Positions 1 to 38,936 of a stretch of DNA of 38,936 nucleotides are shown here, piece after piece (position 1 is the first letter of the stretch; each line of letters starts with the position of its first letter). The notes beneath the pieces were generated by a model. That model was given only the letters and a program-made list of their open reading frames with translations. It did not search any database and was not told where the DNA came from. Origin of the DNA: Acidimicrobiales bacterium (GTDB lineage: Bacteria; Actinomycetota; Acidimicrobiia; Spongiisociales; ZC4RG35); assembly GCA_024103415.1 (NCBI GenBank), contig JAGFIR010000183.1, positions 1 to 38,936 of the forward strand. The letters run 5' to 3'. The translations under genes were made by a program, and so were the position numbers.

Positions 1-131
1 ATTTCGAGGATCTGATCCTCCTTTGTTGGTTCCACCACCACGTCGTCGTCCACCAATGGGGCTACGAGATCTACCGCCACCCCGACCACGGACGAATCAG
101 ATTCCGCAAACCAACCACCCGCGGCCCATAG
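1..131 (+). CDS. HNH endonuclease (DUF222/13E12-type), C-terminal fragment
   Basis: This open frame enters from the left edge and ends at TAG 129-131. Its residues include LILLCWFHHHVVVHQWGYEI, which matches the C-terminal part of the HNH nuclease domain found in DUF222/13E12-family proteins of actinobacteria: a leucine-rich strand, the paired histidines of the metal site, then an H..WGY segment. Only about 42 residues are in the window, so the DUF222 part and the first half of the HNH motif lie outside it. These proteins are multi-copy and often linked to mobile DNA in actinobacteria. It is unrelated in function to the ruv genes that follow. Family assignment is fairly safe; activity cannot be judged. 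Confidence 0.7.
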   Translation, partial: FEDLILLCWFHHHVVVHQWGYEIYRHPDHGRIRFRKPTTRGP

Positions 132-225
132 CGGATTCAGCGACCTCGACCCAACCGACCTGCAAGCCTCACCCTCATCGACACAACGCTGTTGCCTGTC
201 GCGGCGTTCTACTGGTGATGAGCGG

Positions 226-480
226 ATGACCGATCGGGAGATCTACGAAAGGCTCCGTGAACCTCTGATGCGGTTCGCGTCGTCCCTCGTCGGGTGGCAG
301 AACGCCGCCTGTGCCCAGTGGTTGACATTCGACTCTGCAACTCGGGAATGGAACGAGGTGCATGTCCCCGGCTGGGAGGCGCTGCTGGCACCCGACGGTT
401 CTGCGATCTACGCCCTGACCCCGACAGGGGAGAGCAGCGTCCTGCACCGATACGACCTGGGCCGCAGACCGAAAGGCTGT
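226..480 (+). pseudogene. Decayed region: sigma-factor N-terminus joined to beta-propeller-like remnant
   Basis: An open frame begins at ATG 226. Its first 23 or so residues (MTDREIYERLREPLMRFASS, then LVG) resemble the start of region 2 of small sigma-70/ECF factors, but the helix is cut off after about residue 23. The next part (WLTFDSATREWNEV, then APDGSAIYALTPTGE and LHRYDL) has the alternating aromatic and DG/TGE turns typical of a beta-propeller blade. After about 465 the frame turns to low-quality sequence and runs into ruvC. The simplest reading is an internal deletion that fused a sigma-factor gene to a neighbouring propeller gene, followed by decay. The 384 bp between the HNH stop and ruvC hold no other gene that I recognise. 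Confidence 0.4.
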
Positions 481-500
481 TCCTGGTCCGGGTCTGCGGC

Positions 501-506
501 TACTGT
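501..506 (+). promoter_or_regulatory. Putative -10 hexamer TACTGT of ruvC
   Basis: TACTGT ends 9 nt before the ruvC ATG at 516, and there is no Shine-Dalgarno sequence in between. The spacing fits a leaderless transcript. It belongs to a set of similarly placed TANNNT hexamers in this window. Confidence 0.45.
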
Positions 507-515
507 CCAGAACAC

Positions 516-998
516 ATGTTCGTGCTCGGGATCGACCCTGGTCTGTCGGTGACCGGATACGGCCTGGTGGAAAGCGGTCATCCGCCCCGGGCGATCCGGG
601 CCGGTGTCATCCGCACCGACCCCGACCTCGAGACCCCGAAGAGGCTGCTCGAATTGCATGACGGGCTCGCCGGGCTATTCGAGGAGACCAAGCCCGATGC
701 CGTCGCCATGGAGACCCTCTTCACCAACCGCAACCTGCAGACCGCCATGTCGGTCGGCCGTGCCTCCGGTGTCGTGCTCCTGGCCGCCGCTCGCGCCGGT
801 GTCCCGGTCTCCGAGTACGTCCCCACGGCCGTGAAGTCCGCCGTCACGGGCGACGGATCGGCCGGGAAGGCCCAGGTCCAGGTGATGGTCGCCCGTCTCC
901 TCAAGCTGGCCAGCCCGCCGTCGCCCGCCGACGCGGCCGACGCCCTCGCCATCGCCCTCTGCCACCTCCGCACCGCGCCCATCGGAGCCTCCCGATGA
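516..998 (+). CDS. ruvC: Crossover junction endodeoxyribonuclease RuvC
   Basis: RuvC is the dimeric resolvase that nicks Holliday junctions symmetrically together with the RuvAB motor during recombinational repair. The 160 residues match the family length. The RNase H-like fold is shown by LGIDPG with the first acidic residue D7, E66 in AMETLF, and the C-terminal pair D139/D142 in PADAADAL, which complete the two-metal site. An upstream extension of the frame to 294 is possible but has no RuvC similarity; ATG 516 starts directly at the first conserved strand and lies 9 nt after a TACTGT hexamer. The stop overlaps the ruvA start by 4 bp (ATGA), so the two are translationally coupled. Confidence 0.95.
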   Translation: MFVLGIDPGLSVTGYGLVESGHPPRAIRAGVIRTDPDLETPKRLLELHDGLAGLFEETKPDAVAMETLFTNRNLQTAMSVGRASGVVLLAAARAGVPVSEYVPTAVKSAVTGDGSAGKAQVQVMVARLLKLASPPSPADAADALAIALCHLRTAPIGASR

Positions 999-1567
999 TC
1001 GGGCGTCTCCGGGGCATCCTGGTCTCGGTGCGCGACACCAGCCTCTGCATCGAGGTCGGTGGTGTCGGCTACGAGGTCCAGATGACGCCCCGGGACATCG
1101 TCTCCTTGCCGGGAGTGGGGGAGGAGATCGTCGTCCACACCCACACCCACGTCCGGGAGGACGACATCAGCCTCTACGGGTTCGCCGAAGAGAGCGATCG
1201 CGACATGTTCCGCATCCTCAACACCGCCAGCGGGGTCGGGCCCAAGGTGGCGATGGCGCTGCTCGGCGCTCTCTCGTCACAGGAGCTGACGCGGGCCATC
1301 GTGTCCAACGACCCTGACACCCTCACCGTCGCCCCCGGTGTGGGCAAGCGTGGCGCCCAGAAGATCGTCCTGGAGCTGGCGCCGAAGCTGGCCGGCCGGT
1401 CTCTGGAGACGGTGCCCGGCGGAGGTCTCGCCGATGTGAGGCTGGCGCTCGAGAACCTCGGCTACAGCATGGCCGAGATCAACGAGGTCATCTCCGACGT
1501 CGACCCCGACGTCCCGCTCTCCGACCAGCTCCGCACCGCGCTCCAGGCGCTCGGGAGGAGGCACTAG
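995..1567 (+). CDS. ruvA: Holliday junction branch migration protein RuvA
   Basis: RuvA tetramers bind the four-way junction and load the RuvB hexamers. The 190 residues show the family order: N-terminal OB fold (MIGRLRGILV, then GGVGYEV), a middle helix-hairpin-helix domain (NTASGVGPKVAMALL and APGVGKRGAQKIVLEL), and a C-terminal three-helix domain (about 145-190) that contacts RuvB. The acidic pin region of domain I is present around VREDD. It overlaps ruvC by 4 bp, and ruvB follows 3 bp after its stop, so ruvCAB form one operon. Confidence 0.96.
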   Translation: MIGRLRGILVSVRDTSLCIEVGGVGYEVQMTPRDIVSLPGVGEEIVVHTHTHVREDDISLYGFAEESDRDMFRILNTASGVGPKVAMALLGALSSQELTRAIVSNDPDTLTVAPGVGKRGAQKIVLELAPKLAGRSLETVPGGGLADVRLALENLGYSMAEINEVISDVDPDVPLSDQLRTALQALGRRH

Positions 1568-1570
1568 GCG

Positions 1571-2584
1571 ATGCGTGAGGACAGCCTGCTCAATCCCACC
1601 ATCGAAGACGCGGTCGAGTCGAGTCTCCGGCCGAGGCGTCTCGAGGAGTTCATCGGCCAGGAGAAGGTGAAGAACCGCCTCCGGATCTCACTCGAAGCCG
1701 CCGTCAAGGAAGGTCGCGCCCTCGACCACATCCTGCTCTCCGGCCCGCCCGGTCTGGGCAAGACCACCCTCGCCGCGATCATCGCCGCCGAGATGGGTGT
1801 CCAGTTTCGTGTCACCTCCGGTCCCGCCCTGGAGCGTCCGGGTGACCTGGCCGCCATCCTCTCCAACCTCGACAACCGCGACGTCTTCTTCATCGACGAG
1901 ATCCACCGGCTTCCCCGCGCCGTCGAGGAAGTGCTCTACCCGGCGATGGAGGACTTCGTGCTCGACGTGGTCCTCGGCAAGGGGCCCACGGCCCAGTCGA
2001 TCCGGATCGACCTGCCCCGGTTCACCCTGGTGGGTGCCACGACCCGGAAGGGCAAGGTGACCGCCCCCTTGCGGGACCGGTTCGGTATCGACGAGAAGCT
2101 CGACTACTACGAGCCGGAGGACCTGGCGGAGATCGTGACCAGGTCGGCGGGGATCCTCGAGATCGAGATATCAGACGAGGCGGCCGACCTCATCGCCCAC
2201 AGGAGCCGGAGCACACCCCGCATCGCCAACCGCCTGCTCGCCCGTGTCCGCGACTACGCAGTCGCCCGGGCTTCCGGAGTGATCGAGACCGACGTCGCAT
2301 CCGAGGCCCTGGAGGTCTACGAGGTCGACGATCTGGGTCTGGACAAGGTGGACCGGGCGATCCTCGAAGCGGTCGTCTCGCGGTTCGGTGGGGGACCCGT
2401 CGGGCTTTCCACCCTCGCCATAGCGGTCGGGGAGGAGCCCGAGACGGTCGAGGACGCCTACGAGCCGTTCCTCCTCCAATGCGGCCTGCTCAAGCGCACC
2501 CCTCGTGGCCGCGTGGCCACCGAGCGCGCCTACGCCCATCTCGGCGTGGACCGGCCGGACACGGCCCAGGGCACGTTGCTCTGA
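1571..2584 (+). CDS. ruvB: Holliday junction DNA helicase RuvB
   Basis: RuvB is the AAA+ motor that drives branch migration on RuvA-bound junctions. The 337-residue product has Walker A GPPGLGKT (58-65), Walker B with DEIH (109-112), sensor 1 in LVGATTRKG, the sensor 2 arginine in [10 protein letters not shown], and a C-terminal winged helix (from about 255, with [11 protein letters not shown] and KRTPRGR) for DNA contact. A GGAGG run ends 9 nt before the ATG, giving a good ribosome-binding site inside the upstream ruvA end. It closes the ruvCAB operon; the next gene has its own promoter-like hexamer. Confidence 0.97.
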
Positions 2585-2592
2585 CCGCCTCC

Positions 2593-2598
2593 TAGCCT
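2593..2598 (+). promoter_or_regulatory. Putative -10 hexamer TAGCCT of queA
   Basis: TAGCCT lies in the short ruvB-queA gap, 10 nt before ATG 2609 and 4 nt before an alternative GTG at 2603. No Shine-Dalgarno sequence is present. This spacing favours ATG 2609 as a leaderless start. Confidence 0.45.
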
Positions 2599-2608
2599 GC
2601 CGGTGCCC

Positions 2609-3622
2609 ATGCGGGTCTCCGACTTCACCTACGAGCTGCCCGAGGCCGCCATCGCCCAGTCGGCGGTCGAGCCCCGTCATTCCTCCCGGCTGCTCGACAG
2701 CCGGGACATGAGCGACCACACCTTCATCGAGCTAGCCGACCTGCTCGAGCCGGGAGACCTGGTCGTGGTCAACGAGACCCGCGTTCGCCGCGCCCGTGTC
2801 GAGGGGACACGCCGAGGGACCGGAGGCAAGGTCGAGCTGCTCTTCCTGGACAGGCGAGAGGACGGCCGCTGGGAGGCCCTCGCCCGGCCGGCCAGGAGAC
2901 TCCGGCCAGGCGTGGAGATCGATCTGGCCGAAGGCACTGTGACGGTGGTGGAGGCGCCGGGGGACGGTCGCATCGTCGTGGAGATCGACGTCGCCGACGA
3001 CGAGGCGCTGCTGGAGCACATCGGGAGGATGCCGCTCCCGCCGTATTTCAAGGGAGATCTCGACGACCCGGCCCGCTATCAGACCATGTTCGCCTCGCAG
3101 CCCGGTTCGGCCGCCGCGCCGACGGCGGGTCTCCACTTCACACCGGAGGTGGTCGACCGACTCCGGGGGCGAGGCGTAGAGATCGCAACCGTCGACCTCC
3201 ACGTCTCCCTCGACACCTTCCGGCCGATGGCCACCGAGAACGTCGAGGAGCACGTGATGCACAGCGAGTGGTGCTCGGTGCCTCGGGAGACCGCAGAGGC
3301 GATCGCCCGAACGCGACAACGGGGTGGCCGGGTCGTGGCCATCGGGACCACCGTGGTCCGGACCCTGGAGTCCCGTGCGGACGGGAACGGCGGGGTCGTC
3401 CCCGGTGGTGGCCACACCGACCTGTTCCTGAAGCCGGGGAGCCCGATCACCGTCGTCGACCTCCTCGTCACCAACTTCCACCTCCCCGGGTCCACGCTGC
3501 TCGTCCTGGTGGCGGCGCTCATGGGACCGGGTTGGCGGCAGGTGTACGAGACGGCGCTGGAGCGGGGCTACCGCTTCCTCTCGTTCGGGGACGCGATGTT
3601 GGCCGAGCGGAGGGTGACTTAG
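2609..3622 (+). CDS. queA: S-adenosylmethionine:tRNA ribosyltransferase-isomerase QueA
   Basis: QueA transfers the ribosyl part of SAM to 7-aminomethyl-7-deazaguanine in tRNA to make epoxyqueuosine, the second-last step of queuosine synthesis. The 337 residues start MRVSDFTYELPEAAIAQ, the usual N-terminus, and carry the family blocks VVNETRVRRARV, MPLPPYFKG, AAPTAGLHFT, VDLHVSLDTFRP and VTNFHLPGSTLL. ATG 2609 was chosen over GTG 2603 because of hexamer spacing. The neighbour tgt acts two steps earlier in the same pathway. The queA stop TAG is the first half of the tgt -10 hexamer. Confidence 0.95.
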   Translation: MRVSDFTYELPEAAIAQSAVEPRHSSRLLDSRDMSDHTFIELADLLEPGDLVVVNETRVRRARVEGTRRGTGGKVELLFLDRREDGRWEALARPARRLRPGVEIDLAEGTVTVVEAPGDGRIVVEIDVADDEALLEHIGRMPLPPYFKGDLDDPARYQTMFASQPGSAAAPTAGLHFTPEVVDRLRGRGVEIATVDLHVSLDTFRPMATENVEEHVMHSEWCSVPRETAEAIARTRQRGGRVVAIGTTVVRTLESRADGNGGVVPGGGHTDLFLKPGSPITVVDLLVTNFHLPGSTLLVLVAALMGPGWRQVYETALERGYRFLSFGDAMLAERRVT

Positions 3623-3625
3623 CCT
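3620..3625 (+). promoter_or_regulatory. Putative -10 hexamer TAGCCT of tgt, containing the queA stop codon
   Basis: TAGCCT starts with the queA stop codon TAG (3620-3622) and ends 8 nt before the tgt ATG at 3634. No Shine-Dalgarno sequence is present, so a leaderless tgt transcript is likely. Confidence 0.5.
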
Positions 3626-3633
3626 TGCCCTCG

Positions 3634-4758
3634 ATGACACCCGTCACCTGGAGCCCCACGGCCACCGACGGCCCGGCGCGCACCGGCTGGCTGACCACGC
3701 CGCACGGCCGGTTCCGCACGCCCATGTTCATGCCCGTGGGCACCAGGGCCACGGTGAAGACCGTCGACACCGGGGACCTGGAGATGCTGGGAGCCGGGGT
3801 GATCCTGGCCAACACCTATCACCTCATGCTCCGCCCCGGCGAGGACCTCGTGAAGGAGATGGGCGGCATCCACGACTTCATGTCGTGGGAGCGCGGCGTC
3901 CTCACCGACTCCGGCGGTTTCCAGATCTTCTCTCTCGACCCGAAGATCGAGGAGGAGGGCGCCACGTTCCGGTCCGTCTACGACGGGGCGCGGGTCCATC
4001 TCACTCCGGAGGACTCGGTCCGGATCCAGCAGGACATCGGCGCCGACATCGCCATGGTCCTCGACGTCTGTGTCGGCCTGCCGTCTCCGAGGGAGATCGT
4101 GGAGCGCGAGATGCGACGCACCCTCCGGTGGGCCGAGCGGTGTCTCGCCGTGCACGAGCGGGCCGACCAGGCTCTCTTCGGGATCGTCCAGGGAGGTGCC
4201 GACCCCGAGCTCAGGGCCGAGAGCGCACAGGAGACCGCCGCGCTCGGGTTCCCCGGCTTCGGGATCGGTGGCCTGGCGGTAGGGGAGAGCCCGGAGGAGC
4301 GCAATGCCGCGCTCGACGTCGTCAACGAGCACCTTCCGGCCGACAAACCCCGCTATGTGATGGGTCTAGGCGACCCGGAGGGTCTTCTCGACGCCATCGC
4401 CCGCGGCGCGGACATGTTCGATTGCGTCATCCCCACCCGTCTCGCCCGCCACGGCCGCGTCCTGACTGCGGATGGCGACTACAACCTGAAGCGGGCGGAA
4501 TTCGCACGGGACGCCGGGCCGCTGGAGGAAGGATGCGGATGTCCCACATGCGGACGGCACACGAGGGCCTATCTGCGCCACCTGCTGGGGACCCGTGAGC
4601 TCACCGGCTACCGCCTTCTCACGATCCACAACCTCTGGTACCTCTTCCGCCTCATGGAAGACGCCTCCGAGGCCATCACGAGCGGGCGATTCGAGGTCTT
4701 CGCCGGTGAGGTCAAGGCACGCCGCGCCGGCTCGCCGTTCCCTGCGGCGCCCGCCTAA
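3634..4758 (+). CDS. tgt: Queuine/preQ1 tRNA-guanine transglycosylase
   Basis: Tgt swaps guanine-34 for preQ1 in tRNAs with a GUN anticodon. The 374-residue TIM-barrel shows the substrate-pocket block SGGFQIFS, the catalytic-region block MFDCVIPTRLARHG, FGIVQGG, and the C-terminal zinc site CGCPTCGRHTRAYLRHL plus a later His in LTIHNLW. A longer frame is open back to 3268 inside queA, but only from ATG 3634 does the sequence look like Tgt. With queA it supplies queuosine modification; the other queuosine synthesis genes are not in this window. Confidence 0.95.
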   Translation: MTPVTWSPTATDGPARTGWLTTPHGRFRTPMFMPVGTRATVKTVDTGDLEMLGAGVILANTYHLMLRPGEDLVKEMGGIHDFMSWERGVLTDSGGFQIFSLDPKIEEEGATFRSVYDGARVHLTPEDSVRIQQDIGADIAMVLDVCVGLPSPREIVEREMRRTLRWAERCLAVHERADQALFGIVQGGADPELRAESAQETAALGFPGFGIGGLAVGESPEERNAALDVVNEHLPADKPRYVMGLGDPEGLLDAIARGADMFDCVIPTRLARHGRVLTADGDYNLKRAEFARDAGPLEEGCGCPTCGRHTRAYLRHLLGTRELTGYRLLTIHNLWYLFRLMEDASEAITSGRFEVFAGEVKARRAGSPFPAAPA

Positions 4759-4782
4759 CCTCGCACGGTCATCTAGCGGAGG
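4756..4782 (+). promoter_or_regulatory. Putative -10 TAACCT and Shine-Dalgarno of yajC
   Basis: TAACCT (4756-4761) includes the tgt stop TAA. It lies 26 nt before the TTG start of yajC, so this transcript would have a short leader. GGAGG at 4778-4782 is 5 nt from the TTG and supports that start codon. Confidence 0.45.
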
Positions 4783-4787
4783 AAACC

Positions 4788-5090
4788 TTGAACTTCGTCA
4801 TCGCGCAGCAGGCCGATCCTGGTGCCAGCCCCTACTCGTCGCTGATCTTCCTCGCCCTGATGGGCGTGGTCTTCTACTTCCTCATCATCCGCCCCCAGCG
4901 CAAGCGGGTGAAGGCCCAGCAGGAGCTCGTCTCCGCGCTCGAGATCGGTCATGAGGTGCGCACCATCGGTGGCATCCACGGCCGGATCGTCTCCATGGAT
5001 GACCAGAGCGTCGTCCTCGAGGTGGAGCAGGGACGGATCCGGGTCGCCCGGCGGGCCATCGGCTCGCGGGTGGGCTCGGACGAGGCCTGA
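4788..5090 (+). CDS. yajC: Preprotein translocase subunit YajC
   Basis: YajC is a small single-span membrane protein associated with the SecDF-YidC part of the Sec translocon. The 100 residues have a short N-terminus, a transmembrane helix at about 15-36 (SSLIFLALMGVVFYFLIIRP), then the family hallmark RPQRKRVKAQQELVSAL and a small beta domain (GHEVRTIGGIHGRIVSM). The start is TTG 4788, supported by GGAGG 5 nt upstream; no ATG or GTG fits the conserved N-terminus. In most bacteria secD and secF follow directly, but here the next gene, 20 bp on, is apt. Confidence 0.92.
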   Translation: MNFVIAQQADPGASPYSSLIFLALMGVVFYFLIIRPQRKRVKAQQELVSALEIGHEVRTIGGIHGRIVSMDDQSVVLEVEQGRIRVARRAIGSRVGSDEA

Positions 5091-5097
5091 GCGCCCG

Positions 5098-5103
5098 TAG
5101 ACT
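5098..5103 (+). promoter_or_regulatory. Putative -10 hexamer TAGACT of apt
   Basis: TAGACT ends 7 nt before the GTG start of apt at 5111 with no Shine-Dalgarno sequence. It is consistent with a leaderless GTG-initiated mRNA. Confidence 0.45.
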
Positions 5104-5110
5104 CAGGATC

Positions 5111-5629
5111 GTGGAAGACCTGCGGTCCCTGATCAGGGACATCCCCGATTTTCCCCAGCAGGGGGTGGTGTTCAAGGACATCACGCCGGTGCTGGGCGAT
5201 CCGGACGGTTTCGCCCGATTGGTCAAGGCCATGGCGGACCCGTACCGGGATGCCGGGGTGTCCCATGTCGCGGGAATCGAGGCACGGGGATTCACCCTGG
5301 CCGCACCGGTGGCCCTCGAGCTCGGAGCGGGCTTCGTGCCTATCCGGAAGCCGGGAAAGCTCCCCTACGAGACGATCCGTCAGGACTACGAACTCGAGTA
5401 CGGCACCGATTCGCTGGAGATCCACGTCGACGCCATCACACCCGGAGAGAAGGTCCTCCTGGTCGACGACGTGATCGCCACCGGTGGCACCGCCGCCGCG
5501 GCGGTCAAGCTGCTCGAGGGAATCGGTGCAGAGGTGGTGGGGTTCTCCGTGTTCATCGAGCTGGTCTTCCTCTCGGGGATCGAGATGCTCGACGGAGTGC
5601 CCATCCATGCCCTCGTCCGATACCACTGA
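5111..5629 (+). CDS. apt: Adenine phosphoribosyltransferase
   Basis: Apt makes AMP from adenine and PRPP (purine salvage, cytosol). The 172 residues have the standard start (LRSLIRDIPDFPQQGVVFKD), AGIEARGFTLAAPVALEL, the flexible-loop block RKPGKLPYETIRQDY, and the PRPP-binding motif VLLVDDVIATGGTAAAAVKL. The start is GTG 5111. Its 3' end overlaps rel by 23 bp in another frame, a tight linkage seen in actinobacteria, where apt and rel are neighbours. In this genome yajC, not secF, precedes it. Confidence 0.95.
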   Translation: MEDLRSLIRDIPDFPQQGVVFKDITPVLGDPDGFARLVKAMADPYRDAGVSHVAGIEARGFTLAAPVALELGAGFVPIRKPGKLPYETIRQDYELEYGTDSLEIHVDAITPGEKVLLVDDVIATGGTAAAAVKLLEGIGAEVVGFSVFIELVFLSGIEMLDGVPIHALVRYH

Positions 5630-7772
5630 CCTCCGCGTCCCGCCGGCGATCGCCCGCCTGGTGGACTCGTTCCTGGAGCACCACCCCGACGGGAACGTCG
5701 AGCGGCTGATCCGCGCCTATGAGGTGGCGGAGGCGGCCCACGAGGGCCAGGTCCGCAAGACCGGCGACCCGTACATCACACACCCGATCGCCGTCGCCGA
5801 GATGCTCGCCGACTACGGCCTGGACGAGCCGACACTGGCCGCGGCCCTGCTCCACGACACGATCGAGGACACCAATCTCACGCTCGCCCAGGTGACCTCC
5901 GAGTTCGGCGAGGAGGTGGCCCGACTCATCGACGGGGTCACCAAGCTGGACAGGGTCCGCTTCTCCAACCGCGAGCAGGCGCAGGCCGCGACCATCCGCA
6001 AGATGGTCGTTGCCATGGCCCAGGACGTCCGGGTCCTGATCATCAAGCTCTTCGATCGTCTCCACAACCTGCGGACGGTTCACGCCCTCCGGGACGAGAA
6101 GCAGGCCAGGGTCGCCCGGGAGACACTCGACGTCTACGCGCCGCTGGCGCACCGTCTCGGTGTCCAGGAGATCAAGCACGAGTTCGAGGACCGTTGCTTT
6201 GCCATCCTCTACCCGGGCCCCAACGCCGAGATCACCGAACGGCTCGCCGAGGCCGCGCCTGAGCGCGAGGCTTTCCTGGAGAAGATGATCATCGAGATCA
6301 AGGCCATGCTCGACGAGGCCGGGATCGACGCCGTGGTCACCGGACGGCCGAAGCACCAGTACTCGATCTACCGGAAGATGATGGAGCAGAACCGGCCCTT
6401 CGAGGACATCCATGACCTGATCGGGATCCGGATCGTGACCAAGTCCACCCGGGACTGCTACGCCGCACTCGGTCTGATCCACAGCAACTGGGTGCCGGTC
6501 ACCGGGCGGTTCAAGGACTACATCGCCATGCCCAAGATCAACCTCTACCAGTCGCTGCACACGACGGTGATCGGGCCGGACGGCAAGCCCCTCGAAGTCC
6601 AGATCCGCACCGAGGAGATGCACCAGCGGGCCGAGCGGGGCATCGCCGCCCACTGGCGCTACAAGGAGGGCGATGTCCGGGGGCTGCCCAGCATCGAGGT
6701 GGGGACGTTCGACGAGGACCCCGAGGAGTTCCTCGCCAACCTGAAGCTCGACCTCTACCAGGACGAGGTCTTCGTCCTGACCCCGGGTGGCGACGTCAAG
6801 GAGCTGCCGCGGGGCGCCACTTGCGTCGACTTCGCCTACAGCGTCCACACCGAGGTCGGTCACCGCTGTGTGGGGGCGCGGGTGAACGGGCGTCTGGTGC
6901 CTCTCTCGACCCGTCTCGAATCGGGCGACATCGTCGAGGTCCTCACCTCGAAGTCGCCCGACGCCGGGCCCAGCCGGGACTGGCTCAAGTTCGTCCGGAC
7001 CTCGAAGGCCCGCTCCAAGATCAAGCAGTGGTTCCAGAAGGAGCGCCGCGACCAGGCGGTCGCCGAGGGGAAGGAAGCCCTCCAGGGGCTCTTCAAGCGC
7101 GAAGCCCCGGAGCTTTCCTCCTCGGAGCGTGACGAGATCCTGTCCGCCATCGCCGTCGAGCTGGGCCAGAAGGACGTGGAGGCGATGACGGTCGCCCTGG
7201 GCGAGGGGAACCTCTCCATCGACAGCGTTGGCGTGCGTCTCCAGCGTCGTCTCGCCCCCGACACCGGGGACGACCTCTTCCGACCGCCCCGGCGCCGGCG
7301 CGAAGTCGACGCCGTCAATGTGGTGGTGGAGGGTCAGGACGACATGCTCGTCTCCCTGGCCCGGTGCTGCTCACCGGTTCCGGGCGACCCCATCGTCGGA
7401 TACGTCACGGTGGGCCGGGGTGTCTCGGTGCACCGCGCCGACTGCACGAACGTGGCCTCGCTGGCCAGCCGGAAAGAGCGCGGAATCGAGGTCTCGTGGC
7501 CGGCGGACTCCATGGGCGCCTTCGTGGTCTGGATCCAGGTGGAGGCCCTCGACCGGACCCGTCTCCTCCGGGACGTGACCCAGGTGATCTCGGACACCGG
7601 GGCGAACATCACCGCCTCCTCGACTGCGACCAGCCACGACCGGGTGGCTGTCCTCAAGTACGAGGTCGAGCTGTCCGACCCGAGCCAGCTCAGCCGGCTC
7701 CTCGCCGACATCCGTGGTGTCGACGGGGTCTACGCCGCATTCCGCCTCGCCAACGACCCCTCCGCGTCGTGA
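5607..7772 (+). CDS. rel: Bifunctional (p)ppGpp synthetase/hydrolase Rel
   Basis: Rel makes and degrades the alarmone (p)ppGpp in response to amino-acid starvation at the ribosome. The 721 residues carry an HD hydrolase domain (HDTIEDT at 83-89), the synthetase domain with RFKD at 301-304, which is the motif variant of bifunctional Rel enzymes, YQSLHTTV and EVQIRTEEMHQRAERGIAAH, then a TGS domain (VFVLTPGGDVKELPRGAT), a cysteine-containing zinc-finger-like region (LARCCSPVPGDPIVGYVT) and a C-terminal ACT domain. The start ATG 5607 lies inside apt. The stop overlaps the next gene by 4 bp (GTGA). Confidence 0.96.
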   Translation: MPSSDTTDLRVPPAIARLVDSFLEHHPDGNVERLIRAYEVAEAAHEGQVRKTGDPYITHPIAVAEMLADYGLDEPTLAAALLHDTIEDTNLTLAQVTSEFGEEVARLIDGVTKLDRVRFSNREQAQAATIRKMVVAMAQDVRVLIIKLFDRLHNLRTVHALRDEKQARVARETLDVYAPLAHRLGVQEIKHEFEDRCFAILYPGPNAEITERLAEAAPEREAFLEKMIIEIKAMLDEAGIDAVVTGRPKHQYSIYRKMMEQNRPFEDIHDLIGIRIVTKSTRDCYAALGLIHSNWVPVTGRFKDYIAMPKINLYQSLHTTVIGPDGKPLEVQIRTEEMHQRAERGIAAHWRYKEGDVRGLPSIEVGTFDEDPEEFLANLKLDLYQDEVFVLTPGGDVKELPRGATCVDFAYSVHTEVGHRCVGARVNGRLVPLSTRLESGDIVEVLTSKSPDAGPSRDWLKFVRTSKARSKIKQWFQKERRDQAVAEGKEALQGLFKREAPELSSSERDEILSAIAVELGQKDVEAMTVALGEGNLSIDSVGVRLQRRLAPDTGDDLFRPPRRRREVDAVNVVVEGQDDMLVSLARCCSPVPGDPIVGYVTVGRGVSVHRADCTNVASLASRKERGIEVSWPADSMGAFVVWIQVEALDRTRLLRDVTQVISDTGANITASSTATSHDRVAVLKYEVELSDPSQLSRLLADIRGVDGVYAAFRLANDPSAS

Positions 7773-8440
7773 TCATCCGGCAGATCCCGGCCTGGGTCAC
7801 CGCCACGAACGCGTGGGTCGCCGCCTCCGAGCCCGGGGGCGCCGCGTTCATCGTCGATGCTCCGCCGGAGGCTGCCGAGGAGGTCGGCGGGTACGTCGCC
7901 GAGCTCGGGCTCACCGTGGGTGCCGTCCTGCTCACCCACGGCCATGTCGACCACATGGGCGGCTCGGCTGCAATCACCAGGCTCACGGGCGCCACGGCAT
8001 GGGTCCACCCGGATGACGACTTCCTCACCCTCGACCCGGTGACACAGATCCGGCGTCTTTTCGGGATGGTCCCTCCCGGCGAGTTCGACCCACCCGCCGA
8101 TCTCGGCCGGCTGGAGGACGGCCAGACCTTCGATCTGGCCGGGACCAGGGTCGAGGTCGTCCACACGCCGGGCCACACGCCCGGGCACTGCTGTTTCCAC
8201 CTGCCCGGTGAGGGGGTCCTGTTCTCCGGGGACCAGCTGTTCGCGGGGAGCATCGGGCGGACCGACCTCCCGGGCGGCTCCTACGAGGCGCTCATGGAGT
8301 CGATGGCAGAGCGGGTCCTCGTCCTCGACGACGGCACCCGCGTCCTTCCCGGGCACGGGCCGGAGACCACCATCGGCATGGAACGACGGCACAACCCGTT
8401 CCTCCAGGGCCTCGAACCCCGCGATTCGGGCCAGCGGTAA
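7769..8440 (+). CDS. Metallo-beta-lactamase-fold hydrolase (glyoxalase II/YcbL-like)
   Basis: The 223-residue product has the complete metallo-beta-lactamase metal set: THGHVDHMGG (H57, H59, D61, H62), VVHTPGHTPGHCCFHL, the bridging Asp in LFSGDQLF, and the C-terminal PGHGPETT. The tail GMERRHNPFL is typical of short YcbL-type relatives of hydroxyacylglutathione hydrolase that lack the glutathione-binding C-terminal domain, so the true thiol-ester substrate is unknown. The start GTG 7769 overlaps the rel stop (GTGA). A gene of this family between rel and hisS is a common actinobacterial arrangement. Its stop TAA forms part of the hisS -10 hexamer. Confidence 0.9.
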   Translation: MIIRQIPAWVTATNAWVAASEPGGAAFIVDAPPEAAEEVGGYVAELGLTVGAVLLTHGHVDHMGGSAAITRLTGATAWVHPDDDFLTLDPVTQIRRLFGMVPPGEFDPPADLGRLEDGQTFDLAGTRVEVVHTPGHTPGHCCFHLPGEGVLFSGDQLFAGSIGRTDLPGGSYEALMESMAERVLVLDDGTRVLPGHGPETTIGMERRHNPFLQGLEPRDSGQR

Positions 8441-8443
8441 CCT
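8438..8443 (+). promoter_or_regulatory. Putative -10 hexamer TAACCT of hisS, containing the upstream stop codon
   Basis: TAACCT begins with the TAA stop of the hydrolase gene and ends 9 nt before the hisS ATG at 8453. The intervening bases carry no Shine-Dalgarno sequence. Confidence 0.5.
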
Positions 8444-8452
8444 GGCGCCCCC

Positions 8453-9661
8453 ATGAGCTTCCAACCCCCCAAGGGCACCGCGGACCTGATGCCGCCCCGG
8501 TCGCACGCCTGGCGGCGTGCCCTGAAGCTGTGGGACGACTGGACCGAGAGATTCGGATACCCGCTGGTCGCCACGCCGATCTTCGAGGCGACCGAGTTGT
8601 TCGAGCGGGGCGTGGGCGGTACCACCGAGGTCGTCACCAAGCAGATGTACACCTTCACCGACAAGGGCGGGCGCTCGCTCACCCTCCGCCCCGAGGGAAC
8701 CGCCGGAGTGGTCAGGGCGTATCTCGATTCCGGCGCCACCGGAGCCTGGAAGGGGGCTTACTCGGGCCCCTTCTTCCGGTACGAGAGGCCCCAGAAGGGC
8801 CGCTACCGCCAGTTCTGGCAGTTGGGCGTGGAGTACCTGGGTGTCGAGTCTGCCGTGGCGGACGCCGAGGTGATCGAGCTCGGGTACCGGTTCCTGGAGA
8901 GCGCCGGGGCTCGGGAGATGGCGTTGCACATCAACAGCATCGGGGACGCCGCGTGCCGTCCCGCCTACGTGGAGCAGTTGCGCCAGTACCTCGAAGGGCA
9001 CCGTGACGAGCTCAGCGAGGACGGCCGGCGTCTCATCGAGACCAACCCGCTGCGGGTGCTCGATTCGAAGGTGGACCGGCCCAAGCTCGCCGACCCGCCT
9101 CTCGTCACCGATCACCTCTGCGAGGCGTGTCGCGAGCACTACGAGCAGGTCAAGGTCCTGCTCGACGCCGTCGGCATCCCGTACACCGAGGACCCCTATC
9201 TCGTGCGCGGGCTCGACTACTACACCCGCACGGCGTTCGAGTTCCTCGGTATCGGTCTCGACGCCGCCCAGAACGCCCTGGGAGGGGGCGGTAGGTACGA
9301 CGTCCTCGCCGAGACGATCGGGGGACCGCACACACCCGCCGTCGGCTTCGCCCTAGGTCTCGACCGGGTCGTCATCGCGGCCGGGGGAGAGGAGGCGGTC
9401 GGGCTCGACGCCTATCTGGTCTCGGAGCGGGGCCCCGGTGAGGCGCTCGCCGCGGCGTCTCAACTCCGCCAGGCCGGCCTGCGCATCGACTTCGACGCCG
9501 AAGGCAGGTCGGTGAAGGCGCAGTTCCGGACGGCACGCCGGCTCGAGGTGCCGGTGATCCTCGTCCTCAAGGAGGACGGGTCCGTCGACGCCCAGACCGA
9601 GGGGGAGCGACAAACGCTCCAGGTCGACGAGGTTCCAGCGTGGATGGAGGGCAGGAGATGA
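8453..9661 (+). CDS. hisS: Histidyl-tRNA synthetase
   Basis: This class II synthetase charges tRNA-His. The 402 residues include PPKGTADLMP near the N-terminus, motif 1 with ATPIFEATELF, the motif 2 region (RPEGTAGVVRAYL, then PFFRYERPQKGRYRQFWQLG), the histidine-specific block LVRGLDYYTRTAFEF, motif 3 in AVGFALGLDRVV, and a C-terminal anticodon-binding domain (about 310-402). It appears leaderless. Its stop overlaps the aspS start by 4 bp (ATGA), so the two synthetases are co-expressed. Confidence 0.96.
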   Translation: MSFQPPKGTADLMPPRSHAWRRALKLWDDWTERFGYPLVATPIFEATELFERGVGGTTEVVTKQMYTFTDKGGRSLTLRPEGTAGVVRAYLDSGATGAWKGAYSGPFFRYERPQKGRYRQFWQLGVEYLGVESAVADAEVIELGYRFLESAGAREMALHINSIGDAACRPAYVEQLRQYLEGHRDELSEDGRRLIETNPLRVLDSKVDRPKLADPPLVTDHLCEACREHYEQVKVLLDAVGIPYTEDPYLVRGLDYYTRTAFEFLGIGLDAAQNALGGGGRYDVLAETIGGPHTPAVGFALGLDRVVIAAGGEEAVGLDAYLVSERGPGEALAAASQLRQAGLRIDFDAEGRSVKAQFRTARRLEVPVILVLKEDGSVDAQTEGERQTLQVDEVPAWMEGRR

Positions 9662-11409
9662 TCCGGAGCCATCGGGCAACGGAGGTGACGCCGGATCACA
9701 TCGGCGAAGAGGTGGTGCTGGCGGGCTGGGTGCAGCGGCGCAGGGACCACGGTGGCATCACCTTTTTAGACCTTCGCGACGCCTCCGGGCTGATCCAGGT
9801 GGTCGCCGACCCCGAGCAGCACCCGGTCGCCGAGGAGCTCCGCATGGAGTACTGCGTGCGGGTCACCGGCGTGGTGCGTCCCCGCCCCGAGGGGACCGAG
9901 AACCCGAACCTGGCCACCGGCACCATCGAGGTCGCGGCCGACGGCATCGAGGTGCTCTCCACGGCCAAAGTGCTGCCGTTCATGATCGACGACCGCGCCG
10001 AGGTCGAGGAGCTGGTGCGGCTGCGCTACCGGTACCTCGACCTGAGACGCCCGAAGATGGCGGCCAACCTGCGAGCCCGATCCAGGGCGACGGCCGCCAT
10101 CCGCCGCACCCTCGATGACCTGGGCTTTCTCGAGGTGGAGACCCCGACCCTGGTCAACTCGACCCCGGAAGGCGCCCGGGACATGCTGGTGCCGAGTCGT
10201 CTCCGCAAGGGGGAGTTCTACGCGCTCCCGCAGTCACCGCAGCTCTTCAAGCAGCTCCTGATGGTCGCCGGGGTTGAGCGGTACTTTCAGATCGCCCGGT
10301 GCTACCGCGACGAGGACTTCAGGGCGGACCGGCAGATCGAGTTCACCCAGCTCGACCTCGAAGGCTCCTTCTGGGAACGGGAGGACGTCTTCGACGCGAT
10401 AGAGCAGGTGCTCGCCGCGGTGGTGCGCGACCTGAGAGGCGTCGAGCTGTCTCTGCCTCTGCCCCGTCTGAGCTGGCAGGAGGCAATGGACCGCTACGGA
10501 TCTGACAAGCCGGACCTCCGTTTCGGCATGGAGATCACCGATCTCTCGGACATCGTCGCCGGGTCGGAGTTCGGGGTGTTCGCCGGGGCCGTCGGGTCGG
10601 GCGGCACCGTCCGTGGCATCAACGTCGGGCCGGTCGACTGGTCACGGGCGCGAGCGGACGAGCTCACCGAGAAGGCGAAGACGCACGGGGCCAGGGGCCT
10701 GGTGTGGATGGTGGCCGAAGAGGACGGCTCGGTGCGTTCGCCCGTCGCCAAGTTCCTCTCGGAGCAGGAGATCGCAGAGATCCGTGAGCGGCTCGAGGCA
10801 TGTCCGGGGGACGTCCTCCTGGTCGTCGCCGACCGCTGGCGCACGGTGGTCGACACGCTCGGCGCCCTGCGCACCGAGTTGGGGCGCCCGCAGAGCCACG
10901 AGGACCTCGCATTCCTCTGGGTGATCGACTTCCCGATGTTCGAGGAGGAGGAAGACGGTTCGATCACCTTCTCCCATCACCCGTTCACCTCGCCGGTGTC
11001 CATCGACGCCATGCGCGAGGACCCGAAGAGCGCCGTGGCCAAGGCGTACGACGTCGTGGTCAACGGGGTGGAGCTCGGCAGCGGCTCGATCAGGATCCAC
11101 GACCCCGCCGTGCAGCGGGAGGTCTTCGAGATCCTCGGCATCGACCGGGACACGGCCGAGCGGCGATTCGGCTGGTTCCTCGAAGCCCTCGAGTACGGGA
11201 CCCCGCCCCACGGAGGCTTCGCCTTCGGCATCGATCGACTCGTCATGGTGCTCCAGGACGAGGCCTCGATCCGCGACGTGATCCCGTTCCCGAAGACTCA
11301 GACCGGTGTCGACCCGATGACCGGTGCGCCGACACAGGTGGCTGCCGAGCAACTGGAGGAGTTGGGCATCCTGCTCGGCCCCGAGGCCCTCGAGCGCCTC
11401 GAGAATTGA
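9658..11409 (+). CDS. aspS: Aspartyl-tRNA synthetase, probably non-discriminating (Asp/Asn)
   Basis: This is a 583-residue bacterial-type class II AspRS: N-terminal OB fold for the anticodon (LAGWVQRRRDHGGITFLDLR), catalytic core with RYRYLDLRRP, ARCYRDEDFRADRQIEFTQL (motif 2), the bacterial GAD insertion (about 280-410), and motif 3 GGFAFGIDRLVM. His31 in RRRDHGG is found in non-discriminating AspRSs, which also charge tRNA-Asn for later amidation by GatCAB; discriminating enzymes such as E. coli have Leu there. ATG 9658 was chosen over the upstream in-frame start at 9640 because of the ATGA overlap and GGAGG 7 nt upstream. Confidence 0.95.
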   Translation: MIRSHRATEVTPDHIGEEVVLAGWVQRRRDHGGITFLDLRDASGLIQVVADPEQHPVAEELRMEYCVRVTGVVRPRPEGTENPNLATGTIEVAADGIEVLSTAKVLPFMIDDRAEVEELVRLRYRYLDLRRPKMAANLRARSRATAAIRRTLDDLGFLEVETPTLVNSTPEGARDMLVPSRLRKGEFYALPQSPQLFKQLLMVAGVERYFQIARCYRDEDFRADRQIEFTQLDLEGSFWEREDVFDAIEQVLAAVVRDLRGVELSLPLPRLSWQEAMDRYGSDKPDLRFGMEITDLSDIVAGSEFGVFAGAVGSGGTVRGINVGPVDWSRARADELTEKAKTHGARGLVWMVAEEDGSVRSPVAKFLSEQEIAEIRERLEACPGDVLLVVADRWRTVVDTLGALRTELGRPQSHEDLAFLWVIDFPMFEEEEDGSITFSHHPFTSPVSIDAMREDPKSAVAKAYDVVVNGVELGSGSIRIHDPAVQREVFEILGIDRDTAERRFGWFLEALEYGTPPHGGFAFGIDRLVMVLQDEASIRDVIPFPKTQTGVDPMTGAPTQVAAEQLEELGILLGPEALERLEN

Positions 11410-11435
11410 ACGGCGGGATTCGAAGGGTCGGCCGT

Positions 11436-11441
11436 TAACCT
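11436..11441 (+). promoter_or_regulatory. Putative -10 hexamer TAACCT of alaS
   Basis: TAACCT ends 10 nt before the alaS ATG at 11452, in the 42-bp gap after aspS. No Shine-Dalgarno sequence is seen. Confidence 0.45.
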
Positions 11442-11451
11442 CGGCGACCCA

Positions 11452-14082
11452 ATGACCACCTGGAGCAGCAGCCGGATCCGCAAGGAGTTCGTCGACTTCT
11501 TCGTGGCGCGTCAGCACGAGCATCGACCCTCGTCGTCGCTGATCCCGGCCGATCCGACCCTTCTGCTCACCAATGCCGGGATGGTCCAGTTCAAGCCATA
11601 TTTCCTCGGCCAGGAGACCCCGCCGTGGCCCCGTGCGGTGTCCGTTCAGAAGTGCGTGCGGACCATCGACATCGACATCATCGGCACCACCCAGCGCCAT
11701 CTCTCGTTCTTCGAGATGCTGGGCAACTTCAGCTTCGGTGACTACTTCAAGGAGCAGGCGATCCCCTGGGCCTACGAGCTCTGCACCGAGGTCCTGGGGC
11801 TGGACCCCGATCGCTTGTGGTTCACCGTCTACGAGACCGACGACGAGGCGGCCGAGATCTGGGTCGATCAGGTGGGGGTTCCCGCCGATCGGGTGCAGCG
11901 GGGCGGCAAGGACAACTTCTGGCAGATGGGCGTGCCCGGGCCCTGCGGCCCTTGCTCGGAGATCTTCTGGGATCGCGGGCCGGAGCATGGGGAGGACGGT
12001 GGCCCGATCGGTGGAGGGGAGGAGAGGTTCGTCGAGATCTGGAACCTGGTCTTCATGCAGCACCTCCAGGACGAGCCGTATCACGTGATCGGCGACCTGC
12101 CCGACAAGAACATCGACACCGGGATGGGGCTCGATCGCATCGCCGCCGTGCTCCAGGGGGTCGGCTCCGTGTTCGACATCGACACCACGCGGCACGTCCT
12201 CGCGGCGGGCGAGCGGGAGACCGGTCTCCGTTTCGGCGAGTCGGAGCGGGGCGACATATCGCTGCGGATCCTGGCGGACCATGGCCGCACCGTGACGTTC
12301 CTGATCGGGGACGGCGTCGTCCCCTCCAACGATGGACGCGGCCACATCCTGCGCCGCGTCCTGCGCCGCGCGGTGAGACATGCCTGGCAGCACGGCAGCA
12401 AGGGCCTGGTTGTTCCGGCTCTGGTCGAGGCCACCATCGAGGTGATGGGTGACGACTACCCGTCGCTCGTCAAGAAGGCCGATCACATCCTCGACGTCGC
12501 CACCCGCGAGGAGGAGAAGTTCCGTCGCACCCTCGAGTCGGGGCACCAACTCCTCGACACCGAGCTCTCCTCGTCGCCGGTGCTCAGCGGTGCCACCGCC
12601 TTCCGTCTCCACGACACCTACGGCTTCCCCATCGAGCTCACGAGCGAGATCGCCGCCGAGCGGGGGATCGAGGTCGACCTCGAGGGCTTCGAAAGGGAGA
12701 TGGCCGTCCAGCGGGAGCGGGCCCGGGCCGCCTGGAAGGGCGGAGACTCCGCTGCCGCCGAGATGGTGTACCGCGAGATCCTCGAGCAATACGGCCTAAC
12801 CGACTTCCGGGGCTACGAAGAGGAGCGCACCCGGGGCCGGATCCTCTCGATCCTGGCCGACGGCGAGCCCATCGAGCGCGCCGAAGAAGGGCGCATGGTG
12901 GAAGTGTTTCTCGACCGGACCACCTTCTACGGGGAGTCCGGCGGACAGGTGGGAGACACCGGCTTCATCGAGACGGAGACGGGCACCATCGTCGTCGGGG
13001 ACACCAAGCACGCCATCCACGGATTGCACGGCCACCGCGGGACCGTGGTCAAGGGCTATGTCGCCGCGGGTCAGGATGCCGTGGCAACGATCGACAGCCC
13101 CAGACGGGAGGACATCCGCAAGAGCCACACCGGAACCCACGTCCTGCACTGGGCGATCCGGGACGTGCTCGGGGATCACGCCAACCAGGCAGGCTCCCTG
13201 GTCGAGGCCGGGCGTCTCCGCTTCGACTTCTCGCACTACACCCAGGTGGCCCCCCAGGAGCTGGGCGAGATCGAACTGGCGGTCAACGAGCGTCTCGTCG
13301 CCAACCACCAAGTCACCACGGTGGTCACCTCCAGGGAGGAGGCGCAGGCGATGGGCGCACTGGCGTTCTTCGGTGACAAGTACGGCGAGATCGTCCGGGT
13401 GGTCAAAGTCGGGAACTTCTCCACCGAGTTCTGCGGGGGGACCCACACGCGCACCTCGGGGCAGGTGGGGCCGCTGGTCCTGACCAGCGAGGGCTCGATC
13501 GGTTCGAACATGCGTCGTGTCGAGGCCCTCACCGGCATGGCCGCCTACCAGCACCTCGCCGAAGTCCGCGCCACCCTGGAGCGGGCCGGCGGTCTCCTCA
13601 AGGCTCCAACCCCCCTGGACGTCCCGCAACGTCTCGAGGCCCTCCTCGAGAAGATGAGCGGTCTCGAGGCGGAGCTGGACGCCATCCGCGACCAGCGCCG
13701 GGGATCGCTAGCCGAGGACCTGGCCCGGGACGCCGCCGAGGTTGGGGAGGCGGCCCTGGTGGTCGGTTCCGCCGGCGAGCTGGATCCCAACGGGCTCCGC
13801 CAACTGGCCCTCGGAGTCCGGGATAGGTTGTCACGCCCCGGTGTCGTCATCGTCGGCTCCACCTTCTCGGGCAAGGGAGCGCTCGTCGGAGTCGTCAGCA
13901 AGGAGCTGGTGGACAAGGGGATATCGGCGGGAGATCTGCTCGCCGCCGGTGCGCCGGCGCTCGGCGGCGGTGGCTCGCGGGATCCGGAGCTCGCCCAGGC
14001 GGGCGGCCCCGAGGGGTCGAACCTCGACGCCGCCCTGGACGCGATTCGCGAGGAAGCGGGGCGGGCGCTGAGCGCACTGTGA
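11452..14082 (+). CDS. alaS: Alanyl-tRNA synthetase
   Basis: AlaRS charges tRNA-Ala and edits Ser/Gly mischarging. The 876-residue product is full length: aminoacylation domain (IRKEFVDFFVARQHEHRPSS, TNAGMVQFKPYFLG, RHLSFFEMLGNFSFGDYFK), a tRNA-recognition middle region, an editing domain with the zinc ligands HTGTHVLHWA and FCGGTHTRTSGQVG, then a coiled coil and a C-terminal C-Ala domain with the Gly-rich AGAPALGGGGSRDPELAQAG. It is probably leaderless. The stop overlaps ruvX by 4 bp (GTGA), matching the common alaS-ruvX-mltG-aroE order. Confidence 0.97.
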   Translation: MTTWSSSRIRKEFVDFFVARQHEHRPSSSLIPADPTLLLTNAGMVQFKPYFLGQETPPWPRAVSVQKCVRTIDIDIIGTTQRHLSFFEMLGNFSFGDYFKEQAIPWAYELCTEVLGLDPDRLWFTVYETDDEAAEIWVDQVGVPADRVQRGGKDNFWQMGVPGPCGPCSEIFWDRGPEHGEDGGPIGGGEERFVEIWNLVFMQHLQDEPYHVIGDLPDKNIDTGMGLDRIAAVLQGVGSVFDIDTTRHVLAAGERETGLRFGESERGDISLRILADHGRTVTFLIGDGVVPSNDGRGHILRRVLRRAVRHAWQHGSKGLVVPALVEATIEVMGDDYPSLVKKADHILDVATREEEKFRRTLESGHQLLDTELSSSPVLSGATAFRLHDTYGFPIELTSEIAAERGIEVDLEGFEREMAVQRERARAAWKGGDSAAAEMVYREILEQYGLTDFRGYEEERTRGRILSILADGEPIERAEEGRMVEVFLDRTTFYGESGGQVGDTGFIETETGTIVVGDTKHAIHGLHGHRGTVVKGYVAAGQDAVATIDSPRREDIRKSHTGTHVLHWAIRDVLGDHANQAGSLVEAGRLRFDFSHYTQVAPQELGEIELAVNERLVANHQVTTVVTSREEAQAMGALAFFGDKYGEIVRVVKVGNFSTEFCGGTHTRTSGQVGPLVLTSEGSIGSNMRRVEALTGMAAYQHLAEVRATLERAGGLLKAPTPLDVPQRLEALLEKMSGLEAELDAIRDQRRGSLAEDLARDAAEVGEAALVVGSAGELDPNGLRQLALGVRDRLSRPGVVIVGSTFSGKGALVGVVSKELVDKGISAGDLLAAGAPALGGGGSRDPELAQAGGPEGSNLDAALDAIREEAGRALSAL

Positions 14083-14510
14083 GCCGGGTCCTCGGAGTCG
14101 ACTATGGCGACACCCGTATCGGAATCGCCATCTCCGACCCGCTGGGTCTCACCGCGCGTCCCCTCGAGGTGGTCACCCCGGACCGCTTCGTGGACCGGAT
14201 GCGTGAGCTCGTCGAGGAACACGAGGTGGGGACGGTTGTGATCGGTCTTCCCACCACGCTTCGCGGTGGCGAGTCCTCCTCGACGGAGGGGGCCCGCTCG
14301 CTCGGGAAGGACCTCGAGGACCTGGGTGTCGATGTGGTGTTCGTCGACGAGCGATTCACGTCCCGCATGGCCGAGTCAGCCCTCCTCGAGTCGGGTATGA
14401 AGAGGAGAGAGAGACGTGCCACAGTGGACAAGGTCGCAGCCGCGATCATTCTCCAGAGCTACCTGGACGGGAACTTCCCGGGCCAGGGAGACGTGAAAGA
14501 CCACCGATGA
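14079..14510 (+). CDS. ruvX: RuvX/YqgF, pre-16S rRNA nuclease
   Basis: This RNase H-fold protein of 143 residues belongs to the YqgF family, which finishes the 5' end of 16S rRNA in E. coli and is often named putative Holliday junction resolvase. Conserved parts are VLGVDYGDTRIGIAISD with the first acidic residue, VVIGLPTTLRGGES, VFVDERFTSRMAES and DKVAAAIILQSYLD. The start GTG 14079 overlaps alaS, and the stop overlaps mltG (ATGA). Which activity dominates in actinobacteria cannot be told from sequence. Confidence 0.93.
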   Translation: MSRVLGVDYGDTRIGIAISDPLGLTARPLEVVTPDRFVDRMRELVEEHEVGTVVIGLPTTLRGGESSSTEGARSLGKDLEDLGVDVVFVDERFTSRMAESALLESGMKRRERRATVDKVAAAIILQSYLDGNFPGQGDVKDHR

Positions 14511-15607
14511 CCCTCGAACCCGCCCCTGAAGCCCCGATCTGGACGCGCATCCTGCGCGCCGGCCTGGTGTTCGCCATCGTGGTGCTCGCCGGGTTCGTGG
14601 TCGTAGGTGGCGCCTCCTACCTCGGTCGCACCATCGGGGCGGCTCTGGGCAACGACGAGGCCGACGGTGGCCCGATCGACGTCGAGCCCGGACAGCCGGT
14701 CACGGTGGAGATCCCCGCCGGGTCGACCGGTCAGGACATCGGGGCGATCCTCGTGGCCAACGGCGTCGTCCGGTCGGCGCTCGAGTTCGAGCTCGCGGTG
14801 CGCAACGTCGATGCGGCCCACCAGCTCAAAGCGGGGACCTACGAGTTCACGACCCTGATGGACCCCGCCGAGGTCGTGGCGTCACTGGTGTCCGGCCCGG
14901 TCGCCTCCGTGTACCGGGTGACGGTCATCGAGGGCCTCCGGGTGGAGGAGATGCTCACCCAGCTGGCGGAGCGGACCGGTTACACCTTCCAGGAGTTCGT
15001 CGACGCTCTGCTCGGTGGCGAGGTCACCACTTCGCTGCGGGAGATCCCCGAGGATGCCGCTCTCTCCGACTGGGAGGGCCTGCTCTTTCCCGACACCTAC
15101 GAGTTCTCTCGCACGGCCAGGCCGGCCGCCATCCTCCAGCGCCTCGCCTCGACCATGGAGCAGCGGGTCGACTCCATCGACTGGACCGCCTGGGAGGAGA
15201 AGGGCTACAGCAAGTACGAGGGCATCATCGTGGCCTCGTTGATCGAGAGCGAGGTCAGGGTGGCGGAGGAGCGACCCATCGTCTCCAGCGTGATCCACAA
15301 CCGCCTCGCCACACCGATGCGTCTCGAGATCGACGCCACCGTTCTCTACGCGCTCGGGACCCGTGACGTCTCCCGCTTCGACCGCGAGGTGGCGTCTCCG
15401 TACAACACGTACCGGAACGACGGTCTCCCGCCGACACCGATCTCGGCGCCCAGTCGGGCATCGCTCGAAGCGGCGGCGGCCCCTGCCGAGACCGAGTTCC
15501 TCTTCTACGTCCTCAAGGACATCGACGGCAGCCATGCCTTCGCCGCCACCTTCGACGAGCACCAGCGCAACATCGAGCAGGCGCGTCGCGACGGCGTCCT
15601 CCCGTAG
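14507..15607 (+). CDS. mltG: Endolytic murein transglycosylase MltG
   Basis: MltG cleaves nascent peptidoglycan strands and is thought to set glycan length. The 366 residues begin with a short cytoplasmic tail and one membrane anchor (about 16-45, AGLVFAIVVLAGFVVVGGAS), then a LysM-like subdomain (VEIPAGSTGQDIGAILVANG) and the YceG catalytic domain with IIVASLIESEV, where the glutamate of the LIESE segment matches the E. coli catalytic position. Further conserved blocks are VIHNRLATPMRLEIDATVLYALG and SPYNTYRNDGLPPTPISAPS. It overlaps ruvX by 4 bp. Confidence 0.94.
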   Translation: MTLEPAPEAPIWTRILRAGLVFAIVVLAGFVVVGGASYLGRTIGAALGNDEADGGPIDVEPGQPVTVEIPAGSTGQDIGAILVANGVVRSALEFELAVRNVDAAHQLKAGTYEFTTLMDPAEVVASLVSGPVASVYRVTVIEGLRVEEMLTQLAERTGYTFQEFVDALLGGEVTTSLREIPEDAALSDWEGLLFPDTYEFSRTARPAAILQRLASTMEQRVDSIDWTAWEEKGYSKYEGIIVASLIESEVRVAEERPIVSSVIHNRLATPMRLEIDATVLYALGTRDVSRFDREVASPYNTYRNDGLPPTPISAPSRASLEAAAAPAETEFLFYVLKDIDGSHAFAATFDEHQRNIEQARRDGVLP

Positions 15608-15623
15608 CTGTTACAACCACCCG

Positions 15624-16373
15624 ATGCTCCGCTTCGCAGTCGTCGGCGACCCCATCGCACAGTCGCGATCCCCGGTGATCCACACCGAGGCCCTCCGTCT
15701 GGCCGGCCTCGAAGGCGAGTACACGGCCCGGCGGGTCCTCGGCGGGGGCCTCGGGGCCATCGTCGAGGAGATCCGTGCCGGTCTGCTCGATGGCGTGAAC
15801 GTGACGATGCCGCTCAAGGGCGAGGCCTACGAGGCCGCGGACGTGTTGACAACGGAGGCCGAGCGATCTGCATCCGTGAACACCTTGCGGCTCAGGGATG
15901 GAGTGATCGAAGCGCATTCCACCGATACCGTGGCCTTTGGTGAGATCTTCGACAGGGTCACCGGCCCGGCCCAACTGCTGATCCTCGGCGCAGGGGGAAG
16001 TGCCCGCGCCGCCCTGGCGGCATGGACGGGCGGGGAGGTGTACGTCTCGGCGCGGGCCATGGATCGTGCCGCCGCGCTGGGGCGCCCGGTGCAGTGGGGC
16101 GAGGGTGTCGACGATGCCGTGGTGGTCAACGCCACGCCCCTTGGCATGGCGGGTGAGTCGCTCCCTCCGGCGGTGTTGGAGCGTGCGTCGTTCCTGGTCG
16201 ACCTGCCCTACGGACCGGCTCCGACGCCCGCCGTCGAGACCGCGCGGAAAGCCGGAATCGAGCTCGTGGACGGCCTCGAGTTCCTCGCCATCCAGGCCGA
16301 AGCTGCCTTCAGGTGGTGGACCGGGGAGACCGTAGACTTGAACCGCCTCATCGAGGTGGCGAGAAATGGCTAA
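15624..16373 (+). CDS. aroE: Shikimate dehydrogenase
   Basis: AroE reduces 3-dehydroshikimate to shikimate with NADPH. The 249 residues contain the substrate site SRSPVIH (Ser pair), NVTMPLKGEAY with the catalytic Lys, HSTDT with the catalytic Asp, the nucleotide-binding loop ILGAGGSARAAL, NATPLGM and the C-terminal GLEFLAIQAEAAFRWWTG. It is slightly shorter than E. coli AroE. ATG 15624 lies 16 nt after the mltG stop; a weak hexamer (TTACAA, 15611-15616) is 7 nt upstream, and no Shine-Dalgarno sequence is seen. aroC, aroK and aroB follow after two unrelated genes. Confidence 0.92.
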   Translation: MLRFAVVGDPIAQSRSPVIHTEALRLAGLEGEYTARRVLGGGLGAIVEEIRAGLLDGVNVTMPLKGEAYEAADVLTTEAERSASVNTLRLRDGVIEAHSTDTVAFGEIFDRVTGPAQLLILGAGGSARAALAAWTGGEVYVSARAMDRAAALGRPVQWGEGVDDAVVVNATPLGMAGESLPPAVLERASFLVDLPYGPAPTPAVETARKAGIELVDGLEFLAIQAEAAFRWWTGETVDLNRLIEVARNG

Positions 16374-16417
16374 AGGACTGCGCAAGAAGGGCCGATTTCT
16401 CGCGACGAGGCTTATCC

Positions 16418-16423
16418 AAGGAG
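16418..16423 (+). promoter_or_regulatory. Shine-Dalgarno AAGGAG deciding the start of the DUF4388 gene
   Basis: AAGGAG lies 5 nt upstream of GTG 16429, which begins exactly at the conserved SLSGNLG of DUF4388. An alternative ATG at 16366, near a TAGACT hexamer at 16333-16338 inside aroE, would add 21 basic residues that are unlike the family. Confidence 0.5.
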
Positions 16424-16428
16424 CAGTC

Positions 16429-17577
16429 GTGTCGCTATCAGGGAATCTGGGTTTCGTACCCCTGGACGAAGTCCTCCGACTTCTCAGCCGGGCCAACCAG
16501 CGCGGCATGGTTGACGTCCGGGGAGAGGGCGTGAACGGTCGCGTCTTCTTCGAGCACGGGGGAATCACTCTGGCCACGACCCTGGGTGACGACGAGCTCG
16601 TCTCCCACATCCAGCGGTCCGAGACCCCGGAGGGTGAGCCCATGGCTGCGCTGCTCCGGGAGATGGCCGTGGAGACCATCCACCAGCTCAGCGTGCACGG
16701 CCGCAGTTTCGAGGTCTTCGAGGACAGGGCCCCGAGCATCGCCGCTCCGACCCCGTTCGCCCTCGAAGAGCTTCTCGCCGACGCCCGTCGTCGCTTCGAC
16801 GAGTGGGCCGAAATCAGCAGGGTCGTCACCGACATGGACGCCCTGGTCCGCCTCCAGCGCGATCTGGGCGAGCGCGATCGGGTCACCGTCGATCGGGACT
16901 CCTGGCGTCTGATCAGCGAGGTCGGCGCCGGCGCATCCGTCAGGGACCTCGCCCGCGAGCTCGGCACCACCGACTTCTGGGCGGCCCGTGTCGCCGCCGG
17001 TCTGATCGGCGAGAGCCTGATCCGTCTCGACACCCGTGGTAGTTCCGTGACCGAGACGGTGTCCGAGCCCGTCGCCCGGGTGGAGACGCCCGCTCCGTCG
17101 CCCTGGGCCGGTGTCGAGCCCGTCGAAGGCCCCGCCGATCCGGTGTTCACCGAAGAGGACGACGAGCCGGAGGCGATCGAGACCACCGAGCCCGTCTTCG
17201 CCGACGAGCCGGCCGAGGCACCTGTGCCCGAGCCCGTCGTCGCCGAAGAGGAAGTCGCACCCGAGCCGGCCGTCGAAAAGCCGGTCGCCGGGTACGCCGG
17301 GACGGGCACCGAGACCGCAGCCGAGCCGGAGACCGCCGCGGATGAGACCCCGGCCGGTGAGCCGGCCGTCGATCCCAACGCCTCCTGGTGGGTCGAGCCC
17401 GAGGAGACGGCCGCGCCCGCCGAAGAGGAAGTCGCCGAGGACACCGAGGCCTTCCTGGAGAAGGTGTTCTCCGGAATCGGTGGCGAAGAGGAGCCCGAGC
17501 AGCGTCAGGAAGAGGGCTTCGGCCTGCTGCGTCGTCGCCGCCTCGGAGTGATGCGCGACATCTCCAACGACAGCTGA
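16429..17577 (+). CDS. DUF4388 (PATAN) domain protein with acidic C-terminal tail
   Basis: The 382-residue product starts with a DUF4388/PATAN-type domain (SLSGNLGFVPLDEVLRLLSR, then GMVDVRGEGVNGRVFFEHGG, about 1-60). A helical segment follows, with a winged-helix-like domain at about 105-205 (ALVRLQRDLGERDRVTVDRD, VRDLARELGTT, GLIGESLIRLD). Residues from about 210 to 360 form a low-complexity tail rich in Glu, Pro and Ala with recurring AEEEV/EPVV units, probably disordered, and the protein ends in a basic RRRRLG stretch. PATAN domains occur in regulators of pilus and surface behaviour; the next gene is a prepilin peptidase, so a link to pilus control is possible but unproven. Confidence 0.75.
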   Translation: MSLSGNLGFVPLDEVLRLLSRANQRGMVDVRGEGVNGRVFFEHGGITLATTLGDDELVSHIQRSETPEGEPMAALLREMAVETIHQLSVHGRSFEVFEDRAPSIAAPTPFALEELLADARRRFDEWAEISRVVTDMDALVRLQRDLGERDRVTVDRDSWRLISEVGAGASVRDLARELGTTDFWAARVAAGLIGESLIRLDTRGSSVTETVSEPVARVETPAPSPWAGVEPVEGPADPVFTEEDDEPEAIETTEPVFADEPAEAPVPEPVVAEEEVAPEPAVEKPVAGYAGTGTETAAEPETAADETPAGEPAVDPNASWWVEPEETAAPAEEEVAEDTEAFLEKVFSGIGGEEEPEQRQEEGFGLLRRRRLGVMRDISNDS

Positions 17578-17585
17578 GTCCCCGC

Positions 17586-17591
17586 TAGCTT
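17586..17591 (+). promoter_or_regulatory. Putative -10 hexamer TAGCTT of the prepilin peptidase gene
   Basis: TAGCTT ends 9 nt before GTG 17601, and no Shine-Dalgarno sequence is present at the proper distance. Confidence 0.4.
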
Positions 17592-17600
17592 GCCGGGGCT

Positions 17601-18329
17601 GTGACCGAAGCACTCGTCGCCGTCCTCGGCTTCGCTCTGGCGCTCGCCGCCCACGATCTGGGCGTCCAGGGGCTGGGAGCAGAGTCGCTCAAGCCGTTCA
17701 TCGGGTCCTGCCCGAAGTGTCGCGGCACCCGGGGCTGGCACCGTCCCGTCTGCCCCCACTGCGGCCGGAGGATCGGACGCGAGGTGGTGCTCGCCCTCGT
17801 GATGGCCGTGATGACGGTCATCCTCCATCAGGGCTTCGGCTTCGGGCCGCTCTTCTTCGCCTATCTCGGGTTCCTGGTCCTCACCCTGGCCCTGACGGTC
17901 ACGGACCTCGAGGACTTCCGCATCGTCGACCGGCTCAACCTTCCCGGCTCCCTGATCCTCGCCGTCGCACTCGCCGTCGTTGCCCTGGTGGCCGGTGACG
18001 GGGCCGATCTAGTCAGGGGCCTGCTCGGTGCGGTTGCCTACTTCGCCGGGACGACGGTGATGTTCGTGATCGGCGGGGGTCGGGGATTCGGCGCAGGCGA
18101 CGTCAAACTGGCCCCTGTGCTGGGCCTGTACGCCGCCTTCATCTCCTGGGGGACACTGGGTTGGGCCGTGTTCATCACGGCAGTGGTGGGTGGGGTGGTC
18201 GGGGCGGCCATCCTGATCTTCGGGCGGGGTGGCAAGGACACCGAGTTGCCCTACGGCCCGCCGATGGTGATCGGGGCGTGGACCGCGATCGCCCTGGCGC
18301 TGGTGGGAGCCATCCCGCTTCCGGCTTAG
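17601..18329 (+). CDS. Prepilin peptidase (A24 family)
   Basis: A24 peptidases are aspartic membrane proteases that cut the leader of type IV or Tad pilins and pseudopilins. The 242 residues show an N-terminal helix, the cytoplasmic CxxC...CxxC zinc motif (C37, C40, C51, C54 in SCPKCRG and CPHCGRR), then about six further hydrophobic helices. The two catalytic aspartates are D102 (TVTDLEDFRIVD) and D167 in GAGDVKL, the GxGDxKL signature. There is no pilin or pilus ATPase gene nearby, so the substrate is encoded elsewhere. The start is GTG 17601. The stop TAG begins the aroC -10 hexamer. Confidence 0.9.
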   Translation: MTEALVAVLGFALALAAHDLGVQGLGAESLKPFIGSCPKCRGTRGWHRPVCPHCGRRIGREVVLALVMAVMTVILHQGFGFGPLFFAYLGFLVLTLALTVTDLEDFRIVDRLNLPGSLILAVALAVVALVAGDGADLVRGLLGAVAYFAGTTVMFVIGGGRGFGAGDVKLAPVLGLYAAFISWGTLGWAVFITAVVGGVVGAAILIFGRGGKDTELPYGPPMVIGAWTAIALALVGAIPLPA

Positions 18330-18332
18330 CAT
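18327..18332 (+). promoter_or_regulatory. Putative -10 hexamer TAGCAT of aroC, containing the upstream stop codon
   Basis: TAGCAT begins with the prepilin peptidase stop TAG and ends 8 nt before the aroC ATG at 18341. No Shine-Dalgarno sequence is present. Confidence 0.5.
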
Positions 18333-18340
18333 CACGCTCG

Positions 18341-19471
18341 ATGATCAGGTTTCTCACCGCGGGCGAGTCCCACGGCCCCGGTCTCGTCACCATCGTCGAA
18401 GGGCTGCCCAAGGGCCTCCAGATCGGCACCGACGACTTCGCGGCCGAGTTGGCCCGCCGCCGACGGGGATACGGCCGCGGCGGGCGGATGAAGATCGAGC
18501 AGGACGAGTTGGAGATCCTCGGTGGGGTGCGACACGGCAGGACGCTCGGGTCCCCGGTGGCCGTGGTGATCCGCAACACCGAATGGGAGAACTGGTCCCA
18601 GATCATGTCCGTGGAAGGCGACGGGGCCGGCAAGAAGGTGACACGACCCCGGCCCGGCCACGCCGACATGGCCGGGATGATCAAGTACGACACCGACGAC
18701 GCCCGGGACATCCTGGAGCGGGCGTCCGCCAGGGAGACGGCGGCCCGCACCGTCGCCGGGACCCTGGCCCGGAGACTGCTCGGCGAGGTGGGCATCGACG
18801 TGCTCAGCCAGGTGGTGGCGATCGGAGATGTGCGTGTCGAGCTCCCGCCACCGGCCGACCGGGACGCCATCGAGGCGAGCGAGGTGCGGTGTCCCGATCC
18901 CGATGCGTCGGCACGAATGATGGCGGCCATCGATGCCGCCACCGAGGCGAAGGACACCCTGGGAGGGTTGGTCGAAGTGGCAGCCCACGGCGTTCCCGTG
19001 GGGATCGGCTCCCACGTCCATCACGACCGGCGCCTCGACGGCCTCCTCGCCGGGGCCGTCATGTCGATCCCCGGGATCAAAGGCGTCGAGATCGGATCGG
19101 GCTTCGAGGTGGCGACAGGGCCTGGGTCCATGGGCCACGACGAGATCCGCACCGACCGCACCCGGATGACGAACCGGGCCGGCGGCATCGAGGGCGGGAT
19201 GTCCAACGGTGAGGTGATCCTCGTCCGCGCCGCCATGAAGCCCATCTCCACCCTGATGCAGCCCCTGCAGACCGTCGACATGACGACCGGGGAGCCAGCG
19301 CAGGCGGTTCGGGAGCGCTCCGACGTGTGCGCCGTCCCGGCGGCGGGCGTCGTCGCCGAGCAGATGGTGGCGCTGGTGCTGGCCCGCGAGGTGCAGAGGA
19401 AGTTCGGAGGGGACACGATCGAAGACCTGGTGGAGGCGGTGAGCCGCTACCGGGCGAGGATCGGCTCTTGA
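18341..19471 (+). CDS. aroC: Chorismate synthase
   Basis: AroC converts EPSP to chorismate using reduced FMN. The 376 residues begin IRFLTAGESHGPGLVTIVEG, the family signature, followed by RRRRGYGRGGRM, GRTLGSPVAVVIRN, RPRPGHADMAGMIKY, RASARETAARTVAGTLARRL and the C-terminal signature region with TNRAGGIEGGMSNGEVI. A much longer frame is open upstream to 18161, but it lies inside the prepilin peptidase gene and has no similarity. The stop overlaps the TTG start of aroK; aroC-aroK-aroB form one unit. Confidence 0.97.
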   Translation: MIRFLTAGESHGPGLVTIVEGLPKGLQIGTDDFAAELARRRRGYGRGGRMKIEQDELEILGGVRHGRTLGSPVAVVIRNTEWENWSQIMSVEGDGAGKKVTRPRPGHADMAGMIKYDTDDARDILERASARETAARTVAGTLARRLLGEVGIDVLSQVVAIGDVRVELPPPADRDAIEASEVRCPDPDASARMMAAIDAATEAKDTLGGLVEVAAHGVPVGIGSHVHHDRRLDGLLAGAVMSIPGIKGVEIGSGFEVATGPGSMGHDEIRTDRTRMTNRAGGIEGGMSNGEVILVRAAMKPISTLMQPLQTVDMTTGEPAQAVRERSDVCAVPAAGVVAEQMVALVLAREVQRKFGGDTIEDLVEAVSRYRARIGS

Positions 19472-19962
19472 GCACGATCTGGCTCGTCGGAGTCATGGGG
19501 GTGGGCAAGACCAGCGCCGGCCGGCTCGCGGCGCAACGACTCGGTGTCCCGTTCTCGGACACCGATGAGATGGTCGAACGCGACGCCGGCGCCACCATCC
19601 CGGCCATCTGGCGGGTCCACGGTGAGGAGGGGTTCCGGGCCCTCGAGGCAAGGGCGGTCGAGGCGGCGGCGGAGACGGGTGGGGTGGTTGCCACCGGCGG
19701 AGGAGTAGTGCTCTCGGAGGAGAACCGGGAGAAGATGACGGGGACCGTGATCTGGCTCACCGCATCCCCCGGGACGATCGCCTCGCGGATCGACGGCGCC
19801 AACCGGCCCCTGTTGGGTGCCGCCGACGTAAGCAGCCGGATGGAGCGGATCATCGAAGAGCGCGCCCCGTACTACCAGAAGGTCGCCACCCATCGTCTCG
19901 CCACGGACGACCTGGACGTCACCGGGGTCGCCGACGAGATAGTCAGGCTGGTGAGTCGATGA
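19468..19962 (+). CDS. aroK: Shikimate kinase
   Basis: AroK phosphorylates shikimate at the 3-hydroxyl. The 164 residues start STIWLVGVMGVGKTSAGRLA with Walker A GVMGVGKT, then the shikimate-binding DTDEMVERD, FRALEARAV, the GGG motif in VATGGGVVLSEENR, and the lid arginine in NRPLLG. The start is TTG 19468, overlapping the aroC stop as TTGA; there is no ATG or GTG suited to the conserved N-terminus. It overlaps aroB by 4 bp. The length fits the family. Confidence 0.94.
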   Translation: MSTIWLVGVMGVGKTSAGRLAAQRLGVPFSDTDEMVERDAGATIPAIWRVHGEEGFRALEARAVEAAAETGGVVATGGGVVLSEENREKMTGTVIWLTASPGTIASRIDGANRPLLGAADVSSRMERIIEERAPYYQKVATHRLATDDLDVTGVADEIVRLVSR

Positions 19963-20975
19963 TCCGCTGCGGTGACACCGAGATCTTCGTGGGATCGGGC
20001 ATGCCCGAGCCCCTGCTGCCACCAGGCGACCAGCGCCGACGGGCGGTGGTGCTCACCCAACCCGCGGCGACCGCTCAGGCGCTGACCATCTGTCGCACTC
20101 TCAGGGAGTCGGGCCTCACCGCCGAGGTGATCGGTCTTCCCGATCGGGACGAGGCCAAGACCCTCGAAGTCGCGGCGTCGGTCTACCAGGCCATGGCCGA
20201 TCAGGGGCTCTCGGTTCACGACACGGTGGTCGGAGTGGGCGGCGGATCCGTCACCGACCTGGCCGGGTTCGTCGCCGGTACCTGGATGAGGGGTGTGGAG
20301 GTCGTGCACGTCCCCACCACCTTCCTGGGCGCCGTCGACGCCGCCATCGGTGGCAAGACGGGTGTGAACGTGGCGGGCAAGAACCTCGTGGGGGTCTTCT
20401 GGCATCCCAGCCGGGTGATCATCGACCTCCACCTCCTCTCTGATCTGCCCCCGGGGCTGCTCAGGGAAGGGATGGCGGAGGCCCTGAAGGCGGGCATGGT
20501 GGGTGACCCGGAACTCGCCGGCCTGCTCTCCCGTCGCGGGCTGGCCGCGCCGATCGATGAGGTCGTGACCAGGGCCGTCGTCGTCAAGGCGCGGCTCGTG
20601 GAGGAGGACCCGCGGGACAGGGGAGTGCGACAACACCTCAACTTCGGGCACACGATCGGACACGCCCTGGAGTACGCGTCGACGCTGACTCACGGTGAGG
20701 CGGTAAGCCTCGGGATGGTCGCCGCCGCGGCGGTCTCCGAGGAGCGTTGCGGCTTCACCGGGACGGGGACGCTGGTAGACACCCTCACCCGTGTCGGGCT
20801 ACCGGTCACCGCCGAGGGGATCGACCGGCAGAGGGTCTTCGACCTCGTCAGGCTGGACAAGAAGCGGGACGGCGACTCGCTTCGGATGGTGCTCCTGGAA
20901 GAGGTCGGGGAGCCCGTCGTCGTCCAGGTGGAGACCGATCTCGTGGGCAAGGCGCTGGCGGCAATAGGGATCTGA
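19959..20975 (+). CDS. aroB: 3-dehydroquinate synthase
   Basis: AroB cyclises DAHP to 3-dehydroquinate using NAD and a divalent metal. The 338 residues contain GVGGGSVTDLAGFVAGTWMR (NAD binding), VPTTFLGAVDAAIGGKTGVN, NLVGVFWHPSRVI, EGMAEALKAGMVGDPEL with the metal-ligand Glu, and LNFGHTIGHALEY plus LTHGEAVSLGM with the metal-ligand histidines. It is coupled to aroK by an ATGA overlap. Placement before efp and nusB is the usual order in many Gram-positive bacteria. Confidence 0.96.
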   Translation: MIRCGDTEIFVGSGMPEPLLPPGDQRRRAVVLTQPAATAQALTICRTLRESGLTAEVIGLPDRDEAKTLEVAASVYQAMADQGLSVHDTVVGVGGGSVTDLAGFVAGTWMRGVEVVHVPTTFLGAVDAAIGGKTGVNVAGKNLVGVFWHPSRVIIDLHLLSDLPPGLLREGMAEALKAGMVGDPELAGLLSRRGLAAPIDEVVTRAVVVKARLVEEDPRDRGVRQHLNFGHTIGHALEYASTLTHGEAVSLGMVAAAAVSEERCGFTGTGTLVDTLTRVGLPVTAEGIDRQRVFDLVRLDKKRDGDSLRMVLLEEVGEPVVVQVETDLVGKALAAIGI

Positions 20976-20981
20976 GACGGG

Positions 20982-20987
20982 TAGCGT
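20982..20987 (+). promoter_or_regulatory. Putative -10 hexamer TAGCGT of efp
   Basis: TAGCGT lies 30 nt before the efp ATG. The intervening leader holds an AGGAAAG purine run (21004-21010), 7 nt from the ATG, so this would be a leadered transcript. Confidence 0.35.
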
Positions 20988-21017
20988 GCCGCCGTTCGAG
21001 GACAGGAAAGCAAAGGA

Positions 21018-21575
21018 ATGATCAGCACCAACGACGTACGACCCGGGATGGCACTCGAGCTCGAGGACGGGCTCTTCACCATCGTCGAGTACCAGCACGT
21101 CAAGCCAGGCAAGGGGCGCGCGTTCGTGCGGATGAAGCTCAAGAAGCTGGACACCGGCCAGGTCTTCGACCGGACCTTCCGGGCCGACGAGGACGTCACC
21201 CAGGCCAGGATCGACCGCTCCGACTACCAGTACCTCTACTCGGACGACCTCGGGTTCCACTTCATGAACCTCGACGACTACTCCCAGGTGGTGCTCTCCC
21301 CGGACGACGTGGGTGACGCTGCCGACTACCTCCTCGACGGCATGACGGTGACCGTCGCGTCCCACCAGGGCACCGCGATCGGAATCGAGTTGCCCGCGGC
21401 GGTCGAGATGGAGGTCACCTACGCCGAGCCGGCGGTCAAGGGCGACACCCGTCAGGCGGCCACCAAGACCGTCCGGGTGCAGACGGGGCTCGAGGTCCAG
21501 GTCCCCTTGTTCGTGGAGCAGGGCGATCGGATCAAGGTGGACACCCGCACCGGGGAATACCTGACCCGGGTATGA
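21018..21575 (+). CDS. efp: Elongation factor P
   Basis: EF-P relieves ribosomes stalled on polyproline. The 185 residues have the three-domain build: KOW-like N-domain (ISTNDVRPGMALELEDGLFT) with the loop KPGKGRAF carrying K32 at the tip, a first OB domain (FRADEDVTQARIDRSDYQYL, MNLDDYSQVVL) and a second OB domain with the signature KTVRVQTGLEVQVPLFVEQG and [13 protein letters not shown]. The loop lacks an RlmKL/EpmA-style context here, and no modification gene is nearby. The stop overlaps the next gene by 4 bp (ATGA), linking it to the nusB-like gene. Confidence 0.96.
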   Translation: MISTNDVRPGMALELEDGLFTIVEYQHVKPGKGRAFVRMKLKKLDTGQVFDRTFRADEDVTQARIDRSDYQYLYSDDLGFHFMNLDDYSQVVLSPDDVGDAADYLLDGMTVTVASHQGTAIGIELPAAVEMEVTYAEPAVKGDTRQAATKTVRVQTGLEVQVPLFVEQGDRIKVDTRTGEYLTRV

Positions 21576-22099
21576 CCGTCACCCTGCCGGGGTCGATGAC
21601 GGTCTCCGAGCTCGCTTCGATACTCGATCGAGGGGTGGCCGAGGTCGCCATCGTGCTCGCCGACATGAACGAGCCGTCCGATCAGGACGACGTGGTGCCG
21701 GGCTCGGTGGCGATCCGGGTGGCCGCGAAGTTGGGCGTGGAGGCCCGGGTGGAGCCCAGGGACCTCGCCCTGGAATACCTGTACGCCCGCGAGACACGGG
21801 GTGACCCGGCCGTCCCCGATGGCCGCGCGGGCGACATCGTCACCGGCGTCCTCGATCGACTGGAGGAGCTCGACAGCAGGATCGAGTCCGTGGCCCAACA
21901 CTGGACCGTGTCCCGCATGCCGGTCATCGACCGCAACGTGCTGCGGATCGCACTCCACGAGCTCGAGAACGACCCTGCCGTGCCCACCGCGGTGATCGTG
22001 TCCGAGGCGGTGCGCCTCGCCTCCACCTACTCCACCGAGCGCTCGGCCGCATTCGTCAACGGCGTGCTCTCGTCGCTGGCGCGCACCGTGCGCGGCTGA
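21572..22099 (+). CDS. nusB: NusB-like antitermination factor fused to an N-terminal IF2_N-type domain
   Basis: The C-terminal part (about 60-175) is NusB, the RNA-binding partner of NusE/S10 in antitermination on rRNA operons: [70 protein letters not shown] and the hallmark FVNGVL. The first 57 residues are not Nus[28 protein letters not shown] and [14 protein letters not shown] match the small helical domain found at the N-terminus of translation factor IF-2. Between ARETRG and GDIVTG the NusB core is shortened by roughly 25 residues compared with standard NusB. The start ATG 21572 overlaps the efp stop, so the extension is inside the operon and not an artefact of a distant start choice. 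Confidence 0.85.
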
Positions 22100-22113
22100 G
22101 CCCCCGGAGCCGC

Positions 22114-22119
22114 TATCGT
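22114..22119 (+). promoter_or_regulatory. Putative -10 hexamer TATCGT of the pyr operon
   Basis: TATCGT lies 48 nt before the pyrR ATG. A start of transcription near 22126 would give a leader of about 42 nt containing the PyrR site. Confidence 0.45.
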
Positions 22120-22140
22120 GGCTCCCGAACCTTTAAGGAC

Positions 22141-22163
22141 GGTCCAGCGAGGCCGGGAAGGAG
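22141..22163 (+). promoter_or_regulatory. PyrR-binding RNA element overlapping the pyrR ribosome-binding site
   Basis: The leader reads GGTCCAGCGAGGCC (22141-22154), directly followed by GGGAAGGAG (22155-22163), then ATG at 22168. The first part matches the PyrR recognition hairpin loop known from Bacillus pyr attenuators (consensus about ARUCCNGNGAGGYU). Here the closing A-U pair is replaced by G-C, keeping the pairing. No terminator follows. With UMP bound, PyrR would therefore probably hold the hairpin and block the adjoining Shine-Dalgarno sequence, as proposed for mycobacteria. Confidence 0.75.
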
Positions 22164-22167
22164 AACG

Positions 22168-22719
22168 ATGGGGACAGCCCCCGCCCGGGCGTCGACCCGG
22201 GTGCTCGACGCCGACGACTGCCAGCGCGTCATCCGGCGAATCGCCCACGAGATCCTCGAGCGTCACCGCGGCGCTGACGACCTCGTCCTCCTCGGCATCA
22301 GGACCCGTGGCTCCCATCTCGCCCGCATCCTCGCCTCGGTGATCGGCGGGATCGAAGGCCACGATGTCCCGGTCTCCGACATCGACGTCACCTCCTACCG
22401 CGACGACCGCGAGCGCGTACCCGCCGCCGCCCCGGCCATCGCCGATGACGTCACCGTCACGGGGAAGCATGTCGTCGTGGTCGACGACGTGCTGTACACG
22501 GGTCGCACGGTCCGCGCCGCGATGGATGCGATCTCGGACACGGGCCGGGCCGCCTCGATCGAGCTGGCCGTGCTCGTCGACCGCGGTCACCGCGAGCTCC
22601 CGATCCGGGCCGACTACGTCGGCAAGAACCTGCCCACCTCGAGAAGCGAACGCGTCCGGGTCCGGGTGGCAGAGGTCGACGGTGACGACGGCGTCTGGAT
22701 CGAGAAGGGGGACTGGTGA
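22168..22719 (+). CDS. pyrR: Bifunctional pyr operon regulator/uracil phosphoribosyltransferase PyrR
   Basis: PyrR binds pyr leader RNA when UMP is high and also has uracil phosphoribosyltransferase activity. The 183 residues carry [34 protein letters not shown], the PyrR-typical [10 protein letters not shown], the PRPP loop [20 protein letters not shown], and [20 protein letters not shown], whose basic residues contribute to RNA binding in the family. It is the first gene of the operon, so it would control itself through the leader element just upstream. The stop overlaps pyrB (GTGA). Confidence 0.95.
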
Positions 22720-23603
22720 AGGCCCTGCTCGATGTCGGCTCGATCGGTGCTGCTGGTCTGCGAGGGCTCCTCGACCGGGCCCGGGACCACGCCGATGCGC
22801 TCCGAGCCGGCGAGCGCGTAGTGCCCTCGCTCGACGGACGGGTGGTGGGCCTCCTCTTCTTCGAGCCCTCCACGCGCACGCGCGTCTCGTTCGACCTGGC
22901 GGCGAAGCGTCTCGGTGCCACGGTTCTCGTCCTCGACCCGGACCGCTCTTCGATCAACAAGGGCGAGTCCCTCCGGGACACCGTGCTCACCGTGTCGTCC
23001 ATCGGAGCCGAGATCCTGGTCGTCCGGCACTCCGAGGCGCGATCGCCGGCGCTGGTGCACACCTGGACGGGGCGACCCGTGATCAACGCCGGCGACGGGA
23101 CCAACCAGCACCCCACTCAGGCTCTCGCCGACTGCCTCACTCTCGAGGAGAGGTTCGGGTCGATCCAGGGCCTCCGCGTGGCGATCGTCGGTGACATCGT
23201 CCACAGTCGGGTGGCCGGGAGTCTCGTCGATGCCCTTCGCACGCTGGGGGCCGAGGTGATCCTGGTCGGGCCCGACGCGATGCTCCCCGAGAACGACCTG
23301 CCGAGATCGGGCGATCTCGACGAGGTCCTGGCTGAGGTCGACGTCGTCTACCTGCTCCGCATCCAGAGGGAGCGCGGCGTCGAGGCGTCCGACGACTACC
23401 AGAGTCGCTTTCAGCTCGACTTCGACCGGTCGGCCCGGATGAAGCCCGAAGCCGTCGTCATGCATCCCGGGCCGATCAACCGCGGTGTCGAGATCTCGGT
23501 CGAGGTGGCTGACGGCCCCCGGTCGCTGATCCTCGACCAGGTGGCCTGTGGTGTGCCGGTGCGCATGGCTGCGCTGGAGGCGGTAGGAGGCATCGACTGG
23601 TGA
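22716..23603 (+). CDS. pyrB: Aspartate carbamoyltransferase catalytic subunit
   Basis: PyrB joins carbamoyl phosphate and aspartate, the committed step of UMP synthesis. The 295 residues have [20 protein letters not shown] (carbamoyl phosphate site), [65 protein letters not shown] and the C-terminal [11 protein letters not shown]. There is no pyrI, as expected for this type. The start GTG 22716 overlaps pyrR and the stop overlaps pyrC (GTGA). Confidence 0.96.
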
Positions 23604-24856
23604 TCGGCCTGGTCAACGGTGTCGTTTGGGGCCCCGGCGGGCCAGTTCGGTCCGACGTGTGGGTCGAGGGCGACACCGTCGTCGCGGTGGGTGCCGCCCC
23701 CGGGCCCGTCGAAGAAGTACGGGACGTGACCGGCATGCTCGTGGGGCCGGGCTTTGTCGATCTCCACGCCCACCTGCGGGACCCGGGCCAGACCTGGAAG
23801 GAGGACCTGGTCTCCGGGACCCGGGCAGCCGCGGCGGGCGGGTTCACGGCCGTGGTCGCCATGCCCAACACGACGCCGGCCACCGACACGGTGGACCTCG
23901 TCGAGGACATGAGACGAAGGGCCGGGCTGGAGGCCGTGGTCCTGGTGGTCCCGGCGGCCGCGCTGACCGTGAGGCGGGAGGGCAAAGAGCCGGTCGATCT
24001 CGAGGCGCTGCACGGGGCCGGGGTCCGGGTCTTCACCGACGACGGCGACTGGGTCTCCGATGACGCCGTCATCGAGGAGCTGATGATGGCTGCGGCCCGG
24101 CTTCCCGGAGCCGTGATCGCCCAGCACGCCGAGGAGCCCGTGCTCTCGGCAGGTGGTCACATGCATGAAGGGGAGTTGTCCCGGCGGCTCGGCGTCGCCG
24201 GGATCCCGCCGGCAGCCGAACACGAGGCCGTGGCGCGAGACCTGCTGATCGCGGCAGCCACCGGCGCCACCTATCACGTCCAGCACGTCTCGTCGGCGAG
24301 CACGCTCGATCTCGTCGCCGAGGCGAGGGAGAGGGGAGTGAGGGTGACGGTCGAGGTGACCCCGCATCACCTGGACTTCGACACCGGCGACCTCGAGAGC
24401 CTCGATCCCAATCTGAAGATGTACCCGCCCTTGCGCGAGCCGGGCGACCGGATCGCGCTCCGGGAAGCCCTCGTCGCCGGGCTCATCGACGCGGTCGCCA
24501 CCGATCACGCCCCGCATCTCGCCGGCGAGAAGGAGGTGGGGTTCGCGGACAGTGCCCGGGGCGTCATCGGGCTGGAGACGGCCGCCTCGGTCGTCTGGGG
24601 GGTGGGGCAGGACCCGGATCTGCTCTTCGGATCCCTCAGTGCCCGCCCGGCGCGCATCGCCGGCGTCGGGAGGCACGGGCATCCCGTCGAGCCGGGGTCG
24701 CCTGCGAACCTGGTGGTGTTCGACCCCGACCGTCGCTGGACGCCGCAGCAGTTCCACTCCAGATCGGCCAACAGTCCCTATCTGGGGAGGGAGTTGACCG
24801 GGCGGGTCGCCCTCACCCTGTACGAGGGAAGCATCGTTCACGAGGAGACCCCATGA
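23600..24856 (+). CDS. pyrC: Dihydroorotase
   Basis: PyrC closes carbamoyl-aspartate to dihydroorotate. The 418 residues are a class I dihydroorotase: metal ligands in DLHAHLRDPGQTWKEDLVSG, AAAAGGFTAVVAMPNTTP, FTDDGDWV in place of the usual D-D loop, QHAEEP, the histidine of YHVQHVSSAS, and ATDHAPHLAGEKE near the end. The family often replaces the carbamylated lysine with Asp, and no Lys is apparent at that place here. The start is GTG 23600. Overlaps on both sides (GTGA, ATGA) place it firmly inside the pyr operon. Confidence 0.95.
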   Translation: MIGLVNGVVWGPGGPVRSDVWVEGDTVVAVGAAPGPVEEVRDVTGMLVGPGFVDLHAHLRDPGQTWKEDLVSGTRAAAAGGFTAVVAMPNTTPATDTVDLVEDMRRRAGLEAVVLVVPAAALTVRREGKEPVDLEALHGAGVRVFTDDGDWVSDDAVIEELMMAAARLPGAVIAQHAEEPVLSAGGHMHEGELSRRLGVAGIPPAAEHEAVARDLLIAAATGATYHVQHVSSASTLDLVAEARERGVRVTVEVTPHHLDFDTGDLESLDPNLKMYPPLREPGDRIALREALVAGLIDAVATDHAPHLAGEKEVGFADSARGVIGLETAASVVWGVGQDPDLLFGSLSARPARIAGVGRHGHPVEPGSPANLVVFDPDRRWTPQQFHSRSANSPYLGRELTGRVALTLYEGSIVHEETP

Positions 24857-26010
24857 GCAGACCGGCGATCCTCGTCACCGCCGACGGAGAGGTCTTCCGG
24901 GGCGTCTCCGCCGGGGCGGACGGCGTGACCACGGGCGAGGCCATCTTCAACACGGCCATGACGGGATACCAGGAGATCCTCACCGACCCCTCCTACGCGG
25001 GCCAGGTGGTCGTCATGACCTCGTCGCACATCGGCAACTACGGCGTGACCGATCTGGACGCCCAGTCCTCCCGTCCCTCGGTGAGCGGGTTCGTGATGCG
25101 CGCCATGGCCCGCCGGCACTCCAACTGGCGCGCCCAGGGATCGTTGGAGGACTACCTGCGGCACCACGGCGTCGTCTCCGTCGCCGAGATAGACACCCGC
25201 CGGCTCACCCGTCACCTCCGGGACAACGGCGCCATGCCCGTCGCCATGGGCTCCGACGTCGACGAGGCGGAGCTCCGGCAGATGGCCGCCGGGGCTCCCC
25301 CAATGGAGGGGCTCGATCTCGCCACCAGGGTGACCACGCCTCATCCCTACCGCGTGGAGGCAGAGGGCATCTCCAGGGGGACCGTCGTCGCGGTCGACTT
25401 GGGTCTGAAGAGGGACATCCTCGACAACCTCACTGCCAGGGGGTACGACGTCGAGGTGGTGCCTGCGGGCACCAGCGCCGAGCAGATCCTTGCCCACGAC
25501 CCGAGAGGGGTGTTCGTCTCCAACGGGCCCGGCGACCCCGAGCCTCTGGTGGCGGCCACCGAGGCGCTGCGCGGGGTGCTGGGTAGGGTCCCGGTGTTCG
25601 GCATCTGCCTGGGTCACCAGGTGTTGGGGCTGGCCCTCGGCGCCCGCACTTACAAGCTCCCGTTCGGTCATCACGGTGGCAACCATCCCGTTCGCCGCTT
25701 CGCCGACGGGCTCGTCGAGATCACGGCCCAGAACCACGGGTTCGCAGTCGATCTCTGGTCGCTCACCGATTCGCAGCCACCTCCGCGAGAGGGCCTGGTC
25801 GACGCGGCTCTCCTCCCGCAGATCGCCGACACCCCCTTCGGGCCGGTTCGGCCCACACATCAGAACCTCAACGACGGGACGCTCGAGGGAATGGAACTGG
25901 TCGAGGTGCCCGCATTCAGCGTCCAGTACCACCCCGAGTCGGCACCGGGGCCGAGTGACGCCCGACCTTTGTTCGACCGCTTCACCCGCCTGATCGAGGG
26001 GGAGGGCTGA
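24853..26010 (+). CDS. carA: Carbamoyl-phosphate synthase small subunit
   Basis: CarA is the glutamine amidotransferase half that feeds ammonia to CarB. The 385 residues have the N-terminal CPSase_sm domain ([33 protein letters not shown]) and a class I GATase domain with [11 protein letters not shown], the nucleophile Cys in [29 protein letters not shown], and the His-Glu pair in [14 protein letters not shown]. It overlaps pyrC by 4 bp and shares one base with carB (TGATG). Confidence 0.97.
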
Positions 26011-29000
26011 TGCCGGCCCGCACCGACATCCGTTCCATCCTCCTCATCGGCTCCGGCCCGATCGTCATCGGGCAGGCCTGCGAGTTCGACTACTCGGGGA
26101 CCCAGGCCGCAAAGGCGCTTCGCAGCCACGGATACCGCGTGGTCCTGGTCAACTCGAACCCGGCAACGATCATGACCGATCCCCAGTTCGCCGACGCCAC
26201 CTATGTGGAGCCGGTGACCGCGGACGTCGTCGCCGAGATCATCGCCCGGGAGCGTCCCGACGCGTTGCTCCCCACCCTCGGTGGCCAGACCGCTCTCAAC
26301 GTGGCGACGGAGCTGGCGAAGAGCGGGATCCTCGAGCGCTACGGCGTGGAGATGATCGGCGCCGGCCTCGACGCCATCGACCGCGCCGAGGACCGGGGGC
26401 GCTTCAAGGAGACGATGGAGTCGATCGGCCTCGAGGTGCCGCGCGCCGGCTACGCCCGCTCCATGGAGGAGGCCCGGGAGATCGCCGCGGGCATCGGGTT
26501 CCCCGTGATGATCCGTCCCTCGTTCATCCTCGGCGGTGGGGGCACCGGGATCGCCAACGACGAGAGTGAGTTCGAGGAGGTGGCGGCCTACGGTCTGGCC
26601 GCATCGCCGATCCGTGAGATCCTCGTCGAGGAGTCGGTTCTCGGCTGGAAGGAGTTCGAGCTCGAGGTGATGCGGGACCGCCTCGGCAACGCCGTCGTGG
26701 TCTGCTCCATCGAGAACCTGGATCCCATGGGTGTCCACACCGGCGACTCGATCACGGTGGCGCCCATCCAGACGCTCTCCGATCGGGAGTACCAGGAGAT
26801 GCGCAACGACGGGATCCGCGTCCTCGAGGCCATCGGGGTTGCCACGGGCGGATCCAACGTCCAGTTCGCGGTGGACCCGAAGACCGGGCGAAGACTGGTC
26901 ATCGAGATGAACCCCAGGGTGTCGAGGTCATCGGCCCTGGCGTCCAAGGCCACCGGCTTCCCGATTGCCAAGATCGCCGCACTGCTCGCGGTGGGCTTCA
27001 CCCTGGACGAGATCGCCAACGACATCACCGGTGCGACACCGGCGTCCTTCGAGCCCGCCCTGGACTATGTCGTGGTCAAGGTCCCGCGCTTCGACTTTGC
27101 CAAGTTCCCCTCCGCGTCCACGGAGCTGACCACGTCGATGCGGAGCGTGGGCGAGGTGATGGCCATCGGCCGAACGTTCCCCGAGGCGCTGCAGAAGGCG
27201 CTGAGGAGCCTCGAGAACGGTCGTGACGGGCTCAACGCCGACCGGGCCGAGTCCCAGCTCTTGTCCGTCGACGACGACGCACTGGAGGGGCTGGTCGCCG
27301 TGCCCCGCCCGGAACGGATCATGGCGGTGGGAGAGGCGCTGCGACGGGGTTGGACCGTGGAGCGCGTCTCGGAGCTGAGCAGCATCGACCCGTGGTTCGT
27401 CGACGAGATCGCCGGTCTGGTCGAGCTCAGGAAGCGTCTCGAGACCGAGAGGGGCGACGGGATCCTCCGGGAGGCGAAGCGCGCCGGGTTCTCGGATCGT
27501 CAGATCGCCCATCTCTGGGGGATGACTTCTCGCGAGGTTCGCTCGACGAGGAAGTCCGCCGGGATCGTCACCACCTTCAAGACGGTTGACACGTGCGCCG
27601 CCGAGTTCGAGGCGCAGACGCCCTACATGTACGGGACGTACGAGGACGAGGACGAGGTCAGGCCCGCGGAGAAGCCGCGAGTGGTCGTGCTGGGCTCGGG
27701 GCCCAACCGCATCGGTCAGGGAATCGAGTTCGACTACTGCTGCGTCCACGCCGCGTACGCCCTCAAGGACGCGGGCTACGAGACCGTGATGGTCAACTGC
27801 AACCCCGAGACGGTGTCGACCGACTACGACACCTCGGACCGGCTCTACTTCGAGCCACTCACGGTCGAGGACGTCCTCTCGATCATCGACGCCGAGAAGC
27901 CGGACGCCGTGGTCGTCCAGCTCGGCGGTCAGACCCCGCTCAACCTCGCCGAGCCTCTGGCAAAGGCCGGGGTGCCGATCGCCGGCACCACCCCAGAGTC
28001 GATCGCCATGGCCGAGGATCGCGAGCAGTTCGCCGAGATCTGTGACACCCTCGGGATCCTGCAGCCGCCGTCGGGCATCGCTCATTCGGCGGCCGAGGCC
28101 GAGCACGTGGTCGACCGGATCGGGCTGCCCGTGGTGGTGCGGCCCTCGTTCGTGCTCGGAGGGCGCCGCATGCGGGTCATCTACAGCCTCGAGGACCTGT
28201 CGCAGTATGTGCGGGAGATCTACGGGGAGGGAGATCCGGTCGTTACCTCGAACCCGATCCTCATCGACCGCTTCCTGGAGTCGGCGATCGAGATCGACGT
28301 CGACGCCATCTATGACGGGAAGGAACTGCTGCTCGGGGGGATCATGGAGCATGTCGAGGAGGCTGGTGTCCATTCCGGCGACTCGGCGTGTGTCACCCCG
28401 CCACCGACCGTCTCCGACGAGATCATCAAGGAGATCACGAGGATCACGGGGGAGCTGGCCGCGGCGCTCGAGGTGCGCGGCCTGATCAACATCCAGTTCG
28501 CGGTCAAGGGGAACGAGGTGTTCGTCCTCGAGGCCAATCCGCGGGCCAGCCGCACGGTCCCGTTCATCTCCAAGGCCAGGGGCATCTCTCTCGCCGCCAT
28601 CGCCGCCAGGGTCATGTTGGGCGCCGACATCGAGTCGTTACGGGGAGAGGGTCTGATCCCGGAGGTGTCCGATCGGGGATTCGTGGCGGTGAAGGAGGCG
28701 GTGCTGCCCTGGAATCGCTTCCCCGGCGAGGACTCGATCCTCGGTCCCGAGATGAAGTCGACCGGGGAGGTAATGGGGATCGGCGTCGACGTCGGCGCCG
28801 CCTTCGGCAAGGCTCTGCTGGCCGCCGGCCACACCCTGCCGGACCGGGGCCGGGTCTTCCTCTCCTTCGCCGACCGTGACAAGCCGATGGGCCTGGCAGT
28901 CGCCCAGGCGTTCGTGATGCTCGGCTTCGACCTCGTCGCCACCGAGGGGACAGCCCGCTACCTGGCGCATCATGCCGTGCCGGCCGAGCCCGTTCACAAG

Positions 29001-29246
29001 ATTGGCGAAGGCCCCGACGACATCGGGACGCGGATCGAGCGGGGCGACATCCAGATCGTGGTCAACACTCCCCGGGGCCGGAGGTCACGGTCGGACGGGT
29101 CGGAGATCCGCAGGGCCGCCCGCACCCACTCCGTCCCGTGCATCACGACCATCCAGGGGGCCCTGGCGGCGGCGAGGAGCCTCCGCTCGGGCCGCGGGGC
29201 CATACTGCGGCCGAGGAGTCTCCAGGAATGGCATCAGAGCGTCTGA
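26010..29246 (+). CDS. carB: Carbamoyl-phosphate synthase large subunit
   Basis: CarB makes carbamoyl phosphate for both pyrimidines and arginine. The 1078-residue product has two ATP-grasp halves. The first starts [20 protein letters not shown] with [16 protein letters not shown]; the second starts near residue 555 with [20 protein letters not shown] and [19 protein letters not shown] helical oligomerisation domain lies between them, and the C-terminal MGS-like allosteric domain (from about 945, [20 protein letters not shown]) ends the protein. The length matches the family, with no break seen. Its end overlaps the pyrD start by 19 bp. Confidence 0.97.
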
Positions 29247-30145
29247 CCGTCGAGCTCGGGCCCCTCGAGCTGCGCACCCCGCTGGTGGCGGCCTCGGGGA
29301 CCGTGGGCGCGGTCTGGGAGTGGGCACAGGTCGCCGACACCGGGGTGTTCGGGGCGGCTGTCGCCAAGTCGGTGTCCCCGGAGCCGTGGCCGGGCAGGCC
29401 GGCACCCCGTGTCGCCCCGCTCCGGACGGGGATGCTCAACGGGATCGGCATCCAGAACCCGGGGATCGACGTCTGGGCCGATGAGAACGGGTCCCGGCTC
29501 GGTTCGACGGGTGTGCCGGTGTGGGGGTCGGCGGTGGGCGGTCATCCTGCGGGCTACGCCAGGGTCGCCACGGGTCTCGAGGGTGTCGGGGTGTCCGCAG
29601 TCGAAGTCAACCTGTCATGTCCCAATCTCGACGACGGCGAGATGTTCTCGTTCGACCCCGATCGCAGCGCCGGTGTCGTCGACGCGGTGAGGCATGCGGT
29701 CGCCGTCCCGGTCGGGGCCAAGCTCTCGCCCAACACACCCGATCTGCTCAGGGTCGGAGCGGCCTGTGTCGAGGCGGGGGCGGACTTCCTCGTCCTGACC
29801 AACACCGTCTTTGGCTTCGCCCTCGACCCCGAGACCAGGCGACCTCTCATCACGGGTGGTGTAGGCGGCTACAGCGGTCCCGGTCTCAAGCCCGTCGCCC
29901 TGCGGGCGGTATACGAGACGGCGCAGGCCATGCCCCGGGTCCCCATCGTCGGCTGCGGCGGCGTGGCCGCGGGCCGGGACGTGGTGGAGTACCTGATCGC
30001 CGGGGCGAGCGCCGTCGCCATGGGGACCGTGCTCATGGAGGATCCCCGTGCCGGCACCCGCATCCTCGCCGAGACCGAACGGGAGTTGGAGCGTCTCGGT
30101 GTGACGCGGGCTGCGGATCTCACCGGGTCGGTGCGGAGATGGTGA
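29228..30145 (+). CDS. pyrD: Dihydroorotate dehydrogenase, class 1B type
   Basis: PyrD oxidises dihydroorotate to orotate with FMN. The 305 residues have [48 protein letters not shown] with catalytic Cys131 (class 2 enzymes have Ser), PVGAKLSPN with the FMN-site Lys, and [16 protein letters not shown] and [20 protein letters not shown]. The sequence is of the 1B (NAD-linked) branch, which normally works with the Fe-S/FAD subunit PyrK, but no pyrK gene lies in this operon. ATG 29228 has GAGGAG 9 nt upstream; an earlier in-frame start at 29138 would add residues unlike the family. Confidence 0.93.
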
Positions 30146-30828
30146 CCCCGGTCCTGGTCGCGCTCGACCTTCCTTCGCTCCAGGGGGCTCTGGACCTGGC
30201 TCGCCGGGTCCAGCCTCACGTGGGAGGTTTCAAGGTGGGGCTGGAGCTGCTCATGTCGGAAGGCCCCCGGGCCGTGGCCGAAGTAGCCGAGCTCGGGCTC
30301 CCGGTCTTCGCCGACGCCAAGCTCCACGACATCCCGAACACGGTCGCCGGGGCGGCCCGCGCTCTCGGCCGGCACGGGGCCCGATGGGTGACCGTCCACC
30401 CAGGGGGGCGGGAGATGGTCCGGATCGGGGCGGAGGCCCTCGCCGAGGGGAGCGACGGGTACGGGGGGATCCTGGTGGTGACGGTCCTCACCAGCCTCGA
30501 CGCCGGTGACCTCGCCGACATCGGGATCGGACGGGCGCTGTCGGAGCAGGTGACAGCGATGGCGGCGCTGGCCGCGGGATCCGGCGCCGAGGGTGTCGTG
30601 TGCTCGCCCGGGGAGATCTCCGCCGCACGGGTCGGAGGGCCCGGTCTGACGGTGGTGACTCCGGGGGTCCGGCCCCCGGGACCTTCCGGCGACGATCAGA
30701 AGCGAGTGGCAACCCCGGAGGCCGCCCTGGCGGCCGGCGCCGACTGGCTGGTGATCGGTCGTCCCATCACCGCCGCCCCGGATCCGGCCGAGTCGGCGTC
30801 GGTCATCGCCGCGGCCCTTTCGAAATAG
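30139..30828 (+). CDS. pyrF: Orotidine 5'-phosphate decarboxylase, type I
   Basis: PyrF converts OMP to UMP. The 229-residue barrel has LVALDLPS, GGFKVGLELL, the catalytic DAKLHDIPNTVAGAA (DxKxxD), VTVHPGGREMV, VVTVLTSLDAGDL, VVCSPGEI, and the phosphate-binding VTPGVRPPG and WLVIGRPIT. This is the short type I form, whereas mycobacteria and streptomycetes carry the longer type II form. ATG 30139 overlaps the pyrD stop by 7 bp. It is the last gene of the pyr operon; a long perfect hairpin follows 3 bp after its stop. Confidence 0.94.
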   Translation: MVTPVLVALDLPSLQGALDLARRVQPHVGGFKVGLELLMSEGPRAVAEVAELGLPVFADAKLHDIPNTVAGAARALGRHGARWVTVHPGGREMVRIGAEALAEGSDGYGGILVVTVLTSLDAGDLADIGIGRALSEQVTAMAALAAGSGAEGVVCSPGEISAARVGGPGLTVVTPGVRPPGPSGDDQKRVATPEAALAAGADWLVIGRPITAAPDPAESASVIAAALSK

Positions 30829-30831
30829 GCC

Positions 30832-30868
30832 CATCGACCCTGGGGGCTCCCGCCCGGAAGGGTCGATG
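30832..30868 (+). terminator. 10-bp perfect hairpin after the pyr operon, reaching the kinase start codon
   Basis: CATCGACCCT (30832-30841) pairs perfectly with AGGGTCGATG (30859-30868) around a 17-nt GC-rich loop. It begins 3 bp after the pyrF stop and is a good candidate for a terminator without a U-tract, as often seen in actinobacteria. Its right arm includes the ATG at 30866 annotated as the start of the histidine kinase, so it could also control that gene's translation. Confidence 0.5.
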
Positions 30869-32068
30869 ACAAGACTGATGAGCCCTTCTTCCAGTTCCCT
30901 GCTGGCCATGCGCATGGGCCACGTGTATCTGCGCGCCCGTTGGTTCTGGGGCGTCGGCATGCTGTTGCTGCCCCTCGCCATCCGTCTCACGAGTGGTGAG
31001 TTCGGCGACACCTGGCTGGTCGCCGCCGCAGGCGCGGTGATGCTGACCCATGCCCTCGGCATGACGCTGTGGCAGATGCATTCCGTGGTGCACGCCGTCT
31101 TCGTCGACCTGGTGGCCACCCATCTGGCCGTGATGATCCTCAGCCTCGACCGGACCGATCACGCTGCGGTGCTCCTGGCCATGGTCGGCTTCACCCTGCT
31201 GATCATGCTCTTCACCCAGGGGGCCACCCGCGTGGCCGCCCTGGCCGTGAACGGCGCCTTCACCTTCGTCACCATCGGGATGGCCGACAACTGGGCGATG
31301 GAGTCCGTGTACGGGCCGTTCCTCGGCGCGGGGTTCGTGGCGGCGATAGTCATCGCGGTGATGGCCGCCTTCAACAAGAGGTTCGCCGAGCTGGAGATGG
31401 CCCGGGCCGTGACGCTCGGCATCGCCAGCCACGAGTTGCGCAACCGTCTCACCGGAGTCATCGGGGTGACGCAGCTCCTCACCGAGGACATGGTCGGGGG
31501 CGAAGAGGCCACGGAGCTGCTCCACATGGCTCACCGTGAGGCGGAACAGGCCGAGGCGGTGATCGATGACCTGTTGATGGTGAGCCGGACCGAGCGCGGC
31601 ATGACGCAGACCGCTCCCGCTCGCACCGACCTGGCGGAGACGGTGCGCAACGTGATCGCGACGTTCGAGAGCAGCGGCATGAACGTGAAGACCGAAGGCC
31701 TGGACGAGCCACTCTGGGTGCGAGCCGACCCGCTGCGATCGCCTCAGGTGGTGCGGAACCTGCTGAGCAACGCCCAGAGATACGGAGGCAGCGACATCAG
31801 GGTCGCAGTGATCGAGGGCGGTGGGTTCGTCTCCCTGTTGGTCAGTGATGACGGCCCCGGGGTCGACCGGGAGGACCTGCCGGGTCTCTTCACGCCTTAC
31901 CAGCGCACCAAGAAGAGCCAGGTGGAGCCGGGCTCGACCGGGCTCGGTCTCTGGATATCCCGAAACCTGATGAGGAGCATGGACGGTGATCTCGCCTACC
32001 GGCGGATCGACGATCGCACGGTGTTCGAGGCCACGTTCCCGATCTGCCCGCCCGGCGACGAATCCTGA
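30866..32068 (+). CDS. Membrane sensor histidine kinase (orphan)
   Basis: The 400-residue product has an N-terminal membrane part with about five or six helices (roughly 28-165) and no large extracellular domain. The dimerisation domain has H189 in ASHELRNRLTGVIG, and the ATPase domain has the N box VVRNLLSNAQRYGG, G1 SDDGPGVD, F box LFTPYQRTKKS and G2 GSTGLGLWISRNL. The signal is probably sensed within or near the membrane. No response regulator gene is adjacent. ATG 30866 lies inside a hairpin; ATG 30878 (codon 5) is a possible alternative start. The placement between pyrF and mihF is unusual. Confidence 0.9.
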   Translation: MTRLMSPSSSSLLAMRMGHVYLRARWFWGVGMLLLPLAIRLTSGEFGDTWLVAAAGAVMLTHALGMTLWQMHSVVHAVFVDLVATHLAVMILSLDRTDHAAVLLAMVGFTLLIMLFTQGATRVAALAVNGAFTFVTIGMADNWAMESVYGPFLGAGFVAAIVIAVMAAFNKRFAELEMARAVTLGIASHELRNRLTGVIGVTQLLTEDMVGGEEATELLHMAHREAEQAEAVIDDLLMVSRTERGMTQTAPARTDLAETVRNVIATFESSGMNVKTEGLDEPLWVRADPLRSPQVVRNLLSNAQRYGGSDIRVAVIEGGGFVSLLVSDDGPGVDREDLPGLFTPYQRTKKSQVEPGSTGLGLWISRNLMRSMDGDLAYRRIDDRTVFEATFPICPPGDES

Positions 32069-32100
32069 GGGATCGCTGCCGGAAAACCTCCGCTGCCAGC

Positions 32101-32106
32101 TATGGT
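32101..32106 (+). promoter_or_regulatory. Putative -10 hexamer TATGGT of mihF
   Basis: TATGGT lies 46 nt before the mihF ATG. It sits in the loop between CGCTGCC (32091-32097) and GGCAGCG (32125-32131), which could pair. GGGAG at 32140-32144, 8 nt before the ATG, is the likely Shine-Dalgarno sequence. Confidence 0.4.
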
Positions 32107-32152
32107 CGCGGGCCGCGGGCCGCGGGCAGCGTCCAGATCGGGAGACACGCAG

Positions 32153-32467
32153 ATGGCACAGCCGCCGAAATTGACTGACGAGCAGCGCAAGCTCGCGCTG
32201 GAAAAGGCCGCCGAGGCGCGACGCGTCCGGGCCGAGGTCAAGGAGCTCCTGAAGACGGGCTCCATGACCCTCTCCGAGTTGTTCTCACGGGCCGAGACCG
32301 ATGACATCATCGCCGGGCTCAAGGTGGAGTCGTTGATCGCTTCCATGCCGGGGACCGGGAAGATCAAGGCGAAGAGGCTCATGGAGAGCCTCGACATCGC
32401 CGAGAACCGGCGCATCCGCGGCTTGGGAGACAGGCAGAAGGAGGCGCTCCTCGCCGAATTCTCCTGA
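32153..32467 (+). CDS. mihF: Integration host factor, actinobacterial type (MihF)
   Basis: MihF is the actinobacterial nucleoid protein, unrelated in fold to proteobacterial IHF, that binds and bends DNA. The 104 residues match it along the whole length: a long N-terminal helix (LTDEQRKLALEKAAEARRVR), VKELLKTGSMTLSELF, then an S13/H2TH-like part with VESLIASMPGTGKIKAKRLM and ENRRIRGLGDRQKEALL. ATG 32153 has GGGAG 8 nt upstream. In most actinobacteria mihF is followed by gmk and rpoZ; here the next gene is a different kinase that begins immediately at the mihF stop, in the +1 frame. Confidence 0.93.
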   Translation: MAQPPKLTDEQRKLALEKAAEARRVRAEVKELLKTGSMTLSELFSRAETDDIIAGLKVESLIASMPGTGKIKAKRLMESLDIAENRRIRGLGDRQKEALLAEFS

Positions 32468-33032
32468 GCTCGTCGTCGCCATCTCGGGCCGTCCGGGCTC
32501 GGGAAAGAGCGTGGTGGCGAAGGCGCTGGCCGAGGTCCTGTCGGTCGATCACGTGTCGGCCGGCGACTTCATGCGCGAGATGGCGGCAGAGCGCGGCATG
32601 TCCATCCTCGAGTTGTCGCGGGTCGCCGAGAGCGACGACGCCATCGATCTCGAGATCGACGCCCGCACCTCCCGGCTCGCCGGATCTGGTCGCAGCTTCG
32701 TGATGGATGCCCGGCTCGGATGGCACTTCATCCCGCACTCGGTGAAGGTCTTCCTCGACGTGCGGCCCGAGGTGGCCGCCGCCCGGGTGTTCGGCGCCGG
32801 CAGATCGGCGGAGAAGGAGAACGTGAACCTCGACGCCACCGTGCGGGCCATCGCCGAAAGGACCGAGTCGGAGCGGGAGCGCTACATCGAGTACTACGGG
32901 ATCGACTACCTCGATCCGTCCCACTACGACCTTGTGGTGGACACGTCCGACCTGACCCCCGAGCAGGTGGTGGAGCGGATCGTGGAGCACCTCCGGGAGC
33001 GGGATATGGTGAAGGAAGACGGGGCCGGGTAA
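32466..33032 (+). CDS. P-loop nucleotide kinase resembling archaeal-type cytidylate kinase
   Basis: The frame codes for about 188 residues: ELVVAISGRPGSGKSVVAKA with P-loop GRPGSGKS, then HVSAGDFMREMAAERGMSIL, DDAIDLEIDARTSRLA, VFLDVRPEVAAARVF and the long block RYIEYYGIDYLDPSHYDLVV. The SAGDFMRE/AAERGMS and YYGID..D.S.YDLVVDT blocks are those of archaeal CMP kinase (CmkB) and not of Gmk, whose guanylate-binding motifs are absent. It occupies the gmk position between mihF and rpoZ. No ATG, GTG or TTG precedes the P-loop in this frame; the first, GTG 32511, would cut the P-loop off. The start given is the first codon after a +1 step at the mihF stop. CMP/dCMP kinase activity is inferred. Confidence 0.75.
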   Translation, partial: ELVVAISGRPGSGKSVVAKALAEVLSVDHVSAGDFMREMAAERGMSILELSRVAESDDAIDLEIDARTSRLAGSGRSFVMDARLGWHFIPHSVKVFLDVRPEVAAARVFGAGRSAEKENVNLDATVRAIAERTESERERYIEYYGIDYLDPSHYDLVVDTSDLTPEQVVERIVEHLRERDMVKEDGAG

Positions 33033-33048
33033 CCTGGCCCTCGAGGAG
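33030..33048 (+). promoter_or_regulatory. Putative -10 TAACCT and Shine-Dalgarno of rpoZ
   Basis: TAACCT (33030-33035) starts with the TAA stop of the kinase gene and lies 23 nt before the rpoZ ATG. GAGGAG (33043-33048) is 10 nt upstream of the ATG, so this transcript would have a short leader. Confidence 0.45.
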
Positions 33049-33058
33049 ACGAAAGCCT

Positions 33059-33280
33059 ATGAAGATCGAAGAAGTCGTCGACCGTATCGGGAACCGATTC
33101 GCCGCTGTGGTGGTGTCGGCCCGTCGCGCCCGCCAGATCAACAGCTACTTCAGCCAGCTTGGCGGCGGATACGGCGAGTTCGTGCCACCGCAGGTCCATT
33201 CCCTGTCGCGGAAGCCGCTCACCATTGCCATGGAAGAGATCGCCGAGGGCAAGGTGGCGGTGGTCACCTCCGAGGAATAG
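33059..33280 (+). CDS. rpoZ: RNA polymerase omega subunit
   Basis: Omega assists folding and assembly of the beta' subunit. The 73 residues are short, as usual for omega: KIEEVVDRIGNRFAAVVVSA, RRARQINSYF and the conserved KPLTIAMEEIAEGKV near the C-terminus. ATG 33059 is supported by GAGGAG upstream. The open frame reaches further upstream into the kinase gene but has no similarity there. coaBC follows 3 bp after the stop, so rpoZ-coaBC are co-transcribed, the common arrangement. Confidence 0.95.
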   Translation: MKIEEVVDRIGNRFAAVVVSARRARQINSYFSQLGGGYGEFVPPQVHSLSRKPLTIAMEEIAEGKVAVVTSEE

Positions 33281-33283
33281 CCA

Positions 33284-34462
33284 GTGCTCACCGGCAAGCG
33301 TGTCGTGCTTGCCGTCACCGGGGGAGTAGCGGCATACAAGTCCGCCTACCTCGCCCGTCGCCTCCTCGAAGCCGGCGCCGAAGTCGAGGTCGCCATGTCC
33401 GATGCGGCCCGCAACTTCATCGGCGCCCAGACCTTCGCAGCCATCACCGGGAAGACACCGGTCATCGACCTCTTCGGTCAGGACCTCGTCTCGCCGCACA
33501 CCGAGCTCGCCCGCTGGGCCGACGTGGTCGTGGTCGCCCCGGCCACCGCATCGACCCTCGGCAAGGTGGCCCACGGCATCTCCGACGACCTGATCAGCGC
33601 CCTGCTCCTGGCCACCACCAAGCCGGTCCTGTTCGCGCCGGCAATGCACACCGAGATGTGGGAGCACCCCGCTACCCGGGAGAACATCGAGAAGCTCCGC
33701 TCGTTCGGCTACCACTTCGTCGGGCCGGAGGAAGGCGGACTGGCCGGAGGTGACGTCGGCATCGGCCGGGTCGCCGAGCCGGAGTCCATCGTCGAGGAGC
33801 TGAAGCGCCTCATGGGGGCCCCCGAGGAGCCCCTCGAGATTCTGGTCACGGCCGGAGGGACGAGAGAGCCCCTCGACCCGGTTCGATACCTGGGCAACCG
33901 TTCCACGGGGAAGATGGGCCATGCCATCGCCGACGAGGCCGCCAGGCGCGGGCACTCGGTCGTCCTGGTCACCACCTCCGGCCTGCAGACCCATCCCGCG
34001 GTCGAGGTGGTGCGGGTGGAGACGGCCATGGAGATGAAGGAGGCCGTCGACGGGGTCAGCCCCGACGTGGCGGTGATGACCGCTGCGGTGGCCGACTTCC
34101 GGCCCGCCGACCCTTCCGAGGAGAAGCTTCCCAGAGAAGACGGCCTGGACAGCGTGGAGTTGGTGCCCAACCCTGACATCCTGGCGTCGGTCGTGGCGCG
34201 TGAAGATCGCCCCTACGTCGTCGGGTTCGCCGCCGAGACCGGGTCGGTGGACCGGGCCATCGAGAAGGCCCTAAAGAAGGGCGTCGACCTGATGGTGTAC
34301 AACGACGTGACCAAGCCCGGCTCGGGGTTCGGAACGGACACGAACGAAGTGACCCTCATCGACGCGTCCGGTGAAGTCGAAGCGTGGCCGCAGATGCCAA
34401 AGACGGAGGTGGCCGCCAGGCTTCTCGACCGCATCGTCGCCGACGTCGCGTCCCGGCGGTAA
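33284..34462 (+). CDS. coaBC: Bifunctional phosphopantothenoylcysteine decarboxylase/phosphopantothenate-cysteine ligase
   Basis: CoaBC performs two successive steps of coenzyme A synthesis. The 392 residues have the FMN-dependent CoaC domain ([42 protein letters not shown]-type block, [27 protein letters not shown]) and the CoaB domain from about 180 ([49 protein letters not shown], and [20 protein letters not shown]). In E. coli the segment matching [10 protein letters not shown] holds a Cys that is not seen here. The start is GTG 33284. The stop TAA begins the metK -10 hexamer. Confidence 0.95.
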
Positions 34463-34465
34463 CCT
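34460..34465 (+). promoter_or_regulatory. Putative -10 hexamer TAACCT of metK, containing the coaBC stop codon
   Basis: TAACCT begins with the coaBC TAA and ends 10 nt before the metK ATG at 34476. No Shine-Dalgarno sequence or SAM riboswitch fits into this space. Confidence 0.5.
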
Positions 34466-34475
34466 CGCTCCGTCG

Positions 34476-35612
34476 ATGACCACCTATTTCACATCTGAAT
34501 CCGTCACCGAGGGTCATCCCGACAAGGTGGCAGACGCCATCTCCGACGGCGTCCTCGATGCAGCCCTCTCCGCCGATCGGTCGGCGCGCGTCGCCTGCGA
34601 GGTCCTGGTCACCACGGAGCTCGCGGTGGTGGCGGGGGAGATGACGCTGAACGGATCGGTCGATGTGGAATCGGTGGTCAGGGACACGATCCGCCGGATC
34701 GGATACGACTTCGACCCGCGCTTCTCGGCGGATTCGGTGACCGTCATGAGCCGGATCGATCCCCAGAGCCCGGACATCGCCGCGGGGGTCGACAACGAGG
34801 GCGCCGGCGACCAGGGCATCATGTTCGGCTTCGCCGTCCGCGAGGCAGACGAGTTCATGCCGATGCCCATATTCCTGGCGCACCGGATCGCCGAGCGTCT
34901 CTCGGAGGTTCGCCGGACCGGCAAGCTCGACTACCTCCTCCCCGACGGCAAGACCCAGGTCATGGTCCGCTACGAGGACGGGCGTCCCGTGGCCGTCGAC
35001 AGGGTGCTCGTATCCAGCCATCACAAGCCGGGCGTTGACAAGACCTCCATGCGCACCGACATCCTCGACGTGGTCGTCAACGAGGTGATCCCCGAGGAGA
35101 TGCGGGTCGACGGCTTCGAGTTCCTCTTCAACCCGACCGGCAACTTCGTCGAGGGCGGCCCGGTCGCCGACACCGGGTTGACCGGCCGGAAGATCATCGT
35201 CGACACCTATGGCGGTTACGCCCGCCACGGGGGCGGCGCCTTCTCCGGCAAGGACGCCACCAAGGTCGACCGTTCCGCGGCCTATGCCGCCCGGCACGCG
35301 GCCAAGAACATCGTGGCCGCGGGCCTCGCCGACAAGTTCGAGATCCAGCTCGCCTACGCCATCGGCATGATCGACCCGTTCTCCATCCACTTCGACGCGT
35401 TCGGGACCGAGAAGGTGTCGCCCGAGACCATCTCCGGGATCCTCAACGACAAGGATCTCTTCGACTTCACACCGCGGGGGATCATCGAACGGCTCGGTCT
35501 CCGGGCTCCGATCTACTCGCCCACGGCCGCCTACGGGCACTTCGGCCGACCCAGCTTCTCTTGGGAACGCACCGACCTGGCGGACGCGATCAGGTCGGAG
35601 GCCGGTCTCTGA
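34476..35612 (+). CDS. metK: S-adenosylmethionine synthetase
   Basis: MetK makes SAM from ATP and methionine; SAM is also the ribosyl donor for QueA. The 378 residues have [20 protein letters not shown] at the N-terminus, GEMTLNG, the signature [45 protein letters not shown], the phosphate loop [20 protein letters not shown], and [20 protein letters not shown]. Start ATG 34476 follows a -10 hexamer; the frame is open 105 bp further upstream inside coaBC without similarity. The stop region overlaps priA. Confidence 0.96.
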
Positions 35613-37213
35613 CCACACCGGCCGCCCGGGTCGTCCCCAACGTCCCCACCTTCTCCGTCGACGGAGGCTTCTGGTACCGGATCCCGGAGCATCTCGAGGT
35701 CACCGTCGGGTCCCAGGTCCGGGTCCCCCTGTCGGGGAGACGGGTCCGGGGCTGGGTGGTAGAGGTCGGGACCCGGCCCCCCGCGAAGCTCAAGGACATC
35801 GCGGGGGTCTCCGGAGAAGCTCCCGTCTTCGACACGGCGATGCTCCGATCCCTGGAGTGGGCTTCGATCCACTACGTGGCGCCGCTCGCCGTGGTCCTCT
35901 CCAAGGCGACCCCGCCGAACCTGCCGCGCCGCATCCCGAAAGCACCGGTGCACGAGGTGCCGGAATCGGCGGCGCATCCGATCCGCGTCGTGGCCGAAGC
36001 CTCGGCCAGAGGGAAGAGACACCCGGCGATCGCCCTCGTCGGTCCGTGGCGGCGCCTCGAGTGGCTCGCCGCTCTGGGCACGGCGCTCGGGGCGGGCCGG
36101 AACGTCGCCGTGATCACTGCCACGGCTGCCGAAGCCGAGGAGGTGTCCGGGAAGGCGATGGAGTTGTTCGGGGACCGTGTCGTGCTCGTCCCCACGGAGG
36201 ACGACAAGGCGATCACCGACGCCTGGATGGCCGCCCAGCGCCCCGGGAGTCTGGTGGTCGGACCGCCCAGGCTCGCCTGCTGGCGCATGGGCGATGTGGG
36301 CCTCGTCGTCGTCCTGGAGGAGGGTCGCCGGGTCATGAAAGATCGGCAGACCCCGACCATCCACGTCAGGGAGATGGTTCGGACGCGCGCCCGGGCGGAG
36401 GGGTTCAACGCCGTCTTCTTCGGGCCCACACCGAGCGTGGAGACCCTGGCCGCCGGTGCCACCGTGGTCAAGGCGACGCGTCGGGCGTGGGCGCCGGTCG
36501 AGATCGTGGACCGCAGCGGGGAGCCGCCGGGGGAGGGTCTGCTCGCCGAGCGGGTGGTCGGCGCGCTGCGTCGCCTCGGCAGGGAGGCCGGTGACCGGGC
36601 GTTCATCCTGGCCAACCGAAAGCTCGTCGACCAGGTGGTGGACGAGCTGAACCGGCGTCTCGGAAGGGGGGCGGCCGCTCCTCAGCCGGGAGGGGTGATC
36701 GCCTCGGTGGGCACCGAGCGTGACCTGGCGACACTCGATCCCGTCCGCCTGACGGTGGCGAGCACGATCGACTTCATGCCGGGAGCCGCCGGATATCGCG
36801 GAGAGGAAGAGGCGATCAGGGTGCTGGCGAGACTGGGGAACGCCGTCCTGTCGGGTGGGAGGATGATGGCGCAGACCAGCGATGCTTCCTCACCGCTGGC
36901 CGACGCCCTCCGCCGGGGTGATCCGATCCCGTATCTGGAGAGGGTGCTTGCCGAGCGCGCCCGTCAAGGGATGCCGCCCGCCCGGGAGATGCTCGCCGTC
37001 GAGGTCAGGGGCGAGCACGACCCTCGGGTAGAGGAGGAGATCGGCCGGCTCGAAGCCGTGGATGTCTTCGGCCCCGCCGAGATCGAAGAAGGCCGGCGCT
37101 GGTTGCTGGCAGGGAGGCTGGACCGGGCCCGGCCCCGGCTCAGGGAACTCGCCGGGATCTGGCGCGAGCGGGGGATCACGGTCCGCATCGATGCCGACCC
37201 GATCGACTTCTAG
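35609..37213 (+). CDS. priA: Primosomal protein N' (PriA)-like, helicase motifs lost
   Basis: Replication-restart PriA is a 3'-5' helicase with a zinc domain, but actinobacterial homologues are degenerate. This protein keeps the N-terminal DNA-binding domain ([20 protein letters not shown], then [20 protein letters not shown]) and the winged-helix region ([20 protein letters not shown]). It has [13 protein letters not shown] where Walker A should be, [10 protein letters not shown] for DEEH, and no Cys-rich zinc motifs. About 534 residues remain, shorter than active PriA at about 730. Start: CTG 35609 overlaps the metK stop (CTGA) and has GGAGG 7 nt upstream; the nearest standard start is TTG 35561, deep in metK. 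Confidence 0.85.
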
Positions 37214-37227
37214 GGGCTGCTAGCCCT
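37213..37227. terminator. Short hairpin between the convergent stop codons of priA and the minus-strand gene
   Basis: GGGCT (37214-37218) pairs with AGCCC (37222-37226) across a 3-nt loop, with a flanking G-T pair. The left arm holds the last base of the priA TAG, and the loop and right arm hold the stop of the minus-strand gene. It could act as a weak bidirectional terminator. Confidence 0.3.
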
Positions 37228-37465
37228 CTTCATCCTCGACCACGGCCTCCATCAGGGTCATCGGCTCGTCGGCGCGCAGGTGGGCCTCGCCGTCGTCGCC
37301 ATGGATCGTGACGAAATCGACGTGCACGTGCCCATCGGCTGCGGTCACCGAAAGCACCCGCGCCGCGATCGGGTCGGAGTCCTCACCGCTGTTGAGATCG
37401 AACCAGTCGCCGGGTGCAAGGGTGGCTGCCGGTCGTCGCTCGGCGGATGGTCGCATCGATGGCAC
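37220..37465 (-). CDS. Small acidic protein of unknown function
   Basis: I do not recognise this 81-residue protein. It is the only credible minus-strand gene in the window. After a basic N-terminus (RPSAERRP) it reads LAPGDWFDLNSGEDSDPIAA, RVLSVTAADGHVHVDFVTIH and LRADEPMTLMEAVVEDEEG, an alternating pattern that suggests a small beta-barrel-like domain with an acidic end. In favour of a real gene: a TACTCT hexamer 7 nt upstream of the GTG start on the same strand, placement in an otherwise empty 349-bp gap, and no gene on the other strand to shadow. ATG at 37456 is an alternative start. Confidence 0.55.
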   Translation of the reverse strand: MPSMRPSAERRPAATLAPGDWFDLNSGEDSDPIAARVLSVTAADGHVHVDFVTIHGDDGEAHLRADEPMTLMEAVVEDEEG

Positions 37466-37472
37466 GATTCGG

Positions 37473-37478
37473 AGAGTA
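37473..37478 (-). promoter_or_regulatory. Putative -10 hexamer TACTCT of the minus-strand gene
   Basis: Read on the minus strand, TACTCT ends 7 nt before the GTG start at 37465. This spacing matches the leaderless arrangement seen for plus-strand genes here. It is divergent to the def upstream region. Confidence 0.4.
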
Positions 37479-37507
37479 GGTGGTGTGTGGCGGGCGATGC
37501 GGGCGCA

Positions 37508-37548
37508 CTACCCTCCCGAGCGCCCGGGGCTACCCTCCCGACCGCCCG
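37508..37548 (+). repeat. Tandem 19-bp direct repeat upstream of def, each copy with a TACCCT hexamer
   Basis: CTACCCTCCCGAGCGCCCG (37508-37526) is repeated as CTACCCTCCCGACCGCCCG (37530-37548) with one mismatch and a 22-bp period, about two helical turns. Each copy holds TACCCT, so the pair could be two promoters or a promoter with a repeated protein-binding site. The second hexamer ends 26 nt before the def ATG. Confidence 0.55.
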
Positions 37549-37562
37549 ACGGGCACTGACAC

Positions 37563-38063
37563 ATGGCCATCCTTCCAATTCGCACGTTTGGAGACCCGGT
37601 TCTCCGCATGAAGACCAAGCCGGTCGACGAGATCGATGACGCGGTGAGGTCACTGGTCAAGGACATGATCGAGACCATGTACGCCGCTCCGGGTGTCGGT
37701 CTCGCGGCCAATCAGGTGGGTGTCTCCAGACGGATCGCCGTCTTCGATGCCCAGGACGGCCTCGGTGCCCGGGTGATGATCAACCCCGAGATCGTCGAGA
37801 CCTCGGGCCAGTTCGTCTACGACGAGGGGTGCCTCTCCATCCCGAACCGCTATTGGGAGATCGAGCGACCGGCGTTCGCCCGGGTCGTGGCACTGGACCT
37901 GGACGGGAACGAGGTGGAGTACTCGGGTGACGGCCTGATGGGGCGGGTCCTCCAGCACGAAGTGGCCCATCTCGAGGGCGGCCTCCTGATCGACGAGCTC
38001 CCCAAGCGGGTTCGCAAGGCCGTCCTGCGCGAGCTTCGCGACGAGAACCTGGGCCTCAAATGA
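37563..38063 (+). CDS. def: Peptide deformylase
   Basis: Def removes the N-formyl group from nascent proteins. The 166 residues have motif 1 GVGLAANQVG (44-53), motif 2 EGCLSIP with the metal ligand C90, and motif 3 HEVAH with H132, E133 and H136. Motif 3 is usually HExDH in this family; here Asp is replaced by Ala135, while the three metal ligands and catalytic Glu are kept. The C-terminus ends LGLK. It overlaps fmt by 4 bp (ATGA), the standard pairing of deformylase with the formylating enzyme. Confidence 0.93.
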   Translation: MAILPIRTFGDPVLRMKTKPVDEIDDAVRSLVKDMIETMYAAPGVGLAANQVGVSRRIAVFDAQDGLGARVMINPEIVETSGQFVYDEGCLSIPNRYWEIERPAFARVVALDLDGNEVEYSGDGLMGRVLQHEVAHLEGGLLIDELPKRVRKAVLRELRDENLGLK

Positions 38064-38936
38064 CTTCGATCGTCTTCTTCGGGACTCCGGAGGAGGCGGT
38101 ACCGACACTCCACGAGCTGGCCGAGCGGTACGACGTCCGCCTCGTGGTGACCCAGCCCGACCGGCCCAAGGGGCGCTCGGGGCGGCCCCAGCCACCCCCG
38201 GTGAAGACCGAGGCCGAGGCCTTGGGCCTGGAGGTGGCGCAGCCGACGCGAAGTGACGAGTTGATCGACGTCCTCGGCTCCAGGGGGCCGTTCGACCTCG
38301 GCGTGGTCGTCGCCTACGGCCGGATCCTCCGCCCGGAGGTTCTGGTGGTGCCGGCCCACGGGATCCTCAACGTCCACTTCTCGCTTCTCCCGCGCTGGCG
38401 CGGTGCGGCACCGGTCGCCAGGGCGCTGATGGCGGGGGACACCATGACCGGGGTCACCATCATCCGGCTCGACGAGGGTCTGGACACCGGGCCCGTCCTC
38501 ACCGCCCAGCTCGTCGACATCCACCCCTCCGAGGACGCCGGGACCCTCACCGACAGACTCGCTCGTCTCGGGGCGAGATTGCTGGTGTCGGTGATCCCCG
38601 GCTACCTGTCGGGCGAGGTGGTGCCCGTTCCCCAGACCGACGACGGTGTCACCTACGCGGAGAAGATCACTGCGGCGGACCGACCACTCGACGGCATCGG
38701 GGATCCGGCCGCGTTCCTCGCCAGGGTGCGGGGTCTGGCGCCCGATCCAGGCGCCGTCCTCCGGATCGACGGGGAGCCGCACAAAGTCCTCGCGGCCCGG
38801 ATCGACGGCGCCCCGCCGCCCGAGGGCACTTGGGAGCTCCGGGACGGATATCCGGTGGTGCCGGTGGGGGAGTCGGGCGTGACGCTCGTCAGGCTCCAGC
38901 CCCCCGGTGGGCGGCCCATGGGCGGCGACGCCTGGG
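38060..38936 (+). CDS. fmt: Methionyl-tRNA formyltransferase, 3' end outside the window
   Basis: Fmt formylates initiator Met-tRNA. The frame starts at ATG 38060, overlapping the def stop, and is open to the window edge: 292 complete codons of a protein that is usually about 310. It shows IVFFGTPEEAVPTLHEL, TQPDRPKGRSGRP, VVVAYGRILRPEVL, the catalytic block NVHFSLLPRWRGAAPVARAL with the Asn and His residues, GVTIIRLDEGLDTGPVL, and the C-terminal OB-like domain from about 205 (YAEKITAADRPLD). Nothing suggests damage. Confidence 0.93.
   Translation, partial: MTSIVFFGTPEEAVPTLHELAERYDVRLVVTQPDRPKGRSGRPQPPPVKTEAEALGLEVAQPTRSDELIDVLGSRGPFDLGVVVAYGRILRPEVLVVPAHGILNVHFSLLPRWRGAAPVARALMAGDTMTGVTIIRLDEGLDTGPVLTAQLVDIHPSEDAGTLTDRLARLGARLLVSVIPGYLSGEVVPVPQTDDGVTYAEKITAADRPLDGIGDPAAFLARVRGLAPDPGAVLRIDGEPHKVLAARIDGAPPPEGTWELRDGYPVVPVGESGVTLVRLQPPGGRPMGGDAW

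Follow-up and report, generated by a model that had tools for sequence, protein, structure and literature searches.

The question raised by this locus is whether the gene following efp in an Acidimicrobiales genome encodes a NusB protein that carries a domain of translation initiation factor IF-2, and what such a domain could do on an antitermination factor. A sequence-only reading of the window, by which we mean the whole 38,936-nucleotide stretch that was analyzed, had proposed an IF2_N domain fused to NusB and had suggested that the new domain takes the place of part of the NusB fold. As described below, the fusion is real: the protein is a NusB with an N-terminal IF-2 N2-type domain. Our search of the literature found no report of an IF2_N-NusB build, and the architecture appears to be undescribed.

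The Fused Reading Frame and Its NusB Core

The gene for elongation factor P (efp, 21018..21575, 185 aa), with its Pfam EFP_N, EFP OB, and EFP C-terminal domains, is followed on the same forward strand by the nusB fusion gene (21572..22099, 175 aa), and the efp stop and nusB start overlap as ATGA. The reading frame, its coordinates, and this overlap are as first read from the sequence; the frame begins with the ATG at 21572, and the stretch quoted in that reading, VTLPGSMTV, runs from residue 3. Downstream of nusB, the ORF list places a pyrR-like gene (22168..22719, forward strand), the first of a pyr cluster that continues with pyrB, pyrC, carA, and carB in that order, as recognized by sequence. 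In many relatives pyrR is found at the same position.

The NusB core (residues 61–175, 21752..22096, forward strand) was delimited with Pfam, an alignment of 40 NusBs, and Foldseek. Pfam NusB (PF01029) matches residues 87–171 with an E of 4.4e-25 and 89 bits against a cut-off of 23.1, and the fusion protein scores 96.1 bits with NCBIfam TIGR01951, for which the cut-off is 88.35. The FVNGVL motif (residues 161–166, 22052..22069, forward strand) is present in the sequence and in the alignment, and the NusB helical fold is evidenced by Foldseek, where the top 16 matches are nearly all named NusB. The C-terminal assignment, which had been based on FVNGVL, is therefore secure. The genome from which the window comes (G000, 96% complete) contains a single NusB, which is the fused one; a second full-length copy, which would have marked the fusion as a possible decayed paralogue, was not found there, and that interpretation is ruled out. 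Relative to the NusB family (PF01029/TIGR01951; Mycobacterium tuberculosis 1eyv, Thermotoga maritima 1tzv), the C-terminal 115 residues are alike in scoring above the curated cut-off, in FVNGVL, in the helical fold, and in copy number, whereas the fusion differs by its extra N-terminal domain and by a missing helix α2, the latter being common to the whole order. RsmB/Fmu likewise carries a NusB-type fold within a multidomain ribosome-biogenesis protein, but its NusB domain is N-terminal to an rRNA methyltransferase and is not accompanied by an IF2_N domain.

An N-Terminal Domain Homologous to IF-2 N2

The N-terminal domain (residues 3–60, 21578..21751, forward strand) scores below threshold as a single sequence, with 12.2–12.3 bits against the Pfam IF2_N (PF04760) gathering cut-off of 25.3; the N-terminal 62 residues alone give an IF2_N E of 0.16, also below the cut-off. 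For single members of the domain, other families score roughly as high as IF2_N or higher, a PDB sequence search with the domain alone returned no match, and a PDB search with its profile returned weak matches, IF-2 among them. In most genomes, the IF-2 N2 of this lineage scores under the PF04760 cut-off as well (20.8 bits in G000).

An alignment of 11 fused N-terminal domains was compared by hhalign with the two IF2_N repeats that IF-2 carries in the same bacterial family. The comparison with N2, the second repeat and the one adjoining the G domain, yields a probability of 97.3%, an E of 2.7e-11, and a score of 54.5 over 59 ungapped columns; for N1, the first repeat, the probability is 2.7%, which rules out an origin from N1. 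The score of 54.5 compares with a maximum of 20.5 among 200 column-shuffled N2 alignments, 9.0 for the reversed alignment, and 19 for N1 against N2, both of which are genuine IF2_N domains. The profile-profile comparison thus gives a significant match, bears out the proposed IF2_N domain, and narrows it to the N2 type.

In a search of 138 whole genomes from the order, the profile of the fused domain ranked the 11 fused NusBs first, with 84–112 bits. The next matches began at 35 bits and lay nearly all in long IF-2 frames, at the place of N2; a handful of weaker ones fell in other frames. The genome G031 has, besides C70, a second match to the N2 profile (G031:C267:3555-3710, 29.6 bits, 574-aa frame), which is probably a split or duplicated IF-2 contig. 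An AF2 model of the domain built from fused sequences alone, with no IF-2 sequences, has a pLDDT of 94.7, and its four best PDB matches in Foldseek are all IF-2 N2, led by 7uiu (rmsd 1.5 Å, TM 0.83 by query length, E 4.8e-4, 28% identity over 60 columns). A chance likeness to a generic helix-turn-helix is ruled out by the shuffles, the reversed profile, the whole-genome search, and the fold search, all of which point to IF-2 N2. The domain is homologous to the IF-2 N2 sub-domain and shares its small fold.

The genuine IF-2 of the window's genome is encoded elsewhere (G000:C59), and the fusion frame lacks the IF-2 G domain and C-terminal domains. In the fused genomes IF-2 retains its own N1 and N2, and the domain on NusB is therefore an extra copy. 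While the fold is common to the fused domain and IF-2 N2 (IF2_N, PF04760; 7uiu), the fused domain stands without an attached G domain, and the glycine-rich AGAGQ loop of N2 is replaced in it by an acidic loop of the EPDxPDD type.

An IF2_N domain joined to another protein is also seen in the window's genus (G001), where the ORF from 1994 of L089 fuses an N1-type IF2_N (27.3 bits, above the Pfam cut-off) to a membrane protein of the O-antigen-ligase (Wzy_C) type, within an apparent exopolysaccharide locus.

Architecture of the Fusion

The full-length AF2 model (pLDDT 95.7, pTM 0.84) places the N2-type domain in strands 3–5 and 8–10, helices 11–17 and 22–31, strand 41–43, helix 44–53, and strand 58–60. 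Helix α1 of NusB (residues 62–76, 21755..21799, forward strand, from the AF2 secondary structure) begins one residue after the last of these strands, and the two domains are therefore joined without a flexible linker. No helix is modeled between residues 76 and 84; by AF2 and spacing counts, a short loop (residues 77–83, 21800..21820, forward strand) stands in place of the helix α2 of other NusBs.

It had been proposed that about 25 NusB residues appear to be missing, as if the new domain replaced part of the fold, and on both counts our data show otherwise. The spacing from the Y of α1 to the GV of α3 is 20–23 in the fused proteins and 20–28 in the other NusBs of the order, so that 20–28 covers all 49 NusBs of the order, with or without the N2-type domain; counted by eye, four class members outside the order have 26–29 and one other phylum member has 34. 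The NusB core has about 9 residues fewer than those of sister orders in the class, and about 11–18 fewer than the textbook NusBs of Escherichia coli, Bacillus subtilis, and M. tuberculosis. As the order-wide alignment shows, most of helix α2 is missing from the NusBs of this order, the majority of which start almost directly at the α1 motif (EPRDLAL..LY-like). Since the shortening is found with or without the N2-type domain, the domain replaces no part of the NusB fold, and replacement of α2 is ruled out; as a trait of the whole order, the loss of α2 makes a variant within the NusB family and gives no ground for exclusion from it.

Distribution, Gain, and Loss

The same full-length fusion occurs in 10 other genomes of the family at 51–57% identity, so that it is found in 11 of the family's 34 genomes, in 8 genera and one clade. 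It is absent from all 104 other genomes of the order, and none was found outside the clade in the sampled class (395 genomes). In the sampled phylum (198 genomes), matches through the N-terminal domain were seen only in two members of the fused clade; two phylum matches that reach into this domain were rejected as fusions because of in-frame stops. A contig scan returned only distant NusBs, and the matches found by similarity among phage records were partial and confined to the NusB region.

In a FastTree phylogeny of concatenated NusB core, EF-P, and IF-2, all fused genomes fall in one clade with a support of 0.994. The clade also includes four unfused members, all three g7 genomes and G002, which belongs to the window's genus. 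The simplest history suggested by the tree is a single gain with two losses (in G002 and in g7), though the exact number is not fixed, since some internal nodes are weak (0.16–0.66) and the NusB core is among the proteins from which the tree was built. In G002 and g7, the domain profile matches only IF-2 and no free-standing copy of the domain, and where the loss is inferred the clean ATGA overlap of efp and nusB is retained. Most of these relatives are draft assemblies. Another member of the window's genus, G001, has no efp or nusB match, probably owing to an assembly gap, and in L074 (G007) the nusB start looks frameshifted, with the α1 region unreadable in the frame of the rest, which may be an assembly error.

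In genus g10 of the same family (L069, L070, L071, L072, and L081, with L080 partial), the gene directly after efp encodes NusB fused in frame to CarA, in proteins of 544–547 aa with NusB followed by the CPSase_sm_chain and GATase domains. No pyrR was found in these loci. This is a second, independent NusB fusion in the family.

Possible Roles of the Added Domain

Simple NG86 estimates over these short stretches, for pairs within genus g11, give a dN/dS of about 0.19–0.55 for the N-terminal domain versus about 0.11–0.19 for the NusB core. The N2-type domain is thus constrained, though less so than the NusB core, and is kept under purifying selection in most members of the clade. It contains conserved motifs such as IPAR and is acidic, with a net charge of −1 to −8, as is the IF-2 N2 of the same species (−4 to −11).

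This conservation bears on whether the domain is made at all. Translation might normally begin inside the frame and yield an ordinary short NusB, the fusion then being partly an annotation effect; the window does have a GTG at residue 60 with GGAGG before it. We consider this highly improbable and reject it, as neither the GTG nor its upstream motif is conserved among the 11 fused loci, the domain is under purifying selection, and 10 of the 11 retain the ATG overlapping the efp stop.

The window's genome has a boxA-like 20-mer that lies about 200 nt upstream of the 16S gene and has 2 mismatches to the consensus; 200 shuffles gave none. The rRNA antitermination complex comprises NusA, NusB, S10, NusG, SuhB, and S4, with NusB binding boxA in the nascent rRNA, and the way in which rRNA antitermination aids 30S assembly has been stated to be unclear (PMC10250234). 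The IF-2 N2 of Pseudomonas aeruginosa and E. coli binds helix h16 of 16S rRNA at the 30S shoulder (PMC9192638), at a site close to uS4 (PMC12820379). With N2 binding h16 near uS4, NusB binding boxA, S4 in the same complex, and a boxA-like site upstream of 16S, a contact of boxA-bound NusB with h16 and S4 is conceivable. As elsewhere, NusB together with S10 would bind the boxA-like sequence of the rRNA leader, and the N2-type domain would make an additional contact with the small subunit, whether nascent or finished, at the h16 site near S4 that IF-2 N2 occupies. The early 5′ domain of 16S, or the 30S subunit and its S4, could in this way be held close to the antitermination complex, which may help rRNA folding and subunit assembly or provide coupling to the first 30S subunits. 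We tentatively favor the idea that the fused domain is an extra 30S/h16 contact on boxA-bound NusB. The fuller proposal is more doubtful: a single small protein would hold boxA RNA and S10 in one domain and h16/S4 in a borrowed IF-2 domain, and would thereby link rRNA antitermination physically with folding of the small subunit or with the first 30S subunits to initiate. Several observations speak against the h16 contact. An acidic domain is unfavorable to RNA contact, though the IF-2 N2 of the same species is acidic too; a hand alignment shows that the fused domain does not preserve S277/V278/K279, the contact residues of P. aeruginosa, which the IF-2 N2 of the family does not preserve either; and there are two apparent losses of the domain.

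Almost as likely is a near-neutral structural add-on, in which an N2 copy captured at the efp-nusB junction folds well and slightly stabilizes the trimmed NusB, has no dedicated partner, and is slowly being lost. The two inferred losses, one of them in the window's genus and with the ATGA overlap cleanly retained, show the domain to be dispensable and so argue against an indispensable role; the amino acid sequence of the domain evolves about twice as fast as the NusB core, and the absence of the putative h16 contact residues also fits this view. Against such an add-on are the intact frame across 8 genera, the dN/dS below 1 within g11, and the conserved motifs. Moreover, the short NusB works without the domain in all other genera, and the domain is therefore not needed for folding. 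An unlikely third possibility is that the partner of the domain is not the ribosome but NusA or another Nus factor, to which it would anchor NusB in the manner of domain I/N1 of E. coli IF-2, which binds NusA KH2-AR1 directly (PMC12297416). NusA and NusB do belong to the same antitermination complex, and in both cases an IF2_N-type module is joined to the transcription machinery. In E. coli, however, that module is in IF-2 and the contact is made by N1 plus the strands that follow, whereas the module on NusB is of the N2 type, with the poor N1 match noted above, and the E. coli N1-NusA mode appears incompatible with antitermination (PMC12297416); this makes a NusA tether less likely.

Conclusions

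The suggestion that the fusion links transcription and translation physically is plausible, and an extra 30S/h16 contact is the form of it that we tentatively prefer. The fusion shows that the module with which IF-2 grips the 30S subunit can leave IF-2 and join a transcription antitermination factor. This natural fusion, for which close relatives without the domain serve as built-in controls, makes a direct contact between antitermination and the 30S subunit testable.

Follow-up and report, generated by a model that had tools for sequence, protein, structure and literature searches.

Results

A kinase gene lies in the guanylate kinase slot

We analysed a 38,936-nucleotide stretch of DNA from an Acidimicrobiales bacterium (contig JAGFIR010000183.1; hereafter the window), in which an open frame of 188 codons plus stop (32466-33032) lies in the gene order mihF-kinase-rpoZ-coaBC-metK, all on the forward strand. 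The upstream neighbour is mihF, encoding the actinobacterial integration host factor (32102-32467; NF041260, 127 bits). Downstream are rpoZ (33059-33280; TIGR00690, 60 bits), coaBC (33284-34462; TIGR00521, 398 bits) and metK (34476-35612), the last named by eye and from the conserved gene order rather than by a profile. From the frame, its profile matches and a structure model, the product is a CmkB-like P-loop nucleoside monophosphate (NMP) kinase, and a predicted GMP kinase, in the slot of gmk, the gene for guanylate kinase (Gmk).

The best profile for the kinase was not Gmk but TIGR02173 (cyt_kin_arch), at 129.7 bits against a curated cut-off of 102.1; this NCBI equivalog model names the protein a (d)CMP kinase. 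PF13189 (70.5 bits) and PF02224 (58.2 bits) also matched, the bacterial Cmk model TIGR00017 reached 48 bits, below its cut-off of 135.55, and the Gmk family PF00625 was not among the best 25 of the 32 Pfam families matched. A frameshifted or divergent Gmk was ruled out as the identity of the gene by the lack of a PF00625 match. The initial annotation had described a kinase without Gmk character between mihF and rpoZ, carrying the CmkB-like blocks HVSAGDFMRE, AERGMS and RYIEYYGIDYLDPSHYDLVV; the profiles of the kinase and its neighbours confirm that description, and all three blocks are present in the frame. A sequence search of the PDB returned no close family member, its top matches being an archaeal Fap7-type kinase (4cvn) and a bacterial Cmk (3r8c). 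A phage origin was rejected, as 50,697 phage records contained no match to the kinase.

The first in-frame ATG, GTG or TTG of the kinase is GTG 32511, beyond the P-loop, which indicates either an unusual start codon or another way into the frame. The kinase is in the +1 frame relative to mihF, whose stop in the window reads TCC-TGA. An ATG, GTG or TTG near the kinase start is likewise lacking in five same-strand loci of the 11, counting the window (L014, L016, L017, L019 and L023; 32337-32511 in the window), the start position being CTC in genomes G000, G136 and G065 and CTG in G077 and G137. In G000, G136, G065 and G137 the +1 kinase frame is open across the mihF stop, which is TCC-TGA in G000 and G136. 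Since the frame runs open across that stop, a frameshift fusion with mihF or an unusual start is possible.

Motifs and fold set the kinase apart from Gmk, Cmk and archaeal CmkB

The motifs of the window kinase were read against 36 aligned family rows. The P-loop GRPGSGKS (residues 8-15; 32487-32510) contributes G8, G11, G13 and K14 to the residues that are invariant in 36 of 36 rows, and the NMP-side motif SAGDFMR (residues 31-37; 32556-32576) contributes G33 and R37. An acidic pair, D61/D65 (32646-32660), is invariant on a predicted NMP-binding helix and provides candidate base-recognition residues. The family signature D-A-R-L-G-W-H-F (residues 81-88; 32706-32729) holds the invariant D81, R83 and W86 and is preceded by an invariant V79. 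The LID region R107...R113..E116 (32784-32813), assigned from the alignment at a place where the model's pLDDT dips to 64, includes the invariant R107, and the block R132...E136..R139...Y144 (32859-32897) the invariant R132 and Y144. With D61, D65, D81, R83, W86, R107, R132 and Y144 all in place, the window kinase belongs to what we call the DSR[LM]AWHF subfamily, a grouping defined in the present analysis in which motif invariance is partly a product of selection by the scan pattern.

An AlphaFold2 model of the window kinase, built with the 36 family sequences, had a mean pLDDT of 92.9 and a pTM of 0.87. Its nearest solved folds were 3hdt (Z 19.6) and 3fdi (Z 19.3), cytidylate-kinase-like proteins of 17-21% identity to the window kinase whose entry titles assign no function, and the next were the CMP kinases 7l4a (17.8), 2h92 (17.5) and 1kdo (17.0). 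Guanylate kinases were not among the best 50 fold-match rows of either list, but this does not argue for a different fold. The kinase shares with Gmk the mihF-rpoZ slot and the predicted reaction, but the blocks TTRxxRxxE...YxF...YGT of the Gmk alignment are absent from it. Its fold class is that of bacterial Cmk, and hhalign aligned 165 columns with the E. coli enzyme at a probability of 97.5, but the long insertion that follows the first helices in that enzyme is absent. Where E. coli Cmk has DGRDMGTVVFP the window kinase aligns with DAR-LGWHFIP; the aspartate of GRDMG, presumably the cytosine-recognising residue, is absent from the window kinase and not conserved in the family.

Archaeal CmkB, which we take to be COG1102, is likewise a P-loop kinase that lacks the long NMP-binding insert found in bacterial Cmk, and the family resembles it in an SxGxxxRE block and a C-terminal YGID..D...YDL block. 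A haloarchaeal CmkB (L216, from an adk..DUF106-cmk-cbf5 cluster) nevertheless scores 198 bits on TIGR02173 against 80-130 for those family members that were scored. Three haloarchaeal sequences read ESRLAGW where the family, one residue shorter, reads DSRLA-WHF and the window kinase D-A-R-L-G-WHF, and the LID regions also differ. Unlike archaeal CmkB, moreover, the family tracks the loss of Gmk in bacteria that keep Cmk. The assignment of the gene to the archaeal CmkB type in the initial annotation therefore stands as far as the TIGR02173 cut-off, which the kinase passes, while the subfamily is distinct from genuine archaeal CmkB. From the motif that is altered relative to Cmk and CmkB, together with the invariant D61/D65, we infer a changed base pocket that would accept guanine.

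The kinase has probably entered the gmk slot more than once

The order mihF-gmk-rpoZ-coaBC, on one strand, was present in all 40 of the Gmk-bearing relatives compared (40 drawn from 119, usually a single genome per genus). In the 11 kinase loci of families f1 and f8 the order is mihF-kinase-rpoZ-coaBC, again on one strand and in every case, and the window kinase has this mihF-X-rpoZ-coaBC position. In the four f6 loci the kinase adjoins rpoZ-coaBC on the opposite strand, with mihF beyond the kinase in three; in the fourth, that position falls outside the sequence piece examined. The kinase thus occupies the gmk slot in 15 of 15 bearers of the order, reversed in four. The earlier suggestion that a non-homologous kinase replaced gmk in place is borne out as to place, but 'non-homologous' is too strong because Gmk and the CmkB-like kinase are both P-loop NMP kinases.

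A tree of mihF, rpoZ and coaBC (55 rows) needs about 10 changes of slot occupant, at least six of them forced by starred branches, a rough count given that the flanking genes may have travelled with the locus. The kinase tree was built from the 15 members in the order and 45 loci of a wider collection of 59, giving 60 rows; the 14 omitted loci were 12 plus L043 and L048, which come from the same genomes as L015 and L019. This tree groups the f1/f8 kinases in a single clade (96/95) next to two DPANN archaea (92/58) and places those of f6 in a clade of their own (99/93). A single ancestral acquisition in the order was rejected, since the constraint that its 15 kinases be monophyletic gave an AU p of 0.0227 and the f6 genes lie on the opposite strand. 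The rejected monophyly and the two separate clades indicate that the kinase was probably acquired into the same slot at least twice.

Presence of the kinase coincides with absence of Gmk

In the window's own genome, which is 95.88% complete with 0.94% contamination, a PF00625 profile search gave no matches. As a control, the profile matched 10 of 14 named genomes, and those 10 are all the bacterial genomes of the control. Across the window's order, which includes Actinomycetota bacterium 0813_bin9 and Acidimicrobiia bacterium MGR_bin274, Gmk was found in 119 of 138 genomes and was absent from 19. Strong TIGR02173 matches (>=95 bits) occurred in 15 of the 138, all among the 19 Gmk-less genomes (Fisher p 9e-17). 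None of the 119 Gmk-bearing genomes had the kinase at this threshold, and the same gene beside a normal gmk was thus not encountered in close relatives. In the high-quality subset (completeness >=90%, contamination <=5%) the kinase was present in 11 of 11 Gmk-less genomes against 0 of 67 Gmk-bearing ones (Fisher 1.3e-13). The four Gmk-less genomes of the order without the kinase are 63-79% complete.

The genomes are mostly draft assemblies, and it could be argued that Gmk is missing through incomplete assembly and that the kinase is an unrelated insertion. We consider this barely credible: the slot is assembled, and filled by the kinase, in all 15 bearers, the Gmk-less genomes of at least 90% completeness carry the kinase without exception, and the same holds for six large Micromonosporaceae genomes without a PF00625 match, described below. 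A draft-assembly artefact was rejected on the occupied slots and the high-completeness subset.

The family is widespread and usually accompanies loss of Gmk

A scan of genome contigs with two patterns, one of them the D81-W86 motif region, identified 59 family loci in Micromonosporaceae, Bacteroidota, Clostridia, Alphaproteobacteria, CPR-type bacteria, Spirochaetota, Hydrogenedentota, DPANN archaea and others. Gmk was searched for in the genomes of 44 of these loci, 13 Micromonospora and two weak partial matches being left out; G138 and G143 duplicate G118 and G077 (identical Cmk coordinates), which leaves 42 of the 44 genomes outside the window's order. PF00625 was absent from 33 of the 44 family-bearing genomes (31 of 42 outside the order), in many phyla. 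The 11 with a match comprised five canonical Gmks (three in Actinoplanes/Paractinoplanes, one in Hamadaea and one in an Oscillospiraceae genome), two eroded Gmks in Micromonosporaceae, three divergent or fused paralogues and one Der GTPase (G176, recognised by eye); the match in G144 lies within a longer, 395-residue protein. Because the family kinase coexists with canonical Gmk in these genomes, some relatives have not replaced it.

Within the order of G152, PF00625 matched 139 of 149 genomes. Two strong family matches (224-242 bits) were both in Gmk-less genomes, and three genomes with weaker relatives (128-154 bits) have Gmk, a matching copy carrying an internal stop in two of the three. 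Eight of the 10 Gmk-less genomes, for which completeness is not given, have no family member.

Several individual loci were also recorded. In a Kaiserbacteria genome (G168; L110, 1022-1543 and 1590-2111) the kinase precedes a divergent Gmk-like gene on the same strand by no more than about 50 bases. Some members (L024-L027, L060, L068, L090, L096 and L217) carry a C-terminal extension of roughly 80-150 residues, for which a Pfam scan gave no match in L025, L060, L068, L090, L096 or L217. Large linear Rhodococcus plasmids (L218, L219) encode longer relatives, annotated as cytidylate kinase family protein, which adjoin universal stress protein and Clp N-terminal genes. On a Parabacteroides distasonis plasmid (L217) a member lies among genes for GDP-mannose 4,6-dehydratase (gmd), GDP-L-fucose synthase and hypoxanthine phosphoribosyltransferase (hpt), which are guanine-nucleotide enzymes of GDP-sugar metabolism and purine salvage; this is a single case.

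Micromonosporaceae display Gmk before, during and after its proposed replacement

The family kinase was found in 41 of 121 Micromonosporaceae genomes (200-222 bits). Among these 41, Gmk was canonical and intact in seven, eroded in 28 and without any PF00625 match in six, whose genomes measure 8-12.7 Mb. Among the 80 genomes without the family, Gmk was canonical in 78, frame-split in one (G386) and missing from one (G392, 3.5 Mb). The association was significant (Fisher 9e-21) with both exceptions counted against the pattern. Micromonosporaceae thus present both enzymes together, an eroded Gmk, and no Gmk, that is, states before, during and after the proposed replacement.

Features of the eroded Gmks were read by eye from the alignment and four printed sequences. 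The LID block is deleted or unrecognisable in 27 of the 28, G414 keeping the length and losing the consensus, and the P-loop lysine is lost in 16. Where the neighbours were read (G155, G166), the eroded gene lies between mihF and rpoZ. Eroded Gmk loci include L108 (2031-2570), L109 (2328-2867) and L146-L172. The eroded frames are open, at 169-207 residues, and since they stay open the protein may have been kept for some other function. In Micromonospora mirobrigensis the kinase is in the same gene cluster as the eroded gmk but at a different insertion point, some 5.5 kb further downstream, between a priA-like gene and a P450-like gene that precedes def and fmt (gene names by eye).

GMP is the predicted substrate

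Canonical bacterial Cmk was found in 14 of the 15 kinase-bearing genomes of the order (missing in G137), as was PyrH (missing in G136), and the window's genome encodes both elsewhere. Because each is present in 14 of 15, GMP kinase is, of the three NMP kinases searched for (Gmk, Cmk and PyrH), the one seen to be missing. A need for the kinase in place of an absent Cmk was rejected on these counts, and in place of an absent PyrH because 20 of the 21 genomes tested have PyrH, the draft G136 being the exception. The initial annotation had linked the kinase to CMP pools; with canonical Cmk elsewhere in the genome, that link is unsupported.

If the gene instead encoded a true archaeal-type (d)CMP kinase gained by horizontal transfer, then GDP would have to be made by another enzyme or by a broadened Adk or Tmk. 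The TIGR02173 equivalog match above its cut-off and a fold closest to those of CMP kinases and Cytidylate_kin2 proteins are what one would expect of such an enzyme. Its presence, however, tracks loss of Gmk and not of Cmk in three samples, its motif differs from that of genuine archaeal CmkB, and CMP phosphorylation is already covered by Cmk in 14 of 15 genomes of the order and in 25 of the 33 Gmk-less genomes of the wider collection. We therefore regard a (d)CMP kinase as improbable.

Less easily set aside is a broad-specificity NMP kinase acting on GMP as well as CMP, UMP or dNMPs, whose GMP activity permitted the loss of Gmk. The family is kin to CMP kinases, and eight of the 33 Gmk-less bearers, seven with genomes of at most 1 Mb, are also without canonical Cmk, so that the kinase may serve both roles there. 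Most bearers retain Cmk, however, and any CMP activity would then be insufficient; on balance we consider broad specificity rather unlikely.

Our preferred reading, to which we assign a probability of about 0.9 on sequence evidence, is that the product is a kinase for GMP, and probably for dGMP as well, which displaced the orthologous Gmk at its own operon position. The co-occurrence in three samples, the slot swap and the decayed Gmk remnants all point this way, and they strongly support the earlier proposal that the kinase took over GMP phosphorylation. In the mechanism we envisage, with chemistry taken from the superfamily and fold from the model, the P-loop lysine and LID arginines would hold ATP-Mg, and the SAGDFMR and DARLGWHF motifs with the acidic helix D61/D65 would hold the nucleoside monophosphate. 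The gamma-phosphate would be transferred to GMP, giving GDP, while canonical Cmk and PyrH, encoded elsewhere, would handle CMP and UMP. The kinase gene would have been acquired horizontally; with both enzymes coexisting, Gmk would become redundant and either erode and be lost or be swapped out at the locus.

Discussion

Guanylate kinase is an essential step toward GTP and dGTP, and the family described here very probably represents a second type of GMP kinase that has gone unrecognised. The kinase fold and the NMP-kinase chemistry are already known. The GMP kinase assignment of the DSR[LM]AWHF subfamily and the repeated displacement of Gmk appear to be new: a literature search, with most subscription papers and preprints outside its scope, found no description of Gmk replacement by this kinase family.

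According to PMC4177761, the archaeal enzyme that converts GMP to GDP had not been identified as of 2014. Because the archaeal gene was unknown at that date, the archaeal relatives of the family deserve testing as GMP kinases. On a plasmid of Natrinema thermotolerans a CmkB paralogue (L220, 1959-2570; 148.7 bits on TIGR02173) lies beside IMP dehydrogenase; although a single case, it offers a lead toward the missing archaeal enzyme. A wider picture is possible but held tentatively: a second GMP kinase family, hidden under the name '(d)CMP kinase', might have displaced Gmk independently in Acidimicrobiia, Micromonosporaceae, Bacteroidota, Clostridia, Alphaproteobacteria and others and be shared with DPANN archaea, with the CmkB clan supplying the long-missing archaeal GMP kinase.

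With all three Gmk states on display in Micromonosporaceae, the replacement of an essential gene becomes open to experiment in organisms that can be cultured. If the GMP kinase assignment is true, an essential enzyme would be misannotated in many genomes, including those of Micromonospora and other cultured genera.
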